A stretch of 64,000 nt of DNA from Kribbella pittospori. Lineage in GTDB: Bacteria; Actinomycetota; Actinomycetes; Propionibacteriales; Kribbellaceae. The notes under the pieces were generated by a model. It worked only from the letters and a program-made list of their open reading frames with translations, was not told the origin of the DNA and did no database searches. The stretch spans positions 62,001 through 126,000 of the forward strand of contig NZ_SJKB01000015.1 of the NCBI RefSeq assembly GCF_004331465.1. The letters run 5' to 3'. The position numbers and the translations under genes are program-made. Numbering within the stretch: the stretch's first letter is position 1; every line of letters begins with the position of its first letter. Positions 1-64,000 of this stretch are shown here, one piece after another.

Positions 1-2
1 CG

Positions 3-488
3 GAGCGGATGAAGCGCTGGTTCTGGCCGGTCACCGGCGACTTCAAGGTCGGCGGCAGCTTCCAGCTCCAGGACAACGCGGGCGGCGAGGTCCTCGAATG
101 CGAGCCACCGAAGCGTTTCAAGGTGACGTTCGGCGGCCCGACCAGCCTCCTCGAGCTCCGTCTCATCCCGGGAGCCAACGCCTCCACCGAGCTGGAGCTG
201 GAGCACACGGTCAGCGAACTCCCAGCACCGGGCGGCGCCGGCGCCCTGTACGTCGGCCCCGGCTGGGAAGGCGGCTTCCTCGCCCTGGCCATGTACGTCG
301 ATGGCACATTCCCCACGGACCGCAGTCCGGTGGAGGTCGCGGACGACCCGGTGATGGTGGACTTCAACGAACAGTCCGTCCGCGCCTGGATGGTCGCGGT
401 CCGCGAGTCGGGAACGACCACCGAAAAGGACCTCTACGAAGCAGCCGAGCTGTCCATGAACCAGTTCGCCCCCGGCCGAGAGCTCTAG
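3..488 (+). CDS. SRPBCC/AHSA1-domain protein, 5' end outside the window
   Basis: C-terminal part of a START-like ligand-binding fold protein. The first visible residues (RWFWPVTGDFKVGGSFQLQ) match the usual AHSA1 core 'W..P..GD..VGG', which in this family is preceded by 25-40 residues, so the true start lies upstream of base 1 and the ATG at 9 is probably internal. About 160 codons are visible, ending in TAG at 486-488. Members bind hydrophobic ligands or act with ArsR-type regulators; no specific ligand can be named. There is no neighbour in the window on the same strand. The family call is good, the function is unknown. Confidence 0.8.
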   Translation, partial: ERMKRWFWPVTGDFKVGGSFQLQDNAGGEVLECEPPKRFKVTFGGPTSLLELRLIPGANASTELELEHTVSELPAPGGAGALYVGPGWEGGFLALAMYVDGTFPTDRSPVEVADDPVMVDFNEQSVRAWMVAVRESGTTTEKDLYEAAELSMNQFAPGREL

Positions 489-553
489 CCCTGCGGTCGC
501 GCCCAACCCGCGACGGCACGTGGGTTGGGCGGCTCACCTTCGAGCAGTGCCGA

Positions 554-633
554 GGGTCCGGTGCGTCAGCCCCGGCCGATAGTTCTGTGTGTCAGCCTCG
601 GGTGGTCGCGCGGGTCCGGTGCGTCAGCCTCGG
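554..633. repeat. Degenerate direct repeats around a stop codon
   Basis: The 18-mer GGGTCCGGTGCGTCAGCC occurs at 554-571 and 612-629, with a weaker copy of its right half (GTGTCAGCCTCGGG) between them near 590-603. Read on the minus strand, each copy carries the motif CGAGGCTGA or a near match, and the first copy contains the TGA stop of the GTPase gene ending at 624. Spacing between copies is about 26 and 32 bp. A similar repetition of a gene's stop region occurs at 51687-51758. Confidence 0.6.
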
Positions 634-2303
634 GCGGTGGCGAGGCTGTCGCGGCAGGTGGTGTAGGCCTCGAGCTCTTCACGAGCCGGTGCGACCACAT
701 GGCTTTCGGCGACCTTCTCGAGCTCGGCCCGAAGGGCCTTCTCGGCCGCACGAGCCCGACGGGCGGCGCCACTGGTCGCGAACAACCGGCAGACGAACGC
801 CAGCGCTATCCCGAGGACAGCACCACCGACCAGCATGATCCACGCGTATGGGATCCCGCCGGCTTTGGGCAGCGGCGGGTCATCCAGCCCGGCGATCCGC
901 GCCACGAGGAGAGCGGCCAGCCACACACCACCAGCGAGCGTCACCGCAAACAACAACCACTGCACGAACCGGGCCGCACCCCACCAACCGGGATTGTTGG
1001 CGATACCAAGGTCCGTCCGCGCGACCGCCTGGTCGAGCTCGTCACCGAGCGACTCCTCACGGCGCCGGATCGCGGAACGCACCGAGTCCGCCCACGGCCG
1101 GGACAGACCTTCCGCAGCCTTGTTCGTGATCGTCCGCACCGCAGTATCCATCCGGGCACGCTGCACAGGTGTTGCTGCAGGCAACGAAGCTCGCGCGGTC
1201 GCGACCTCGTTGGACGCGGACCGACGCAGCTCCTTGCCTTGTTGCCTCGACACCTGATCCAGCTGCAGCCGTCGCAACGGATCCGGCTGGAACCGTCCCA
1301 ACCACTTGGTGAGCGGCCATCCCGCCGCGGCACTGGCTCGCTGCAGGTAGGAACGCCGTACGGCGTCAACCACCACCGGCAGGCCGCTCGCGTCGGACAA
1401 CGCCTCGACCAGCTCGGTGATGTCGCCCTCGGCGATCTCCGGAGTCTTGGCATCGCCACACTGGCTCGCCATCCGGTCGGAGACGCGATCGACGTCAGCG
1501 GCCAGACGCTCGCGCGCGGACCGCTTGTTGCTGACTCTCTTGACGAGCAGGCCACGGACCTCGTCGAGCCCGTCGCCGCTGACCGCGGACGTGGCAACGA
1601 CCGTCGGCGACTTCAGACCGTCCGCCTTCAGCAGCCGTTCCAGGTCGTTCAGGCAGCTCTTCCGCTGGTCCGGGCTGAGCTTGTCGATATGGTTCAGCGC
1701 GAACGCCATCACACCGGAGTGCGACGCGTACGGCTTGATGTAGCGGTTGTGCAGCGCGGCGTCGGCGTACTTCTGCGGGTCCACCACCCACACCAGCATG
1801 TCCACCAACTCGACCAGCCGGTCGACGATCAGCCGGTGCTCTACCTCGGTCGAGTCGTGGTCGGGCAGGTCCAGCAGAACCAGACCGTCGAGATCCTCCG
1901 ACTGCTGTTCCTCCAGCGAGCTGCGGTGTTGCACCTGGTGGCGCCGCGGGATCCCGAGCCAGCTCAGCACCTCACCGGCCGGCTCCTCACCCCAGACACA
2001 CGCAAGCGGCATCGAGCTGGTCGGCCGGCGCGTCCCGATCGCAGCCAGGTCGAGGCCGGTCATCGCGTTGAACAGCGATGACTTCCCGGACCCGGTCGCA
2101 CCGGCCAGCGCGACCACGGTCAGCTCGCCGGACATCCTGAGCCGTTGACCGGCCCGGTCCACGATCTGCGTGGCCTCGGTGAGGACCACCTGGTCCAACC
2201 GGCCCTGACCTGCCTTCGCGGCTGCTTCCAGCGCGTCGATCTTCATCAGGACATCGGTCGCGGCCCGCACCGGGGCCTCGACCGTATCCACTGTTCCCGT
2301 CAC
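624..2303 (-). CDS. YfjP-like dynamin-superfamily GTPase, membrane-anchored
   Basis: 559-residue P-loop GTPase. G1 is at residues 68-76 (GATGSGKSS), a G3-like DLPDHDS at 145-151 and a G4 variant NHID at 204-207. Two hydrophobic segments near residues 430-455 and 475-500 predict a C-terminal membrane anchor, and the last 60 residues are Arg/Glu-rich and probably helical. It starts with GTG and overlaps the stop of the larger upstream GTPase by four bases (GTGA), so the two are translationally coupled. Such paired GTPases are common in actinobacteria and are thought to act at membranes; no reaction beyond GTP binding and hydrolysis is supported. Family confidence is high, role unknown. Confidence 0.85.
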   Translation of the reverse strand: MTGTVDTVEAPVRAATDVLMKIDALEAAAKAGQGRLDQVVLTEATQIVDRAGQRLRMSGELTVVALAGATGSGKSSLFNAMTGLDLAAIGTRRPTSSMPLACVWGEEPAGEVLSWLGIPRRHQVQHRSSLEEQQSEDLDGLVLLDLPDHDSTEVEHRLIVDRLVELVDMLVWVVDPQKYADAALHNRYIKPYASHSGVMAFALNHIDKLSPDQRKSCLNDLERLLKADGLKSPTVVATSAVSGDGLDEVRGLLVKRVSNKRSARERLAADVDRVSDRMASQCGDAKTPEIAEGDITELVEALSDASGLPVVVDAVRRSYLQRASAAAGWPLTKWLGRFQPDPLRRLQLDQVSRQQGKELRRSASNEVATARASLPAATPVQRARMDTAVRTITNKAAEGLSRPWADSVRSAIRRREESLGDELDQAVARTDLGIANNPGWWGAARFVQWLLFAVTLAGGVWLAALLVARIAGLDDPPLPKAGGIPYAWIMLVGGAVLGIALAFVCRLFATSGAARRARAAEKALRAELEKVAESHVVAPAREELEAYTTCRDSLATARG

Positions 2304-5300
2304 GTGCAGTCCTCCACCGCGCGCGCGGCCTCGGTCAGTTGCCTGGCTGCCTCAGCGTCGACCGGATGCTGGTCGAGGACAGTCAGATAGCGGGCGAATT
2401 CGGCATCCATCAGGGCATGAACCTTACCGTCAAGTTCTTCCCTTGCCTTCGCCACCATGCTCCGAACCGACTCGTCGCCGAAGACGGCCTCCAGCAACCT
2501 CTGTCCGACGACTGCGCTGCCGACGCCTGAACTCGCGTCGGCACCGGTCGGGATGTCCGCGTCACTGGCGAAAAGCGCCACGACCAGCGAGAGTGCCAGC
2601 CCGTTCACCCCGTACTGCAGGAGACGTGCGGTCCCGCGCTTCTCGGCGCCCTCCTTGCGGATCAGGTCGAGCACGAAGGCCTGCCACTCGCGGACCGTAC
2701 GCCCCGCTGCGGCCGCGAAGTCTTCGGACATCGCACCGAGCTCAGGGCCACCGGCTGCGAGCAGCTGTCGACCGGCTGCGGTCGACTGCCAGGACTTCTC
2801 CGCACGTTCGGCGGCGGCCGCGGCATGCTCGACCAGCAGTGACTCCAGACCGGACTCGACCGCGTCGTTGAGATCCCGGGTCGGCGGTGCGGACTTGGTG
2901 CCGAGCGTGGCCTTCACCTTGTCGCGGAACCGCCCGACGTTGGACTGCAGACCCTTCAGCAGTTCGCCGGTGCCGACGAACTCCTGCCAGCGGGCGAGCA
3001 CCTCGCCGCGCAGCAGGGTGCCGTCCTGGGTCGCCTTGGCGATGTCCTTCACCGCTTGGTCGTACGCCGACTCGACGGTCGAGCGCAGCTCGATCACGGT
3101 GTCGGCCTGCGCCCGGACCGCGGCCGCGAACGGCGGGGTCGTCTTCACCATCGCGGTGACGGCGCCGTGCAGGGTCCGCCGGACGACTGCCGACCGGGCC
3201 TCCGCGTCCGCGGCCAGGTCGACCAGCCAGTCCTTGATCGAGGCAACGGTCTCCGCCGGCAGCATGCCGTTGCCGTCGACAACGATCTCCTTGATCGAGA
3301 ACAGCGGCGAGTCGCCGAGACCGCGCTCGAGCAGCATCTGGGCAAGGTGGCCGGTGATGTCGTCGATCGTCTCGGCCGGAGCCCGGTCCAGTACGACGGC
3401 GACCGCCGTACTGCGGTCCGACGCGCTCTGCAGGAAGTCCCACGGGACGGCGTCGGAGTACCGGGCTGCCGTGGTCACGAACAGCCAGAGGTCCGCGGCG
3501 GCGAGCAGCTGTGTCGCGAGATCACGGTTCGCCTCGACGACCGAGTCGATGTCGGGTGCGTCCAGGATCGCCAGGCCGCGCGGAACGGTGTCAGCGGCAA
3601 CCAACCGGAGCTGGCCCGCGTCCTCCATCCCGCCCGGGCTGTCGGCCGCCGTACGCGCCATCCCCGGCAGCACCCGGTCGCCGACGAACCAGTCCGCGTC
3701 GCCCGGGTGGTGGATCAGCACCGGCGATCGGGTCGTCGGCCGCAGTACACCAGGTTCGCTGACGACCTTGCCGATGATCGTATTCACCAGTGTCGACTTG
3801 CCCGCACCGGTCGAGCCACCCACGACCGCGAGAACCGGCGCCTCCAACTGCACCAGCCGAGGCAGGATGTAGTCGTCCAGCTGATCCAGCATCGCCTTCT
3901 GCTGCTGCCGCGCCTCGTCAGCCCCCACCACATCAATCGGCAACCGACTCGTCGCCAGCGCGCCCCGCAACTTCATCAGCGCCGTAATCAACGCCATAGC
4001 AGCCTGCTCAGCCGCCAACCGCTCAGCCAACTGCTCCGCAGTCAACTCCTCAACTTCTTCTGCCTCCGGCTCCCCAGCTTCGTCCCGCTCCCCCGCAGCC
4101 GCGCCAGCATCCCGCTCCCCCGCAGCCTCGCCGTCCTGCCCCCCGGCAACCGCGTCACCCTGCTCCCCAGCAGCTTCGCCGTCCTGCTCCGCAACTTCGC
4201 CGTGCTCCGCGCCAGGATCCTGCGCCGCAGCCTCGGTGTCCTGCTCGCCCTCGGGCTGCGCCGCGGCCGCGGCGCTCTCCGGTCCGCTCTCGTCCGACGC
4301 CTCCGCGTCACCAGCAGCAACGCCACGCTCAGACGCGTCCTCGCCAGCCTTCTCAGCCTCAGCGGCCGGAGCCTCGTCCGACTCCTGCTCGCCGCCGGTC
4401 GCCTGCTCGCCGTCGGTCGCCTGCTCTTCGTCGGCTTCCTGCTCCTGGCTGGTGTCCTCGCCCGCAACGGCCTCAGCCGACGTCTCGCTCACACCGTCGC
4501 CTGCAGCAGCCTCCTCCGAGGCGCCCTCTGCAGACCTCTCAGCCGCGTCGCTCGCGTCGGACCTCTCAGTCCCGTCCTCGGACTGTCCAGCTGCTGCGGT
4601 CGAGTCCTCAGACTCACCACCGTCGTGCGAGTCCTCAGCCGGTACGTCGTCCCCGACCTCCTCCGCATCAGCCCCAGCAGCCGAACCACTCTCGGAGGAC
4701 TCCTCCGCACTAGCCTCAGCAGCCCGACCACCCTCGGAGGATTCCTCCGCACTGGCCTCAGCAGCCGGAGCGCTTTCGGAGGACCCGTCCGCGTTGGCCT
4801 CGCGAGCCTCAGCAACTGGATCACCGTCGGACGATCCATGGGCGGCGTCTTGCTCGGGCTCCTGCTCCCCGCCAGCTTCCTGCCCTTCAGCCGCGGCAGC
4901 GCCGTCCTCGGGCTTCTTGGCCCTGGCGCTCACGCCGGACTCAGCACCGTCTTGCGAGGCCTCAGCCGCAGCGTCTTCGCCGGACACCACAGCAGCCGCG
5001 TCAGCCGACTGCGCGTCTCCGGGCTCCAGAGCAGGCTCAGCGGACTCCGCGTCTCCGGCTTCCGCCAGGGCAGCTTCAGCGGCCGGAGCGCTCTCGGAGG
5101 TCTCCTCGGCAGCGTCAGCCGCGTCGGGTTCCTGCTCCTCGGCAGCGACAGTCGCGCCGGACTCCTGCGCCTCGGAAGCGTCATCTGTGTCGGGCTCGTG
5201 CTGTTCGGCCGCCTCTGCAGGCTGCTCGTCGGCCGGAGTCTCGTCGGAGGTGCCGGCTTCGGTGGCGTCGTCTGACTCACCTGCCTTTTTGGGCAGGCCG

Positions 5301-5998
5301 ACGATGATGTTTCCGTACTCGAGGGGGAATCCGTCCGGGGACTCATCGGGCTCGTAGACCACGCCGACCGTCGGCCGCGACCGGTTCTCAGGCGGTACGT
5401 CGGCACGCTCGGCAGACCTGTCGGCCGTGTCAGCGACCTCGGCCTCGGGCTGCTCGGCTACCTCAGCCGCCGTCTCGTCGGTCTCCCCGTCCTCGGTGGC
5501 GGCCTCCGTGGTGTCGGCCTCAGACACCTTCTCTTCGTTGTCTGAGGAAGCATCGGCCGCGCCGTCCGGACCGGACCCGTCCGACTCACGGGCAGCCTCG
5601 GCCGCGTCAGGCTGCGTCTCAGCGCCGGCGGTCGTCTCAGAGGACGACCCCTCGCCCGGAGCAGCACCAGTCGCAGCGTCGTCGCCCTGGCCGGCAGCCT
5701 CGGAGTCCGGCCGGGCCTTCTCAGGCTCCGGCGCAGGCGGCGCGGCGCCCTCCGAGCCAGGCGGCGCGGCGGGCTCTGCGGCAGGCTGCGCGGCGGGCTC
5801 CGGGGCGGGCGGCGCGGTGGGCTCCGCGGCAGGCTGCGCGGCAGGCTCGGGCTGGGACTTTCGGCGGCGGCGGCGCCAGAAGCCCTTGCCTTTGGCATCC
5901 GAGTTGGAGATCAGGTTCGCCAGCTCCTGGGCAGGCTGATCCCGGCCCGGAGCCTGCGGCTCCGAACCTTCACCAGCTGCTGACCTGGTGTCAGCCAC
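2300..5998 (-). CDS. Dynamin-like GTPase with very long acidic low-complexity N-terminus
   Basis: 1232-residue protein with GTG start. Residues from about 20 to 670 are almost entirely Ala, Glu, Asp, Ser, Gly and Pro with degenerate repeats such as 'EASAEESSE' and 'GEAAGEQGDA', and a short basic patch (GFWRRRRRK) near the start. The folded part follows: G1 GGSTGAGKST near residue 725, a G3-like segment LDAPDIDSV, helical C-terminal regions and one likely membrane segment (GLALSLVVALFASD). The first gene of the coupled pair with the YfjP-like GTPase at 624-2303. The usual family size is about 500-600 residues, so the N-terminal extension is the unusual part; its length may vary between strains through repeat slippage. 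The start could lie further downstream inside the acidic region. Confidence 0.8.
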   Translation of the reverse strand: MADTRSAAGEGSEPQAPGRDQPAQELANLISNSDAKGKGFWRRRRRKSQPEPAAQPAAEPTAPPAPEPAAQPAAEPAAPPGSEGAAPPAPEPEKARPDSEAAGQGDDAATGAAPGEGSSSETTAGAETQPDAAEAARESDGSGPDGAADASSDNEEKVSEADTTEAATEDGETDETAAEVAEQPEAEVADTADRSAERADVPPENRSRPTVGVVYEPDESPDGFPLEYGNIIVGLPKKAGESDDATEAGTSDETPADEQPAEAAEQHEPDTDDASEAQESGATVAAEEQEPDAADAAEETSESAPAAEAALAEAGDAESAEPALEPGDAQSADAAAVVSGEDAAAEASQDGAESGVSARAKKPEDGAAAAEGQEAGGEQEPEQDAAHGSSDGDPVAEAREANADGSSESAPAAEASAEESSEGGRAAEASAEESSESGSAAGADAEEVGDDVPAEDSHDGGESEDSTAAAGQSEDGTERSDASDAAERSAEGASEEAAAGDGVSETSAEAVAGEDTSQEQEADEEQATDGEQATGGEQESDEAPAAEAEKAGEDASERGVAAGDAEASDESGPESAAAAAQPEGEQDTEAAAQDPGAEHGEVAEQDGEAAGEQGDAVAGGQDGEAAGERDAGAAAGERDEAGEPEAEEVEELTAEQLAERLAAEQAAMALITALMKLRGALATSRLPIDVVGADEARQQQKAMLDQLDDYILPRLVQLEAPVLAVVGGSTGAGKSTLVNTIIGKVVSEPGVLRPTTRSPVLIHHPGDADWFVGDRVLPGMARTAADSPGGMEDAGQLRLVAADTVPRGLAILDAPDIDSVVEANRDLATQLLAAADLWLFVTTAARYSDAVPWDFLQSASDRSTAVAVVLDRAPAETIDDITGHLAQMLLERGLGDSPLFSIKEIVVDGNGMLPAETVASIKDWLVDLAADAEARSAVVRRTLHGAVTAMVKTTPPFAAAVRAQADTVIELRSTVESAYDQAVKDIAKATQDGTLLRGEVLARWQEFVGTGELLKGLQSNVGRFRDKVKATLGTKSAPPTRDLNDAVESGLESLLVEHAAAAAERAEKSWQSTAAGRQLLAAGGPELGAMSEDFAAAAGRTVREWQAFVLDLIRKEGAEKRGTARLLQYGVNGLALSLVVALFASDADIPTGADASSGVGSAVVGQRLLEAVFGDESVRSMVAKAREELDGKVHALMDAEFARYLTVLDQHPVDAEAARQLTEAARAVEDCT

Positions 5999-6087
5999 GA
6001 CGTCCGCCCACGGACACAGGGTGCCCGGTCGGACAGCGCAGAAGCAAAGTCATCGTCATCCCCGTTTGGCGGCGTGGACGGGTGGCA

Positions 6088-7725
6088 TCACTGCGATGGT
6101 GGATACGGACCGTATCCTCCCGGCGGTCCTTGCTGACCAGGGGGTCCCGGCGGGTAACCAGGCTGGCCCCCTGGGTAACCGGGTTGCCCCGACGGATACC
6201 CCGGCTGAGGGGGCGGATAACCATCCTGTGGGCGCTGATATCCACCTGTTCCCTGACCCGGGTACGGCGAACCTCCAGGCCCACCGGGCGCACCCGCTCC
6301 CGGCTGACCGGACCCTTGCTGACCAGGCCCCACACCCCCGGGCCCAGCACCCCCAGGCACCGGCGCCCCCTGCATCGGCCCACCAGGGCCAGGACCACCA
6401 GGCATCGGTCCACCCGGACCACCCGGCATCCCCGGCCCAGGCATCCCCGGCCCCGGCACCGGCTGGAACTGCGGCGCAGCCTGAGCGAACGCCGGCATCG
6501 GCGGGAACGGCACGCTCGGCCGCCGCTCCCGCAGTTCGTCCAGCAGTTGCTTCTCGGTCTGCAGCGCGTCCGGCCCGATCACCTGGCGGACGATCTTGTC
6601 CCGCAGGTACGCCAGCTCGGTCGCGTTGTGCTGGAACGCCTTGGCTGCCGTTTCCGCCTGAGCCCCGTACCGCTTCGCGTTCTGCCGCAGCGCCTTGCGC
6701 CCGCGCAGCGTCGCGATGAGTGGTACGTCCTGTGGGACCAGCCAGCCGAAGCGCACGTAGTCGTAGAGCCGGGACGCGATCATCTGTCCCTCGCGGGACC
6801 GCATCACCAGCGCGAACACGACCATGCCGATGAAGATCGGCACCATCAGGAAGAGGTAGACGGTGATGAAACCGCCGCCACCGGCCCAGCTGGCGCCGCC
6901 GTTCCAGAGTCCGTGGGCAAGCACGGCAGCCAGGTACCCCACGATCGGGGCGAGATACCGGACGGCGGTGCTTCGATGCCTGATCGCGACCCCGATGCCG
7001 ATTGCCGTGAACGACGTGAAGAGTGGATGGGCGAACGGCGAGATCAGGCCGCGGATCACGAACAGCACGAACGCACCGCGCAGACCCGCGTCGCTGCCGG
7101 CCTCCTCGGACAGCTGGTTGAAGATGCGGCCGTAGTACAGGATGTTCTCGGTGAAGGCGAAGCCGACGCCCACCATCCCGGCGTACACGAGGCCGTCGAT
7201 GATGCCGTCGAACTCCTTGCGGCGGACCAGCGCCAGCAGCAGGATGACCGAGCCCTTGGCGAACTCCTCCACCGGCGGCGCGACGAAGACGGCCGAGCGG
7301 TTGCCGCCGCTGCCGGTCTCCTCGAGCAGGTTCGAGACCTCGGTGTTGATGAAGATCGCGGCCAGGGTGGCGATGAACGCTCCCCAGCAGAGCGCGAACA
7401 GGATGTACTTGGTCGGCTCCGGCTCGTAACGATCCAGCCACAGATACAGCGCGATCACCGGGATGACGGGCACGAACGCGAAAACCAGTCCCCAGGTGAA
7501 GCCGCCCGCGCCGGTCGACTTGACCACGATGCCGAAGATCACCAGGCCCGCGATCGCGAAGACGACCGCGATCACGATGCCGATCAGGATGCCCTGGTTG
7601 CGCCGCTGGCCGGGGACCGGATGCTTCCCCAGCACGTTCGGCTGCGGGTAGGGTCCGCCGGGCGAGTACGCCGACCCCGCCGCGGGTTGCGGCGAGCCGG
7701 CCGGGCCTGGTGAGGGGTAACTCAT
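6088..7725 (-). CDS. PrsW-family intramembrane metalloprotease
   Basis: 545 residues. A Pro/Gly-rich cytosolic head (1-40) is followed by about eight membrane segments carrying the PrsW signature residues: EE at 153-154 (PPVEEFAKG), ENILYY at 193-198, HPLF with His233 and HGLWN with His271. These are the presumed zinc ligands and catalytic Glu. The C-terminal 130 residues are a Pro/Gly/Gln tail rich in PGMPGGPG- and QPGYP-type repeats. PrsW of Bacillus subtilis cuts an anti-sigma factor; the substrate here is unknown, and no sigma/anti-sigma pair is adjacent. Divergent from tRNA-Arg. Ends 89 bp from the dynamin-like GTPase start on the same strand. Confidence 0.88.
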
Positions 7726-7885
7726 GCCCGCAGCCTAGTTGGAGAGCCCTTCACACGGCAGGACAGCCCACGCAGCGTTACCCGGATGGAACGACAAGCG
7801 TGTACTTCGCCCACCCCCGAACCCCCGGAACCGGGGAACCCAGAGGCGCGATCGCCCATCCATCTGAGAGACTCTTCCGTGCCAC

Positions 7886-7962
<77 letters not shown>

Positions 7963-8364
7963 AACAAAACTGCAGGTCAGACCGTGGCACGCTCTGAAAT
8001 GTCCAGGACCGCACCGATCGGCGTGGGGCTATACGTGGTGCGAACCAGGGATAAAGGCAGTCAACTGGTGCGGTTCAGTCCCGTCCGAGGCGGCGCGTTG
8101 CGCGATCAGGAGACGCCAGAGGGGCCAAGGTGGAGCGCCCAACTGGACGTACGACCTGGCCCTCCGGTGGCTCCTGGCAGGACCTGACTGGGCTGAGCGG
8201 CGGGCGGGAAGACGGACCCCGACCACTCCGACGTAGCCGGCCAAAATCGGCCTCGTCATCCCGGAGTCGTGAGGTCCCCGCCGGAGGCGATATTGCTCTT
8301 GCTCAGGGAAGACACCGAGAGCGGGCGCGGGCGGTGAACGGCCGGAGGCCGCCGGGGACTGAGG
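7963..8364. other. Gene-free stretch downstream of tRNA-Arg
   Basis: About 400 bp between the tRNA and the DHFR-like gene. Short open frames exist on both strands but none has a ribosome binding site or recognisable protein content. No transposon ends, tRNA-derived repeat or clear terminator seen. Confidence 0.5.
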
Positions 8365-8898
8365 TCAGCGGGGGGCATAGGTGAGGATCACGGACCCGTT
8401 CTGCAGCCTCCTTTCGTCGGTGAGCCTGAGGTGGAGCGTCGAGGTGTCCACGTCTTCGAACAGCCGTCGTCCTGTGCCGGCCACGACGGGTCTGATCCAG
8501 AGGTGGAACTCGTCGATCAGGTGGTCTCGCACGAGCGTGTGGTCGAAGTGGGTGGTGCCGTACTTGATGAGATCTTTGCCGGGCTGGTCCTTCAGCCGGG
8601 CGATCGCGCTGGATGGGTCGGGCCCGAGCAGGGTGGCATTCCATGCCGTTTCGGTCAGTGTTCGAGATGCGACGTATTTGGGCATGGCGTTGATGAGGTC
8701 AATGTAGGGGTTGCCGGCGGTGTGGCCCCAGTTCGCGTAGAAATTCTCGTAGGTCAGCCGGCCCATGACGAACGCGTCGTAGTTGCCGAGCTGCTCCATG
8801 GACGACGCCGCGTCCTCGGCGTCGAAGTTGGCCCACCGTTCAGGCGCTTCGATGACACCGTCGAGCGAGACAAAGGTCGATTCGATCAGCTTGCGCAT
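8365..8898 (-). CDS. RibD C-terminal/DHFR-fold reductase family protein
   Basis: 177 residues starting 'MRKLIESTFVSLDGVIEAPERW', the typical start of the small dihydrofolate-reductase-like family (RibD_C), with the later conserved 'YDAFVMGRLTYENF' and 'HLWIRPVVAGTGRRLFED' segments. Family members bind NADPH; most are of unknown substrate and are not true folate reductases. Full length for the family. It lies just downstream of a broken YCII gene on the same strand, with which it may have formed an operon. A second paralogue of the wider family is at 37080-37682. Confidence 0.85.
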   Translation of the reverse strand: MRKLIESTFVSLDGVIEAPERWANFDAEDAASSMEQLGNYDAFVMGRLTYENFYANWGHTAGNPYIDLINAMPKYVASRTLTETAWNATLLGPDPSSAIARLKDQPGKDLIKYGTTHFDHTLVRDHLIDEFHLWIRPVVAGTGRRLFEDVDTSTLHLRLTDERRLQNGSVILTYAPR

Positions 8899-8949
8899 TG
8901 TCGTTCTCTTTCTCGAGTGGATGATCTTGTGATGTGACGCGATCCTCGG

Positions 8950-9233
8950 GCAGCCTTCTCAGCGACATCGACGTTTGCCGAGGAAGCCGACCAGCGAGGC
9001 GCCCCACACTCATCGGGGAAGTCCTTTTCAGCGTCGCTAGCGCTCCACCAGCGGCCGGGCCTCGATTGCCCGCGCAAGGTCGTGGCAGTCTCGAGCGGTT
9101 GGAGCTGCGCGCTGCTCCGAGCGTGGGGGTCCTGCGCCAGTGCTCTGTGGTCGGCGACCACGGCCTCTTGCTCGTCCTCGGACAGCGCCTCGTGCTAGCC
9201 GGGCTTGTAGTGGATCAACATCACGTACTTCAT
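8950..9233 (-). pseudogene. Broken YCII (DGPF-domain) protein gene
   Basis: From ATG at 9233 the frame reads MKYVMLIHYKPG and then TAG at 9197-9195. The same frame continues with recognisable YCII sequence: HEALSEDEQEAVVADHRALAQD, then a changed stretch SSAQLQPLETATTLRGQ. After that the homology moves to another frame ('ARPLVER' then a stop), where intact relatives have 'RDGRPLVTDGPFAETKE'. So there is a nonsense mutation and at least one frameshift, and the DGPF motif is not recoverable. The intact relative at 12155-12532 sits with its sigma factor 3 kb away. The downstream limit is approximate. Confidence 0.65.
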
Positions 9234-9268
9234 CTGAACCTGCTGAGGGTCGGGATCTACCTGCGGGC

Positions 9269-10732
9269 TCAAACGGTGGCCGGGTCGGGCTCTTCGGGCG
9301 CCGCCGTCGTCGTTGATGCGGTAGCGGCGACGGCCAGGTCCAGTTCGCGCTGACGAACGAGCGCGAAGGTGATCGGCACGGCGGCCAGGCCGATCAGGCC
9401 CAAGACGATGAACGCCCAGTGGAAGCCGCCGGTCAGTGCGGCCGGGGCCGCGCGGCCGTGGTGCAACAGCGTCCCGGTGCGGTCTGCGGCGACGGTCGAT
9501 GCGACGGCCACACCGATCGCTCCGCCCAGCTGCTGGGTCGTGTTCAGCAATCCGGAGGCAAGTCCGGCCTCATGCTCAGCGACGCCGGCGAGGGCAGCGA
9601 TCGACACCGGGATGAACGCGAAGGCGGTGCCGATTCCGGTAATGAAGAACGGCCCGGCAAGGTCGGCCCAGTAGCTGCCGTGCACCGGTACCTGCATGGT
9701 CCAGAGCACGCCAGCGCCGATGAGGGTCATACCGAAGGCCATGACCAGCTTGGCCGAACCCCGCGTCACGAGCGCCTGCGATAGGCCGGCGAACGCGACG
9801 GAGGTGAGCGACGCGGTGAGCCACGTGATGCCGGTGCGCAGCGCCGAGTAGCCGAGCACCTGCTGCATGTACAGGGTCCCGATGAAGATATAGGCGAAGA
9901 AGCTCGCACCCAGCAGGAAGCTGACCGCGTTGGCCCCGGCGAGCGTCTTGAGCCGGAAGATGCGCAGCGGCACCAGCGGGGCTTGCACGCGCGACTCGAT
10001 GACCAGGAACGCGACCAGCAGCGCCGCCGAGGCGGCCAGCAGCGCGACGGTCCTGGTCGAGTCCCAACCGACCTGTGGCGCATTGGAGATCGCATACACC
10101 AGTAGCACCAGGCCACCGGTCACCGAGCCCGCGCCGAACGGGTCGTACCGTCGCCGCGCCGTCTCGAGGCGGCTCTCCGGCACGACGCGCGGCACCAGGA
10201 TCAGGACCACAACACCGATCGGCACGTTGAGAGAGAAGATGTACTCCCAGCCGGCGAACCGGATGAGCAGGCCGCCGGCGATCGACCCGAAGGTCGCCCC
10301 GCCGGCGCCGAGCGCACCCCAAATACCCAGCGCCTTGTTGCGCCCCGCGCCTTCGCCGAACATATTCATCACGAGCGACAGCGCCGCGGGCAGAACAATC
10401 GCCGCGCCCATTCCTTGCACAGCGCGCATCGCGATCAGGAACGAGTCCGTTGTCGCGAGCGCGGCCGCCAGCGAAGCAGCGGTGAAGGTGCCCAGCCCGA
10501 CCATGAAGACGCGGCGCCGGCCGAGAAGATCGGCGGCTCGGCCGCCGAGCAGCAGCAGCCCGCCGAAGGCGATGCCGTAGGCGGTGACGACCCATTGCAG
10601 GTTCGATTCGGAGAAGTGCAGCGAACGACCGATGGTCGGCAGGGCGACGTTGACGATGGTGAGGTCGACGATCGTCATGAAGAACGAGACGGCGAGCAGG
10701 GTGAACGCCCGCCAACGGTTGATCTGGTTCAT
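9269..10732 (-). CDS. DHA2-family MFS drug/metabolite exporter (EmrB/QacA type)
   Basis: 487 residues with about 14 hydrophobic segments, as in the DHA2 (14-TMS) proton-driven exporters. Visible signature parts: MTIVDLTIVNVALPTIGRSL in segment 1 (motif D1), GGRAADLLGRRRVF (motif A) after segment 2, and RAVQGMGAAIVLPAALSLV with the motif B region and motif C-like GPFFITGIG. ATG start has GGAGA ten bases upstream. It is followed 25 bp upstream on the same strand by an SDR gene, suggesting a two-gene transcription unit. Substrate unknown. Confidence 0.9.
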   Translation of the reverse strand: MNQINRWRAFTLLAVSFFMTIVDLTIVNVALPTIGRSLHFSESNLQWVVTAYGIAFGGLLLLGGRAADLLGRRRVFMVGLGTFTAASLAAALATTDSFLIAMRAVQGMGAAIVLPAALSLVMNMFGEGAGRNKALGIWGALGAGGATFGSIAGGLLIRFAGWEYIFSLNVPIGVVVLILVPRVVPESRLETARRRYDPFGAGSVTGGLVLLVYAISNAPQVGWDSTRTVALLAASAALLVAFLVIESRVQAPLVPLRIFRLKTLAGANAVSFLLGASFFAYIFIGTLYMQQVLGYSALRTGITWLTASLTSVAFAGLSQALVTRGSAKLVMAFGMTLIGAGVLWTMQVPVHGSYWADLAGPFFITGIGTAFAFIPVSIAALAGVAEHEAGLASGLLNTTQQLGGAIGVAVASTVAADRTGTLLHHGRAAPAALTGGFHWAFIVLGLIGLAAVPITFALVRQRELDLAVAATASTTTAAPEEPDPATV

Positions 10733-10757
10733 GGCTGTCTCCGTGAGAATGGGATCG

Positions 10758-11510
10758 TCACGATGCGGTGGCGAGTCCGGCGGTGGTGAGCAGGTAGGCG
10801 GTGTCGCCGAGGTTCGGGTCGGTGGCCAGCTCGACGATTGCTTTGCCTACCTGCTCCGGGGTGAGGGCCGGGCCGAATCGTTCGAGTGCGGTGGCCAGGT
10901 CGAGTCCTTGCCGGGCGGCGTAGGCGGCGACACCGGCTGCGCCGAGGTCGGTCGCGGGCGTCAGTTGCGGGCGTACTGCGGTGAACTTGATCCCCAGCTC
11001 GGCCCGCTCAGACTCCGTGGCGGCGTAGGAGGCGATGAATCGGATGGAGGCCTTCGCCCCTGCATACCCGCCGCTGAGCGGGGAGCCGGCGACGGCGGCA
11101 CCGCTTGAGAACGCGATGACCGTGTTGCCCGGGACGAGCGGGCGGAGCAGCGCTTCGCGGGTCCAGTTGAAGACCTGCTGGACGTCGACGTGCCAGTTAC
11201 AGCTGAACGTCTCCCAGGTGTGCTGGTGGATCGGCCGGGTGAGCGGCCTCGCGCCGGCGTTGAGCGCGATGGTCCGCGGCTGGTAGGCGTCGATCAACTG
11301 GCCGGCGACGACCGGGTCCGCCGCGTCGGCAACGACAGGGGTGAAGCTCTCGCCGAGTTCGGCGCGCACCTCGTCAAGCTGGGTGCGGTCGCGGGCGACG
11401 CCGATGACCTGCGCGCCGGCGAGGGACAGGGCACCGGCGACGCCTCGACCGAGACCTCTGCTGGCTCCGGTGACGATGGCCGTGGAACCTGATAGGTCTT
11501 GAGTGAGCAT
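10758..11510 (-). CDS. Short-chain dehydrogenase/reductase
   Basis: 250 residues. The NAD(P)-binding TGASRGLGRG motif lies near residues 11-20, NAG at 'ALNAGARPLT', and the catalytic Ser...YxxxK as FSSGAAVAGSPLSGGYAGAK. The chosen ATG at 11510 has AGGAG six bases upstream; an upstream in-frame extension to 11591 has no ribosome site and is rejected. The next gene on the strand is the MFS exporter, so a substrate-modification plus export unit is possible (inference). Confidence 0.88.
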   Translation of the reverse strand: MLTQDLSGSTAIVTGASRGLGRGVAGALSLAGAQVIGVARDRTQLDEVRAELGESFTPVVADAADPVVAGQLIDAYQPRTIALNAGARPLTRPIHQHTWETFSCNWHVDVQQVFNWTREALLRPLVPGNTVIAFSSGAAVAGSPLSGGYAGAKASIRFIASYAATESERAELGIKFTAVRPQLTPATDLGAAGVAAYAARQGLDLATALERFGPALTPEQVGKAIVELATDPNLGDTAYLLTTAGLATAS

Positions 11511-11682
11511 ATGGTCTCCTAAGTCTTGGTTGGGTGGCAGCGGACTTTCTTGCACTTCGCCGGGACAGTCGGTCCAGGTCGGGCGGGTCACGTGGGTGTC
11601 GATGCCAAGTCCGCGAGTTCGACACCGGGTGAAGCCAGCCCGCTTTACCGGCGGCGATGGACCGGAGCCGCAGGACCGGAAC

Positions 11683-12057
11683 TCATGGGGAGTGGCCGTG
11701 CCGGTCTGCCGGCGCGGCGAATACGATCACGGGCCGCCTGGCTTCGGCGGGCCGCGCGTCCGCGCTGTAGCGGGGCTGAGCGGACCGAGCGCGGCGTTGT
11801 GGGGTGAAGCGCACGTACCAGCGCAGCAACAGACCCATGGTCAGCAGGTAGAAGGACTGCATCGCCCAGATCGGGCCGGGCGGCAGGTTGAACACGTACA
11901 GGCAGTACAGCAGGTTGCCCACGTTGTTCATCACCAAGTAAGCAAGGCTGTACGAGGACAGGTCACGGGTCCGGCGGGCCTTGACCAGCATCGGCAGGTT
12001 GCTCGCCGCGAAGATCACCGAGGAGACCGTGCCGGCCACCAACGCCAGACTCATCAT
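11683..12057 (-). CDS. PQ-loop/SemiSWEET-like small membrane protein
   Basis: 124 residues with three predicted membrane helices in the first 85 residues. 'ASNLPMLVKARRTRDLSSYSLAYL' resembles the PQ-loop repeat, where a Pro is followed by a charged loop. The Arg/Ala/Pro-rich tail after residue 85 is probably disordered. The ATG at 12057 is preceded by AAGGAGG at ideal spacing, which decides the start over the longer frame beginning at 12123. It is divergent from the YCII-sigma operon across 97 bp. Relatives transport small sugars or are of unknown function; the assignment is by fold pattern only. Confidence 0.7.
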   Translation of the reverse strand: MMSLALVAGTVSSVIFAASNLPMLVKARRTRDLSSYSLAYLVMNNVGNLLYCLYVFNLPPGPIWAMQSFYLLTMGLLLRWYVRFTPQRRARSAQPRYSADARPAEARRPVIVFAAPADRHGHSP

Positions 12058-12154
12058 CACGCACCTCCTTCCGCTGAGCTGTTCGTCAGACGGGTGTCGA
12101 GGCTGGCGGTGCGGTCTCGACACAGGTGCAAGAATGCGATCCTCGGAGGTAGCG

Positions 12155-12532
12155 ATGCAGTACGTGATCCTGATCTACAGCAACCCGGCGTCCAGGCAGA
12201 CCTTCGACGCCTTGCCCCCTGCTCGACGCAAGGCGGGCCTGCACGCGTTCCGGGCCCTCAACGAGCAGCTGACCAGGTCCGGGGAGATGCTCGCCACCGC
12301 ACTCCTGGCCGACCCGTCGCTGACCAAGCAGGTGCACGTCAGCCACGGCCAAACCGTGACCGGCGACGGCCCGTTCGCCGAGGCCAAAGAGCATCTGGCC
12401 GGCTTCTACCTCATCGACTGCGACGACATCGATACCGCGATCGCGTACGCCGCCCAAGTGCACGAGGCCGCAGCCGGGGTCGACCTGATCGAGGTGCGGC
12501 CCGTGATGACCTTCAACGCGGACGAGATGTGA
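12155..12532 (+). CDS. YCII-family (DGPF) protein, sigma-factor partner
   Basis: 125 residues, start MQYVILIYSNPASRQ, with the family motif GDGPFAEAKEHLAGFYLID near residues 70-88 that names the DGPF domain. ATG at 12155 follows GGAGGT at good spacing. Its stop overlaps the GTG of the downstream sigma factor by three bases. DGPF proteins are the standard genomic partner of ECF42-type sigma factors, where they are thought to link the signal to sigma activity in place of a membrane anti-sigma factor. Complete, unlike the broken copy at 8950-9233. Confidence 0.9.
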   Translation: MQYVILIYSNPASRQTFDALPPARRKAGLHAFRALNEQLTRSGEMLATALLADPSLTKQVHVSHGQTVTGDGPFAEAKEHLAGFYLIDCDDIDTAIAYAAQVHEAAAGVDLIEVRPVMTFNADEM

Positions 12533-13749
12533 TCATCGGGCGCGAACTCGAGCAGACCCTGCGCGAACAGACCCCGCGGGTCCTCGCCGTGCTCGTGCGC
12601 CGCTACGACGACTTCGCCGGGTGCGAGGACGCGGTCCAGCAGGCGCTGCTCGCCGCCGCCGAGCAGTGGCCTGCCGCCGGGGTGCCGGCCAACCCGACCG
12701 GCTGGCTGGTCAGGGTGGCCGCGCGCCGCTGGGTCGAGCAGTGGCGCAGCGACGCCGCTCGCCGCCGCCGGGAAGAACTGGCCGCGAGCCGACAGCCACC
12801 CGGCCCCAACCCAGTCCCGGACACCGAGGACACACTCACCCTGCTGATGTTGTGCTGCCACCCGACCCTCACCCCGGCTTCCCAAATCGCGCTCACCCTG
12901 CGGGCCGTCGGCGGCCTGAGCACCGGGGAGATCGCCCGAGCCTTCCTGGTGCCCGAGGCCACCATGGCGCAGCGGATCAGCCGCGCCAAACAGGCCATCA
13001 AAGCCAGCGGAGCCCAGTTCAGCACTCCACCGCCGGAGGAGCTGCCCGACCGGCTAGCCGCGGTGCTGCACGTGCTGTACCTGACCTTCAACGAGGGTTA
13101 CACCGCGACCTCCGGCAAAGCGCTCACCCGGGTGGACCTCACCGCCGAGGCGATCCGACTGACCCGCCAGCTGCACGACGCCCTTCCCGACCACGGCGAG
13201 GTCACTGGCCTACTCGCCCTGCAACTGCTCACCGACGCGCGCCGACCTGCCCGTGCCCGGCCTGACGGCGCCCTGATCCCGATCGCCGAGCAAGACCGCG
13301 CCCGCTGGGACACCCAGGCCATCACCGAAGGCACCGCCCTGATCCGCGGCGTGCTCGCGTCCGCGCCCGTCGGTCCCTACCAGCTGCAAGCCGCGATCGC
13401 CGCCCTCCACGACGAAGCGGCCAGCTATCACGACACAGACTGGCCCCAGATCCTCACCCTGTACCAGCTGCTCGAGAGCCTTGCCCCCGGGCCGATGATC
13501 ACCCTCAACAGGATCATCGCCCACGCCATGGTCAACGGCCCTGCCGCCGGGCTGCAGGAGCTCGCCGCCGCGGAAGCCGACCCCGCCCTGGCCGATCACC
13601 ACCGGACACACGCCGCCCGCGCCCACCTGCTCGACGAGACAGGCGACACAGACACCGCCCGCGCCGAGTACCAGCTAGCCGCACAACGCACCCTCAGCAT
13701 CCCCGAACAGCTCTACCTGCAAGCGCGCGCCGCAGCACTGCCTCACTGA
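12529..13749 (+). CDS. ECF RNA polymerase sigma factor with C-terminal TPR-like extension (ECF42 type)
   Basis: 406 residues. Sigma region 2 is visible in the first 70 residues (RVLAVLVRRYDDFAGCEDAVQQAL) and region 4 near residues 115-160 (LTLRAVGGLSTGEIARAFLVPEATMAQRISRAKQAIK). A 230-residue helical extension follows, with the conserved LYLTFNEGYTATSG at its start, typical of the DUF6596/ECF42 group; the extension is needed for activity in studied members. GTG start at 12529 overlaps the YCII stop, which indicates coupling. No anti-sigma gene is present. Ends 113 bp before the DNA ligase fragment. Confidence 0.88.
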   Translation: MIIGRELEQTLREQTPRVLAVLVRRYDDFAGCEDAVQQALLAAAEQWPAAGVPANPTGWLVRVAARRWVEQWRSDAARRRREELAASRQPPGPNPVPDTEDTLTLLMLCCHPTLTPASQIALTLRAVGGLSTGEIARAFLVPEATMAQRISRAKQAIKASGAQFSTPPPEELPDRLAAVLHVLYLTFNEGYTATSGKALTRVDLTAEAIRLTRQLHDALPDHGEVTGLLALQLLTDARRPARARPDGALIPIAEQDRARWDTQAITEGTALIRGVLASAPVGPYQLQAAIAALHDEAASYHDTDWPQILTLYQLLESLAPGPMITLNRIIAHAMVNGPAAGLQELAAAEADPALADHHRTHAARAHLLDETGDTDTARAEYQLAAQRTLSIPEQLYLQARAAALPH

Positions 13750-13861
13750 CCGTGCCCACCTGCGGCAACATCGCCAACGTGATCTTGGCATTGGGCCCTG
13801 CGCCACCGGTACCTCGCGGATCAGAGCTCATTCGCCGCCGGAGACGTCTTCGGGTAGAAGG

Positions 13862-14051
13862 TCAGTCCGGGGCAATTGTCGCGCCCTTGACCGGCAGACC
13901 CTCGGTACCCCTGGGCTTGACGAGTTCATTGAAGGAACCCATCCCACTTCAATTCGTAGCGGGATCCGCCAGGTGTACCGTGCTGGCCGGGCAGCCGCTC
14001 GACGGCCCGGGCCAGCTCCAGTCCGACCGGCCCGTGCAGGTCGGGTGCCAG
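13862..14051 (-). pseudogene. ATP-dependent DNA ligase, N-terminal fragment with internal deletion
   Basis: On the minus strand from 14051 the frame reads 'LAPDLHGPVGLELARAVERLPG' and then 'PGGSRYELKWDGF', which contains ligase motif I (KWDG; Lys is the residue adenylated in the family) in its usual N-terminal place. It stops four codons later at 13928-13926. In another frame there follows 'PRGTEGLPVKGATIAPD', similar to the motif IV neighbourhood (EGLVVKG), then a stop, as if the middle of the gene was deleted. No ATG is visible. Family call rests on motif I and its flanks. Another piece of the same gene family lies at 16454-16563. Confidence 0.5.
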
Positions 14052-14144
14052 CTTGCACCTCCCAGTGTTGCCCTAGGCAAGCGCTTCGCGCCACCCCGCA
14101 CTGTCTCAACCCGCGGGTTGAGTCCGGACCGCTTTCGGGCGAGG

Positions 14145-14190
14145 TGGAGCCACCTGTCGGAATCGAACCGACGACCCTCTCATTACGAGG
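14145..14190 (-). other. 3' half of tRNA-Thr(CGT), probable attachment-site scar
   Basis: Minus-strand sequence gives the anticodon loop CTCGTAA (anticodon CGT), a variable loop, a canonical T-arm GTCGG-TTCGATT-CCGAC, acceptor strand AGGTGGC, discriminator T and CCA (14147-14145). Upstream there is no matching 5' anticodon-stem strand (TCTCA expected) and no GCCACCT acceptor strand within 100 bp. Homology therefore begins at the anticodon loop, exactly the segment that tyrosine-recombinase elements duplicate when integrating into tRNA genes. Confidence 0.75.
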
Positions 14191-14404
14191 AGGAACGACA
14201 GCGCCGCATCTGGCCTCTACCAGCAACTTCCCATCGCTTTCTTCGCACCACGGCCAGATGTCCCGCATGAGTTGACACCAGCTCGCACCACGGCCCACAC
14301 CACGCCTGAGGCGCACCGTAGGCGACTGTGGACAACTCGCCGCGTTGCTGGGCATGACAAGGCGAATCAGGTCCAAGGTGTCACGCCATGCGCCTAAGCA
14401 CGAC

Positions 14405-15274
14405 TCAGCCGTCGAGCACCTCGCGCAGCCGGGCCGCGAACGAGTCCGGGTCGCCGGTCTGGCCATACTCCCCGCCCAGGAAGCCGCCATGGTCGCTCGG
14501 GAACCTCGTCGCTTCAATCCCAAGGGCATCGGCAACGCACATCGCGCCGCGTTGAGTGATCAGACCGTCCGACTCAACGCCGTACGCCAGCACTACCCGC
14601 GTCGGGGCAGCTTTGATCGCGGCATAGTCGGGCTCATATCCCGTGGTGTTGACGATGTGGCCGCGACCGAGCATCGGGTCCGCCCGTGAACCGTCGTCCT
14701 CCGTCGGCAACCCGAACTGGGCCGGGTCAGGAGCCGGCCGATCGGTCCAATCGGCGGGAACCTCGCCGCTCAACATGATCAGGTCCAGGAACTTGGCCAT
14801 CCCCGGACCCAGGCCATCGCGCTCGTAGGTGTCGCGGACATCGTGGATGGCTGCAAGCGCTGTCTCGCGGTCGGGTAATGCCGACACGAGCGGCGGCTCG
14901 TGGGCTACGAGGGTGCGAACCACGTCAGGATGCGCCGCGACGAACGCAAGCATGTTCACCGCGCCGCCGCTGCTTGCCAGCACATCTACAGGGCCGGGAC
15001 CCACAGCGACCTGGATAACCCGGTGGATGTCGTCGGCGTGCGTCTCCGGGGTCGGATCCGTATCGGTGGTGAGTTTGCTGCGCTCGCTCTGCCGCGGGTC
15101 GTAGGTGACCACGGTGCGGTCGGTGAAGTGCCCGGCCAGCGTAGTGAAGCCGGCGGCGGCCATCGGCGAAGCAACCATCACCAGTGGAGTCTTGTCCGCA
15201 TCGCTGCCGGGGCGGACGTCATAGGTCAGTACGGCGCCCGGTGCGTCAATCGTGTGGGTCGTGGCTTCGGTCAC
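14405..15274 (-). CDS. Alpha/beta-fold hydrolase
   Basis: 289 residues. Oxyanion-side 'VMVASPMAAAGFTTLA', the nucleophile elbow variant LASSGGAVNML (central Ser, with Ala in place of the first Gly), and a late 'SDHGGFLGG' supplying the His. The GTG at 15274 has GGAG seven bases upstream, which decides the start over an upstream extension to 15325. The family is broad (esterases, haloperoxidases, proline-iminopeptidase-like enzymes); the substrate cannot be inferred. Stands alone within the decayed region and looks intact, so it may be newer or under selection. Confidence 0.85.
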   Translation of the reverse strand: MTEATTHTIDAPGAVLTYDVRPGSDADKTPLVMVASPMAAAGFTTLAGHFTDRTVVTYDPRQSERSKLTTDTDPTPETHADDIHRVIQVAVGPGPVDVLASSGGAVNMLAFVAAHPDVVRTLVAHEPPLVSALPDRETALAAIHDVRDTYERDGLGPGMAKFLDLIMLSGEVPADWTDRPAPDPAQFGLPTEDDGSRADPMLGRGHIVNTTGYEPDYAAIKAAPTRVVLAYGVESDGLITQRGAMCVADALGIEATRFPSDHGGFLGGEYGQTGDPDSFAARLREVLDG

Positions 15275-15526
15275 CTTGGTCTCCTTCGTCCGCGTCGGCT
15301 CTATGCTGCCCCCGTACCCGTGCAAAGGCGAGGCGCGCAGTCATCGGAGGATCCGGGTAGTTGGAGCGGCATGCATCAGCGCTCCCGTGCGCGGTCTATC
15401 GCGGTAGTAGGGCTCTGGCCTTGCGTCAGCGCGTGTCGCAGTCCCGAAACTGTAACTCGCGGCCATCGCGACGACCCATACCTCTCGCACGCTCGGTCGA
15501 CGCTGTTTCAGGTAGTAAGGAAGAGC

Positions 15527-15937
15527 TCACGATGAGGGCTGCGGAGCTCGTAGCGGTCGATCAGTTCCTCGGCCGATAGCTGCGGCTCGCGGGCGCTGCA
15601 CCAGCCAGGCTACGGAGTCATGGCTGATCCAGCCCAGGTCCATCAGCACCCGCCACCGGTGCTGGATCGAGCGCCGATGCGAGCTATGCAGTCGAAGCGG
15701 CGCCAAGGCAGCATCCATCGTCAACAGGTCATCAGCGGTCACCTGGCCGATCGTCTTGCCGGTGTGGACCAAGATCTTGCCGAGCGTGTGCCGGACTCGC
15801 TTGCTGAGCGTGGTGCTGTCGAGCAGCTGATCGATCCGCGCGCCGATGGTCGCCGCGTTGCCGGCTCGCGATATTCGCCGATCGTGTGGAACAGGCCGAC
15901 TTGGCGGCCCTGCCGCCAGGAGTAGGGACGGGCGCAT
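15527..15937 (-). CDS. Hypothetical protein, possibly a recombinase core-binding-domain fragment
   Basis: 136 codons without a convincing ribosome site. The middle section 'RIDQLLDSTTLSKRVRHTLGKILVHTGKTIGQVTADDLLTMDAAL...HRRSIQHRWRVLMDLGWI' is helical and resembles the SAM-like N-terminal domain of tyrosine recombinases, but no catalytic R...HxxR...Y residues follow. Both ends look like non-coding sequence. It may be the remains of the integrase that left the tRNA-Thr scar at 14145, or unrelated. Low confidence in function, moderate in being a gene remnant. Confidence 0.35.
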   Translation of the reverse strand: MRPSLLLAAGPPSRPVPHDRRISRAGNAATIGARIDQLLDSTTLSKRVRHTLGKILVHTGKTIGQVTADDLLTMDAALAPLRLHSSHRRSIQHRWRVLMDLGWISHDSVAWLVQRPRAAAIGRGTDRPLRAPQPSS

Positions 15938-16005
15938 GATGTCGAGGATGATCTCGACGGGTCAAGCCGCCGTCAACGAGTCGCGCTGCGGCTTGGCGGA
16001 GGCCG

Positions 16006-16254
16006 GTGCACGATGGTTTGCCAGTCCTCGTTCCCAGCTCGTCGGCGCCCTTTCGCCGAGGTTGCGGCATCGAGCAGCAACCACCGGTCGCACCGCGGTG
16101 GCGGCTCGAGCCGGACGGCGTGGGCTGCCTGGTCACCCACGTGTACGACTGGCGGGAGTTCACCCATCTCGACATGATCGACGAGTTACCGGTGGTCGGC
16201 GCCGATGGTCTGCAGGAATCGCTCGATCGTCTGGCTGCCGCCATCTGCGGTTGA
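16006..16254 (+). pseudogene. SRPBCC-domain protein, C-terminal fragment
   Basis: The last 50 codons (from about 16099) read WRLEPDGVGCLVTHVYDWREF and end in 'ADGLQESLDRLAAAICG', matching the C-terminal strand and helix of SRPBCC/polyketide-cyclase-like proteins ('W.LEPDG.GT.VTHTYDW...L..SLDRLA'). The preceding 30 codons do not match and the N-terminal two thirds of the domain are absent, so the gene is truncated. Confidence 0.55.
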
Positions 16255-16453
16255 GCCAACCGTCAACGGCGACAGAAGCCGGGCCGGGATGCGGCCGGGG
16301 GGTCCTCTCAGTTCCCGCTATGCGCCTGGCTTCTCTCGCCCGGGACGAGTCAACGCGATCGGCCAGGGATGCGGGAGGGCCTGACATCCCCAGCATCCGG
16401 GACCAGCGCGCCCGTCAGCGGAGCGACAGTGGCAGGCATCGATGCCGGAGGGC

Positions 16454-16563
16454 AGCTACGGCGTAGGTGATGGGCGACGATGTCGGGGAACCGGTCGCTG
16501 ATGTCGTTGCGGTTGCGGGTCGACAGCCGCGCCTGATCACCGCGGCGGACGATCGCGACACGA
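16454..16563 (-). pseudogene. Second ATP-dependent DNA ligase fragment; rest of 16255-16700 without genes
   Basis: Reading minus from about 16563: RVAIVRRGDQARLSTRNR then 'NDISDRFPDIVAHHL'. This is the segment that in ATP-dependent ligases directly follows motif I (KWDG-FR-x-hydrophobic...SR-N-x-DLT-x-FP-D). The fragment at 13862-14051 ends just after KWDGF, so the two join in sequence logic, but on the strand this piece lies upstream, not downstream. After HHL the similarity stops. The surrounding 16255-16453 and 16564-16700 hold no other recognisable gene. Confidence 0.45.
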
Positions 16564-16700
16564 CTACTTGACTGACTCTTCTGGGTGCCAGTTAGTGCTA
16601 CGCGTGTGTCGGAACAGAGCGTGGCGTGGCAGTTGCGGTGGCGGGGCGCCGGCGGACGAACGCGCCAGCACGCCCCGCCACCGGGGTGTGCTGAGGCAAC

Positions 16701-17471
16701 CTACTTGCTGTCGATGTCGCCGTCGGTTTCGATGCGCTCCTTACGCACCTCACCGGAAACGGTCTCCTCGTCGGTGCGCTGTTCCTTGCCCAGTCGGACC
16801 CGCTCAACCGGCTCGGTATGTGTTCCGACCACCGGCTTCTCCTCGTGAAGGACGACCTCGTGTTCTTCCTCAGAAATCTCCGGTCCTGACGTGGCCGCAT
16901 CGATGTTGGCGTCGGTGATCGGTTCACGCTCTACCACCGCCCGCTCGCGCTGTACCGGCACCGTGGTCTGCACCTGCTCCGTCTCCACGTACTTGCGCAA
17001 CCGGACCCGGCCGGCCTCCTGCCGCTGGGTACCGACGTCGAGCCGCTCCTCCGACCGCGTCATCGCCTGGTCAGTGGTCGGACCCGAAGTATCACGGCCC
17101 ACAACATCGTCACCCGCGTTCCCGCTGTCATCGCGGTGCCGCTCGGCCCGCGCGGCATAGCCAAGGCCGTAGTACTCGAACAGCAGCTGTTCGTCCTCCT
17201 CCGACAGGTGCCCATCGTCGGGACTGACGTTCGGTGCGTCCTTGACCCGCTCCTTGGTGAACGGCACCGACAACCCCGCGTCGGTCAGCATCGCCTCGAC
17301 AAGCGGAACAAAGCTTTCACTCATCCCGAACAGCCCGGTGTTCACGGTAGCGAAGTCCGGCCTGCCTGTCTGGTCGTCGAGAAACACCTGGCCCACCCGG
17401 CCGATCTTGTCGCCGTCGCTGCCGTAGGCATCACGACCGATCAACCTCTGCACCTGATCCTGGTCAATCAT
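16701..17471 (-). CDS. PRC-barrel and DUF2382 (YsnF-like) stress protein
   Basis: 256 residues. PRC-barrel in residues 1-75 (LIGRDAYGSDGDKIGRVGQVFLDD...), a linker, then the DUF2382 repeat region 140-250 with the usual 'SEERLDVGTQRQEAGRVRLRKYVETE' and 'VPVQRERAVVEREPI' strands and an acidic C-terminus. ATG at 17471 follows GGGGAG. Proteins of this type are general-stress proteins of unknown biochemistry. It lies next to the broken hsp20/dnaJ genes, which fits a stress-gene island. Confidence 0.88.
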   Translation of the reverse strand: MIDQDQVQRLIGRDAYGSDGDKIGRVGQVFLDDQTGRPDFATVNTGLFGMSESFVPLVEAMLTDAGLSVPFTKERVKDAPNVSPDDGHLSEEDEQLLFEYYGLGYAARAERHRDDSGNAGDDVVGRDTSGPTTDQAMTRSEERLDVGTQRQEAGRVRLRKYVETEQVQTTVPVQRERAVVEREPITDANIDAATSGPEISEEEHEVVLHEEKPVVGTHTEPVERVRLGKEQRTDEETVSGEVRKERIETDGDIDSK

Positions 17472-17676
17472 GAGCTACTCCCCACATCTTCGGATTAGGT
17501 GCGGAAGGTACCCGCCAACTTCTCGTCTATCCCCATCGCATAAGTTCGTGGCCATCCACTCTGTGTGACGACCCAGGACCTCCAGCATGGGCGAAAGCGA
17601 GGCTTCGACGGCGCGGACACGATCACCAACCGTCCCAGCGCCTCGCATGCCAGGTGTCGATCAATCGCCGCTCCGG

Positions 17677-17953
17677 TCAGGCGCTGAGGAGGGGCGCCAC
17701 CAGGTCGGCGATGTCGTCCAACTCGCCGGTGGCGTGGGCTTCGCGGCGGTAGCGGTAGGAGTTGTGTTCGGCGGTGGTGCCGTCGGGGTTGGGTGATGAT
17801 CTGGTCGACTCTGTACCACTGCGCGACGGTGGCGCCTTGGCTGACTTGGCGCTGCTTGCCGCCGCCGGCGGCGAAAGGTTCGGAGCTGTTGCGCCAGCGG
17901 GTCTTCCGGACGCCGTTGTCGCAGTAGGTCTCGATGTCGTCAACGGGTGCCAT
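17677..17953 (-). pseudogene. Small conserved hypothetical gene with a one-base frameshift
   Basis: ATG at 17953 with AGGAGG upstream begins [20 protein letters not shown], continuing to 'VAQWYRVDQIIT'. The frame is then lost at the ACCCAACCCC run near 17784-17795; shifting by one base restores 'NPDGTTAEHNSYRYRREAHATGELDDIADLVAPLLSA' and a proper stop at 17677. The combined product of about 90 residues resembles small actinobacterial DUF2188-like proteins ('..DGTIAE.NSY'). Extra C in a homopolymer is the simplest explanation: real mutation or sequencing error. First of three adjacent frameshifted genes. Confidence 0.65.
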
Positions 17954-18328
17954 CGTGTCTTCCTCCTGCTGCTGGCGGTTCCCAGCGCACTGGGCTGACC
18001 CGGATCGCCGGACCGACCCGGATCGGCACGGCCTGCGAGCCCCGCGGCTGCGGCGAAGGAGCGCTGGGCGCAACTGCCTGGGCCAGGGTCCGGTCGTAGG
18101 CGGCGCGGCGGATCGGGTCGCGCAGGGTGGCGTAGGCGTTGAGGAGATCCTGCAGGCGCCGATCGGCGTCGTTGCCGGACTTGTTGCCAGCGTCGTTGTC
18201 GGGGTCTGGTGTGCGGGTGTCGGGGTGGAGTTGGCGGACGAGTCCGCGGAAGGCGTGGTCGAGGTCGTCGTCGGAGGCCCGACGGTCACGCCCAGGGTCG
18301 CGTACGGGTCCAGCGGCGGTGCGTTCAT
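17940..18328 (-). pseudogene. J-domain (DnaJ-like) protein gene, frameshifted
   Basis: ATG at 18328 opens [17 protein letters not shown]; after a GGG run (18278-18281) the J-domain continues only in the next frame: '[22 protein letters not shown]', with the HPD motif, then '[26 protein letters not shown]'. One additional G would give VGASDDDL and a continuous J-protein of about 129 residues. J-domains stimulate the Hsp70 ATPase through HPD. The start overlaps the stop of the hsp20 remnant (ATGA), so these were coupled. It ends inside the start region of the small gene at 17677-17953. Confidence 0.7.
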
Positions 18329-18692
18329 GGCAGCGGTCCATCGGTAGCGTCGGCGTCAACGATGTAGACAGGGGGCGGGGGTGGGCCTTGGGCGCATGAA
18401 TGGTCAGTACGCCGTTGGTCAGCGTGGCGGTGATCTTGTCGCCCTGCACCGGCGCCGGAAGCTCGATGGTGTGGTGTATCGGCCCGGTGCGCCGGGTGTG
18501 TCGGCGCAGCGGCCCGGTATGGGTGCGCGCCGGGATCCGGCCGTGCACGATGAGGTGCCGGTCGTTCCACTCCATGATCACGCCCGGAGCCGCGGCGCCG
18601 GGGAGGTCGACCTCGAGCTCGTCGGCGGTTTCCTCGACGTCGACTCCTGGCGGCGGTTCGCCGCCAGGAGGTGCCGCGATCCGCAGCAGCAG
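18325..18692 (-). pseudogene. Hsp20/alpha-crystallin gene, frameshifted and probably 5'-truncated
   Basis: The crystallin domain is clear: [20 protein letters not shown], '[17 protein letters not shown]', '[32 protein letters not shown]', with the terminal A-x-x-x-G-V-L motif as NGVLTI. The frame is lost in the C/G-run near 18371-18381; the neighbouring frame gives '[14 protein letters not shown]' and a stop overlapping the dnaJ start. No good N-terminal start is seen and the first strand seems shortened ('ADELEVDL'). Small heat-shock proteins hold unfolded clients for DnaK/DnaJ, matching the neighbour. Confidence 0.65.
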
Positions 18693-19023
18693 AGATGACT
18701 GCTTGCGAGCACTGATCCCCGCGTTGCTGGCGCTCGACGTCGACCGACTGGTGATCGAGTCGTGCAGCCAGGAGCGCGACAATCAAACCATCGGGCCGCT
18801 TGCTGACCAACTCGTGGCCCGGGGCCGGTTCGCCTGGCTACTGCCTGGGCTAGCTCAAGTGTGTACCCCTTCGCGTTACACAAAGCCGCTGAGCATTTGG
18901 GTGACCCGGTCGGCGACCGGCTGCGCGACTCCCCAGCCGGCTGCACTAGGCGATGCTGACCCGGCCGCTGGGCGGCGATCACCGCCCGGTTACGCTCTGT
19001 CCGTCCTTACGGCCGACGCCGGT
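18693..19023. other. Intergenic stretch without a supported gene
   Basis: About 330 bp between the hsp20 remnant and the phosphotransferase remnant. Open frames exist on both strands, but none has a ribosome site or recognisable sequence. Confidence 0.4.
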
Positions 19024-19380
19024 CTAGACGAGCGCGTGCGAGTCTTCGGGCTCCAAGCCCCGCAACAGCTCCCGCAGGTCCACCTCAAGTCCGCCATCGT
19101 GCAGGGCAACGTCCGTGCGGAAGGCGCCCTCGAGCGCCTTGAACGCCGCCTCGAGGTCAACATCGATCTAGGGCGAGAAGGTCGGGCCAAACATCGCGAA
19201 CAACTTGCCGAAGAGCCCGTCGACCGTGACGAACCAACGTTGCCCGCCCGAATTGAACGGCAAGTAGTGATGCGCTCCAGCACCGACCGGCATATAGCTG
19301 AGCGACGTGTCCGAAAGCTCTCAGGCGTGAAGTGTCGACACGAGCGCGTCGCGTTCGAAGTCGCGGGGTTCCACGTTCAT
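19024..19380 (-). pseudogene. APH-like phosphotransferase, N-terminal remnant with two in-frame stops
   Basis: ATG at 19380 overlaps the stop of the PhyH gene (ATGA). The single frame reads MNVEPRDFERDALVSTLHA, TGA (19323-19321), 'ELSDTSLSYMPVGAGAHHY' and 'GGQRWFVTVDGLFGKLFAMFGPTFSP', TAG (19170-19168), 'IDVDLEAAFKALEGAFRTDVALHDGGLEV', to TAG at 19026. Layout and motifs (YLPVG.G.HH...FVTVD...D.GLE.V) are the N-lobe of the same kinase family as the intact gene at 25384-26319. The catalytic lobe is missing. Two stops in one otherwise clean frame argue for real decay. Confidence 0.65.
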
Positions 19381-20324
19381 CGGGACGCCTGGTCCGTGTA
19401 TGGCGCCATGTCCATGCTCGGGTAGCGGCATTGCACGTCTGCGAGCGTCTGGTCGTCCCAGTAGGGGTCGCCGACCGAAGGGAATCCGAACAGTTCGCGC
19501 TCACGGGGCGTGGCCCGTTCCATCGTCTCGGTCCAATGCGGGTTCTGTGAGTGGACGGGCCATTCCGTCCTGCCGGTCCATCTTGATCCCCACACCTCGT
19601 AATTGACCTCGAGTACGAAGCGGGCGCGACGGACACCGGTCATGTTCGATCCGCGATGCAGGATGTCCGTGCGGAACGCGAAGAGGCTGCCGGCGGGCCC
19701 GGTCACGCTCACCTCGACGTCGGCGAACGCGCCAAGCTCGAGGCCGGTTCCGCCGGCGAAATTCTCCCAGCCGTGGAGTTTGTCTGTTGGCCAATAGGGG
19801 CGTTCGGCGCCTGCCGCAAGTGGGACGATCTTGGTTGGTCCGTCGTCTTCGTCGATGTCGGACAGCAGGATGTAGGACCTCAGCTGGCGTCCAGGGTCGT
19901 CGCGTCTGGGGACCACGAGTGTGTGGTTGATGAAGTCGCGATGGTGCGGCTGTTCGTAGTCGATCGCGCCTGCATATTTCGCCCATAGGTCTGCGTCGTA
20001 GAGGTGGAGGTCCGCCGATCCGAGGAATCGCTCAGCCAGATCCACCAGGTCTGGGTGGAACGCGAGCCGGTTCAGATCCCAGGACTGCCACGGCGCCATT
20101 CGACTCCCGGCGAACTGGCTGGCCGCGTATTCCTGATGGGCTGACGGGTCGGCGAAGTACTCTGCGGGGCGGGGGTAGCCGAAGCATTCATATCCACCGG
20201 GATGGACATGCTGTTCCCAGAGTGCCTCCTGAGCGGCCTTCAGCTCTTCAGGGGCAAGGAATCCGGGAACGATCGTGAAGCCATGCTCACGCAACTCGTT
20301 GAGATTGCGGTCTGGAACCTGCAT
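19377..20324 (-). CDS. Phytanoyl-CoA dioxygenase (PhyH) family protein
   Basis: 315 residues of the non-haem Fe(II)/2-oxoglutarate oxygenase fold. The proximal metal motif appears as 'QPHHRDFINHTLVVP' (H-x-D within HHRD), the distal His and 2-oxoglutarate Arg region as 'FAFRTDILHRGSNMTGVRRARFVLEVNY'. The ATG at 20324 with AAGGG eleven bases upstream is preferred to a GTG four codons earlier that abuts the ribosome site. It is coupled to the broken phosphotransferase. Substrates in this family range from lipids to natural products; none can be named. Confidence 0.85.
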   Translation of the reverse strand: MQVPDRNLNELREHGFTIVPGFLAPEELKAAQEALWEQHVHPGGYECFGYPRPAEYFADPSAHQEYAASQFAGSRMAPWQSWDLNRLAFHPDLVDLAERFLGSADLHLYDADLWAKYAGAIDYEQPHHRDFINHTLVVPRRDDPGRQLRSYILLSDIDEDDGPTKIVPLAAGAERPYWPTDKLHGWENFAGGTGLELGAFADVEVSVTGPAGSLFAFRTDILHRGSNMTGVRRARFVLEVNYEVWGSRWTGRTEWPVHSQNPHWTETMERATPRERELFGFPSVGDPYWDDQTLADVQCRYPSMDMAPYTDQASR

Positions 20325-20498
20325 GCGAAGTAGCACCCTTCCGGGACTGCGCCATCCTCGCGGGGCTCGGGCGCAGCACGCGACTGAACTGGATAAGGGA
20401 CTCAGTCAGTGCGTGCTGGCCGGCCGGGCGGTGCCGGATGTCCGGCACTCCAGTTCTTCTGCATGCGCAGGACGTTAGCAAGAGTCCGCGCGTGGCAG

Positions 20499-20777
20499 CT
20501 AGGCATTATCGATGGCTTCGGAGTGAGCTCCGCAAACCCATTCGTCGACAGCGCGGGTCCAGCCGTGGCCCACGAGCCACAGCACGACCGCGTCAGGCAT
20601 CTGTTCCAGTTCGCCGGCCGCGAGGTGTCCGCCGAGCATCACCGTCGAGTTGCACCCTCCGCACATGGTGATGCGGGCCCGGTGAGGTTGACACCGCTCG
20701 CAGTGCCAGCGTTCGACGACGGCGGTGGTCGGCTGGTCCGGCTCTGGCCACACAGTGTCGAGGCCTTCGCGGTGCAA
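20499..20777 (-). CDS. Small cysteine-rich (zinc-ribbon-like) hypothetical protein
   Basis: About 92 residues. Two CxxC pairs, CERC and CGGC, separated by 13 residues, then 'STVMLGGHLAAGELEQ', 'VVLWLVGHGWTRAVDEWVCGAH' with a further Cys-x2-His. This suggests a zinc-binding fold. It starts with TTG at 20777, or at an unrecognised upstream codon; no strong ribosome site. I recognise the sequence pattern as a conserved actinobacterial small protein without known function. It stands alone, downstream of the BTAD regulator on the same strand. Confidence 0.6.
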   Translation of the reverse strand: MHREGLDTVWPEPDQPTTAVVERWHCERCQPHRARITMCGGCNSTVMLGGHLAAGELEQMPDAVVLWLVGHGWTRAVDEWVCGAHSEAIDNA

Positions 20778-20923
20778 CTGCAGGCAACACGAGTCGCCAC
20801 GACTTCGGCCCCACGTTTGGCCCCAACGATCGCCGGTCCTTCGTGCGCCTCTTTGCGCCCAAGCAGCCCCTGACCTGCAGGTTTGGTGGGTGCCCCCGGC
20901 AGATGTCGCAGGACATCGGGTCG

Positions 20924-23900
20924 TCAGGTGAGGCAGCGGTCGGCGTCGAGGGGCTGGCCGGCCGCGGCGAAGAGCTCGGCGGCTTCGAGCAGCCGGCGAC
21001 GCGCGCCGTCGCGGTCACCTTCGGCGCTGTGCAGATGTGCTCGTGCCTCGGCGATCGCGGCCTGCCACGCGGTGCCCTTCCACAGTGCAGCGGACTTCTC
21101 GGCGGCGGCGAGGTACCGGCGAGCGTCGTCGAGATCGCCGGCGTCGGCGCAGGCAGTCGCGGCGGGCACTGCGAGCATGATGGAGCAGAAGGTGCAGGAG
21201 TCTTCCTGGCCAAGGGCGGCCGTTGCCTGGTCCACGGCGGCCCGGGCACTGTCTGCGTCCGGCGCCGCGCGGATCATCGTCCCGTACACGCGCTGCAGTA
21301 GATGCAGCGCGATCGACGACCAGCGAGCGAGCGGAAGCGCTCGGTGCAAGAGTCGCCTCGCCTCGGCAGGGTCACCCTGCTCGAGGCGCACCTCGGCGAG
21401 CCGCTGCAGGCTGTGGGCCTCACCCGCGGTCGAGCCGATGTCGTGATGCAGTTGTGCGGCCTCGGTGAGCTCGGATTCGGCGAGGGTCAGGTCGCCCGAG
21501 AGCAAGGCAGCCTCGCCGCGCAGCGCGGTGGCGAAGGCGACAGCCCGCAGAACGCCGGATCGCTGTGCCGACTCGCGCAGGGTGGCGGCGAGCGCTAGCA
21601 CCTCGGCGTACGGCGTCGGTCCGTACAGCAGGAACTCCGCCACGCAGAGGTGGCTGTCGAACATCGACCGGGCCAGGTCCGGCCGTCGCGCGCCGGCACG
21701 CAGTTCCACAGCGAGCCGGCCGAACCACTCCCCGCGCAGGTGCGCGACCAGGCCCTGCAAGGAGATCAGGTCGTACATCCGCCAGTCGCCGGGATCGGCC
21801 ACTCCGATCCGGCGGCGTGCCTCGTCCGCGGCAGCCTCGGCCGCTGGGAGATCGCCGGTCAGGTACGACAGGATCCCGCGCTGGAGCAGCAACGCGGCGT
21901 CGTCGGCCGATCCGTTCGGCTCCAGACCTTCGAGGGCTTCGGCCGCAGTCGCGTAATCGCCGGCGAAGGTGGCGGCCCGCGCCAGCCGTGGCAGCAATCG
22001 CCGCTGCTCGGCGGGGTCGACGGTGGCGCCCAGCGCCTCCCGGTACGCGAGGATGGCGCCTGCGTCACCGGTGGCCATCAGCATGTCCGCGCGGAGAGCG
22101 AGCATCGGCCCGCGCTCCGGGTCACGGACCTCCTGCCGCACCGTGTCGATCAGCGCGAGCGCATCGCGGTAAGCCCCGATGGCCGCGTCTGTGCGGGCGG
22201 CCTGCAGCAGGAACGGTGCAGCAGCACCGACGTCGCCGGCCTGCAGCAGCTGATAGCCGATCCGCGCGGGTGAGGCGCCGAGGCCGCGCAACACCTCGGC
22301 AGCATGACGGTGCAGCGGGAGGAGCCGGTGCGGCGGCAGCCCGTCCAGCAGCGCATCGCGCACGAGCGAGTGCCGGAAGCGGTAGCCGGCACTGGTCTGC
22401 TCGATCGCACCCGCGGCGAGCGTGTCGTCGAGGAGTACATAGGCGCGCGCCTCCCCGACGCCCGACAGGGCGACGTACTCGTCGGTGTCGAACGCACCAC
22501 CCAGCACTGCAACCCTGATCAGCGCGGCGGTCGCGTCGGCGCCGATGCCGCGGAGCACCAGTGCGCCCATCGGACCGGCGCGGTCGTCGCCCACCCTGGC
22601 GGTGCGCGCAAGTTCTACCGCGGCGAACGGGTTGCCACCGGACAGCTTCACCACTCGTTCGAGCAGCACCTGATCCTCGCCGACGGCCCGGCCGGCCAGC
22701 TGGCGGATGTCCTCATCGGCCAGCGGACCGAGGTCCAACGGCACGGACGTGCCGCGGCCGATCAGGCTGCGGCGCATCGCGTCCATCGCCGGCCGCAGCG
22801 GCCACGGCCGGTGCGCGACCACGATCACGATCCTCTCCCCGACCGCGCTCCGGGACAGATAATGCAGGAGGCGCAGGCTGGCCTCGTCGGCGTCGTGTGC
22901 GTCGTCGACGACGAGCACTGCGCCGCCGCTCGAGGACGCGAGCCGCAGCAGTTCGGCGGCGCTGACGAACAGTCGCTGGTGGCGGCTCTCGCCGTCCCAG
23001 TCCGGGGAGGCGCCGCGCAGAGCCCCCTCGATCTCGACGCGGTACTCGTCGGCCAGGCCGTCGAGCAGAGCAGGATGGCGCCGGCACAGATCCGCGAGCG
23101 CCTCGAGCACCGGCGCGTAGGGCCACGCCCCCTCGATGGCGGCAGCCGTGCCGAAACCGACGCGCAGCCCGTGCTCTTCGGCTCGCCGGTCGAGCCAGCG
23201 CAGTACGACGGTCTTGCCGATGCCCGCGGGCCCGGACACGAACAGCGTCCGGCCCTGGCCATTGCTCGCGGCAACGATGAGCCGGTCGATCCGGCCGAGT
23301 TCGGGAGCGCGGCCCAGCGGCGGCCGCCGGCCCTCGGCGTGCGGGACGTCCAGGGCGAGCAGCTCGGCGCGCAACGACGCGACAGCCGGACTCGGGGTGA
23401 CGCCGAGCTCGCCGCGCAGCGCTCGCTCAAGCCGTTCCAGCTGTCGCAGCGCTCCACGCCTGTCACCGCCGCCGGCGAGCTTTCGCGCTACGGCCAGGCT
23501 GGCGTCCTCGTCGGCGGGGTCGGCGCTGGCGAGATCCTCCCAGCGACCGGCTCGACGCAGTACCTTCTGATGCAGCAGGCGCAATCGCTCCCGCGGTTCC
23601 TCCAGCCACGCCTCGTACGAGTCCTCGGGCAGCAGGTCCCCGGACCAGAGATCGGCCGCGGTAGCCGCCTCGCGGCCTGGCCCGTCTGTGGCGGCGAGGG
23701 CCTGCTGGGCGGACCGCTCGAACACCTCCGCATCGACCACCACTTCGACGTCCGGGAACAGGGACACGATGTCCCCAGCCAGGACCATCGCCCGCGGATC
23801 GCCGAGCGTGCGCCGGGCGTAGTGAGCGGCCTTGTGCAGCCGTGCCGCCGCACTGTCGATCCCGTCACCGGGCCACAGTGCGTCGATCACCTGCTCACGG

Positions 23901-24037
23901 TGCAGCGCCCGGCGCGGCGCAAGCGCGAGGAGCTTGACCAGCGCGGCCGCCTGGCGGCGACGCCACTCCTCCGCGGGAACGGCCCGCCCGTCGACCCGGA
24001 CGGCGAAGCCGCCCAACAGCTCGATCTCGACGCCCAT
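20924..24037 (-). CDS. BTAD-AAA-TPR transcriptional regulator (SARP/AfsR-like architecture)
   Basis: 1037 residues. Winged-helix OmpR-type DNA-binding domain at 1-95 (MGVEIELLGGFAVRVDG...ALWPGDGIDSAAARLHKAAH), BTAD helical domain 95-235, STAND/AAA ATPase with Walker A SGPAGIGKT at 269-277 and Walker B VLVVDDAHDAD near 355, then a long TPR-like C-terminus. ATG at 24037 follows AGGAG; the open frame runs a further 1.3 kb upstream but that part is antisense-type noise over the FAD gene. It follows the FAD oxidoreductase by 38 bp on the same strand, so may control or be co-transcribed with it. Inducer unknown. Confidence 0.88.
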   Translation of the reverse strand: MGVEIELLGGFAVRVDGRAVPAEEWRRRQAAALVKLLALAPRRALHREQVIDALWPGDGIDSAAARLHKAAHYARRTLGDPRAMVLAGDIVSLFPDVEVVVDAEVFERSAQQALAATDGPGREAATAADLWSGDLLPEDSYEAWLEEPRERLRLLHQKVLRRAGRWEDLASADPADEDASLAVARKLAGGGDRRGALRQLERLERALRGELGVTPSPAVASLRAELLALDVPHAEGRRPPLGRAPELGRIDRLIVAASNGQGRTLFVSGPAGIGKTVVLRWLDRRAEEHGLRVGFGTAAAIEGAWPYAPVLEALADLCRRHPALLDGLADEYRVEIEGALRGASPDWDGESRHQRLFVSAAELLRLASSSGGAVLVVDDAHDADEASLRLLHYLSRSAVGERIVIVVAHRPWPLRPAMDAMRRSLIGRGTSVPLDLGPLADEDIRQLAGRAVGEDQVLLERVVKLSGGNPFAAVELARTARVGDDRAGPMGALVLRGIGADATAALIRVAVLGGAFDTDEYVALSGVGEARAYVLLDDTLAAGAIEQTSAGYRFRHSLVRDALLDGLPPHRLLPLHRHAAEVLRGLGASPARIGYQLLQAGDVGAAAPFLLQAARTDAAIGAYRDALALIDTVRQEVRDPERGPMLALRADMLMATGDAGAILAYREALGATVDPAEQRRLLPRLARAATFAGDYATAAEALEGLEPNGSADDAALLLQRGILSYLTGDLPAAEAAADEARRRIGVADPGDWRMYDLISLQGLVAHLRGEWFGRLAVELRAGARRPDLARSMFDSHLCVAEFLLYGPTPYAEVLALAATLRESAQRSGVLRAVAFATALRGEAALLSGDLTLAESELTEAAQLHHDIGSTAGEAHSLQRLAEVRLEQGDPAEARRLLHRALPLARWSSIALHLLQRVYGTMIRAAPDADSARAAVDQATAALGQEDSCTFCSIMLAVPAATACADAGDLDDARRYLAAAEKSAALWKGTAWQAAIAEARAHLHSAEGDRDGARRRLLEAAELFAAAGQPLDADRCLT

Positions 24038-24075
24038 CGCTACTCCTATCGGCAACTGTAATCGCGCCGGCCCTG

Positions 24076-25263
24076 TCAGGCGATGCGCGAGGGGGCAGCG
24101 TCGAAACCGCGGATCGCTTCGACCTCGTCGGCCATCACCGAGGACAGCCCGCGCAGCAACCGGCGGGCCTCTCCGAGGTCCCACTCGTGGGAAGCGAGAC
24201 GGTCGACGATCGGCTGCATCGGCAGAGCCAAACAGTCCCGCCGGGTCTGGTAGCCGGTCAGCCCGGACCCGGCGTCGTCCTCCGATCCCGATCCGGCAAC
24301 AACGGCCTCCGCCAGCAACTCCGCGTCGCGCAGTGCGTCGGTGATCCCGTGAGTGGAGAGCGGATCTACCCAGCAGCCGGCATCCCCGACGAGCGCCCAA
24401 CCACGCCCGTAGGGTCGACGCAGTCGCGCAGGCATCCCGCGGAAGAACCGCACAGCGCCGTACGGCGGTGCTGCCGTGAGGTCGGCAAGTCCGCCGTCGA
24501 GCCGCTCCAGCAGCCTGTGATGCGCGGCGGCAGGCCCTCGGTCGCCCGCAGCCTTGGCGAGCACGTCCGGTGGACCGCCGACGAACACGCACGCGAGACC
24601 GTCGTTCGTGGGGATGACCCCAGCGGACAACGCGTCGCCGTAGTACCAGTGATAGCCGTCCAGGTCCGCGGCTGGCCAGTACCCGTAGGCGTACGCCCCG
24701 GCGTTGGCGCCCGCTGCAATGGTCGGTGCGGCCACCCGAGCGGCCACCGCAGAGGCGCGTCCGTCGGCGCCGACAACGAGTCGCGCGTGATCGGTCCAGG
24801 TGGCCCCGCCATGGTCGCGCAGCACCGCTCCGACGACGCGGCCGGTGGTATCGCGGGCCAGGTCTTCGACCGCCGTCCCGAAACGGAACCGCGCGCCGGC
24901 TTCCTCCGCGGCGTCGACGAGGATGGCGTCGAGGACGGTACGACGTGGCGCGTACAAGGCGTCCACACCGGCATACGGCTTGAGCGAGACAGCCAGGGAC
25001 TCCGCGCCGTAATGGAACGTCGCCCGGCGCACCGCAGGCGCGCCGCTGGCAACCACACGGTCGAGCAAACCCCAGCGTCGCAGTTGCAGGACGCCGCCGC
25101 GCATGAGCGCATGCGTGGACACGGTGTCCGAGCCTCGGCGGCCGCGGTCCACAACCAGCACCCGCAGGCCGGCGCGGACGAGTAGCAGTGCGGTCGAGGC
25201 GCCGGCGACGCGGCCGCCGACGACGATGGAGTCCCACTCGGTCGAGGAGCCCGTTGCGGTCAT
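24076..25263 (-). CDS. FAD-dependent oxidoreductase, group A flavin monooxygenase/GGR-like
   Basis: 395 residues. N-terminal dinucleotide motif VVGGRVAGASTALLL (GxGxxG variant), then DRGRRGSDTVSTHAL, and the second FAD motif GDAGCWVDPLSTHGITDAL near residue 290. This set is typical of p-hydroxybenzoate-hydroxylase-fold enzymes, including geranylgeranyl reductases and halogenases, but the halogenase WxWxIP motif is absent. ATG at 25263 with GGAG upstream. It is divergent from the APH-like gene. The next gene on the strand is the BTAD regulator. Substrate unknown. Confidence 0.87.
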   Translation of the reverse strand: MTATGSSTEWDSIVVGGRVAGASTALLLVRAGLRVLVVDRGRRGSDTVSTHALMRGGVLQLRRWGLLDRVVASGAPAVRRATFHYGAESLAVSLKPYAGVDALYAPRRTVLDAILVDAAEEAGARFRFGTAVEDLARDTTGRVVGAVLRDHGGATWTDHARLVVGADGRASAVAARVAAPTIAAGANAGAYAYGYWPAADLDGYHWYYGDALSAGVIPTNDGLACVFVGGPPDVLAKAAGDRGPAAAHHRLLERLDGGLADLTAAPPYGAVRFFRGMPARLRRPYGRGWALVGDAGCWVDPLSTHGITDALRDAELLAEAVVAGSGSEDDAGSGLTGYQTRRDCLALPMQPIVDRLASHEWDLGEARRLLRGLSSVMADEVEAIRGFDAAPSRIA

Positions 25264-25383
25264 GGCAGTACTCCGTTCGGTTGGTGGACCACCACACCGC
25301 CGACCGTAGAAACACCGCCTTCCCCGAACCTTCCCCACGACTCCTCACCAAGAGTTGGGCCGAGCATGTGCTTGGCTGCATTC

Positions 25384-26319
25384 ATGCGTGAGCCGCCGGA
25401 GGTCGTCTCAGCCGAGGCGGTCCTCGATGCCGTCCGAACGGGCTGGGCGATCGACCTCGACGCGATCGAACATCTGCCGGTCGGGTTCGGCGCGCACCAC
25501 TGGCGGGTCTCGTACGGCGGGATGCCGCGGCTGTTCGTCACGCTCGACAGCCTCGGCCGACGCCACTCGGCGGAGTCGCTCGAGGCTGCTTACGCCGCGG
25601 CGGGCGAGCTGGCCGCGAGCGGACTCGAGTTCGTCGTGGCATCCATACGCAATCGCCAGGGTCACTACACGGCTCCGCTGGCCGGCGGCAGTCTGAGCTG
25701 TGTGCCATGGCTGGACGGCGAACCGGTCGGCTCAGGCGGCATCGACAGCGACCGCCTGGCTCAGCAGAACGCAGAAGCGCTCGCGCGCCTGCACGCCGCC
25801 GCGCCTCCCGCGGGCATCCCGAGCTGGCATCCCCGGGTCGGAGAGGACTTCGGCGACTCCTTGGCCGACCTGCTGCGCAACCCATGGCAGACCGGCCCGT
25901 ACGGCGAACCTGCCCGGACTGCCCTGGCCCAGCGGATCAACGCGATCCGACGCTGGACCGACAGCTACCACGAGCTGGCTCGCCGGGCCGCAGACCATCC
26001 GTGGGTGCCGACGCACGGTGAGCCGCACACCGCCAACCAGCTCGTCACCGATCAGAGGGTTGTCTTCGTCGACTGGGAATCGCTGGCCCAAGCACCGCGG
26101 GAACGTGACGTGGGCACCCTGGTCGACTCCGGATACGCCGAACTGGCCGCTCCGAACTGGGAGATGATCGAGCTGTTCGACCTGGAGTGGCGACTGTCCG
26201 AGCTGGCGGAGTACGCGGACTGGTTCGCCCGGCCGCACACCGCAACCGACAGCGACCGAGTCGCCTTCAACGACCTCACCGTGGAGCTGAACCGACGCGA
26301 CTGGACGCGACCCACCTAG
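25384..26319 (+). CDS. Aminoglycoside phosphotransferase (APH)-like kinase
   Basis: 311 residues. N-lobe with 'IEHLPVGFGAHHWRVSYGG' and 'LFVTLDSLGRR', the catalytic loop as THGEPHTANQL (HGD replaced by HGE, Asn kept), and the metal-binding 'FVDWESLAQAPRERDV' (DWE instead of DFG-type DWD). The HGE change also occurs in spectinomycin-type APH(9) relatives, so activity is plausible. Start could be ATG 25366 or 25384; neither has a clear ribosome site. Its stop shares CTAG with the stop of the convergent ABC gene. The substrate is not necessarily an antibiotic. A broken paralogue lies at 19024-19380. Confidence 0.85.
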   Translation: MREPPEVVSAEAVLDAVRTGWAIDLDAIEHLPVGFGAHHWRVSYGGMPRLFVTLDSLGRRHSAESLEAAYAAAGELAASGLEFVVASIRNRQGHYTAPLAGGSLSCVPWLDGEPVGSGGIDSDRLAQQNAEALARLHAAAPPAGIPSWHPRVGEDFGDSLADLLRNPWQTGPYGEPARTALAQRINAIRRWTDSYHELARRAADHPWVPTHGEPHTANQLVTDQRVVFVDWESLAQAPRERDVGTLVDSGYAELAAPNWEMIELFDLEWRLSELAEYADWFARPHTATDSDRVAFNDLTVELNRRDWTRPT

Positions 26320-28076
26320 TCGTCGGCCTCTGCGTGCCATGACCGCCAGAGTTTGCCGTAGACGCGTCCTGCGCTGACGAGTTCGTCGTGGGTGCCGAGC
26401 TCGACGAGCTCGCCGGCTTCCATGACGGCGATCCTGTCGGCATCGTGCGCGGTCTGAAGGCGATGGGCGATCGCGATCACGGTACGACCCCGCAGTACGG
26501 CGGCCAGCGATTGTTCTGTACGGCGTGCTGTCCTGGGGTCGAGTTGTGCGGTCGCCTCGTCGAGGATCAGGGTGTGCGGATCGGCGAGGACGACTCGTGC
26601 CAGCGAGAGTTGCTGGGCACTGGCTCCGTCGAGGGTGGTGTCGTCGCCGATCTCGGTGTCCAGCCCGTCGGGGAGGTCGTTCAACCACGCGGCTCCGACG
26701 GCGTCCAAGGCGGCGTACAACTCCTTGTCGGTCGCGTTCGGTCGTGCGATCCGCAGGTTGTCGCGCAGCGTGTCGTGGAAAACGTGATGGTCCTGGGTGA
26801 TGAGTACGACGTGTTCGCGCAGCTCGTCGGGCGGCAGGTCGGCAACCGGCGTACCGCCGATGGTCACTGACCCGGTGTGCGGGCGGTCGAGGCCGGCGAG
26901 GAGCCGTGCCAGCGTCGATTTCCCTGCCCCCGAGGTGCCGACGATGGCCAACCGTTCTCCGGGTTGCACCGACAGATCAATTCCGTGCAGCACGTCGCGA
27001 TCCTCGGTGTAGCTGTAGTGAGCGTTGCTCACCTGGATACGGTCGCCGTCCTCGGCGGCGCCGGCGTGCGTGGTTGGCCGGGGTTCCTCGTCGGGGACGT
27101 CGGCCAGACCCTCGACGCGGGCGTAGGAGGCGCCGGCGCCTTGTAGTTGTTCGATCCAGAGCATCAGGGTGTCGAGTGGGCCGACGAGCTGGCGTAGGTA
27201 CACCGTTGCCGTCACGACTACACCGAGGCTGACCACACCATTGGCCTGCAGGGCGCCGCCGACCAGGAGAACTCCGACCACCGGCAGTGCCAGTGACACG
27301 TCTGCCCACGGAAACAGCACCGTTCGCAGCCACAGTGCCCCTAGGCGTGCGGACCGGGCTTGAGTGACGGCGGATTCTGCGGCCTGCGCTCGGCGGTCTC
27401 CCAACCCGAGCAGTTCGATCGTCCGGGCGCCTTTGGCGGTGCTGGCGACGACGTCCGCCAGTTCTGCTCCGGTCGCTGCGACCGCCAGATAGACCGGTCT
27501 GGCACGCCGCAGATACCAGCGCACGGCCGCCGCGACGCCGATCAGGCAGGCGAGCCCACACAGTCCGAGCAACGGATCCAGGACGACCACGGCGACGACG
27601 AGGAACAGGGCGTGGACGAGGGCAACGAGTACCTCGGGTACGGCGTACCGCAAGGTCATGGCCACCACGGATGCGTCGGTGCTTCCGCGGGCGATCAGGT
27701 CGCCGGTGGGCAGATGGTCTGCGACTCGTGGCGGTAGTGCCAGGGTGCGTTTCAGGAAGCGTTCTCGAACACGTGCCGCTGTGCGTTCGCCGAATCGGTA
27801 GCCGATCTTCAGCGCCCACCAGGTCAGGGTTGTCTGCACGATCGTGAACACCAAGGCGCCGAAGGCGAGACGGTCCACCCGGCTGAGCACATCACTGCCG
27901 CCGGCTTGGATCGTGTCGATGATCCGGCCGAGCAACCATGGCCCAACCAGGCCCGCTGCAGCGGCAAGCCCGTTGACACAGACGATCCCGACCACGGCGC
28001 CCCTGTCCGCGCGCAAGTCACGCAGCGCCGCAGCACGGACCTCGCGGGTGCCTGCGATCGGCAGTTGCCTACTCAT
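26316..28076 (-). CDS. ABC exporter half-transporter, ATPase domain with intact Walker motifs but degenerate signature
   Basis: 586 residues: six membrane helices (about residues 30-310), then the ATPase domain. Walker A GTSGAGKST near 380-388, Q-loop LITQDHH, Walker B LILDEAT near 503 and H-loop IAIAHR are intact, but the signature that should read LSGGQ is DGASAQQ. ATG at 28076 with AGGAG upstream overlaps the 3' end of the partner gene by 8 bp. With the partner's intact LSGGQ it would form one complete composite ATP site. Family: type IV exporter (drug, lipid or peptide). No substrate is indicated by the neighbours. Confidence 0.9.
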   Translation of the reverse strand: MSRQLPIAGTREVRAAALRDLRADRGAVVGIVCVNGLAAAAGLVGPWLLGRIIDTIQAGGSDVLSRVDRLAFGALVFTIVQTTLTWWALKIGYRFGERTAARVRERFLKRTLALPPRVADHLPTGDLIARGSTDASVVAMTLRYAVPEVLVALVHALFLVVAVVVLDPLLGLCGLACLIGVAAAVRWYLRRARPVYLAVAATGAELADVVASTAKGARTIELLGLGDRRAQAAESAVTQARSARLGALWLRTVLFPWADVSLALPVVGVLLVGGALQANGVVSLGVVVTATVYLRQLVGPLDTLMLWIEQLQGAGASYARVEGLADVPDEEPRPTTHAGAAEDGDRIQVSNAHYSYTEDRDVLHGIDLSVQPGERLAIVGTSGAGKSTLARLLAGLDRPHTGSVTIGGTPVADLPPDELREHVVLITQDHHVFHDTLRDNLRIARPNATDKELYAALDAVGAAWLNDLPDGLDTEIGDDTTLDGASAQQLSLARVVLADPHTLILDEATAQLDPRTARRTEQSLAAVLRGRTVIAIAHRLQTAHDADRIAVMEAGELVELGTHDELVSAGRVYGKLWRSWHAEADD

Positions 28077-29859
28077 CGTTCTCCTGATCGCCCTGTGCAC
28101 GGGATACCACGTCTCGATAGCCGCGATCGCTGCGCAGGAGTTCGGCGTGTGTCCCGACTGACGACGTCTGACCGTCGACCAGGACGATGACTTCGTCGGC
28201 GCGGTCCAGTACGAGCGGTGACGTCGTGGTGATCACCGTCGTCGAGTCGCGCCGGGCTTCGCGGAGCCGGTCGATCATGGCTGCTTCGGTGTTGGCGTCG
28301 ACCGCGGAGGTGGGTTCGACTGCGAGCAGGACTTCAGGTGCGGCATAGATCGCCCGGGCGAGTTGAATCCGTTGCCGTTGGCCACCAGACAGGTCACTCC
28401 CGCCGGCCGCGATCGACGCGTCCAGACCGCCGGGCAACGCCTCCACGACGTCCTCGGCCACGGCCGCGTGCAGGGCGGCACGGATTCGGACGTCGTCGGG
28501 TTCAAGGCGTCCCGCAACGATGTCGCGGACCGTGCCGGCGAACACCTCGGCGTGGTTGTCGGCGACAACCAGCCGGCGCCTGAACTCGTAGCGGGCAACA
28601 TCATCGATCCGTACGTCGGCCCAGGTCGCACCGGCCTCGGGGTCGGTGCTCAGCTGCCCAAGCCTCTCGACCACAGCGACTGCCTCCGCCGGGCGGGCAG
28701 CGACCAGCGCGGTGAACCGTCCGGGATAAATCACGACGCCCGATCGCGGATCGGCCAATGGGCCTCCGTCAGTGGGAATCACCCCGTCGCGGTCGTTGTC
28801 GCGTGTGACCGGCAGGTTGAGCAGATCGATGATTCGCTGACCGGCCACCCGCGCACGAGCGATGTCACCTCCGCCCTCGATGAAGGCCGACACCGGTACG
28901 ACGAGCACGGCGACGTAGCCGTAGACGGCAACAACGTCTCCGATGCTGATGTCACCGGTCGCAGCCATGCGCGCCGACAGCCACACCACCGCGGCCAGGA
29001 ACAGCGCCGGGAGTCCGGTGGACAGTGCGCCGACCCAACTCGAGGGCCCGGCGACGCGGTAGCCACGATTCACCAGTCCTTGCGAGTCCTGTCCGTACCG
29101 CTCGGCGACAACGCCCTTCCCGCCGAGGCCGTTGAGCACTCGTAGCCCGGCCAGGACATCGACCAGGCGGGTCGTCAGCCGCCCCTGATGCACGCGGTAC
29201 TCGCCGCCGGTGCGCTCGATGCGCTGCAAGAACGGGCCTACTGCGACAGCGAGCAGCGGAACGCCGGCGAGCACGACCGCGGCCAGCAGTGGCGAAATGG
29301 TGAACAGCACGACCGCGACTACGGCGTACGCGACCACCGCGCCGACGCCGGGACCCGTGACAGTCAGCGCCATCGCCACCGTGTACACGTCGGCGATGCC
29401 AACCGTCACCACCTCTCCAGCGCTCACGCGACGCGTCAGAGAGGCGCCCAGGCGGGACGTGTGCCACACCGTTGCCCGGACCGAGCGAAACGATGCGTCC
29501 ATCCGGATCTTGGTCATCGTGCGATGCCGCGCGATCCCCACGAGCGCGTTCAGCACGCTGACCACGAGCAGGAGCAGAGCCCACCAGACGAGGGCGGCCG
29601 TGTCTCCGGCGACAAGTCCGTCATCCACCGCACGGGACAGCACCCACGGTGGCACCGCCAAGCCGACCATCCAGAGGGTGCCCAACAGCGCACCTGTCGC
29701 GACCCGCCGCGACTGCGATCGAGTGAGCCAGAAGAGGAAGCGCCAGGGGCTGGTCAGATCACCGTGTGTCGGCGGGATCCACGTCTCGGTCATCCGGTCC
29801 AGCCAGTGGCGAACGGCAGCCATCCGCCACCTCCGCTGCCGTGCACCGCCGCTGGCCAT
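28069..29859 (-). CDS. ABC exporter half-transporter, ATPase domain lacking Walker A
   Basis: 596 residues with six membrane helices, then an ATPase domain. Where Walker A belongs the sequence is 'FTALVAARPAEAVAVVERL', with no GxxGxGK(S/T). The Q-loop Gln is lost (VVADNHAEVF), Walker B is LLAVEPTSAVD (catalytic Asp/Glu pair changed to VE) and the H-loop His is Ser (TTTSPL). The signature LSGGQRQRIQLAR is perfect. It therefore probably cannot hydrolyse ATP itself but completes the partner's site. Start ATG 29859 chosen for a GAGGA upstream; further in-frame ATGs at 29823 and 29793 are possible. Gene order and overlap indicate an obligate heterodimer with 26316-28076. Confidence 0.88.
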   Translation of the reverse strand: MASGGARQRRWRMAAVRHWLDRMTETWIPPTHGDLTSPWRFLFWLTRSQSRRVATGALLGTLWMVGLAVPPWVLSRAVDDGLVAGDTAALVWWALLLLVVSVLNALVGIARHRTMTKIRMDASFRSVRATVWHTSRLGASLTRRVSAGEVVTVGIADVYTVAMALTVTGPGVGAVVAYAVVAVVLFTISPLLAAVVLAGVPLLAVAVGPFLQRIERTGGEYRVHQGRLTTRLVDVLAGLRVLNGLGGKGVVAERYGQDSQGLVNRGYRVAGPSSWVGALSTGLPALFLAAVVWLSARMAATGDISIGDVVAVYGYVAVLVVPVSAFIEGGGDIARARVAGQRIIDLLNLPVTRDNDRDGVIPTDGGPLADPRSGVVIYPGRFTALVAARPAEAVAVVERLGQLSTDPEAGATWADVRIDDVARYEFRRRLVVADNHAEVFAGTVRDIVAGRLEPDDVRIRAALHAAVAEDVVEALPGGLDASIAAGGSDLSGGQRQRIQLARAIYAAPEVLLAVEPTSAVDANTEAAMIDRLREARRDSTTVITTTSPLVLDRADEVIVLVDGQTSSVGTHAELLRSDRGYRDVVSRAQGDQENDE

Positions 29860-29898
29860 GCGCAGATCCTCGCAGCAATACCCCGGCCGGGGAAACGA

Positions 29899-29920
29899 AT
29901 TTGTGATTCGATTCACAAAT
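29899..29920. promoter_or_regulatory. CRP-type palindrome upstream of the ABC exporter
   Basis: Perfect 8-bp inverted arms around six bases; the core is TGTGA-TTCGAT-TCACA at 29902-29917, the CRP/FNR-family consensus used by actinobacterial Crp/GlxR. It lies 40-60 bp upstream of the ABC start at 29859 and about 160 bp upstream of the gene at 30079. Confidence 0.55.
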
Positions 29921-30078
29921 GCCGCAGTACCCGGAGCCGGGCGAAGCGGTGGCCCTGAGCAACTAAGTGGCCGATCAGGTGGCCCGCAGCCGAATCATCC
30001 GCCCGGGATGGTTGGGGCCGGTCGGGGTGGCGATGAGTCTGGAGGCGCGTGGTCTGCAGCTCGAGGAGGGACGTTCGG

Positions 30079-30711
30079 ATGGCCGAGCCGGATGGGGACA
30101 CGACCGACTGGCGCGAACTGGTGGCGGTTGTGCTGCTGTCGGTGACGGCCATCCTGACCGCTTGGTCGGGGTTTCAGGCCAGCAAGTGGGGCGGGGCCAT
30201 GTCGATCAGCTTCTCCCAGGCCTCCTCGGCCCGGATCGAGGCGTCCAGACTGGAAGGCGTCGCCAACCGGAAGATGACGATCCAGGTGTCGCTGTTCACC
30301 CAGTGGCTCCAGGCCTACCAGGCCAAGGACGCCGAGCTCACGAGCTTTCTCCAGGCACGCTTCCCCGAGCCACTGGCGACGAGCTTCCCGATCTGGACGC
30401 AGTCCAGGCCGCTGCAGAACCCCGACGCGGCGCCGACCCCGTTCGAGCTGCCCGAGTACTCGATCCCCGAGCTGAAGCAGGCACAGCAGTCGGACGCCCG
30501 CGCGGACGAGAGGTTCGCGACGGCGCTGCGCAACAACCAGCGCGGCGACAACTACACGATCCTCACCGTCGCGTTCGCGACCGTGCTGTTCTTCACCGCG
30601 CTGTCCTCGCGGATGCGGCGACGCCGGTATCAGCTGGCGTTGCTCGCGATGGCAGGCCTCGGCTTCGCCATCTCGGCCGGATTCCTGTTCTCCTTCCCGA
30701 TCCTCATCTGA
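30079..30711 (+). CDS. Three-helix membrane protein, DUF4337-like
   Basis: 210 residues. One membrane helix near 20-42 (ELVAVVLLSVTAILTAWSGFQASKW), a long soluble helical segment 45-150, and two C-terminal helices (YTILTVAFATVLFFTALS, LALLAMAGLGFAISAGFLFSFPI). The pattern and the 'N..Y......ATVLF...F' motif resemble DUF4337 membrane proteins of unknown function. ATG at 30079 with GGAGGG upstream. Upstream lies the ABC exporter on the other strand; the HxlR regulator follows after 52 bp and might be co-transcribed. Confidence 0.75.
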   Translation: MAEPDGDTTDWRELVAVVLLSVTAILTAWSGFQASKWGGAMSISFSQASSARIEASRLEGVANRKMTIQVSLFTQWLQAYQAKDAELTSFLQARFPEPLATSFPIWTQSRPLQNPDAAPTPFELPEYSIPELKQAQQSDARADERFATALRNNQRGDNYTILTVAFATVLFFTALSSRMRRRRYQLALLAMAGLGFAISAGFLFSFPILI

Positions 30712-30763
30712 GGTTCTGTATTTGCACTGGTGGGGGTCGCACCGGGGTGAAAGGCTGGGTGGG

Positions 30764-31426
30764 GTGAGGACCTACGGGCAGTACTGCCCGATCGCGCGGG
30801 CGTCCGAACTGCTGGCCGAGCGCTGGTCGTTCATCATCCTGCGCAACATCGTGCTGATCGGCTGCCGGACCTTCAACGAGATCGCCGACGGCGCTCCTGG
30901 GTTGTCTCGTGGCCTGCTGTCCAAGCGGTTGCGGGATCTGGAACGCGCCGGCGTACTCGAGATCCGTCCGAAGCCCGGCGGTCCGGGCTCGACGTACGAG
31001 CCGACGCAAGCGGGCCGGGAGCTGTCGGAGGTCATGCTGGCTCTGCAGCACTGGGGATCGCAGTGGGCGGAGCTGACACCCGAGCACGCGCATCCGGGCA
31101 TCGTGCTGTGGGGCTTCGTGAACAGCCACCTCGATCGCGGCCGGCTTCCCGACCGCCGGGTCCTGGTCCGGTTCGACTACGCGACGCTGTCGGGGCCGGG
31201 CAGCCGCGGCTGGCTGCTGATCGAGCGTGGCGACGCTGAGATCTGCGAGAGGCACCCCGGCGGAGAAGAAGATCTGGTGGTCGTGGTGAGCGATCCGGTG
31301 GCGTTCGCTCGCTGGGATCTCGGAGAGCTCGAGTGGGGCGACGCCTTGCGGTGCGGGGCGATCGAGGTTCGTGGACCGCGCGCGCTGGCGCGGGCACTCC
31401 CCACCTGGAAGCGCCGCGTCGACTGA
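30764..31426 (+). CDS. HxlR-family winged-helix transcriptional regulator
   Basis: 220 residues, GTG start. The HxlR core at 1-105: 'QYCPIARASELLAERWSFIILRNIV' with the conserved Cys, 'GLSRGLLSKRLRDLERAGVLE' recognition helix, 'YEPTQAGRELSEVMLALQHWG' wing and dimer helix. A C-terminal SCP2-like half (PDRRVLVRFDYATLSG...) is common in actinobacterial members and may bind a ligand. HxlR proteins often sense redox or electrophiles and control neighbouring oxidoreductases; the flavin monooxygenase 70 bp downstream on the same strand is the obvious candidate target. Confidence 0.88.
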   Translation: MRTYGQYCPIARASELLAERWSFIILRNIVLIGCRTFNEIADGAPGLSRGLLSKRLRDLERAGVLEIRPKPGGPGSTYEPTQAGRELSEVMLALQHWGSQWAELTPEHAHPGIVLWGFVNSHLDRGRLPDRRVLVRFDYATLSGPGSRGWLLIERGDAEICERHPGGEEDLVVVVSDPVAFARWDLGELEWGDALRCGAIEVRGPRALARALPTWKRRVD

Positions 31427-31495
31427 AGCCCACAGGTCGGCAGGGGTTCAGACACTGCACTTCTTGTGTGGTCCTGCCGACGGCAGCATCGACGC

Positions 31496-32722
31496 ATGAG
31501 CAGGTACCCAGTGGTGGTGGTTGGAGCTGGCCAGGCGGGCCTGGCGGTGAGCTACGAGCTGACCGCCCTCGGGATCGATCACGTGGTGCTCGAACGTGCG
31601 CAGGTTGGCCAAACCTGGCGGAGCCTGTGGGACAGCTTCTGCCTGGTCACACCCAACTGGACCATGAGTCTGCGTGGCGCGACGTACGCCGGTGACGACC
31701 CGGAGGGCTTCGTCCCGCGCGACGAGATCGTTCGATACCTGGAGCGGTACGCGTCGAGCTTCGGTGCGCCGGTTCGCGAGGGTGTCGCCGTGGACAGCCT
31801 CGAGCCCGGACCCGACGGCGAGTTTCTCCTCCGCACCTCGGTCGGCGAGCTGCAGGCCGCGACAGTTGTTGTGTGTACGGGCGCCTTCCAGCGACCACAC
31901 CGCCCCGAGGTGGTGGCCGGGATCCCGAACGACGTGACGGTGGTCGATGCCCATGACTACCGCAACCCTGCCGCTCTTCCGCCGGGGAAGGTCCTGGTCG
32001 TCGGAAGCGGTCAGACCGGCTGCCAGCTCTCCGAGGAGCTGCACGAAGCGGGTCGCGACGTGTTCCTGGCCTGCGGACGGGCGCCCTGGCTGCCGCGCCG
32101 TACCGGCGGCCGCGACATCGTCAGCTGGCTGAAAGAGACCACCTTCTTCGACACCCCGCTGAGTGCCCTGCCCTCACCGGCGGCTCGGCTGGGCGCCAAC
32201 CTGCTGGTGACCGGCCAGCGAGGCGGCCACGACCTGAACTACCGGACCTTGCAGGAGACGGGCGTACACCTCCTGGGCCACTTGGCCGGGGTCGAGGACC
32301 ATCGGGCGTACTTCGCCGCTGACCTCGCCGACTCGGTCGCTTTCGGCGATGCGCGGTACGCCGACCTGCGCAGGCTGCTCACCGAGCAACTCCCCGCCAA
32401 GGGGATCACGGCACCCGAGCTGCCCGACCCACCGCCGTTCCACGCCGACCCGCCGTTGGAGCTGGATCTCAAGGGGTTCGTGGTGATCGTCACCTCCGGG
32501 TTCCGCCCCGACTACACCCGCTGGGTGCGGTTCCCTGCGTTCGACGCCATGGGCTTCCCGCTCACCGACGACGGTGCGAGCACGCTGGTCCCGGGCCTGT
32601 ACTTCTGCGGCGTCCACTTCCTGCGCAAGCGCAAGTCCGCGGTGCTGTTCGGCGTCGGCGAGGACGCTGCCATCGTGGCCCGATCAATCGCCCGCCAACA
32701 GTTACAACCCCAGCCCGTCTAA
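31496..32722 (+). CDS. Flavin-dependent monooxygenase / NAD(P)-binding oxidoreductase (FMO-like)
   Basis: 408 residues. FAD-binding VVGAGQAGLAVSYEL at 7-21, NADPH-binding VVGSGQTGCQLSEEL near 165-180, and 'VVCTGAFQRPHRP' between them, as in bacterial FMO/YhhW-like flavoproteins. Late 'LYFCGVHFLRKRKSAVLFGVGEDA' closes the FAD fold. ATG at 31496 has only a weak ribosome site. Probable target of the HxlR regulator upstream. Substrate unknown. Confidence 0.85.
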   Translation: MSRYPVVVVGAGQAGLAVSYELTALGIDHVVLERAQVGQTWRSLWDSFCLVTPNWTMSLRGATYAGDDPEGFVPRDEIVRYLERYASSFGAPVREGVAVDSLEPGPDGEFLLRTSVGELQAATVVVCTGAFQRPHRPEVVAGIPNDVTVVDAHDYRNPAALPPGKVLVVGSGQTGCQLSEELHEAGRDVFLACGRAPWLPRRTGGRDIVSWLKETTFFDTPLSALPSPAARLGANLLVTGQRGGHDLNYRTLQETGVHLLGHLAGVEDHRAYFAADLADSVAFGDARYADLRRLLTEQLPAKGITAPELPDPPPFHADPPLELDLKGFVVIVTSGFRPDYTRWVRFPAFDAMGFPLTDDGASTLVPGLYFCGVHFLRKRKSAVLFGVGEDAAIVARSIARQQLQPQPV

Positions 32723-32815
32723 GAACCTGTACAGCCTCGCCCTTGCGTCCTTTACTGGCGGTAGGCGGCACTTGGGCCGTCGTCCGTGCTGGGAGGGCTT
32801 GTGGCGCGGGGTGGG

Positions 32816-33931
32816 ATGAGATGGCCGGTTCGCGCGCTCGTAGCGCTCGCCAGCGGCTTCATGCTGCTCCTCGGCGGAGCCTGCACGCGCCCGGACGACA
32901 GTGAGCCGGATGTGGCCGCACACCCGGTCGGTGCTTGGCCGCTGCGTGGCAACCTGACCGGTGACCGCGCGCTGTTGGACGCGGCAAGGGAAAGGCTGGA
33001 GGCGGAAGGACACTCACCCGGCAGATGGCTGCTCGCTACCCGGGTCGAAGGCCTGACCCTGCTCGTGGCCGAGACACCGGCCCACGACGGATCGCATGTC
33101 GCTCTCTATGGCCGGGCCGGTACTCCGGTCCCGGCGATGCGAATCGTCGACCTTGGCAAGCCGACGAACGCGTCGTCGATCTCGCTCGGGATCGACAACA
33201 CGATCGCCGCGATGGCCCTGGTCGTGCCCGCTCCGAACGTCACCAGAGTGGCGATCAAGTCCGGCGTTGGCCCTGGAGGCGCGCCGATCATGGTCGACGT
33301 CCCGATTCGGGACGGTGTCGCGGCGCTGCCGCTCAAGGGGCAGCGGCCGGCCAACACGCTGATTGAACTCGATGTAGGCGGGCAGGTGGTCGGCGCGCCG
33401 CCCGAGTTGCAAGCCTTCGACGTGGACGATCCCGTTCAGGCGCAGCCGGACTTCAAGCCTGGACTGGAGACAACACCGGCTTCAGATTCGTACGGGAGAA
33501 ACTACACGGCCTTGTGGTCGTTCGTCGGGTTGCTCGCCTTTGGTGTGGCGGCGTGGTTGGCGGCGAGCCGCCTCCGTAGTCGCCTGTCGATGCGCCCGGC
33601 CGATGGGCGGTGGTCGCGGGCAGCTCTGGCGGCCATCGTGCTGGCCTTGGTCACGCCGCTGGTGCAGTGGGCCGCGTCCGATGCGATGTACGCGCTGGCG
33701 TATTCGGACCCGTCATTTGACGCGTCCGGTCTCTTCCTTCAGGTCGTGCCCGCGGTGCTGGTCAGCGCTGCGGGGGTCCGCTCTGCACGTACTGGGCTCC
33801 GCGAGGTCCACGGCCAGACCAGCGGCCGCGCCCTGGCGATTTCGGCGACAGTCGTTGCGTACGTCGCCGCAGGCTTGATGCTCGTGGTGGCACTCTTGTC
33901 CCTCATCGCCACAGCCGGTCAAGGAGGATGA
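32816..33931 (+). CDS. Probable lipoprotein with C-terminal membrane helices, hypothetical
   Basis: 371 residues. Signal sequence 'RWPVRALVALASGFMLLLGGAC' with a lipobox-like LGGAC, Cys near residue 24, then an extracellular domain to about 210 with no recognised motif. Three to four hydrophobic helices follow (LWSFVGLLAFGVAAWLAA, AALAAIVLALVTPLVQWA, GLFLQVVPAVLVSAAGV, VVAYVAAGLMLVVALLSLI). A lipidated N-terminus plus C-terminal helices is unusual, and the 'signal' could equally be a first membrane helix. Its stop overlaps the next start (ATGA), so the two are coupled. Not recognised further. Confidence 0.65.
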   Translation: MRWPVRALVALASGFMLLLGGACTRPDDSEPDVAAHPVGAWPLRGNLTGDRALLDAARERLEAEGHSPGRWLLATRVEGLTLLVAETPAHDGSHVALYGRAGTPVPAMRIVDLGKPTNASSISLGIDNTIAAMALVVPAPNVTRVAIKSGVGPGGAPIMVDVPIRDGVAALPLKGQRPANTLIELDVGGQVVGAPPELQAFDVDDPVQAQPDFKPGLETTPASDSYGRNYTALWSFVGLLAFGVAAWLAASRLRSRLSMRPADGRWSRAALAAIVLALVTPLVQWAASDAMYALAYSDPSFDASGLFLQVVPAVLVSAAGVRSARTGLREVHGQTSGRALAISATVVAYVAAGLMLVVALLSLIATAGQGG

Positions 33932-34215
33932 CACGCATCGTGTTACCTGTGTCAGCGCGGTTGAAGCGCAGGGTCGCCGTTGACTTCCCGGCGGCTGGGT
34001 CGGCGGAAGAAGTCGTGCGGCTCCTGGCGAACGGAGCCGACTCCGAACGCGTCCAGGCAGCCATCGTGCTGGCTGCCCAAGGCGACATCCGCAAGATTCA
34101 GTGGGGGATCAAGGAGGCGTCCATTGACTGGCGCGACGTCCTCGTCAGCGGCGGGCTGGCCGATCAGGATTGGGCGGTAATTCTCGATCGACAGCTTGGT
34201 CCGGCGACCGGTTGA
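33928..34215 (+). CDS. Small conserved hypothetical protein
   Basis: 95 residues, coupled by ATGA to the membrane protein upstream. The core 'RVQAAIVLAAQGDIRKIQWGIKEASIDWRDVLVSGGLADQDW' is a pattern I recognise from small actinobacterial proteins of unknown function ('ER.QAAI..AA.GD......DWRD.LV..GLA..DW'). Mostly helical; no membrane segment. It ends three bases from the convergent regulator gene. Confidence 0.7.
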   Translation: MTRIVLPVSARLKRRVAVDFPAAGSAEEVVRLLANGADSERVQAAIVLAAQGDIRKIQWGIKEASIDWRDVLVSGGLADQDWAVILDRQLGPATG

Positions 34216-34218
34216 TCG

Positions 34219-36690
34219 TCAGTTGGCTGTGAGCTTCTGAGTGATCGCGTCCCGGCTGGTCTCTGGGTCGTCGGTGTGGTCGACGCCGAGCTCTGCGAGA
34301 AGGCCGAGGGCGGTCTGCCAGTGCTGCCTGGCCCCGGCCGGGTCGCCCAGGACGGAGTACGCCGCGCCGAGGCCGTCCTCGGCCCGCGCGAGATCGGCAC
34401 GCAGTCGCTTCCGCTCGGCCAGGAGTTGAGCCTGCCGGTGGTGCTCGAGCGCGGACCGGCCGTCACCGAGGTCGACGTACGCGCGTCCCATGCCCTGGTG
34501 TGCCTCGTACTGCCAGTTCCGGTTCCCGGTGCGGACCGCTACCGCGAGCACTTCGCGGTAGGAGTCCAGCGCGGATGACGGGTCGCCGCTGCGGCGGCGG
34601 GCGTTGCCCAGGTTGTACATGCCGGCGAGCTCGCCGATGGGTAGACCCTCCTCGCGCGACAGTGCCACCGCACGGCGGAACCCGTCCACGGCTGCGGCTG
34701 TTCGGCCGAGCTCCGCGTCAGCCCGGCCACGGCCGATCAGGGCGTCGACCTCCCGCGCCCGGTAGCCGACTCGCCGAGCCAGAGCGAGGGCCTGGTCGAA
34801 ATGGCTCACGGCCGTCCGGTACGCGCCCTCGCTCAACCGGGCATGGGCCACAGTGGAGTGCGACTCCAGCTGCCCCAGCTCGTCGCCGGCGTCCTCTGCC
34901 AGCCGCAGTGCGCGGATGAGGTGCTCGTCGGCATCAACGGGGCTGCCGCCGTACTGCACTGTCGCAGCCAGCCCGATGTGCGCCTCCACCTCCACCAGAG
35001 TCAGTCCGTCCGCGGCGGCAAGCGACAGCGCCTGGGCGAAGTGGTCGGCGGCGCCCTGGTAGTCGTTCTGGCGCCGGCGTATCCGGCCGATGTCCCCGTG
35101 CGCCCTGGCTGCGGCGGCCCGGTCGCCCAGATCGTCAGCGGACTCCAGCGCCAGCAGGTGCAGTACGTCGGCCTCGCCGAGCCGGTCGCGCATGATCAGC
35201 CGGCGGTGCACCAGGCCGGCCAGGTCGCCCACGTACCGATGCAGCTCGAGTTCGCGGGCGGCTCGGGCAGCGGCCACCACGTTCGGCAGCTCGGTGTCGA
35301 GCCATCCGTTCGCCTGGTCCGCGGTCCAGTCCGGCGGGTCCACCACGTACGGCGGTTCCGGTCGGCGACTGCGGGTGTACGGATGGGCCAGATCCATCGC
35401 AGCACTCGCCCATGCGCAGTAGTGGTCGAGGAGTCTGGTCAGCGCAGCCGACCGGTCCTGCGCAGTCTCGGTGGCCTGGGCGTGCCGGGCCGCATGGGCG
35501 CGGGTGAGGTCGTGCAGGCTGTACCGCCCGGCCGGGCCCTCGTCGAGCAAGTGCAGGTCTTGCAGCGTCTCCAGCGCTGAGCGGGCGGCGACATCATCAG
35601 TGCCGAACAGCGCTGCGGCCGCTCCGAGGTCGATATCCGGGCCGGGGATCAGGCCGACCAGACGGTAGGCGCGCCGGGTCGGCTCGTCCAGGGCGGCGTA
35701 CGACAGGTCGAGGGCGGCGGACACTCCGAGCGTTTCGTCATCGAGCCGGTCGAGTACGGCGGCACGTTGCTCCTGCAACCGTAGTACGAGGTCGGCCAGT
35801 TGCCACGAGGGCCGGGACCGCAGCCGGGCCGCCGCGATCCGCAGCGCGAGTGGCAGTCGGCCGCAGAGCTCGACCACCTCGGTCAGCTGATCGGAGCTCG
35901 GCCCTGTGGACTCCGAAGCACGGGCGAACAGGTCGATGGCTTCCGGCCGGGGCAGTGTGCCGAGCCGGATGGTCGCACCCCGGTCGAGGCTCGCGAGCGT
36001 GTGGCGGCTGGTGGTGAGGACCTGGCAGGTCGCAGTGGCCGGCAGCAGCGGCGCGACCTGACCGGCGCCGGCCACGTTGTCGTACACGAAGAGCAGCCGT
36101 CGGTCGGCGACCAGGCTGCGGAACAGACCCGCGCACTCCTCGACATCGACCGGGAGCTGATCGCCCGGCACACCCAGCGCCCGCATGGTCCGCGCCAGCG
36201 CCTGATCCGGTTCGAGCGGGTGCATGCGGTCGCTGAACCCGTGCAGGTCGATGAAGATCTGGCCGTCGGGGAAGTCCGGCGCCAGCAACCGGCCCGCCTG
36301 GACCGCGAAGGCCGTCTTCCCAACCCCCGCCATGCCTTCGACAGCAATGACGGACCGGCCTTCGGCGACGCGCGCGTGCAAGGCGGCGAGCTCCTCGTGC
36401 CGGCCGACGAAGTGCGAAGGGGCGGGCGGCAACTGGTGCGGCCTGTCGGGGACCGTGAGCGTCGCTCCGCGCGCGGCGGCCGCCAGCTCGAGCGACTCGT
36501 CGTCGGTCAACCCGAGAACCTCCGCGACCAGCCGCAGGGAGCTGCCACGCGGCCGGACGGACTCTCCGGTCTCCCAACGCCGCAGGGTCCGTGGATCGAG
36601 ACCGGATCGCTGCGCGAGCTCTTCCTGGGTGAACAGGGCGCGCTCCCGCCACCTGCGCAGCAGCTCCCCGAAGGTCGACGGACCGGTCAC
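34219..36690 (-). CDS. XRE-HTH, NB-ARC ATPase, TPR transcriptional regulator
   Basis: 823 residues. Helix-turn-helix at 5-65 (FGELLRRWRERALFTQEELAQRSGLDPRTLRRWETGE), NB-ARC ATPase with Walker A EGMAGVGKTA near 116-125, 'LFVYDNVAG' Walker B, the 'GRLPLALRIAAARLR' ARC1 motif, winged helix near 345-410, then TPR repeats from about 490 to the end. GTG at 36690 has GGGGAGG upstream at good spacing and is preferred to an upstream codon at 36729. Signal-sensing STAND regulators of this build often control secondary metabolism; no target is evident. Confidence 0.88.
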   Translation of the reverse strand: MTGPSTFGELLRRWRERALFTQEELAQRSGLDPRTLRRWETGESVRPRGSSLRLVAEVLGLTDDESLELAAAARGATLTVPDRPHQLPPAPSHFVGRHEELAALHARVAEGRSVIAVEGMAGVGKTAFAVQAGRLLAPDFPDGQIFIDLHGFSDRMHPLEPDQALARTMRALGVPGDQLPVDVEECAGLFRSLVADRRLLFVYDNVAGAGQVAPLLPATATCQVLTTSRHTLASLDRGATIRLGTLPRPEAIDLFARASESTGPSSDQLTEVVELCGRLPLALRIAAARLRSRPSWQLADLVLRLQEQRAAVLDRLDDETLGVSAALDLSYAALDEPTRRAYRLVGLIPGPDIDLGAAAALFGTDDVAARSALETLQDLHLLDEGPAGRYSLHDLTRAHAARHAQATETAQDRSAALTRLLDHYCAWASAAMDLAHPYTRSRRPEPPYVVDPPDWTADQANGWLDTELPNVVAAARAARELELHRYVGDLAGLVHRRLIMRDRLGEADVLHLLALESADDLGDRAAAARAHGDIGRIRRRQNDYQGAADHFAQALSLAAADGLTLVEVEAHIGLAATVQYGGSPVDADEHLIRALRLAEDAGDELGQLESHSTVAHARLSEGAYRTAVSHFDQALALARRVGYRAREVDALIGRGRADAELGRTAAAVDGFRRAVALSREEGLPIGELAGMYNLGNARRRSGDPSSALDSYREVLAVAVRTGNRNWQYEAHQGMGRAYVDLGDGRSALEHHRQAQLLAERKRLRADLARAEDGLGAAYSVLGDPAGARQHWQTALGLLAELGVDHTDDPETSRDAITQKLTAN

Positions 36691-36851
36691 ACCTGCCTCC
36701 CCGTCGCAGTTTAGGGCGCAGGAGGTCACGACCGGCCGCCGCTGCCGTGAGGCCTGCCGGAAGTGTCCGCAAGATGTCCGGTCGACGACCTGGGACCGGT
36801 GCGTGCCGCCGTGAAGAGTCGATCAGGACGCCAGCCACCCCGGGAGGACAG

Positions 36852-37022
36852 ATGCACGCCCACCACTGGACGACCAAGTCCCGGCACCGGACCAGCCAAG
36901 GCACGATCGGGTACCAGCACTGCACCTGCGGCCGCTGGCGCATCCACCGCGACACCACGGTCCACGCCCCCGAGACCGTGGCGATCCTGTCGGCCGTCCC
37001 ACCATCCGACCGACTGCACTGA
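36852..37022 (+). CDS. Small basic hypothetical protein
   Basis: 56 residues starting MHAHHWTTKSRHRTSQGTIG, then 'YQHCTCGRWRIHRDT'. GGGAGG lies four to five bases before the ATG. The Cys-x-Cys-Gly and several His could bind a metal. Length, ribosome site and G+C codon pattern support a real gene, but I cannot assign a function. Confidence 0.6.
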   Translation: MHAHHWTTKSRHRTSQGTIGYQHCTCGRWRIHRDTTVHAPETVAILSAVPPSDRLH

Positions 37023-37079
37023 CCGGAACGCAGGCCCGGCGGCCATCCCTCCACGCCGCCGGCCCTCGCCGCGTGGGCT

Positions 37080-37682
37080 TCAGCCCTTCAGTACGTCGTA
37101 CACGAGATGTGTGACGCGGTCGCCCTGGACGACCTGCGACGGGTTGTCGAGCATGAGCGGCTCGGACAGCGGACCGGTCGCCCAGAACGGACGGCCCGAA
37201 CCGAAGACCACCGGGACGAGATTGACGACGACCTGGTCGATCAGCCCGAGCCGCAAGGCCTGTCCGCCGATCTGGCCGGCAGCCACATCGACGATGCGGT
37301 CTTCACCGGCGTACTCCCGCCCCGCCTTGATGCCTTCCTCGACGCTGCCGACGAAGGTGAACGGCGCCGTACCGGCGTGCTCCCAGTCCTTCGGTGGTTC
37401 GTGCGTCACCACGAAGACATGCTCGCCGGCGGCCGGTACGCCGTTCCAGCCGTTGGTGAGGTCGAACAGGCGGCGGCCCATGATCACGCACGCGATGCCC
37501 TTGTAGTGGTTTCGCGTGAAGTCGGCCGATGCCTGGGTGGTGCTGACCTTGTCGTCGCTGCCTTCGAAGGACCAACTCACGTCCCCGTTGCTCAACCAGT
37601 CGAACAGCGGTCCGACGCCGTCGCTGTCGTCGGCCATGTAGCCGTCGAGGGAGACAATCGCTCCCATGATCGTCTTAGCCAT
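37080..37682 (-). CDS. RibD C-terminal/DHFR-fold reductase family protein
   Basis: 200 residues: 'MAKTIMGAIVSLDGYMADDSDGVGPLFDWLSNGD', 'CVIMGRRLFDLTNGW', 'DVAAGQIGGQALRLGLIDQVVVNLVPVVFGSGRPFW', the full set of RibD_C landmarks including the G-G NADPH turn. GGAGGG upstream of the ATG. The family is NADPH-dependent, with substrates mostly unknown. Related in fold, but not close in sequence, to the gene at 8365-8898. Stands alone. Confidence 0.88.
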   Translation of the reverse strand: MAKTIMGAIVSLDGYMADDSDGVGPLFDWLSNGDVSWSFEGSDDKVSTTQASADFTRNHYKGIACVIMGRRLFDLTNGWNGVPAAGEHVFVVTHEPPKDWEHAGTAPFTFVGSVEEGIKAGREYAGEDRIVDVAAGQIGGQALRLGLIDQVVVNLVPVVFGSGRPFWATGPLSEPLMLDNPSQVVQGDRVTHLVYDVLKG

Positions 37683-37792
37683 CAGACCCTCCCAGGTGTG
37701 CAGGTAGTGGATCTGACGATAGGAGCACGGCCGCCCGCTCCGAATCAGTCAGACGACTGGTGCTGTCGTACGCGACGGGTGGTGCGGATGGG

Positions 37793-40462
37793 CTACGGCG
37801 TCAGTCCGGCGAGCTGCGAGCGTCTGCTGACGCCCAGCTTGGGGTAGGCCTTGTAGAGGTGGTGACCGACGGTGCGTGGACTGAGGAACAGCTCGGCGGC
37901 GATCTCCCGGTTGCTCATGCCCTGCGCGGCTCGGCGTACGACCTGCAACTCCTGCGGGGTGAGCTGGCCGGCACCACCGATCCCGGTCGCCGGCTCCGGA
38001 GCGGTGTCGCCGAGCGCAGTCAGCTCGGTGCGGACGCGTCGTTCCCAGCCGTACGCCGCGATCCGCTCGAACGTGCTGAGCGCCTCCATTAGTTGTGCCC
38101 GGGCCGCCGTACGACGGCGATTGCGTCGCAGCCACTCGCCGTACGCTAGACAGGTGCGCGCGCGGTCGTACGGTCCACATTCTTCGAGACGCAGCGCCGC
38201 CTCGAAGGCCTGCTGCGCCTGGCCTCCCTCGCTGAGTAAGGCCTCGCACCGCAGTACGAGCGCTTGTGCCGCGGGGTTGCCCGATTCTGTCGCCCACTCG
38301 ATCAGCGCCGGGAGGTACCGCCGCGCACGATCCGTCTCACCTGCCCGTACGGCGGCCTCGACGTGATCGGGGATCGCGCGCACGGCCACGTCCCGGCCGG
38401 ACGGTCCGTCGCAGACTCGCTCGAGACGGTCGAGTGCGGCGGCAGGCTGGCCGGCCATCAGATCCACCAACGCCAGGCCCCAGGTCACCAGAGCTGCCGA
38501 CATCCGGTGCTGCCTGGTGTCGCCCAGCACCAGGTCTGCCTGCTCGCCGGCTGAGGCGTCGCCGCGAACTGCGGCAAGCCAGGCCGAGATCGACGTCAGT
38601 ACGACGACCTGCAGGTCGTGACCGAGGTCGGTCGCGAGCTCGATCGCTTCGGTCACCGTCGCTTCCGCGTCCTGGAAGCGGCCGGTCACCAACTGTGCGA
38701 GCGCGAGTGGTTCCTGCGCATACGGCAGCCAGCCGAGCGCGCCGTCAAGGCGCAACGTGGCGACGTGGCTTTCGAGCAGTTTGAGCGCCAGGGTGTCCTC
38801 CCCGATGAGCACGGCCATGTACCCGGCCGTCAGCCGGTCGAGCGTGGCGTCCAGCTCAAGGGCAGCGGGCAGCAGCGTCCGCATCGAGGCGACCGCGGGC
38901 TTGACGTTCCCGAGCAACAGGTCGCTGAAGCCGATCAACGCCTCGGCCAGGCCACCGGGGACGGACTGTAGTTGCTCAGCGCAACGACCAAGCAGGACAG
39001 GATCGGCCGCGTCACGCGCACACCACGTAGCCTCGGCAAGGATGGACACAGCACGGTGTGGGTCGGTCGAAACGATCGGTACGGCGGCGGCCAGAGACAG
39101 CGCACTCGCCTCGGCGGGAGAGATGCGCTCGTACGCGACCTGGGCCCTGATCCAGTTGGCCTCGGCCCGTTCGCTGGGTTGTCTGGTCAGCGCGCCGCCG
39201 GCCGCGGCCAGCTCGGCCGCATGATCGAGCCCGCCCGCGTCGTACGTCGCTCGAGCTGCTCCGACGAGACGCCTGGCTCGGTCGGCGCGGTCGTTGCTGA
39301 GCTGTGCGGCCCGTTCCAGCGCTCGCGCCGCGGACGCCGGGCCGCCGCGCCCGACCGCACGGAGCGCGGCGCGTTCGAGCTCCGCGGCGGCCAGGTCATC
39401 GGTGCCACCGGCAGCGGCGGCGAGGTGCCACGCGCGCCGGTCGGCGTCACGCGGGTCCGAGAACGACTCCGCCAGCGCTTCGTGCGCGGCCACCCGTTGG
39501 GCGAACGGCGCGTCCTGGTAGACCGCCGATCGGATCAACGGGTGCCGGAACTCGACGGAGTCGGAGGTCACCCGGACGAGTCGCTCCTGCTCGGCCTGCT
39601 CGAGGTCCGCGGCAGCCAGCCCCAGAGACGCGGCGGCGGCCAAGAACGCCTGGAGCTCTGAGGTGTGGTCGGCGGCGGCAAGTAGCAACGCTCGCTGCGC
39701 GTTCTCCGGCAAAGCGCGGACCTGCAGGCGGAAGTGCTCCTCCAAGCGTCCACTCGCAGGCAGCGGTGCGACTGGCGCTGACGGACGATCGGCGCGATCG
39801 CTCGCCGCCAACTCCAGGATGGCCAGCGGATTCCCTTCGGATTCCGCGAGGACACGCTCGGCTGCCTCGCGCGGCAGCGTACGAACGCTGGCCAGCAGAC
39901 GAGTCGAGTCCGGTTGATCCAATCGTTTGAGGGCGATGCTTTCCAGCCCGGCGGCAGGGAACGGTCGGTCGCCGTCCCGCGCGGCGAAGATCATCGCGAC
40001 CGGGTCGGTGTGCAGGCGCCGTACGGCGAACAGCAGTGCGTCGATCGAGGATCGGTCGAACCAATGCGCATCGTCGACCAGGCACAGCAGCGGCCGCTCC
40101 TCAGCCAGGTCGGAGAGCAACGTCAGCACTGCTGCTCCGACCGCCGGCGGTCCACCCGGCAAGGTGCTCGCGCCGAACGCGGTCCGCAGTGCCTGACCTT
40201 GACGACCCGGCAACGCGTCGAAGCGATCGGCGAAGCGAGCAAGCATCAACTGAAGTCCGGCGAACGGAAGCTCGGCCTCGGACTCGATGCCGACGACCCG
40301 CAGTACCCGCATGCCGTCAGCAGCAGCCGCCGCATGGTCGAGCAACGCGGTCTTGCCGATCCCCGCCTCGCCCCGCACCACCAGCGACCCACACCGGCCC
40401 TCACCGGCCTCGGCGAGCACCCGCTCCACCGAAGCCCGCTCCACCGCCCGCCCCACCAGCAT
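37793..40462 (-). CDS. Large ATP-binding LuxR-type (LAL) transcriptional regulator
   Basis: 889 residues. Starts MLVGRAVERASVERVLAEA, the usual LAL opening; Walker A GEAGIGKTALL at 31-41, Walker B LLCLVDDAHWFD near 135, a long helical TPR-like middle, and a C-terminal LuxR HTH 'LTPQELQVVRRAAQGMSNREIAAELFLSPRTVGHHLYKAYPKLGVSRR' in the last 60 residues. The ATG at 40462 is set by homology; the open frame extends 200 bp upstream without support. Divergent from the GNAT gene. Target unknown. Confidence 0.9.
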   Translation of the reverse strand: MLVGRAVERASVERVLAEAGEGRCGSLVVRGEAGIGKTALLDHAAAAADGMRVLRVVGIESEAELPFAGLQLMLARFADRFDALPGRQGQALRTAFGASTLPGGPPAVGAAVLTLLSDLAEERPLLCLVDDAHWFDRSSIDALLFAVRRLHTDPVAMIFAARDGDRPFPAAGLESIALKRLDQPDSTRLLASVRTLPREAAERVLAESEGNPLAILELAASDRADRPSAPVAPLPASGRLEEHFRLQVRALPENAQRALLLAAADHTSELQAFLAAAASLGLAAADLEQAEQERLVRVTSDSVEFRHPLIRSAVYQDAPFAQRVAAHEALAESFSDPRDADRRAWHLAAAAGGTDDLAAAELERAALRAVGRGGPASAARALERAAQLSNDRADRARRLVGAARATYDAGGLDHAAELAAAGGALTRQPSERAEANWIRAQVAYERISPAEASALSLAAAVPIVSTDPHRAVSILAEATWCARDAADPVLLGRCAEQLQSVPGGLAEALIGFSDLLLGNVKPAVASMRTLLPAALELDATLDRLTAGYMAVLIGEDTLALKLLESHVATLRLDGALGWLPYAQEPLALAQLVTGRFQDAEATVTEAIELATDLGHDLQVVVLTSISAWLAAVRGDASAGEQADLVLGDTRQHRMSAALVTWGLALVDLMAGQPAAALDRLERVCDGPSGRDVAVRAIPDHVEAAVRAGETDRARRYLPALIEWATESGNPAAQALVLRCEALLSEGGQAQQAFEAALRLEECGPYDRARTCLAYGEWLRRNRRRTAARAQLMEALSTFERIAAYGWERRVRTELTALGDTAPEPATGIGGAGQLTPQELQVVRRAAQGMSNREIAAELFLSPRTVGHHLYKAYPKLGVSRRSQLAGLTP

Positions 40463-40550
40463 CGCAGCAGCGTAACCCCAACAACGGGCCCACATGTGCG
40501 AGCATGATCGCCGATTCGACTCCTGCCAGGCACGCCAGATCGGAGCAGCT

Positions 40551-41156
40551 GTGTCCACTGTTACCGCTGCGGAATTCACTTGGCCGCTAGGCGACGACGC
40601 CGTACTGATCCCGCGGACGGCCGCGATCGCGGAGGCGCACTTCGCTCTGGTGCAGGCCAACTATCAACGTCTCGCGCAGTGGTTCGGAGACGCGTACCAG
40701 GAACCACCGGTGCTGGAGGAGACCCGCGCAAACCTGGTGGAGGCTGGGCAGGGCTGGCTGAACGGATCGTTGCTGCCGCTGTCCATCGCGGTCAAGGCGG
40801 ACAACGGCTGGCGCCTGGTCGGCTGGGCCCAACTCGAGATCAACCGTCAGGCGCGTTCGGCCGAGATCGGCTACTGGCTCGACACCGACTTCGTCGGCCG
40901 TGGACTGATCAGCCGAACCGTCACCGCCGTACTAGACCACGCCTTCGGCCCACTCGCCCTGCTCCGAGTCGGGCTATGCACCACGATCGACAACACCCGC
41001 AGCCGCAACGTAGCCGAACGCATGGGCTTCACCCAGGAAGGCGTACTCCGCGAAGCCGCCGCCTTCCCCACCGAACACCGCGACCTCGTGATCTACGGCC
41101 TCCTGGCCCGCGAATGGCGGTCGACGACCAGAGCTGACGCCACGCCGCGCCGCTAG
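40551..41156 (+). CDS. GNAT N-acetyltransferase (RimJ/RimL-like)
   Basis: 201 residues. The acetyl-CoA-binding section 'AEIGYWLDTDFVGRGLISRTVTAVLDHAF' (R/Q-x-x-G-x-G/A variant as FVGRGL) and 'NTRSRNVAERMGFTQEGVLREA' are typical of RimL/RimJ-type acetyltransferases acting on protein N-termini or small amines. GTG at 40551 with GGAG five bases upstream. It ends 2 bp before the convergent membrane gene. Natural substrate unknown. Confidence 0.88.
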   Translation: MSTVTAAEFTWPLGDDAVLIPRTAAIAEAHFALVQANYQRLAQWFGDAYQEPPVLEETRANLVEAGQGWLNGSLLPLSIAVKADNGWRLVGWAQLEINRQARSAEIGYWLDTDFVGRGLISRTVTAVLDHAFGPLALLRVGLCTTIDNTRSRNVAERMGFTQEGVLREAAAFPTEHRDLVIYGLLAREWRSTTRADATPRR

Positions 41157-41158
41157 CG

Positions 41159-41476
41159 TCAGCTCTGGTCTCTTCGGTGGAACAGGGTGCGGTTGCGCCA
41201 TGGGTTGTTGTGCCAGTTCCTTGCGTGGATGAGGCCGACGGCGAGCAGGCCGACCGCTGCGGCGGCGTACCCGGGCAGTGGGTGGCCGGACACCTGGGCG
41301 TAACGCCAGGAGATCGCGGCGATCACGAACGCCACCCAACCGACCACGACGTTCACCGTTGCGGATTGCCCGAACGGCGTTGGGTTGGTCCGTCCGGTGC
41401 TGCCGAGCATGAAGTACGGAAGCCCGTTGCCGATGAAGAAGCCGGCCACGAGCGCGAGCAGGACCGTCGTCAGCAT
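41159..41476 (-). CDS. Small three-helix membrane protein
   Basis: 105 residues with hydrophobic segments at 1-25, 42-60 and 70-85, a conserved-looking GNGLPYFMLG stretch and a basic C-terminus. The start overlaps the stop of the TetR gene (TGATG), so it is translationally coupled to the regulator and very likely under its control. This 'TetR plus small membrane protein' arrangement suggests a regulator with its own target. Not further recognised. Confidence 0.75.
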   Translation of the reverse strand: MLTTVLLALVAGFFIGNGLPYFMLGSTGRTNPTPFGQSATVNVVVGWVAFVIAAISWRYAQVSGHPLPGYAAAAVGLLAVGLIHARNWHNNPWRNRTLFHRRDQS

Positions 41477-42054
41477 CAGGCGTCGCCCGCCTGGTGGCGA
41501 AGAAGCGGGAGCAGTACGTCGTCCACGAGTCCGGTCAGGAACTCGTCGTCCAGCGGCTCACCGGTGACGAACGCACGCGAGAACAGCATCGCCGAACTGA
41601 GCTCCGCGAGCAGCGCGCGGTTGATCGCAGCCGGCAACTCACCTCTGGCGACCGCTCGATCGATGGCTGGGTCGAACGCCTGCCGTTTGTCGTCGACCAT
41701 CCGCGCTCGTACCGTCCGCGCCAGTTCCTCGTCGTGATGCATCGCCGTCAGCAGCCCGAGCAGCAAACCGGAGTCCTGCCCGGTCAATCCGTCGCGCATC
41801 CCCTGCAACGTGCCCAGCACATCGGCGCGCAGATCCCCCGGATCCGGCCGCTCGGCCATCCGCTGCCCGGTATGCCGCTCCACCGCGGCCACCACCAACT
41901 CAGCCTTACCCGACCACCGCCGATAGATGGTCGCCTTACTCGCACGAGCCCGCAACGCGATCGCATCCATGCTCATCCGGTCGTACCCGATCTCAGCCAG
42001 CAACCCCAACGTCGCCCCCAGAATCGCCTCCTCCCGAACCTCACCCCGCACCAC
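41476..42054 (-). CDS. TetR/AcrR-family transcriptional regulator
   Basis: About 192 residues. HTH at 5-50 (EEAILGATLGLLAEIGYDRMSMDAIALRARASKATIYRRWSGKAEL), then a helical ligand-binding domain with 'FVTGEPLDDEF'. The start is uncertain: GTG at 42054 or 42051, or TTG at 42066. A perfect 23-bp palindrome (42067-42089) lies directly upstream, so the gene is probably autoregulated. Coupled to the downstream membrane protein by TGATG. Confidence 0.88.
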   Translation of the reverse strand: MVRGEVREEAILGATLGLLAEIGYDRMSMDAIALRARASKATIYRRWSGKAELVVAAVERHTGQRMAERPDPGDLRADVLGTLQGMRDGLTGQDSGLLLGLLTAMHHDEELARTVRARMVDDKRQAFDPAIDRAVARGELPAAINRALLAELSSAMLFSRAFVTGEPLDDEFLTGLVDDVLLPLLRHQAGDA

Positions 42055-42066
42055 CCACCACCCCAA

Positions 42067-42089
42067 GTGAACGAAACCGTTTCGTTCAC
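42067..42089. promoter_or_regulatory. Perfect TetR-type operator
   Basis: Arms GTGAACGAAAC and GTTTCGTTCAC around a single central C, 11 bp each without mismatch, directly before the TetR gene start. The GAAAC-GTTTC core is a common TetR-family half-site form. Confidence 0.7.
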
Positions 42090-42104
42090 ATTATCACCGC
42101 GGGG

Positions 42105-42983
42105 TCAGGTGTGGTTCTTCTTGTAGGTGGTTGTTTGGGGGCAGGGGTGGAAGTCGATGGATTGGTAGAGCTTTGCGGCGACGGGGTAGGCGGGGTCGCC
42201 TCGGGGGTTGACTATTGCTTGGGTTGCGCCGGCGTCCCGCAAGGCTGTGAGGGCGGCGAGGTTGACGGCGGTGGCGAGGCCTCGGCGGCGGTGGGCGGGG
42301 TCGGTTCCGACCGGCTCGATCAGGCCGACCTTGTTCGCCTCGTCGAGCCAGGCCAAGGAGGTGGAGACGAAGTTGCCGTCGTGATCCTCGACGACCCAAT
42401 CGAGCTCGTGCCGGTACGGCCAGGCGTTCATCACGGATTGATAGGTGTCCGCAGACAGCGTCGAGCCGAAGTCGGACCAGGTCGCGCGGTGTCCCGCACT
42501 GCGTCGTTCGGCCTCATCCGGGCGCACGTGACGAAGCAGGTACCCGTCGGGACAGGACGGGACCGCGACCGACGCGAGCGACCTGTGGTGGTGCGTGACG
42601 AACGGTGCCTCTACGTCAGCCCGGTAACCAGCGGACTCGAGCGCCGCGGTCAGGTGTACTTCGGTCTCGAGCACGGAGCAGGTGAGTTCCGGCGCAGAGG
42701 CGACCTCTTCGAACCAGGCAATGACATCCGCCGCCAACTCAAGACGGGACACGTCGGTCACCAGCGACAGGTGTCCAGGAAGCTCCACCCATCCCCAAGC
42801 GACAGTCTCGCCGTTGTCCTCCCACAGCGAGGTCCGCCATGTGGATTCGACGCCGGGAACAGTACGGCGTTGCCACGCCAGATCACCGATATGCCAGTTC
42901 GAGTCGACGGTCCAGAGACGTTGAACCAGCCGCTGCATCGCCCGAAGGTCGTCAGCTCCACGGAAGTCCCGGCGACTCGTCAT
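42105..42983 (-). CDS. GNAT-fold acetyltransferase
   Basis: 292 residues. The C-terminal GNAT core has 'VGLIEPVGTDPAHRRRGLATAVNLAALTALRDAGATQAIVNPR' with the RRGLAT pyrophosphate-binding loop; the N-terminal half is a diverged second GNAT-like half (WVELPGHLSLV...), as in tandem GNAT proteins. Its start overlaps the stop of the methyltransferase by four bases (ATGA), so the two form an operon. Substrate unknown. Confidence 0.83.
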   Translation of the reverse strand: MTSRRDFRGADDLRAMQRLVQRLWTVDSNWHIGDLAWQRRTVPGVESTWRTSLWEDNGETVAWGWVELPGHLSLVTDVSRLELAADVIAWFEEVASAPELTCSVLETEVHLTAALESAGYRADVEAPFVTHHHRSLASVAVPSCPDGYLLRHVRPDEAERRSAGHRATWSDFGSTLSADTYQSVMNAWPYRHELDWVVEDHDGNFVSTSLAWLDEANKVGLIEPVGTDPAHRRRGLATAVNLAALTALRDAGATQAIVNPRGDPAYPVAAKLYQSIDFHPCPQTTTYKKNHT

Positions 42984-43612
42984 GGCTCGTAGTGGCGGAA
43001 GGTGAAGAGATGGGTGCCGGGGACAAAGGGCTGAGGAGTGCCGGTGTAGCGGTGGACGCCTACACCGAATCCGACAGCAGGGTCGGAGAGGTAGAGGCGT
43101 TCGAAGTCGCGCGATTCAAACCAGGAGCAGATCTCGGGCACCAGATCGGGGTCGTCGCGGTGGCGGGTCCAGATCACGGGAGCACCAGAGCCACACAGCT
43201 GCGGGAGCGCAGCGATCGTGCGCTGGATGTCTTCGTCGCTGATGTTGCCGAAGATTCCGCAGGCCAGCACGATGTCCGCGGGCACCATCCCGGCGTACTG
43301 ATCGATGAGGGCAGCGTCGCCTGCGCGGATCTCGACTTGATCGAGTCCGAGTGCGCGAGCGGCTGAGGCGGCACGGTCGGCGATCTCGGGGTCGAGCTCG
43401 ACCAGCCGGGCATGCACATCACCGCGGCGTGGATGATCGGCCAGGACCTCGAGTACGTCGCGGCCTTGGCCGGCGCACAGGCTGACGATGCGCAGCGGTC
43501 CGGCAGCGCAGTCCGCCAAGGCGGACCGGAGCTGTGTCTGCACGACCTTCAACCGCTGGGACAGCACCGACCCCGGGTCGTCGTACTCGTCGTGCCAGGC
43601 GGACCAGTCCAT
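42980..43612 (-). CDS. Class I SAM-dependent methyltransferase
   Basis: 210 residues. SAM-binding motif I is 'LRIVSLCAGQGRDVLEVLA' near 40-58, motif II 'ARLVELDPEIADRA', and motif IV 'PADIVLACGIFGNISDED'. ATG at 43612 follows AGGAG. It is the first gene of a two-gene operon with the GNAT protein. The fold is clear, the substrate is not. Confidence 0.85.
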   Translation of the reverse strand: MDWSAWHDEYDDPGSVLSQRLKVVQTQLRSALADCAAGPLRIVSLCAGQGRDVLEVLADHPRRGDVHARLVELDPEIADRAASAARALGLDQVEIRAGDAALIDQYAGMVPADIVLACGIFGNISDEDIQRTIAALPQLCGSGAPVIWTRHRDDPDLVPEICSWFESRDFERLYLSDPAVGFGVGVHRYTGTPQPFVPGTHLFTFRHYEP

Positions 43613-43733
43613 GCGCTAGCTCCTCTCAGGAACTTCCTATCAAGTTCTCAGTGCAATCACGGGCCGATCGCGGAACCCTGCCCGTCCCAGCTCCGTTGAC
43701 GGACGAAAGTCCGCCAGGCGAAGGGACGACAGC

Positions 43734-44300
43734 ATGACAGGTACCGCCGACACGATGACGGCCGAGGAGCTGACGTACCCGAACGACTCGGTGGTCGTAC
43801 TCGCCGGCATTCCAGGAGCCGGCAAGAGCACCCTCCTCGACCGCCTCTTCCCCGAAGACACCGACCGCGTGTACGACTCGGGCCGCCTCCGCGATCGCTG
43901 GCTGCCGGTCCTCGGCGTACTCCCCTACCCCTGGTGGCGGCCGCTCCTCCATCTCACGTACTACGCGATCGTGCTCAACGCGATGCGCACCGGTCCCCTG
44001 CTCGTGCACGACTGCGCCACCCGTCCATGGGTACGACGCCTCATCGGCTGGCGGGCACGCCAGACCGGGCGGACAGTGCATCTGCTCCTGCTCGACGTAC
44101 CCGATGACATCGCCCGCAACGGACAGCAGGCGCGCGGACGCGTCGTACGCAAGGGCAGCATGGCCACGCACTGCCGTCGCTGGCCGCAACTCCTCGACCA
44201 GGCAGTCGCCGACCCCACCGAAGTCATCCCCGGCGCGGCCTCCGCCGTCGTTCTCGATCGCGACCAGGCCAACCGGCTCGAAGCGATCAGCTTCCGTTGA
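43734..44300 (+). CDS. P-loop kinase-like ATPase
   Basis: 188 residues. Walker A GIPGAGKST at 25-33, the small-molecule-kinase style 'DTDRVYDSGRLRDRW' and 'LLVHDCATRPWVRRLIG', a lid-like 'RNGQQARGRVVRKGSM'. The layout resembles zeta-toxin/AAA_33 and gluconate-kinase-like proteins that phosphorylate small molecules. No antitoxin is adjacent, so a toxin role is not supported. GAAGGGA upstream of the ATG. The 3' end overlaps the convergent TetR gene by 14 bp. Confidence 0.8.
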   Translation: MTGTADTMTAEELTYPNDSVVVLAGIPGAGKSTLLDRLFPEDTDRVYDSGRLRDRWLPVLGVLPYPWWRPLLHLTYYAIVLNAMRTGPLLVHDCATRPWVRRLIGWRARQTGRTVHLLLLDVPDDIARNGQQARGRVVRKGSMATHCRRWPQLLDQAVADPTEVIPGAASAVVLDRDQANRLEAISFR

Positions 44301-44928
44301 GGCCGGCCTCCAACCCGTCCAGGATCAGATCCAGCCCGTACTCGAAGTCCTCCACCCGCCCGGATCGCATCACGTGGCCGATCACCTCCACGACATGCGG
44401 GAACTCCTCGGCGGAAAGTCCCGGGAGTACGTCGGCCGACACCCGCGACGCCTCGTCGGCGGCGAACGGCAGATTGAGCTGCTGCAAGGTGAACCCGTAG
44501 AGGTGACTGTCCAGCGTGTGCCAGGCATCCAGCGCACCCTCGATCGTGAAGCCGCCCTCGCGGAGCCGACCGAGCGTCGCGTCCAGGTAGCGCGTCATCC
44601 CCAGGCCGATGCTGTACCGGGACATGATCTGCATCGCCGCCCACGGATGGGCGACCAGCACCTCGTGCGCCGAGATCGACCGCCGCCGCATCGCCTTCTT
44701 CCAGTCGGTCCCGGCAGGCGGTACGTCGATGTCGGTCAGCACCAGGTCGACGATGCCGTCGAGGATGTCGTCCTTGTTCTTCACGTGGTTGTAGAGCGAC
44801 ATCGCCTCCACGCCGACCTCCTGGCCGAGCCGCCGCATGGTCAGCGCGTCCAGGCCCTCCTTGTCGGCCAGCGTGATCGCCGCCCGCAGGACCCGCTCCC
44901 GGTTCAGTGGCTCGCGCCGTACCGCCAT
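44287..44928 (-). CDS. TetR-family regulator with TetR_C-type ligand domain
   Basis: 213 residues. HTH at 8-55 (NRERVLRAAITLADKEGLDALTMRRLGQEVGVEAMSLYNHVKNKDDIL), 'MSLYNHVKNK' being typical of the TetR_C_1 subgroup; C-terminal domain with 'DAWHTLDSHLYGFTLQQLNLPF'. The ATG has GAGAGGA upstream. Two abutting 13-bp operator copies lie 26-51 bp upstream. The divergent neighbour across these operators is the dnaN paralogue at 45047, which could share the control region. Confidence 0.9.
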   Translation of the reverse strand: MAVRREPLNRERVLRAAITLADKEGLDALTMRRLGQEVGVEAMSLYNHVKNKDDILDGIVDLVLTDIDVPPAGTDWKKAMRRRSISAHEVLVAHPWAAMQIMSRYSIGLGMTRYLDATLGRLREGGFTIEGALDAWHTLDSHLYGFTLQQLNLPFAADEASRVSADVLPGLSAEEFPHVVEVIGHVMRSGRVEDFEYGLDLILDGLEAGLNGS

Positions 44929-44953
44929 TCCGATCCTCTCGCCGACCGTGGGA

Positions 44954-44979
44954 CTTACATCGTAAGCGTACAGAGTAAG
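44954..44979. promoter_or_regulatory. Tandem TetR operator copies
   Basis: Two abutting 13-bp inverted repeats: CTTAC-ATC-GTAAG at 44954-44966 (perfect) and CGTAC-AGA-GTAAG at 44967-44979 (one arm with a mismatch). This 5-3-5 form is the usual site of TetR regulators with the TetR_C domain. Located between the TetR gene and the divergent dnaN paralogue. Confidence 0.65.
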
Positions 44980-45046
44980 CCGAGCGTCGCAGGAACTGTC
45001 GGTGCCGGGTGATTGAGTCGTACTTCGACGTTGGGGAGGAATGGGT

Positions 45047-46180
45047 GTGAAGGTTCGGGTTGCTCGCGAGGTGCTGGCCGAGGCGGTCGGATGGGTGGCG
45101 AAAGGGCTGCCGAGTCGGCCGAGCGTGCCGATCCTGGCCGGGATGGTGGTGGACGCGGAGGACGGTCAGGTGACGCTGTCCGGGTTCGACTACGAGAGCT
45201 CCGCGCAGGTGAGCGTGCCGGCGGAGGTGGCGGACGGCGGGCGAGTCCTGGTGTCGGGTCGTCTGCTGTCCGACATCTGCCGAAGCATGCCGAGGGACTC
45301 GGTGGATCTGAGCGGCGACGCGTCCCGGGTCCAGGTGGTCAGCGGGAGTTCGCGCTTCGCGCTGCAGACCCTTCCTCTCAACGAGTATCCGGCGCTGCCC
45401 GAGCTGCCCGGGGCGAGCGGTGTGGTCAACGGAGATGCGTTCGCGCGCGCCGTCGCGCAGGTCGTGAGCGCGTCCGGCCGTGACGACACGCTGCCGGTGT
45501 TCACCGGCATCCGGGTTGAGCTCCGCGGATCGACCATCTCGTTGCTGGCGACCGACCGGTACCGGCTGGCGCTCCGCGTCATCGAGTGGGAGCCGGCCGA
45601 CCCGAGCGTGGAGGCGAACGCATTGGTGCCGGCCCGGATGCTCCAGAACGTCGCCAAGGCGATGGCCGGCCACGATCTCACTCTCGCGCTCGGTTCAACC
45701 CGCACAGGGGACGGGTTGATCGGGTTCGAGGGTGGCGGCCGGCGGGCGACGGGCCGGCTGATCGACGGCGACTTCCCGAAGGTCCGCAGCCTGATCCCGG
45801 CCGAGTCCGCGATCACCAGCACCGTCCAGGTGGACACAGCCGCGCTGCTCGAGGCGGTGAAACGAGTCGCGCTGGTGGCCGAGCGGACGACCCCGGTGCG
45901 GATCAACTTCGCGGACGGTACGGCGACTCTCGATGCCGGGACAGGTGAGGAGGCACAGGCATCGGAGTCGGTGGAGGCGACGATCACCGGCGACCCGGTC
46001 TCCACCGGGTTCAAGGCGGAGTACCTCCTCGATGCGCTCGCCTCACTGGGGATGCCGATCGCGCACTTCGCCTTCACCCAGCCGCTGAAGCCCGCGAACC
46101 TGACCGGTCTCCGCGCTCCCGACGAGACTCCGACCGGAGACTCGGCGTACATCCTGATGCCGATGCGGCTGCCGACTTGA
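45047..46180 (+). CDS. dnaN: DNA polymerase III subunit beta (sliding clamp)
   Basis: 377 residues with the three clamp domains: 'VKVRVAREVLAEAVGWVAKGLPSRPSVPILAGM', 'DTLPVFTGIRVELRGSTISLLATDRYRLALR' and 'AEYLLDALASLGMPIAHFAFTQPLKPANL...YILMPMRL'. These are all standard, ending in the typical 'MPMRL' tail. GTG at 45047 is preferred to ATG 45041 because GGAGG is seven bases upstream of it. No dnaA, recF or gyrB is near, so this is a stand-alone paralogue and not the origin locus. It faces a TetR gene across tandem operators, suggesting regulated expression. Accessory clamps are found with mutagenic polymerases in actinobacteria, but none is adjacent. Confidence 0.92.
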   Translation: MKVRVAREVLAEAVGWVAKGLPSRPSVPILAGMVVDAEDGQVTLSGFDYESSAQVSVPAEVADGGRVLVSGRLLSDICRSMPRDSVDLSGDASRVQVVSGSSRFALQTLPLNEYPALPELPGASGVVNGDAFARAVAQVVSASGRDDTLPVFTGIRVELRGSTISLLATDRYRLALRVIEWEPADPSVEANALVPARMLQNVAKAMAGHDLTLALGSTRTGDGLIGFEGGGRRATGRLIDGDFPKVRSLIPAESAITSTVQVDTAALLEAVKRVALVAERTTPVRINFADGTATLDAGTGEEAQASESVEATITGDPVSTGFKAEYLLDALASLGMPIAHFAFTQPLKPANLTGLRAPDETPTGDSAYILMPMRLPT

Positions 46181-46281
46181 TGTCAAAAGCGGCTCAGGCG
46201 GATGCCGACGGCAATCATCCGTAAGTAGGACGCCGGATCAGGCCATGGGCTGACGATCGGCGGCGGTCGATGCGGTCTAGT

Positions 46282-46303
46282 GGTGGTGCCCCGCGCCACC
46301 ACC
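46282..46303 (+). promoter_or_regulatory. Short hairpin before the acyltransferase start
   Basis: GGTGGTG (46282-46288) and CACCACC (46297-46303) can pair with an 8-base loop, ending 13 bases before the GTG at 46317. It could affect translation initiation, or be chance in GC-rich DNA. Confidence 0.25.
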
Positions 46304-46316
46304 TGGAAGGACGACT

Positions 46317-47396
46317 GTGGACTCGCCGAAGGCCCGGTTGCACGAGATCGATCTGCTGCGGATCCTCGCGGCCGTCGCGGTCATGACGTACCACTACCTG
46401 TTCTCGGCGTACGCCGGCGGCCTGTCGGCGATGCAGTTCCCCCATGCCGACATGGTCGCCCGGTACGGCTACCTCGGAGTCGATCTGTTCTTCACGATCA
46501 GCGGGTTCGTCGTGCTGCTGAGCGCCTGGGACCGCACGCCGCGGTCCTTCGTCGTCTCCCGCGCGGTCCGGCTCTACCCGGCGTACTGGGTGGCCGTCAC
46601 GCTGACAACGATCGTGTCGATCTCGCTCAGCCAGGGCCGGTTCCCGGTCTCGCTGCCGCAGTACCTGGCCAACCTGACGATGGTCAACTCCCTGCCGAAC
46701 ATCGAGAACGTCGACGTCGTCTACTGGACGCTGTGGGCCGAGGTGCGGTTCTACGCGATGATCCTGATCCTGACCTGGTTCGGCATCACCCGCCGCCGGG
46801 TCACGATCTTCCTCTGGGCCTGGCTGGCCGCGACCTTCGTCTTCCAGGCCGGTCTGTTGCCGCACGCAACCGACTTGGTACTGAACACCCAGTTCTCGCA
46901 CTACTTCATCGCCGGTATGGCGCTGTGCCTGATCCACCGGTACGGCCCGACGCCGCAAACGCTGCTGATCGTCGCCGTCTCGCTCGGCAACGCGATCTAC
47001 CGCGGCATCGGATTCGGCGACCGGGTCGGCATCCGCTACCACACCGAGATCCACCAGCCGGCCGTGGTCGCGATCATCGTGGTGATCTTCGCCGTCATGC
47101 TGGCCGTCGCACTCAAGTGGACCCACCGGCTCGGGCGGCCGTGGTTCGCCGTCCTCGGCGCACTCACCTACCCGCTCTACCTGGTCCACGCGCACATCGG
47201 CTTCATCGTCTTCGAGCGGCTCGGCGACCAGGTGAACCACATCCTCCTGATCGCCGCCACGATGCTCGCGATGGTCGGCGTCGCGGCCGCCCTGCACTAC
47301 GGGGTCGAGCAGCCGCTGGCGCCGCGCCTCAAGCGGCTGCTCGAGCGTGTCCTACCAGGCGCCCGCCGTCAGCCGGTTCACGCGGTCACGAAGTAG
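46317..47396 (+). CDS. Acyltransferase-3 family membrane protein (OafA/YrhL-like)
   Basis: 359 residues with about ten membrane helices. The N-terminal 'LHEIDLLRILAAVAVMTYHYLFSAY' has the conserved R-x10-H motif and 'GYLGVDLFFTISGFVVLLS' is the family hallmark; 'VVYWTLWAEVRFY' is the catalytic-loop WTLxxE. Members O-acetylate surface polysaccharides or lipids at the cytoplasmic membrane. GTG start with GGAAGGA upstream. The 3' end overlaps the convergent hydrolase gene by 19 bp. The acceptor is unknown. Confidence 0.9.
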   Translation: MDSPKARLHEIDLLRILAAVAVMTYHYLFSAYAGGLSAMQFPHADMVARYGYLGVDLFFTISGFVVLLSAWDRTPRSFVVSRAVRLYPAYWVAVTLTTIVSISLSQGRFPVSLPQYLANLTMVNSLPNIENVDVVYWTLWAEVRFYAMILILTWFGITRRRVTIFLWAWLAATFVFQAGLLPHATDLVLNTQFSHYFIAGMALCLIHRYGPTPQTLLIVAVSLGNAIYRGIGFGDRVGIRYHTEIHQPAVVAIIVVIFAVMLAVALKWTHRLGRPWFAVLGALTYPLYLVHAHIGFIVFERLGDQVNHILLIAATMLAMVGVAAALHYGVEQPLAPRLKRLLERVLPGARRQPVHAVTK

Positions 47397-48145
47397 TCCG
47401 TCAACACCCGCGCCAGCGTCTCCGGCGGAAGCGTGTGGAAGGTCCCGTCATGCCCCTCCGCCGTCCCGTTCGGCAGCGCGGCCGCGGTCTGCTTGACCGC
47501 GGCCTGCAGCCACGCCGGACTGTCGTTGCTGTACAGCGCAAGTGTCGGCAGTTCGATTGTCGACAACAGCTCAGTCGGTACGGCGCTGTCCCCCATCTGC
47601 AGGCCGTCGTACACAAGCGTGTGCGCGATCGCCTCGAGCCCGGCCCACATCGGCGTCTCCCGGATCTGATCAACCACCTCCTTCGGCTGGCCGACCGCCT
47701 CCACCATGAACAGCTCGGCCGCACCGCCGGGGTTCCCGGCCGCGACGTACTCCTGCAGGCGCTCGATGTACCGCTCCGGCGCCGGTGGCGCACCGTCGAC
47801 CCGGAACGGCGGCTCCATCACCGCCTGCTTCTCGAACGGCAGTCCGGCCTGGAACAACACCATCGACCCGGACGAGTACGCGCAGGCGAACCGCGCGCCG
47901 GTCGCCGAGCGCACCGCGTCGAGGTCCTCCCACTCGCGCTCGACGGCGTACGTCGGTGCATCGCCGGAGGCGCCACGGCCACGCCGGTCGTAGTTCACCA
48001 CGGTGAACGTCGAAGCCAGCGCCTCGGCGTCCGGCACGTACCGCGCGCGGTCGGTGAACCCGCCGGCCACGAGCACCAGCACCGGCCCACTCCCGTACGT
48101 GTCGTACGCGATCTCGGTGCCGTCCTTCGAGGTGACCTTCTCCAT
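47378..48145 (-). CDS. Alpha/beta-fold hydrolase
   Basis: 255 residues. 'LVLVAGGFTDRARY' oxyanion strand, 'NYDRRGRGAS', nucleophile elbow FACAYSSGSMVLFQ (Ser between Ser and Gly), and late His in 'GTAEGHDGTFHTLPPE'. The ATG at 48145 is preferred to an upstream frame extension to 48235. It is divergent from the LysR gene across about 200 bp that carries a CRP-type palindrome and a GTATAC site. Similar small actinobacterial hydrolases have no assigned substrate. Confidence 0.87.
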   Translation of the reverse strand: MEKVTSKDGTEIAYDTYGSGPVLVLVAGGFTDRARYVPDAEALASTFTVVNYDRRGRGASGDAPTYAVEREWEDLDAVRSATGARFACAYSSGSMVLFQAGLPFEKQAVMEPPFRVDGAPPAPERYIERLQEYVAAGNPGGAAELFMVEAVGQPKEVVDQIRETPMWAGLEAIAHTLVYDGLQMGDSAVPTELLSTIELPTLALYSNDSPAWLQAAVKQTAAALPNGTAEGHDGTFHTLPPETLARVLTDYFVTA

Positions 48146-48220
48146 CACCCACACCCCTTCACTGTTTGGGATCCCTGCCAACCGTCGAACGAACGCAGCG
48201 TGGAGAGACACCCCACTGGA

Positions 48221-48236
48221 TGTGATCCACATCACA
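48221..48236. promoter_or_regulatory. CRP-type palindrome between hydrolase and LysR genes
   Basis: TGTGA-TCCACA-TCACA, an exact match to the TGTGA-N6-TCACA consensus of CRP-family proteins, 76 bp upstream of the hydrolase start and 108 bp upstream of the LysR start. Confidence 0.55.
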
Positions 48237-48296
48237 GGACACCAGCGACCGGCCCGAGCCCTATCCGCGGCGGACCCACCTCACTACAGTTGGATT

Positions 48297-48306
48297 ATGT
48301 ATACAG
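48297..48306. promoter_or_regulatory. ATGTATACAG element upstream of the LysR gene
   Basis: A 10-base element with palindromic TGTATACA core, 37 bases before the LysR ATG. The identical 10-mer occurs at 50591-50600 upstream of the small gene after fdh. It could be a shared regulator site or simply a -10 box (TATACA). Confidence 0.35.
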
Positions 48307-48343
48307 ACGACTGGTATGCGGTCCACCGCACGATGGGTTCCTG

Positions 48344-49315
48344 ATGCTGCTCCGCCAGCTGGAGTACCTCGTCGCCCTCGCCCGCGAGAAGCACTTCGCC
48401 CGGGCTGCCGACGCGTGCTACGTCTCCCAGCCGTCGTTGTCCGCCGCGATCCGCAAGCTCGAGCAGGAGCTCGACGTACCGATCGTCCGGCGCGGCCGCC
48501 GCTTCGAGGGACTCACCCCCGAAGGCGAGCGGGTGCTGCTGTGGGCGCAGCGGATCCTGGCCGAGCAGGACGCGCTCCGGCACGAGTTGTCGGTGATGCG
48601 CGGCGGCCTGACCGGCACGCTCCGGCTCGGCGCGATCCCGACCGCGATGCCCGTCGTCTCCCTGCTCACCACCCCGTTCTGCGAGCGGCACACCAGCGCC
48701 CGGGTCACCCTCGAGTCGTTGTCGTCGCGCGACATCACGCAGAAGCTGGCGGAGTTCGATCTCGACGTCGCAATGACGTACCTCGACGACGACACCCTGG
48801 GTCAGGTCCGCAAGACCCCGTTGTACGAGGAGCGCTACCTGCTCCTCACCCCGCAGCACACCGAGCTGGGTGAGTTGCCGGTGGCAACCTGGGCACAGGT
48901 GGCCGCGCTGCCGCTGTGCCTGCTCTCCCCCGACATGCGCAACCGCCGGATCATGAACGGCTACTTCACCGACGACGGCGTCGTCGCTTCTCCCGCGATC
49001 GAGAGCGACACGGTCTCCGGTCTCTACAGCCACCTGCACGGCAACCACTGGTCGACCGTGATCTCCCACGCCTGGCTGCACATGTTCGGTGTGCCCGAGG
49101 GCATGCGCGTCGTACCGCTGAAGAGCCCGGCGCACGGGCCGCGGGTCGGACTGGTGATCGCGGCCCGCAGTCCCGAGCCCGTGCTGGCCCGCGCACTCCT
49201 CGACGTTGCGCGGCAGGCCGGCGTACACACTGCTCTGGACGATCTGCTCAACGTGCACTTGATGGGTTCTGGCTATCTCGACATAGCGAGCAAGTCTTTG
49301 ACCGTCGGACCGTGA
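48344..49315 (+). CDS. LysR-family transcriptional regulator
   Basis: 323 residues. N-terminal HTH 1-60 (MLLRQLEYLVALAREKHFARAADACYVSQPSLSAAIRKLEQELDVPIVRR) with the family's classic spacing, then the two-lobed substrate-binding domain. It lies 45 bp upstream of the formate dehydrogenase on the same strand, so the two may be co-transcribed and fdh is the likely target. No useful ribosome site is seen; the start is fixed by alignment to the family. Confidence 0.92.
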   Translation: MLLRQLEYLVALAREKHFARAADACYVSQPSLSAAIRKLEQELDVPIVRRGRRFEGLTPEGERVLLWAQRILAEQDALRHELSVMRGGLTGTLRLGAIPTAMPVVSLLTTPFCERHTSARVTLESLSSRDITQKLAEFDLDVAMTYLDDDTLGQVRKTPLYEERYLLLTPQHTELGELPVATWAQVAALPLCLLSPDMRNRRIMNGYFTDDGVVASPAIESDTVSGLYSHLHGNHWSTVISHAWLHMFGVPEGMRVVPLKSPAHGPRVGLVIAARSPEPVLARALLDVARQAGVHTALDDLLNVHLMGSGYLDIASKSLTVGP

Positions 49316-49360
49316 CCCGGCGACTGTGGAAGTCCCTTCCAAACAAGGAGAATCCACACC

Positions 49361-50521
49361 ATGGCCAAGATCATCTGCGTCCTGTACGACGACCCTGTCG
49401 ACGGCCACCCGACGTCGTACGCACGTGACGACATCCCCACCATCAACGGCTACCCGGGCGGCCAGACCGCACCCACGCCGAAGGCCGTCGACTTCACACC
49501 GGGCGAGCTGCTCGGCAGCGTTTCCGGTGAGCTCGGGTTGCGAGAGTTCCTGGAGAGCCAGGGCCACACGCTGGTCGTCACGTCCGACAAGGAAGGCCCG
49601 GACTCGGTGCTCGACCGTGAGCTGGCCGACGCCGATGTGGTGATCTCGCAACCGTTCTGGCCGGCGTACCTGACGCCCGAGCGGATCGCGAAGGCGCCGA
49701 ACCTCAAGCTCGCGATCACGGCCGGCATCGGCTCCGACCACGTCGACCTGGACGCGGCGATCGAGCACGGCATGACCGTTGCCGAGGTCACCTACAGCAA
49801 CAGCATCAGCGTCGCCGAGCACGTGGTGATGATGATCCTCGGCCTGGTCCGCAACTACCTGCCGTCGCACCAGGTTGTCCTGGACGGCGGCTGGAACGTC
49901 GCCGACTGCGTGGCCCGGTCGTACGACCTCGAGGGCATGCACGTCGGCACGGTCGCGGCCGGCCGGATCGGCACCGCCGTACTGCGGCGGCTGAAGCCGT
50001 TCGACGTGAACCTGCACTACACCGACCGGCACCGGCTGCCGGAGTCGGTCGAGCGCGAGCTCAACCTCACCTTCCACCCGAGCGCGGCCGACATGGTCCC
50101 GCACTGCGACGTGGTCACGATCAATGCGCCGCTGCACCCGGAGACCGAGGGCCTGTTCGGCGAGAAGCTGCTCAGCACGATGAAGCGCGGCACCTACCTG
50201 ATCAACACCGCCCGGGCGAAGATCGCCGACCGGGACGCCATCGTGAAGGCACTGGAGAGCGGTCAACTGGCCGGGTACGCCGGCGACGTCTGGTACCCGC
50301 AGCCCGCGCCGGCCGACCACCCGTGGCGGACCATGCCGCACCACGGCATGACCCCGCACATCTCCGGCTCGACCCTGTCCGCCCAGACCCGGTACGCCGC
50401 CGGCACCCGGGAGATCCTGGAGTCGTGGTTCGCCGGTACGCCGATCCGCGACGAGTACCTGATTGTCGACGGTGGGCGACTGGCCGGTGCCGGAGCGCAT
50501 TCGTACTCGACCCGCGTGTAA
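49361..50521 (+). CDS. fdh: NAD-dependent formate dehydrogenase
   Basis: 386 residues, D-2-hydroxyacid-dehydrogenase fold, single-subunit and metal-free type. It oxidises formate to CO2 with NAD+. Formate-binding and catalytic residues are present: Ile at 123 in AGIGSDHVDL, Asn147 (TYSNSIS), Arg285 (NTARAK) and His333 (MTPHISG), with QPAPADHPWRTMP typical of true FDHs and not of general hydroxyacid dehydrogenases. Asp222 after the second dinucleotide strand (HYTDRHR) indicates NAD+ preference. AAGGAG precedes the ATG. Provides NADH that could feed the NDH-2-like and cytochrome bd genes of this region. Confidence 0.95.
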   Translation: MAKIICVLYDDPVDGHPTSYARDDIPTINGYPGGQTAPTPKAVDFTPGELLGSVSGELGLREFLESQGHTLVVTSDKEGPDSVLDRELADADVVISQPFWPAYLTPERIAKAPNLKLAITAGIGSDHVDLDAAIEHGMTVAEVTYSNSISVAEHVVMMILGLVRNYLPSHQVVLDGGWNVADCVARSYDLEGMHVGTVAAGRIGTAVLRRLKPFDVNLHYTDRHRLPESVERELNLTFHPSAADMVPHCDVVTINAPLHPETEGLFGEKLLSTMKRGTYLINTARAKIADRDAIVKALESGQLAGYAGDVWYPQPAPADHPWRTMPHHGMTPHISGSTLSAQTRYAAGTREILESWFAGTPIRDEYLIVDGGRLAGAGAHSYSTRV

Positions 50522-50590
50522 GCGGCGTCACGTCGTACGTAACCGGGATCACGTGAGACGCGGGCATAACCGGTGAGTACGGCTGGTTGG

Positions 50591-50600
50591 ATGTATACAG
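50591..50600. promoter_or_regulatory. ATGTATACAG element, second copy
   Basis: Same 10-mer as at 48297-48306, 28 bases upstream of the ATG of the 59-residue gene. Candidate shared operator or -10 region. Confidence 0.35.
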
Positions 50601-50627
50601 AAGCCAGAATTCAAGGAAAGGGCAACA

Positions 50628-50807
50628 ATGATCTTCACCCGTAGGTTCGGCGCTCTGGCGGCTCGTCCGCAGTTCCCGGATGCCCCGGAGCTGCAGCAGG
50701 AGCTGAACACCCCGGTCGACCTGGACGCCGAGCTCGCCAAGCTCACCGGCGACCAGACTCGCACCGCTCACGACGACCGTCCCCACGCCGACGAGTCGGC
50801 GGCGTAA
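50628..50807 (+). CDS. 59-residue hypothetical protein downstream of fdh
   Basis: Starts MIFTRRFGALAARPQFPDAP and ends in an acidic 'TAHDDRPHADESAA' tail. AAGGAAAGG precedes the ATG by six bases and the stop is TAA at 50805-50807. No membrane segment; likely partly helical ('ELQQELNTPVDLDAELAKL'). It has its own upstream region with the ATGTATACAG element also found before the LysR gene, which ties it to the formate dehydrogenase locus. Not recognised; good coding signs despite its size. Confidence 0.6.
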   Translation: MIFTRRFGALAARPQFPDAPELQQELNTPVDLDAELAKLTGDQTRTAHDDRPHADESAA

Positions 50808-50880
50808 CCCGGTCGCCCTATGAGGTCATGGATGCAAGGCCCCATGACCACGCCGGTGCCGAAGGCCCGGCCAAAGGCGC

Positions 50881-50909
50881 GGCACTTGGTAGACTGTCTA
50901 CCAAGTGCC
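50881..50909. promoter_or_regulatory. 29-bp perfect palindrome upstream of gntR
   Basis: GGCACTTGGTAGAC and GTCTACCAAGTGCC, 14-bp arms without mismatch around one T. It ends 36 bp before the GntR-family start, in the position of an autoregulatory operator; the inner TGGTAGAC...GTCTACCA resembles FadR-type half-sites (TGG...CCA). Confidence 0.65.
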
Positions 50910-50944
50910 ATGCCTTTGTCAGCGCAAGTTCCGGGAAGGACCTC

Positions 50945-51700
50945 ATGACCACCATCAGCGCAGGCCCAGGGGCGGGGGCGGAACCGGCCGGTGTGCGACA
51001 CGTCAAGCGGCCGACGCCACTGCGTGAGTCCGTCTACGAGGCCCTGACCGAGATGATCATCGACGGCACCCTCGAGCGCGGCCGGCACCTGGTCGAGGTC
51101 GAGCTGGCCGGCATGCTGGGCGTCTCCCGCCAGCCGGTCCGCGAGGCCCTCCAGCGGCTCAACAACGAGGGCTGGGTGGACCTCCGGCCGGGCTTCGGCG
51201 CGATGGTGCACGTGCCCGCCGAGGACGAGGTGGACCAGTTGCTCGCGGCCCGTGCCGCCCTGGAGTCGGAGTCCGCGCGGCTCGCGGCCCGGCACGCCTC
51301 GAAGGACGACGTGGCCCGGCTCAAGGACCTGTGCAAGGTGGGTACGGCGCTCCAGGAGGCCGGCGACATCGACGGCGCGGTCCGGACCAACGGCGAGCTG
51401 CACAGCCTGATCACCCAGATGTCCGGCAACAGGTTCCTGGTGGACTTCGCCGGCCAGGTCGACCGCCGGGTCCGCTGGTACTACACCCCGGTCGCCCCGG
51501 TCCGCGGTGGCGCCTCCTGGCGCGAGCACGCCCGGCTGGTGAAGGCGATCAGCGAGGGCGACGAGGACAAGTCCGCGCAGATCATGCGCGAGCACACCGA
51601 ACACACCCGCAAGGCCTACCACGACCTCCAGGCGGGCGCCGAGCCCGACGAAGCGCCTGCCGAGGCCGCCCCCCGCCGGCGTCGCCGCGCGGTGAACTGA
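50945..51700 (+). CDS. GntR-family (FCD subfamily) transcriptional regulator
   Basis: 251 residues. Winged helix at 20-90 (LRESVYEALTEMIIDGTLERGRHLVEVELAGMLGVSRQPVREALQRLNNEGWVDLRPGFGAMV), then an all-helical FCD ligand domain (RAALESESARLAARHAS...NGELHSLITQMSGNRFL...HARLVKAISEGDEDKSAQIMREHTEHT), with His residues typical of the metal-binding subgroup. ATG at 50945 with GGAAGGA upstream. The perfect 29-bp palindrome before it suggests autoregulation; fdh, zwf or the 59-residue gene are candidate targets. The Arg-rich C-terminus ends in a region repeated three times. Confidence 0.92.
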   Translation: MTTISAGPGAGAEPAGVRHVKRPTPLRESVYEALTEMIIDGTLERGRHLVEVELAGMLGVSRQPVREALQRLNNEGWVDLRPGFGAMVHVPAEDEVDQLLAARAALESESARLAARHASKDDVARLKDLCKVGTALQEAGDIDGAVRTNGELHSLITQMSGNRFLVDFAGQVDRRVRWYYTPVAPVRGGASWREHARLVKAISEGDEDKSAQIMREHTEHTRKAYHDLQAGAEPDEAPAEAAPRRRRRAVN

Positions 51701-51758
51701 CCGCGCGGGCGAGCGGTGAACTGACCGCGCCACCGAGCGGTGAACTGACCCCGCGGCC
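51687..51758. repeat. Three tandem 24-bp repeats including the gntR stop codon
   Basis: Units at 51687-51710, 51711-51734 and 51735-51758 share GCGGTGAACTGACC. The first unit contains the last codons and TGA of the GntR gene; the others repeat Ala-Val-Asn-stop in the same frame because the period is 8 codons. Confidence 0.75.
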
Positions 51759-51766
51759 GGACGCTG

Positions 51767-51786
51767 AATCACCCGCCGGGGGTGAT
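51767..51786. promoter_or_regulatory. Palindrome shared by zwf and GH15 operon promoters (copy 1)
   Basis: ATCACC and GGTGAT arms around CGCCGGG, 96 bp upstream of the zwf ATG. Nineteen of 20 bases are identical to the copy at 60594-60613. Candidate operator for a common regulator; as RNA it could also form a short hairpin. Confidence 0.5.
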
Positions 51787-51881
51787 GGCCCTCGGTCAGC
51801 CGGCGGATGAGGATTGGCTGCGATTGCCGGTGAGGATCGGCTGCGATTGCAGTTCGATGCCCGGCATCGAGGGAGGCCGGC

Positions 51882-53291
51882 ATGACACTGACGTCGACGG
51901 GTTCGCAGGCACCGGTCGCGGACGTACTGGTGATCTTCGGGATCACCGGTGATCTGGCCAAGGTGATGACGTTCCGCTCGCTGTACCAGTTGGAGGCGCG
52001 CGGTCTGCTCAGCTGCCCGATCGTCGGGGTGGCGGCCGACGACTGGACCCTCGACCAACTGGTCGAACGGGCCAGGACGTCGATCGAGGGCACGGGTGTC
52101 ACCATCGACAAGGCCGTCTTCGACCGGTTCGCGGACCGGTTGTCGTACGTCGGTGGCGACTTCACCGAGGCGTCGGTCTACGAGCGCGTCGGCCAGGCGA
52201 TCAAAGATGCCCAGACACCGGTGTTCTACCTGGAGATCCCGCCGTTCCTGTTCGGCCGGGTGGTGCAGGGACTGTCCGAGGCCGGGCTGACCACCGGTGC
52301 CCGGGTCGTGGTCGAGAAGCCGTTCGGCCACGACCAGCAGTCCGCGCGGGACCTGGCCGACCAGCTGCACCAGTACATCGACGAGTCGCAGCTGTACCGG
52401 ATCGACCACTACCTCGGGAAGATGGGACTGGAGGAGATCCTCTACCTCCGGTTCGCGAACGCCGTCCTCGAACCGGTGTGGAGCCGCAACTACCTCGACT
52501 GCGTCCAGATCACGATGGCCGAGGACTTCGGAGTCGAGGACCGCGGCCACTTCTACGACCCGGTCGGCGCACTGCGCGACGTGGTCGTCAATCACCTGAT
52601 GCAGGTCGTCGCGGCCGCCGCCATGGAACCACCGTCACGCGGCGATCCGACCACGCTGAAGGATTCGACCACCGCGTTGTTCCGCGCAGTCGAGGAAGCC
52701 GACCCGGCCCACTACCTCCGCGGCCAGTACGACGGCTACCTCTCCATCGACGGCGTCGCGAAGAACTCGACCACCGAGACGTACGCCGCACTCCGGCTCA
52801 ACATCGAGAACTGGCGCTGGGCCGGCGTTCCGTTCTTCATCCGCACCGGCAAACGACTTCCGGTGACCCAGACCGAGCTCCGGCTGGTCTTCAAACGACC
52901 ACCACGCCTGGGCTTCGGACCCCGCGGCCACATCGCCGAGCCCAACCAGCTGGTGGTCAGGCTCGACCCGACAACCGGAGTGCGGATCCAAGTGGACGCC
53001 CATCGCGCCGACCTGGCCCGGATCGCGCCGATCGAGCTCGACATGGAGTTCGGCCAAGAAGGTGGCGAAGGCCCCACGCCGTACGAGGTGCTGTTGCATG
53101 CGGCCATGACCGGGCAGAGCACCCGGTTCACCCGCCAGGACGCCGTCGAGGAAACGTGGCGGGTGATGCAGCCCTTGCTCGACGCACCGACGCCGATCCA
53201 CCCGTACAAACCGGGCACCTGGGGGCCGGCCGCGGCCGGCGAAGTACCGGCCGGATACGGCGGCTGGCGGACACCCTGGATCCCGAACTGA
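51882..53291 (+). CDS. zwf: Glucose-6-phosphate dehydrogenase
   Basis: 469 residues; oxidises glucose 6-phosphate to 6-phosphogluconolactone with NADP+ (oxidative pentose phosphate pathway). Dinucleotide motif GITGDLAK at 20-27, EKPFGHD at 145-151, the substrate signature RIDHYLGK at 173-180 and the catalytic-base region VVNHLMQV near 230. Slightly shorter than the usual 480-515, but with a normal C-terminus. No opcA, gnd or pgl is adjacent, so this is probably a second, stress-type zwf outside the main pentose phosphate cluster (inference). The palindrome at 51767 may control it. Confidence 0.95.
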   Translation: MTLTSTGSQAPVADVLVIFGITGDLAKVMTFRSLYQLEARGLLSCPIVGVAADDWTLDQLVERARTSIEGTGVTIDKAVFDRFADRLSYVGGDFTEASVYERVGQAIKDAQTPVFYLEIPPFLFGRVVQGLSEAGLTTGARVVVEKPFGHDQQSARDLADQLHQYIDESQLYRIDHYLGKMGLEEILYLRFANAVLEPVWSRNYLDCVQITMAEDFGVEDRGHFYDPVGALRDVVVNHLMQVVAAAAMEPPSRGDPTTLKDSTTALFRAVEEADPAHYLRGQYDGYLSIDGVAKNSTTETYAALRLNIENWRWAGVPFFIRTGKRLPVTQTELRLVFKRPPRLGFGPRGHIAEPNQLVVRLDPTTGVRIQVDAHRADLARIAPIELDMEFGQEGGEGPTPYEVLLHAAMTGQSTRFTRQDAVEETWRVMQPLLDAPTPIHPYKPGTWGPAAAGEVPAGYGGWRTPWIPN

Positions 53292-53301
53292 CAACTAGGT
53301 C

Positions 53302-53317
53302 CGGGCCGAAAGTCCCT
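53302..53317. promoter_or_regulatory. DosR/DevR-like box upstream of the MalT-like regulator
   Basis: On the minus strand AGGGACTTTCGGCCCG, resembling the GGGACTTT-N-GGCCC form of DosR-type (hypoxia/dormancy regulator) sites in actinobacteria, 35 bp before the LuxR gene start. A weaker likeness, GTGGGGGTTAGGCCCG on the minus strand, lies near 60570 before the GH15 gene. Confidence 0.35.
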
Positions 53318-53351
53318 GGCGCGTTCAGAGAGCTGGCGTATCGTCTGCCAT

Positions 53352-55610
53352 GTGCAGGGGCCGGACACTGGTTCGGGTGCAGCCTCCGTTCCCGTTGCAC
53401 CACCGATCGTGACCCCTGGGGGCCACAGCGTGGGGTCAGGAGTGCGTGGTGGGCGTGAGCGCCTGGTACCGCGGACCGCAGTCATCGATCGCTTGATGGA
53501 ATCGCACGAGCCGGTGGTCGCCGTCGTGGCGCCACCCGGCTACGGCAAGACGACAGTGCTGTCCCAGTGGACCGATCGGTTCGGGCCGCGGGTGGCCTGG
53601 GTGTCGTGCGAACGGTCCGACAACGACCCGGTCGCGTTGTGGACGGGCATCCTCGACGCCCTCGACCAGATCGAGCCGGTCGGCAGGGACGCGCGCGCCT
53701 TGCTGGCCGCGTCCGGTGGCAGCGTCGACGTCGTACCCCGGCTGGTCGAGTCGATCAGCGCGTTGCGCGCGCCGGTGCTGGTCGTGCTCGACCACGTCGA
53801 GGAGATCACCAGCCCCGACTGCTCGACGTCGATCGCCGAGTTCGCGTTCCGGGTACCCGCCGGCTGGCGGCTCGCGGTCGCATCGCGGGACGCGCTGCCG
53901 CTGCCGCTGTCCCGGCTGCGGATGGGCCGCGGGATCGTCGAGATCGGTGTCCAGCACCTCGCGATGGGCGGTGCCGAGGCGGCTGCGCTGCTGCGGTCGG
54001 CCGGCGCCGAGGTACCCGTTGCCGAGGTCGACGAACTGGTTCGCCGTACCGAGGGCTGGCCGGCCGGTCTGTATCTCGCCGCGCTGGCGATGAGGTCCGG
54101 TTCGCCGGTGACGGGCTTCGGCTTCACCGGTGACGACCGGCTGGTCGACGACTACCTGCGGTCCGAGCTGCTCGCGCGGCTGTCCCCCGACCAGGCGGAC
54201 TTCCTCGTCCGTACCTCGATCCTCGACCGCATGACCGGGCCCCTGTGCGACGCCGTCGTCGGCGGGAAACAGTCGGCCCGGATGCTCGTCGACCTCGAAC
54301 GCCACAACCTGCTGGTCGTCCCGCTCGACCGTCGCGGCGAGTGGTACCGGTATCACCATCTGCTGCGCGAACTCCTCCAGGCCGAGCTCCGGCGCGGCGA
54401 TCCCGATCTCGGCAGCGGGCTGCACGCTCGCGCCGCCGACTGGTACGAGGCGAACGGGATGGCCGAAGCCGCCGTCGGCCACGCCGCCGCGGCCGGCGAC
54501 ACCGAACGAGTCACCCGGCTCGTCCTCGAACTCATGCAACCGGTCTGGGCCAGCGGCCGGGTCGACACCGTGCGCGGCTGGATGGAACTCCTCGACCGCT
54601 ACCCGCCGGGCCAGCACTACGCCGCGATCGCGGCACACAGCGCATTGATCTTCGCCCTGCTCGGCCGGCCGCGGGAGGCAGAACGCTGGGTCGGTGTCGC
54701 CGAGAGTCTGCCCGTGAGCGGCACGCTGTCCGACGGCACGACGGTCGCCGCGACCCTCGCGTACATGCGAGCCAACCTCTGCCGGCAAGGCCCCGCGGAG
54801 ATGCGCACGGACAGCGTCCTGGCCCTCGACGGGCTCAGCCCGGCCAGCCCGTTCCGCGCGACGATGCTGCACTCGGAGGCGATGTCCTGGTACCTCGAGG
54901 GAGACCTCGAGCGCGCCGATTCCGGGTTCATCCATGCGTACGACGTGGCGACCGGCTTCGGCGTCACCCCGCTCGCGGCCCTGATCCTGACCGAGCGGTC
55001 CCTGATCGCGACCGAGCGGGGCGAGCGAGCCGCCGCCGAGGCGATGCTCAAGCGTTCCCTCGAACTCGTCGACACCGGACACTTCGAGGCGTACTGGACC
55101 AGCGCCCTGGTCTTCGCGGCCGCCGCGCACGCAGCCGCCCGCCGTGGCGAGATGCGCGAGTCCCGCCAGTTCGTTCGCCGTGCCGCCGAGCTACGACCGC
55201 TGCTGACCTACGCCCTCCCCAGCGTGTCCGTCCAGACCCTGCTCGAGCTCGCCCAGACCTACATGGCCCTCGTCGACCCGTCGGGTGCGAGTGCCGTCCT
55301 CGAACAGGCCGACAACATCCTGCGCCGGCGGCCGGGACTCGGCATCTTGCCGGCGGCCATCGGGAAACTGCGCAACCGCGTCGATCAGATCATCGTGGCC
55401 GCGTCCCCCGGGATCTCCGCGCTGACGACGGCCGAGCTGCGGCTGGTCCGGCTCCTGCCGACCCACCTGTCGTTCCCGCAGATCGCCAAGCAGCTGTACG
55501 TCTCGCGGCACACCGTCAAGTCGCAGGTGCAGTCGGTCTACCGCAAGCTCGGCGTCTCCTCCCGCGGGGAGGCGGTCGAGATCCTGGCCGAGATCGGCAT
55601 GCAACGCTGA
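53352..55610 (+). CDS. MalT-like STAND ATPase, LuxR-type transcriptional regulator
   Basis: 752 residues, GTG start. Walker A APPGYGKTTVLSQW near 59-72, 'VLVVLDHVEEI' Walker B, 'RRTEGWPAGLYLAALAM' sensor motif typical of the MalT/AlkS class, TPR-like helices 380-670, and a C-terminal LuxR HTH 'LTTAELRLVRLLPTHLSFPQIAKQLYVSRHTVKSQVQSVYRKLGVSSRGEAVE'. It follows zwf by 60 bp and may be in its transcription unit. The regulator at 63164-64000 is a paralogue, so the redox module between them is bracketed by two related regulators. Confidence 0.92.
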   Translation: MQGPDTGSGAASVPVAPPIVTPGGHSVGSGVRGGRERLVPRTAVIDRLMESHEPVVAVVAPPGYGKTTVLSQWTDRFGPRVAWVSCERSDNDPVALWTGILDALDQIEPVGRDARALLAASGGSVDVVPRLVESISALRAPVLVVLDHVEEITSPDCSTSIAEFAFRVPAGWRLAVASRDALPLPLSRLRMGRGIVEIGVQHLAMGGAEAAALLRSAGAEVPVAEVDELVRRTEGWPAGLYLAALAMRSGSPVTGFGFTGDDRLVDDYLRSELLARLSPDQADFLVRTSILDRMTGPLCDAVVGGKQSARMLVDLERHNLLVVPLDRRGEWYRYHHLLRELLQAELRRGDPDLGSGLHARAADWYEANGMAEAAVGHAAAAGDTERVTRLVLELMQPVWASGRVDTVRGWMELLDRYPPGQHYAAIAAHSALIFALLGRPREAERWVGVAESLPVSGTLSDGTTVAATLAYMRANLCRQGPAEMRTDSVLALDGLSPASPFRATMLHSEAMSWYLEGDLERADSGFIHAYDVATGFGVTPLAALILTERSLIATERGERAAAEAMLKRSLELVDTGHFEAYWTSALVFAAAAHAAARRGEMRESRQFVRRAAELRPLLTYALPSVSVQTLLELAQTYMALVDPSGASAVLEQADNILRRRPGLGILPAAIGKLRNRVDQIIVAASPGISALTTAELRLVRLLPTHLSFPQIAKQLYVSRHTVKSQVQSVYRKLGVSSRGEAVEILAEIGMQR

Positions 55611-55616
55611 GGTCTA

Positions 55617-55779
55617 GGGCGTGTCTGCTGACTCCGCGCCGTCGCGAGCAGGTGCTCGGTGCGGTGCATCGGCGTGCTGGAGCGAAGGTCTCGATGCGGA
55701 GCATCGTGGCCTTTGCGCCAGTGCGGCGAGGTGCCGTGCCGAGTGCCGCGCAGTAGGCGGGGAGTCAGCAGACACGCCC
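55617..55779. mobile_element. 163-bp MITE-like element with 19-bp terminal inverted repeats
   Basis: Left end GGGCGTGTCTGCTGACTCC (55617-55635) and its exact reverse complement at 55761-55779, flanked on both sides by TA (55615-55616 and 55780-55781), as a target duplication would give. No transposase is encoded. Ends starting GGGCGTGTCTG and a TA target fit miniature elements mobilised by IS5/IS427- or IS630-type transposases (inference). The element lies between two convergent genes, six bases after the LuxR stop, and its right terminal base completes the TAG stop of the GMC gene. Confidence 0.8.
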
Positions 55780-57332
55780 TAACCGAGTCGCTCCAGCAAG
55801 TGGTCACCGACGCGCAGCGCGTTCGCCATCGCGGTCAGCGCAGGGTTCACCGCGCCGATGCTCGGGAAGAAGCTGGTGTCGACCACGTAGAGGTTGTCGA
55901 GCTCGTGAGCCTTGCAGTCGGAGTCCAGCACCGAGGTCTCCGGATCGTGCCCGAACCGGACGGTGCCCGCCTGATGTGCGCACCCCGCGACCGGGATGTC
56001 GTTCTTCATGTAGATGCTGCGCGGGATCAGGTGATGCGGGTGCATGCCCAGCTTGCCCAGGTTCTTCTTGACCCGCTTGTACAGCTGCTCCATCGGCTCG
56101 CCGTTGTTCGGTGTGTGCGACAGCACCACGTTGCCGTCGCGGTCGAGCGTCACGCGGTTGTCCGGATCCGGCAGGTCCTCGGTCGACAGCCAGAAGTCGA
56201 CGGCATGCTCGGCGACGTCGCGCAGCGCGAACGTCGGCGCCAGCAGGGTCTCGACCGGCTTCTCACCGCGGTACATCGGTGCCGACGACTTGCCCACCAT
56301 CTGCAGGTTGCCCATCGGGTAGTCGAAGTCGGCGTCGCCGAAGTAGTAGTCGTTCATCCCGAGCGTCTTCTGGAACCGGGTGTCGTTCTCCTCGGTCGAG
56401 ACCGCCAGGAAGGCACGGCTGTTGTGGAAGATGAAATGGCGCCCGACCTGGTCGGACCCGTTCGCAAGCCCGCGCGGATGCCGGTCGTTCGCGCTCGCGA
56501 GCAGAATCTTGGCCGAGTTCACCGCACCGGCCGACAGGACCACGATGTCGCCGCTGAACCGTTGCTCCGCACCGTCCACCTCGGCGACGACCGCCGTCAC
56601 GGTCCGGCCGGTCGGGTCGGTCTCGAGGCGCCGTACGACGGTGTTGCGCAGCAACGTCACGGTGTCGTGCTCGATCGCGGGCCGGACGGCGATGACGTCC
56701 GCATCCGCCTTCGCGTGGACCAGGCACGGGAACCCGTCGCAGGTCGCGCACCGGATGCAGGCGCTGAACGCGGGCCGGCTCTCGTCGATCATCACCCCGC
56801 ACGGCGCATGGAAGGGGTGCAGCCCGACCGCGGCCATGTCGTCGAACAGCTTCTGGATCCGCGGCTCGTGCGAGACCGGCGGATAGGGGTACGGAGCCGA
56901 GGCGGGCGGATCCGTCGGGTCCTCGCCCCTCGCACCGTGGACCTGGTAGAGCTGTTCGGCCCGGTTGTAGTACGGCTCCATCACGTCGTACCCGATCGGC
57001 CAGGCCGGCGAGATTCCCCCGTGGTGCTTGAGCTCGGTGAAGTCGCGCTCGCGCAGCCGGTACAGCGCGGCGCCGTAGAACTTGGTCGCGCCGCCGACGA
57101 AGTAGTGCACCTGCGGCTGGAACGGTTTGCCGTCGCTGTCGAACCACTGGTCCGGCGACACGTAGCGATTGTCGACGAACACCGCCTCGGCATCCCAGTT
57201 CTCCGCCTCCCGCGGGAGCCAGTCACCACGCTCCAGGATCAGAACCCGCCGTCCCGACGGCGCGAGCGCGTTGGCGAGCGTGCCGCCACCGGCGCCCGAT
57301 CCCACGATGATGACGTCGTACTGCTCGGCCAT
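55779..57332 (-). CDS. GMC-family FAD-dependent oxidoreductase
   Basis: 517 residues. FAD-binding VIIVGSGAGGGTLANALA at 8-25, 'GGATKFYGAALYRL' (GMC signature 1 region), Cys-rich 'CIRCATCDGFPCLVHAKADA', 'VLSAGAVNSAKILLAS' (GMC signature 2), and the C-terminal 'HQAGTVRFG...LDNLYVVDTSFFPSIGAVNPALTAMANALRVGDHL' with the catalytic His region. Closest to membrane sugar/alcohol/gluconate-type dehydrogenases (family inference). ATG with GGAG upstream. It follows the NDH-2-like gene by 10 bp, last gene of the GH15 operon. A MITE end supplies the last base of its stop. Confidence 0.9.
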   Translation of the reverse strand: MAEQYDVIIVGSGAGGGTLANALAPSGRRVLILERGDWLPREAENWDAEAVFVDNRYVSPDQWFDSDGKPFQPQVHYFVGGATKFYGAALYRLRERDFTELKHHGGISPAWPIGYDVMEPYYNRAEQLYQVHGARGEDPTDPPASAPYPYPPVSHEPRIQKLFDDMAAVGLHPFHAPCGVMIDESRPAFSACIRCATCDGFPCLVHAKADADVIAVRPAIEHDTVTLLRNTVVRRLETDPTGRTVTAVVAEVDGAEQRFSGDIVVLSAGAVNSAKILLASANDRHPRGLANGSDQVGRHFIFHNSRAFLAVSTEENDTRFQKTLGMNDYYFGDADFDYPMGNLQMVGKSSAPMYRGEKPVETLLAPTFALRDVAEHAVDFWLSTEDLPDPDNRVTLDRDGNVVLSHTPNNGEPMEQLYKRVKKNLGKLGMHPHHLIPRSIYMKNDIPVAGCAHQAGTVRFGHDPETSVLDSDCKAHELDNLYVVDTSFFPSIGAVNPALTAMANALRVGDHLLERLG

Positions 57333-57342
57333 GACCTTCTCC

Positions 57343-58670
57343 TCAGTTGCTGCCGGCCGAGGTGGTCGAGTCGCCTCGGTCGACGATGATGTGCGGGACG
57401 TCGGCGGAGTCGTCACCCCAGGCGATCCGCTGCGGGGCGGTGGACCACTCGACGGTCGCGGCGTGGTCACGGTCGAAGTAGTCCCAGGCCCAGGACATGA
57501 ACGCGTCGGTCTTGCTGTGCGCACCGCTCAGCAGCATCGCGTGCACGCCGAGCCAGGCCGCGAAGGCGAGCGGGCCCTCCATCTGGTGCCGGTGCCGGCC
57601 GACCTCGGCGACGGCGGCGTTCCGGCCGATCATCGCCATGATGCCCTTGTCCTTGTAGTGGAACGGCTTGGCCTTGTCGCCGTGCACCTCACGCAGGATG
57701 TTGTCGGCGGCCCACGTACCGGACTGCTGCGCGACCGAGCCCAGTTGCGGCAGGATCGTGCCGTCCTTGGCGGGGATGTTCGCGACGTCGCCGATCGCGT
57801 AGACCTGCGGATGCCCGTCCACGGTGAGGTCAGGCTGTACGTCGATCCGCCCGCCCCGACCGGTGGTCAGTCCGGTCGCACTCCCCACCACCGAAGCGGC
57901 CGACTCGCCGCCACCCCAGATGACGGTTTGGGTGGCGATCGTCGACCCGTCGTCGAACTCGACCCGGTCCGCGTGGACCGCGGCCACTCCTGTCCCCAGT
58001 CGCGGATCGGCGCCCTGCCGGGTGAGTCGCTCGTGCGCGTAGTCGTGCGACTTGTCCGAGAACGCGCCGAGCAAAGCATCACCTCGGTCGACCACGGTGA
58101 TCTTCCCCGGCTTCGAGAGCCGTTCCGTGGCCACCAGTGCGGTCATGAGTTCGGTGAGCGCGCCGGCGATCTCGACTCCGGTCGGACCGCCCCCGACCAC
58201 GACGACATCGAGGGCACCCTCGTCCGGATCGGTGGAGCGGATCGTGGACTGCAGGTGCCGCCGCAACCGCTCGGCGTCGGCGACGGAGTACAGGGCGAAC
58301 GCGTGCTCGGCGGCGCCCGGAACCCCGAAGTACTCCGGTCGCGCGCCGGCCGCGATGACCAGGTGTGAGCCGGTGATCCGCTCGCCGTCGGACAATGTCA
58401 GAGCGAGGTTCTCGACGTCGATCTCCGCGACATCGGCGGTGTGGATCCGGACGGTCGGATGTTCGCGGAAGATGGCTCGGTGCGGCCGGGCGATGTCCTC
58501 GGCCGGAAGCTGCGACGTGGCGACCTGGTAGAGCAACGGCTGGAACTGGTGGTAGTCGTTGCGGTCGACCAGCGTGACGCGGACACCCTCGTCTCCGAGG
58601 CGGTGTGCGCAGGCGACTCCGGCCAGCCCGCCGCCGAGTACGACGACGTGCGGGCTCTCCCTCTGCTCGG

Positions 58671-58674
<4 letters not shown>
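57343..58674 (-). CDS. Type II NADH:quinone oxidoreductase-like flavoprotein (NDH-2)
   Basis: 443 residues. FAD motif VVLGGGLAGVACAHRL, NAD motif VVVGGGPTGVEIAGAL near 165-180, 'LTVDGHPQVYAIGDVA' and the quinone-side 'LPQLGSVAQQSGTWAADNI' are all as in NDH-2; a short C-terminal amphipathic/hydrophobic section (LAFAAWLGVHAMLLSG) would hold it on the membrane. It would pass electrons from NADH to quinone without proton pumping. GTG start overlaps the GH15 stop (GTGA). With FDH supplying NADH and cytochrome bd oxidising quinol, a complete short respiratory chain lies within 14 kb (inference). Confidence 0.9.
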
Positions 58675-60530
<1,856 letters not shown>

Positions 60531-60593
60531 GGCCGGGGCTCCTTCGCAGTCGCGGGCCTAACCCCCACCATCGGCCGGTCGAACGGAACGACG

Positions 60594-60613
60594 AATCACC
60601 CGCCGGAGGTGAT
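60594..60613. promoter_or_regulatory. Palindrome shared by zwf and GH15 operon promoters (copy 2)
   Basis: ATCACC and GGTGAT arms around CGCCGGA, 64 bp upstream of the GH15 start; it overlaps the cydB stop codon (60596-60598). One base differs from the copy at 51767-51786. The arms extend one further A-T pair here. Confidence 0.5.
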
Positions 60614-61636
60614 TGGACGGTCACCGACGTCCTCGGTCCCCTCCTCGGGGAGCAGTGCACGCTGGTCGAGCACGTAGAGCAGGACGAAACCAGGCACGAC
60701 GATCACAATGGCCAGCCCAACCGCCACGAGCAACGTCGCCAGCGTGCCCTGGGGAGCGGCAGCCGCCGAGACGGTCAGGCTCTCCGGCAGGAGGTACGGC
60801 CACTGGGCGATGCCCCAGCTGATGATCAGTCCGGCCACCGCGAGCGCGGCGAGAACCCGCGCACCACGGCCCGCGTACCGAATCAACAGCACCAGCGCGC
60901 CCAATCCGCACAGCACACTGAGGATCACGCCCGGAAGGGCTCTCGACGTCAAGCCGTCGAACACATGCGACGCCTTGGCGTTCAGGACGACCAGACCGGC
61001 CACCGCGACCACCGCCGCGACGATCGCACTCACCAGCGCCCGGCGGCGGAAATACTCGCCCATCGTGTACCTGCGCAGGCGCCGGGAGTCCCAGACGAGG
61101 TACACGGCCGCCAGGTACGCCGACACCACGACCGCGAGCACTCCGGTCACCAGCGACGTCGGGTTCAGCCAACTGTCCACCGGGTCACCGGCCTCGCCAC
61201 CCGATGGCACCTGCCCCGACGCGATGCCACCCGCGATCGCACCCAGGCAGAACGGCACGAGCACCGACGACAAGGCGAAGGCACCACCGAAGACCCGCCG
61301 GAACCGCAGCGTCACCACCGACTTCCGGAAGGCGAAACTCGCGCCGCGCAGGACGATCCCCAGCGCGGCCACGGTGAGCGGTACGAACAGCGTCAGCATG
61401 ATCGACTGGTACGCAGCCGGGAAGGCGGTCCAGGTGACGACAAAGATGAAGATCAACCAGACGTGGTTCGCCTCCCAGACCGGACCGATCGACTGCTCGA
61501 TCACCGCGCGCGGTTCCGCGCCGTGCTCGGGGCCGCCCGCGGTCAGGTCCCAGAACCCGGCACCGAAGTCCGCTCCACCGAACACGGCGTACGCCGCCAG
61601 GGCGAGCAGGAGCACGACCGCGATCGCAGTACTCAC
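60596..61636 (-). CDS. cydB: Cytochrome bd ubiquinol oxidase subunit II
   Basis: 346 residues with about nine membrane helices. 'FGGADFGAGFWDLTAGG' near the N-terminus is the CydB hallmark, followed by 'IEQSIGPVWEANHVWLIFIFVVTWTAFPAAYQSI' with the conserved W-E-x-N-H-V-W. It partners CydA in the high-affinity quinol oxidase. The start overlaps the cydA stop by four bases. The gene's 3' end contains the zwf/GH15 palindrome. No cydC/cydD (assembly) genes are in the window. Confidence 0.95.
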   Translation of the reverse strand: MSTAIAVVLLLALAAYAVFGGADFGAGFWDLTAGGPEHGAEPRAVIEQSIGPVWEANHVWLIFIFVVTWTAFPAAYQSIMLTLFVPLTVAALGIVLRGASFAFRKSVVTLRFRRVFGGAFALSSVLVPFCLGAIAGGIASGQVPSGGEAGDPVDSWLNPTSLVTGVLAVVVSAYLAAVYLVWDSRRLRRYTMGEYFRRRALVSAIVAAVVAVAGLVVLNAKASHVFDGLTSRALPGVILSVLCGLGALVLLIRYAGRGARVLAALAVAGLIISWGIAQWPYLLPESLTVSAAAAPQGTLATLLVAVGLAIVIVVPGFVLLYVLDQRALLPEEGTEDVGDRPITSGG

Positions 61637-63129
61637 GGTGCCCGCTCCTCGACCACCGCGGGCTCCTGGCCGACCTGTTCGGCGTCCTCCCCCAGGCCCT
61701 CCTCGACGGCGGCCTCCTCCACGGCAGCGTCCGGCGCGGGGCCGTACGGCGTGTCACCCTCGACGAAACCGCCCGCCCGGCGGAAGCGCCGGCTCATCCC
61801 CCGCAGCACCAGGATCGTCGTGACACCGAGCGCGGCGTACAGCACGAAGACGGCGATGAAGGTGATCCAGACACCGGCGTTGGCGGTCGCGGCCTCCTCG
61901 ACCTTCATCCGGTTGTAGACGATCCACGGCTGCCGGCCGACCTCGGTGACGATCCAGCCCGCCTCCATCGTGATCACAGCCAGGACCCCGGCGCAGGCCG
62001 CGGCGCGGAGGAACCACCGGCTCCGGGGCATCCTGCGGCGGAAGAGCCAGGTCAGGCCGTACCAGACCGAGAGCAGGAACAGGGCCGTACCGAGACCGAC
62101 CATGACGTCCCAGGCCAGGTGGACCGTGTTCGTCTCCCGGATCGTCGGCCGTTCGTCGACCGGCACGGTGTCCAGACCCTGTACGACGGTCGACTTGCCG
62201 CTGCTCGGATCCGACAGCCAGGACGCGAGCCCGGGGATCGGGATGCCGCCGGAGATCGTCCCGTCGGCGTTGAGCCGGCCGAGCAACGTCTCCGGTACGT
62301 CGGAAGCCGTCGTCGGCACCAACTCGATCGCGGCGAACTTGACCGGCTGGTTGTTGTACACCCACCGGGCCAGCGAGTCGCCGACCCCCATCTGGATCGG
62401 CGTCATGATCGCGGCGACCGTGAACGCGATGGTGAACCCGATCCGGTGGTACCGGTCGTCGCGGCCGCGCAGGATCCCGGCCGCGTAGATCGACGCGACC
62501 AGGAACCCGCCGACGAGGTACGCGGCGATCAGCATGTGCGCGGCCTGCAACGGCATCGCGTCGTTGAAGATCACCTCGAGCGGTTCGACCTGGGTGATCT
62601 CGCCGTTCGCGTTCATCGTGAAGCCGGCCGGCGCGTTCATCCAGGCGTTCGCCGCGACCACCGAGATCGAGCCGAAGATGCCGGCGATCACGATCGGTAC
62701 GCCGGTCCAGAAGTGCGCCCACGGTTTCAGCCGGCGCCAGCCGAAGATGTAGATCGCCACGAAGATCGCCTCGGTGAAGAAGAACAGCCCCTCGAAGGCG
62801 AACGGGATGCCGAACGCATCGCCGTACACGCCCATGAACCGCGGCCAGAGCAGACCGAACTCGAAGCTCAGCACGGTCCCGGTCACCGCACCGACGGCGA
62901 ACGTCACGGCCATGTACTTCGACCACCGTTGCGCCAGCACCAGCGCGTCGTGGTCGGCGCGCCTGATCCCGCGGTAGTTGGCGATCAGCGTCATGAACGC
63001 CCACGACACCCCGAGCGGCACCAGGATGATGTGGAAGGCAAGTGTGAACGCCATCTGCGCACGCGCCCACGGGACCGGGTTCACGGCGGCCGCGACGACC
63101 AGACCGGTGACGCTCTCCCCCACGATCAT
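61633..63129 (-). CDS. cydA: Cytochrome bd ubiquinol oxidase subunit I
   Basis: 498 residues. Haem ligands are in place: His33 (haem b595), His198 and Met388 (haem b558) within ALT-like contexts 'LAFHIILVPLG', 'LQAAHMLIAAYL', 'VITMEAGWIVTEVGRQPW'. Quinol-loop Lys264 and Glu269 are present (QPVKFAAIE), and the Q-loop is short. The C-terminal 45 residues form an unusual acidic Glu/Ala/Val tail (AAVEEAAVEEGLGEDAEQVGQEP). AAGGAGG precedes the ATG. It starts only 34 bp after the LuxR regulator's stop, so the operon is probably transcribed through that gene. High oxygen affinity makes it useful at low oxygen. Confidence 0.95.
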   Translation of the reverse strand: MIVGESVTGLVVAAAVNPVPWARAQMAFTLAFHIILVPLGVSWAFMTLIANYRGIRRADHDALVLAQRWSKYMAVTFAVGAVTGTVLSFEFGLLWPRFMGVYGDAFGIPFAFEGLFFFTEAIFVAIYIFGWRRLKPWAHFWTGVPIVIAGIFGSISVVAANAWMNAPAGFTMNANGEITQVEPLEVIFNDAMPLQAAHMLIAAYLVGGFLVASIYAAGILRGRDDRYHRIGFTIAFTVAAIMTPIQMGVGDSLARWVYNNQPVKFAAIELVPTTASDVPETLLGRLNADGTISGGIPIPGLASWLSDPSSGKSTVVQGLDTVPVDERPTIRETNTVHLAWDVMVGLGTALFLLSVWYGLTWLFRRRMPRSRWFLRAAACAGVLAVITMEAGWIVTEVGRQPWIVYNRMKVEEAATANAGVWITFIAVFVLYAALGVTTILVLRGMSRRFRRAGGFVEGDTPYGPAPDAAVEEAAVEEGLGEDAEQVGQEPAVVEERAP

Positions 63130-63163
63130 CCGAGCCCTCCTTGTGCCCCGGCGCAGTGATTGG

Positions 63164-64000
63164 TCAGATCAGGTTGAGATCCCAGGCCCGGCGGACGGCG
63201 TCGTTGCGGCTCGACACCGAGAGTTTCCGCAGGATGTTGCGGACGTGCGTCTTCACCGTGTTGACCGAGATGAACAGCTCGGCACTGATCTCGTGGGTGG
63301 TGCGCAGCGTCGAGAGCAACCGCAGTACGTCGAGCTCCCGCTCCGACAGTTCCTCGAAGACCGCTGCCGGGTCGTCGGCCGGATCCGTGTCCGTGGTCTG
63401 GGCCGGGCGCAGCCAGCCGGCCAGCGAGCGCAGCCCGGCATCGTTGCGGATGACCGCCTGCAACCGCTCGGGGGTGTGCGTGAACGGGCGGCGGATCCGC
63501 TCGCCGCGAGCCAGCAGCAGCGCCTTGGCGACCCCGGACCGGCCACTGCGGACATTCCCCCCGAGCCATTCGGCCTGCGCGTGATCCAGGAGTTCCTGCA
63601 CTCGCTGCGATGCGGTCGTCGTCCGGCCGTGGATCACGTCGTTCGCCCCGGCCCGGTCCAGACCGACACCCACCGCCTCGGCGTCGATGTACCCGCGCAG
63701 CCAGCTGTCCGGCGGCTCCGGGTTCCTCAGCGCACACCGAGCACCGACCCAGTCGCCCCGGTCCCGCAACAGCCGCACGCGCAACAGCCAGCACACTGCG
63801 CTCAGCAGGCTGTCGTCCTGCGTCTCGCGGAGCCGGCGAGCGCGGTCGAGGGAATGCTGGGCCTGGGCGAGGTCCTGACGTTCGAGCGCGACCCACGAGT
63901 GCGCCAGATGTGTTGCGGCAGGACGCTCCGCCGCGGCGACGGACTCTCCGGCGAGTCGCTCGGCGGTGTCCGCGAGGGCTTGTCCGCGGGACAGATGCCC
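63164..64000 (-). CDS. MalT-like LuxR-type regulator, C-terminal part
   Basis: The frame stays open to base 64000 (278 codons), so the gene begins outside the window; its ATPase part is not visible. Visible are TPR-like helices (ALADTAERLAGES..., LERQDLAQAQHSLDRARRLRETQDD) and the C-terminal LuxR HTH 'LSERELDVLRLLSTLRTTHEISAELFISVNTVKTHVRNILRKLSVSSRNDAVRRA'. The architecture and HTH are related to the regulator at 53352-55610. It is 34 bp upstream of cydA on the same strand, which suggests co-transcription and control of the oxidase. Confidence 0.9.
   Translation of the reverse strand, partial: GHLSRGQALADTAERLAGESVAAAERPAATHLAHSWVALERQDLAQAQHSLDRARRLRETQDDSLLSAVCWLLRVRLLRDRGDWVGARCALRNPEPPDSWLRGYIDAEAVGVGLDRAGANDVIHGRTTTASQRVQELLDHAQAEWLGGNVRSGRSGVAKALLLARGERIRRPFTHTPERLQAVIRNDAGLRSLAGWLRPAQTTDTDPADDPAAVFEELSERELDVLRLLSTLRTTHEISAELFISVNTVKTHVRNILRKLSVSSRNDAVRRAWDLNLI

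Follow-up and report, generated by a model that had tools for sequence, protein, structure and literature searches.

A half-exporter pair of Kribbella pittospori and its actinobacterial relatives probably form ABC exporters with a single working ATP site

Can an ABC exporter operate on one nucleotide per cycle? The question is made testable by a family of half-exporter pairs in which the P-loop and the A-loop of one ATP site are gone, and a member of this family lies in the Kribbella pittospori DNA analysed here (a stretch of 64,000 nucleotides, hereafter the window, to which coordinates refer unless otherwise stated). The source is a 9.5 Mb genome, its nearest relative among those fetched being K. 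capetownensis YM53. The two genes, which we call A and B, are the following.

28069 to 29859, minus strand: subunit A, half ABC exporter with transmembrane domain (TMD) and nucleotide-binding domain (NBD), 596 amino acids, PF00664 and PF00005
26316 to 28076, minus strand: subunit B, half ABC exporter with TMD and NBD, 586 amino acids, PF00664 and PF00005

The initial annotation had the coordinates of both reading frames right and their strand wrong, since both lie on the minus strand and the plus-strand translations are full of stops. The operon runs A then B, and the last 8 bp of A are shared with B. The reading frame of A can reach an upstream GTG at 29916; conserved homology begins at about residues 5-20, so that the ATG at 29859 or that at 29823 is the likelier start. 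Pfam matches (ABC_membrane and ABC_tran) and AF2 monomer models agree that each protein joins a TMD to an NBD in the exporter fold. The models (pLDDT 87 for A and 83 for B) score Z values of 27-31 to known exporters and keep the full type IV fold in both chains.

In an ABC dimer the ATPase domains are arranged head-to-tail, each site being composed of the Walker side of one chain and the signature and D-loop of the other. The motifs of A are distributed as follows.

28675 to 28701, minus strand: Walker A position of A, AARPAEAVA (residues 387-395), motif absent by sequence and alignment
28369 to 28392, minus strand: intact signature of A, LSGGQRQR (residues 490-497), attributed to the live site
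28297 to 28329, minus strand: Walker B equivalent LLAVEP and intact D-loop TSAVD of A (residues 511-521)
28219 to 28221, minus strand: H-loop position of A, Ser547 for His, within a conserved TTSP motif

A was initially described as having lost Walker A, the Q-loop glutamine and the H-loop histidine while retaining a perfect LSGGQRQR, and on all these points the description is accurate: the Q-loop glutamine is replaced in VADNHAEVF and the H-loop region reads ITTTSP, with serine where histidine is expected. The reported loss of the Walker B DE pair stands for the aspartate (Val514 in LLAVEPTSAVD) and falls for the glutamate at the catalytic position, which is kept (Glu515). The loss of Walker A involves more than substitution. 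Between the end of the TMD and Walker A there are 41 residues in A versus 56 in B, and the about 15 residues gone from A correspond to the stretch in which B has its A-loop. The match of A to ABC_tran begins at profile position 37, beyond Walker A, and a profile of A set against human-mouse ABCB1 opens the same gap, with "sarpeeaaa" aligned under the ABCB1 Walker A. No conserved basic residue substitutes for the Walker lysine. In the model of A, strand 382-387 is followed by two residues and then a helix, leaving no room for a P-loop. Retention of Walker A in the degenerate subunit, which is usual in characterised cases but not definitional, is thus not seen in Kribbella A. The corresponding motifs of B are these.

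26913 to 26939, minus strand: intact Walker A of B, GTSGAGKST (residues 380-388)
26610 to 26633, minus strand: replaced signature of B, LDGASAQQ (residues 482-489)
26556 to 26561, minus strand: Walker B Asp506-Glu507 of B (LILDE)
26463 to 26465, minus strand: H-loop His538 of B

With the Q-loop glutamine (Gln428) also present, B is as first annotated, having Walker A, Q-loop, Walker B and H-loop and no LSGGQ. By sequence, one composite site is therefore complete and the other catalytically impaired. In the head-to-tail geometry, ATP would be held by B through its Walker A and B motifs, A-loop, Q-loop and H-loop, with the LSGGQRQR signature and the D-loop of A clamping it. The other composite site, formed by the Walker side of A and the signature side of B, would have no P-loop, A-loop, Q-loop glutamine, H-loop histidine or LSGGQ, and from sequence and model it likely holds no nucleotide. 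We put at roughly 0.78 the probability that A and B constitute a stand-alone type IV ABC exporter, heterodimeric and with a single working ATP site, which is the best overall explanation.

The distribution of the paired loss among relatives bears directly on this reading. Orthologs of A with 70-95% identity occur in about 20 of 24 other genomes of the genus, and two more have relatives at 48-49%. From public genomes 45 actinobacterial loci were retrieved, and in nearly all of them an A-B pair stands in this order; wherever both genes are covered the order is identical, and the overlap is usually 1-8 bp. The genera include Kribbella, Jiangella, Microlunatus, Kutzneria, Saccharothrix, Streptomonospora, Streptomyces, Nonomuraea and Streptosporangium, among others. 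All A copies legible at the motifs are without Walker A and all have SGGQ, save the distant L087 (SGGE), while the legible B copies keep Walker A, DE and the histidine and show xxAQQ-, RVQQ- or AQH-like letters for LSGGQ. The paired loss is likewise seen in two paralogous pairs of the same genome (on C68 and C2) and in distant pairs of 27-40% identity. One distant A copy (L086) keeps the Walker B DE and has lost Walker A and the histidine; distant B copies have lost the D-loop too (EATAEAG), a loss that we would assign, by the known head-to-tail geometry, to the dead site.

The script that sorted A from B used the motifs themselves, setting aside 24 ORFs or domains (other ABC proteins, partners cut at locus ends and one fusion); the motif-free tests are a profile search and the trees. 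The profile search covered 396 genomes, all of Actinomycetota, and left a score gap of 440 versus 357 bits, with 27 genomes above it, including other classes of the phylum. Every A-type locus fetched (L106-L132 and L134) is without Walker A and has LSGGQ, and the B partners that are legible have Walker A. Of the three loci fetched from just below the gap, L134 is a truncated A-type, and L133 and L135 belong to the ordinary DD-type exporters and have Walker A intact. The NCBIfam model for TetA at E <= 1e-90, too strict a cut-off, matched none of 296 genomes. The same paired loss, which the initial annotation had proposed to look for in related genomes, is thus present in the relatives legible at the motifs and in the loci selected by profile, and a search for the opposite, orthologs with Walker A in A or LSGGQ in B, found none. 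Since the pattern is fixed across the clade, it is not a chance occurrence. Sequencing error or local decay is ruled out, for the 95%-identical K. capetownensis ortholog and all other relatives show it.

The phylogenetic analysis gives a concordant picture. In a full-length tree of 64 rows, A (29 rows) and B (24 rows) each form one clade with 100/100 support, and ordinary degenerate exporters fall outside both. The split is recovered from the membrane domain alone (100 SH-aLRT), so it was not created by the NBD motifs. The distance matrices of A and B mirror one another (r = 0.973; none of 10000 permutations as high). Given these clades and mirrored distances, the simplest reading is that the clade ancestor had already lost the Walker A, Q-loop and H-loop residues in A and LSGGQ in B. 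This large actinobacterial clade would thus have started out with the paired loss, which is not peculiar to this genome, the Kribbella locus being an ordinary member.

Site-by-site conservation follows the assignment of residues to the two sites. The mean top-residue frequency in A is 0.94 for the signature and 0.91 for the D-loop, versus 0.49 at the Walker A position; in B it is 0.91 for Walker A and 0.86 for the H-loop, versus 0.65 at the signature position. Residues given to the live site are near-fixed, and those given to the dead site are free or replaced. The NBDs of both subunits are under purifying selection (dN/dS of about 0.04-0.23), somewhat looser in A. That A might be a decaying pseudo-subunit, with B serving another partner or the operon degenerating, could be read from three genomes (L028, L037 and L081) where A is split over at least two frames and the adjoining B is open, through either real decay or assembly error. 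This explanation is extremely improbable, however, since the NBD of A evolves at a dN/dS of 0.10-0.23 with invariant signature and D-loop columns, A and B co-occur and co-evolve, and a homodimer of B, having no signature of its own, could not form a canonical site. A gene remnant was also found in Promicromonospora panici (L080:5034-6179), where a single ORF fuses residues 16-187 of A in frame with residues 381-585 of B, it seems through an internal deletion across the operon.

Motifs, gene pair, co-phylogeny and conservation thus agree with the initial proposal of one complete composite site and one destroyed on both sides. In the single-site exporter that we favour, the ATPase domain of A would be retained as signature donor and structural partner. 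From the sequences we infer that A and B form a heterodimer with a stoichiometry of one ATP: with one working site, the binding and hydrolysis of a single ATP in each cycle would drive the inward/outward switch. At the dead site, protein-protein contact would take the place of the ATP "glue". The TTSP motif of A, with serine in 100% and proline in 93% of 29 relatives, together with Gln488 of B, suggests that the dead interface has been preserved for its role as a contact.

Pumps of similar design provide the context in which this reading must be judged. TM287/288, BmrCD, TmrAB and MsRv1273c/72c share the fold of A-B and have one degenerate site. By phmmer, A resembles TM287 and B resembles TM288, with the asymmetry in the same direction; the best bacterial sequence matches to solved structures are TM288 and BmrC (288 bits, below ABCB1), and the sequence search found no solved structure from the A-B clade itself. 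Unlike A, the degenerate subunit of MsRv1273c/72c keeps Walker A and the A-loop, and ATP is found at both sites (PMC12038006). A review of degenerate sites holds that they keep ATP, perhaps as a permanent glue, calls their function unclear and names neither TetAB nor any actinobacterial case (PMC7756269). In the fungal Pdr5/PDR subfamily, as in A-B, one site is altered in all motifs on both sides and the other is intact; Pdr5 differs in its inverted domain order, its single chain and in having point substitutions only. Its deviant site, with a Lys-to-Cys Walker A, Asn for Glu and an LNVEQ signature, still binds ATP (PMC8421411, PMC7756269).

The Pdr5 case is a ground for supposing that the degenerate site of A-B binds ATP or another nucleotide non-canonically, or holds it as a permanent glue as in TM287/288 and MsRv1273c/72c. 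The retention of Glu515 (glutamate is commonest in this column, in 68% of the 29 relatives), of the surrounding EPTSAVD and of the strongly conserved TTSP indicates, moreover, that the Walker face of A cannot decay freely and could have a ligand. We nevertheless consider such binding unlikely, given that what Kribbella A has lost is not single residues but the glycine-rich loop in its entirety, along with the A-loop strands, that no basic residue replaces the lysine, and that the P-loop segment is itself missing from TetA (see below). If the dead site is instead a purely structural contact, "ATP as permanent glue" would probably be inapplicable. Because the described degenerate sites of MsRv1273c/72c and Pdr5 still bind ATP, the A-B clade belongs to a known kind, of which it is an extreme and under-described variant: a description of exporters without Walker A in one subunit was not found in the literature searched, which took in few subscription papers. 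The initial view that the pair is more extreme than the usual asymmetric exporters, where the characterised cases keep nucleotide at that site, is thus upheld. OmrDE of Ornithinimicrobium, considered as a candidate, proved to be of the ordinary degenerate type, Walker A being reported as conserved in both subunits (PMC11109279).

A reported drug exporter does belong to the family. TetAB is described, in passages of PMC4384142 (citing Tauch 1999) and PMC8304765, as a heterodimeric tetracycline exporter also giving oxacillin resistance in C. glutamicum. Its sequence (TexAB) was fetched and translated from Corynebacterium striatum plasmid pTP10 (NC_004939.1). Like Kribbella A-B, it consists of adjacent half-exporters and shows the double loss. 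In TetA the Walker A segment, the Q-loop glutamine and the H-loop histidine are missing and LSGGQRQR is intact, its Walker B reading DD versus VE in Kribbella A; TetB has GTSGAGKST, DE and AHRL, with PPEVEQQ for LSGGQ and a lost D-loop (EATAEAG). TetA falls inside the A clade and TetB inside the B clade, on long branches that leave their exact place unsure, and so at least one pump of this architecture is reported to work. The architecture is fixed across Actinomycetota, TetAB included. On balance, we lean toward the broader proposition that a widespread actinobacterial exporter clade runs on a single ATP site, with no second nucleotide, one ATP per cycle and contact in place of glue. The kinship is deep, however: TetA, the shorter protein, is 29% identical to Kribbella A over the aligned part, and TetB is 43% identical to Kribbella B in the NBD. 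Transfer of substrate from TetAB is accordingly weak, tetracyclines and oxacillin being the substrates reported for TetAB; by analogy, Kribbella A-B probably exports a drug or some other toxic amphiphile. RamA/RamB (SapB export) and StrV/StrW are, we presume, further candidates for named relatives; no useful literature on RamA/RamB in this role was found.

Genomic context gives no clue to cargo, since the flanks differ across species and, by crude gene calls, the pair alone is kept. Such unconserved neighbours would also suit a regulatory or sensor ABC pair, acting in signalling or ion gating with no net transport. We regard this as very improbable, as A and B both have the full type IV exporter fold in the models and the family member TetAB is reported, in the passages cited above, to export drugs. 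An APH-type phosphotransferase gene (PF01636; 25366-26319, plus strand) is convergent with B and overlaps its end by 4 bp; it was not seen as a conserved neighbour in other species. On the other side, less than 1 kb past the operon start, lies an HxlR-type regulator gene (30722-31426, plus strand), possibly linked to A-B, followed by a flavin monooxygenase-like gene. The intervening region contains one further feature.

29899 to 29920, no strand assigned: operator-like inverted repeat ATTTGTGATTCGATTCACAAAT just upstream of A, with TTGTGA-N6-TCACAA at 29901-29918

This repeat is absent from every shuffle of the window and recurs upstream of A in about 10 Kribbella loci, with fixed arms, a free spacer and differing flanking genes. 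The genome has a single further exact copy, at C22:732274, flanked by a short gene and a gene for a membrane protein, and the core TGTGA-N6-TCACA, which we take to be a putative CRP-type site of the textbook form, occurs at 13 places. A different arrangement is found in Streptomyces-like loci (L057, L067 and L107-L112), where one or two ABC exporter genes of a different type, with an SAGQRQL signature and an intact Walker A, stand immediately before A-B, giving three or four half-exporters in a row.
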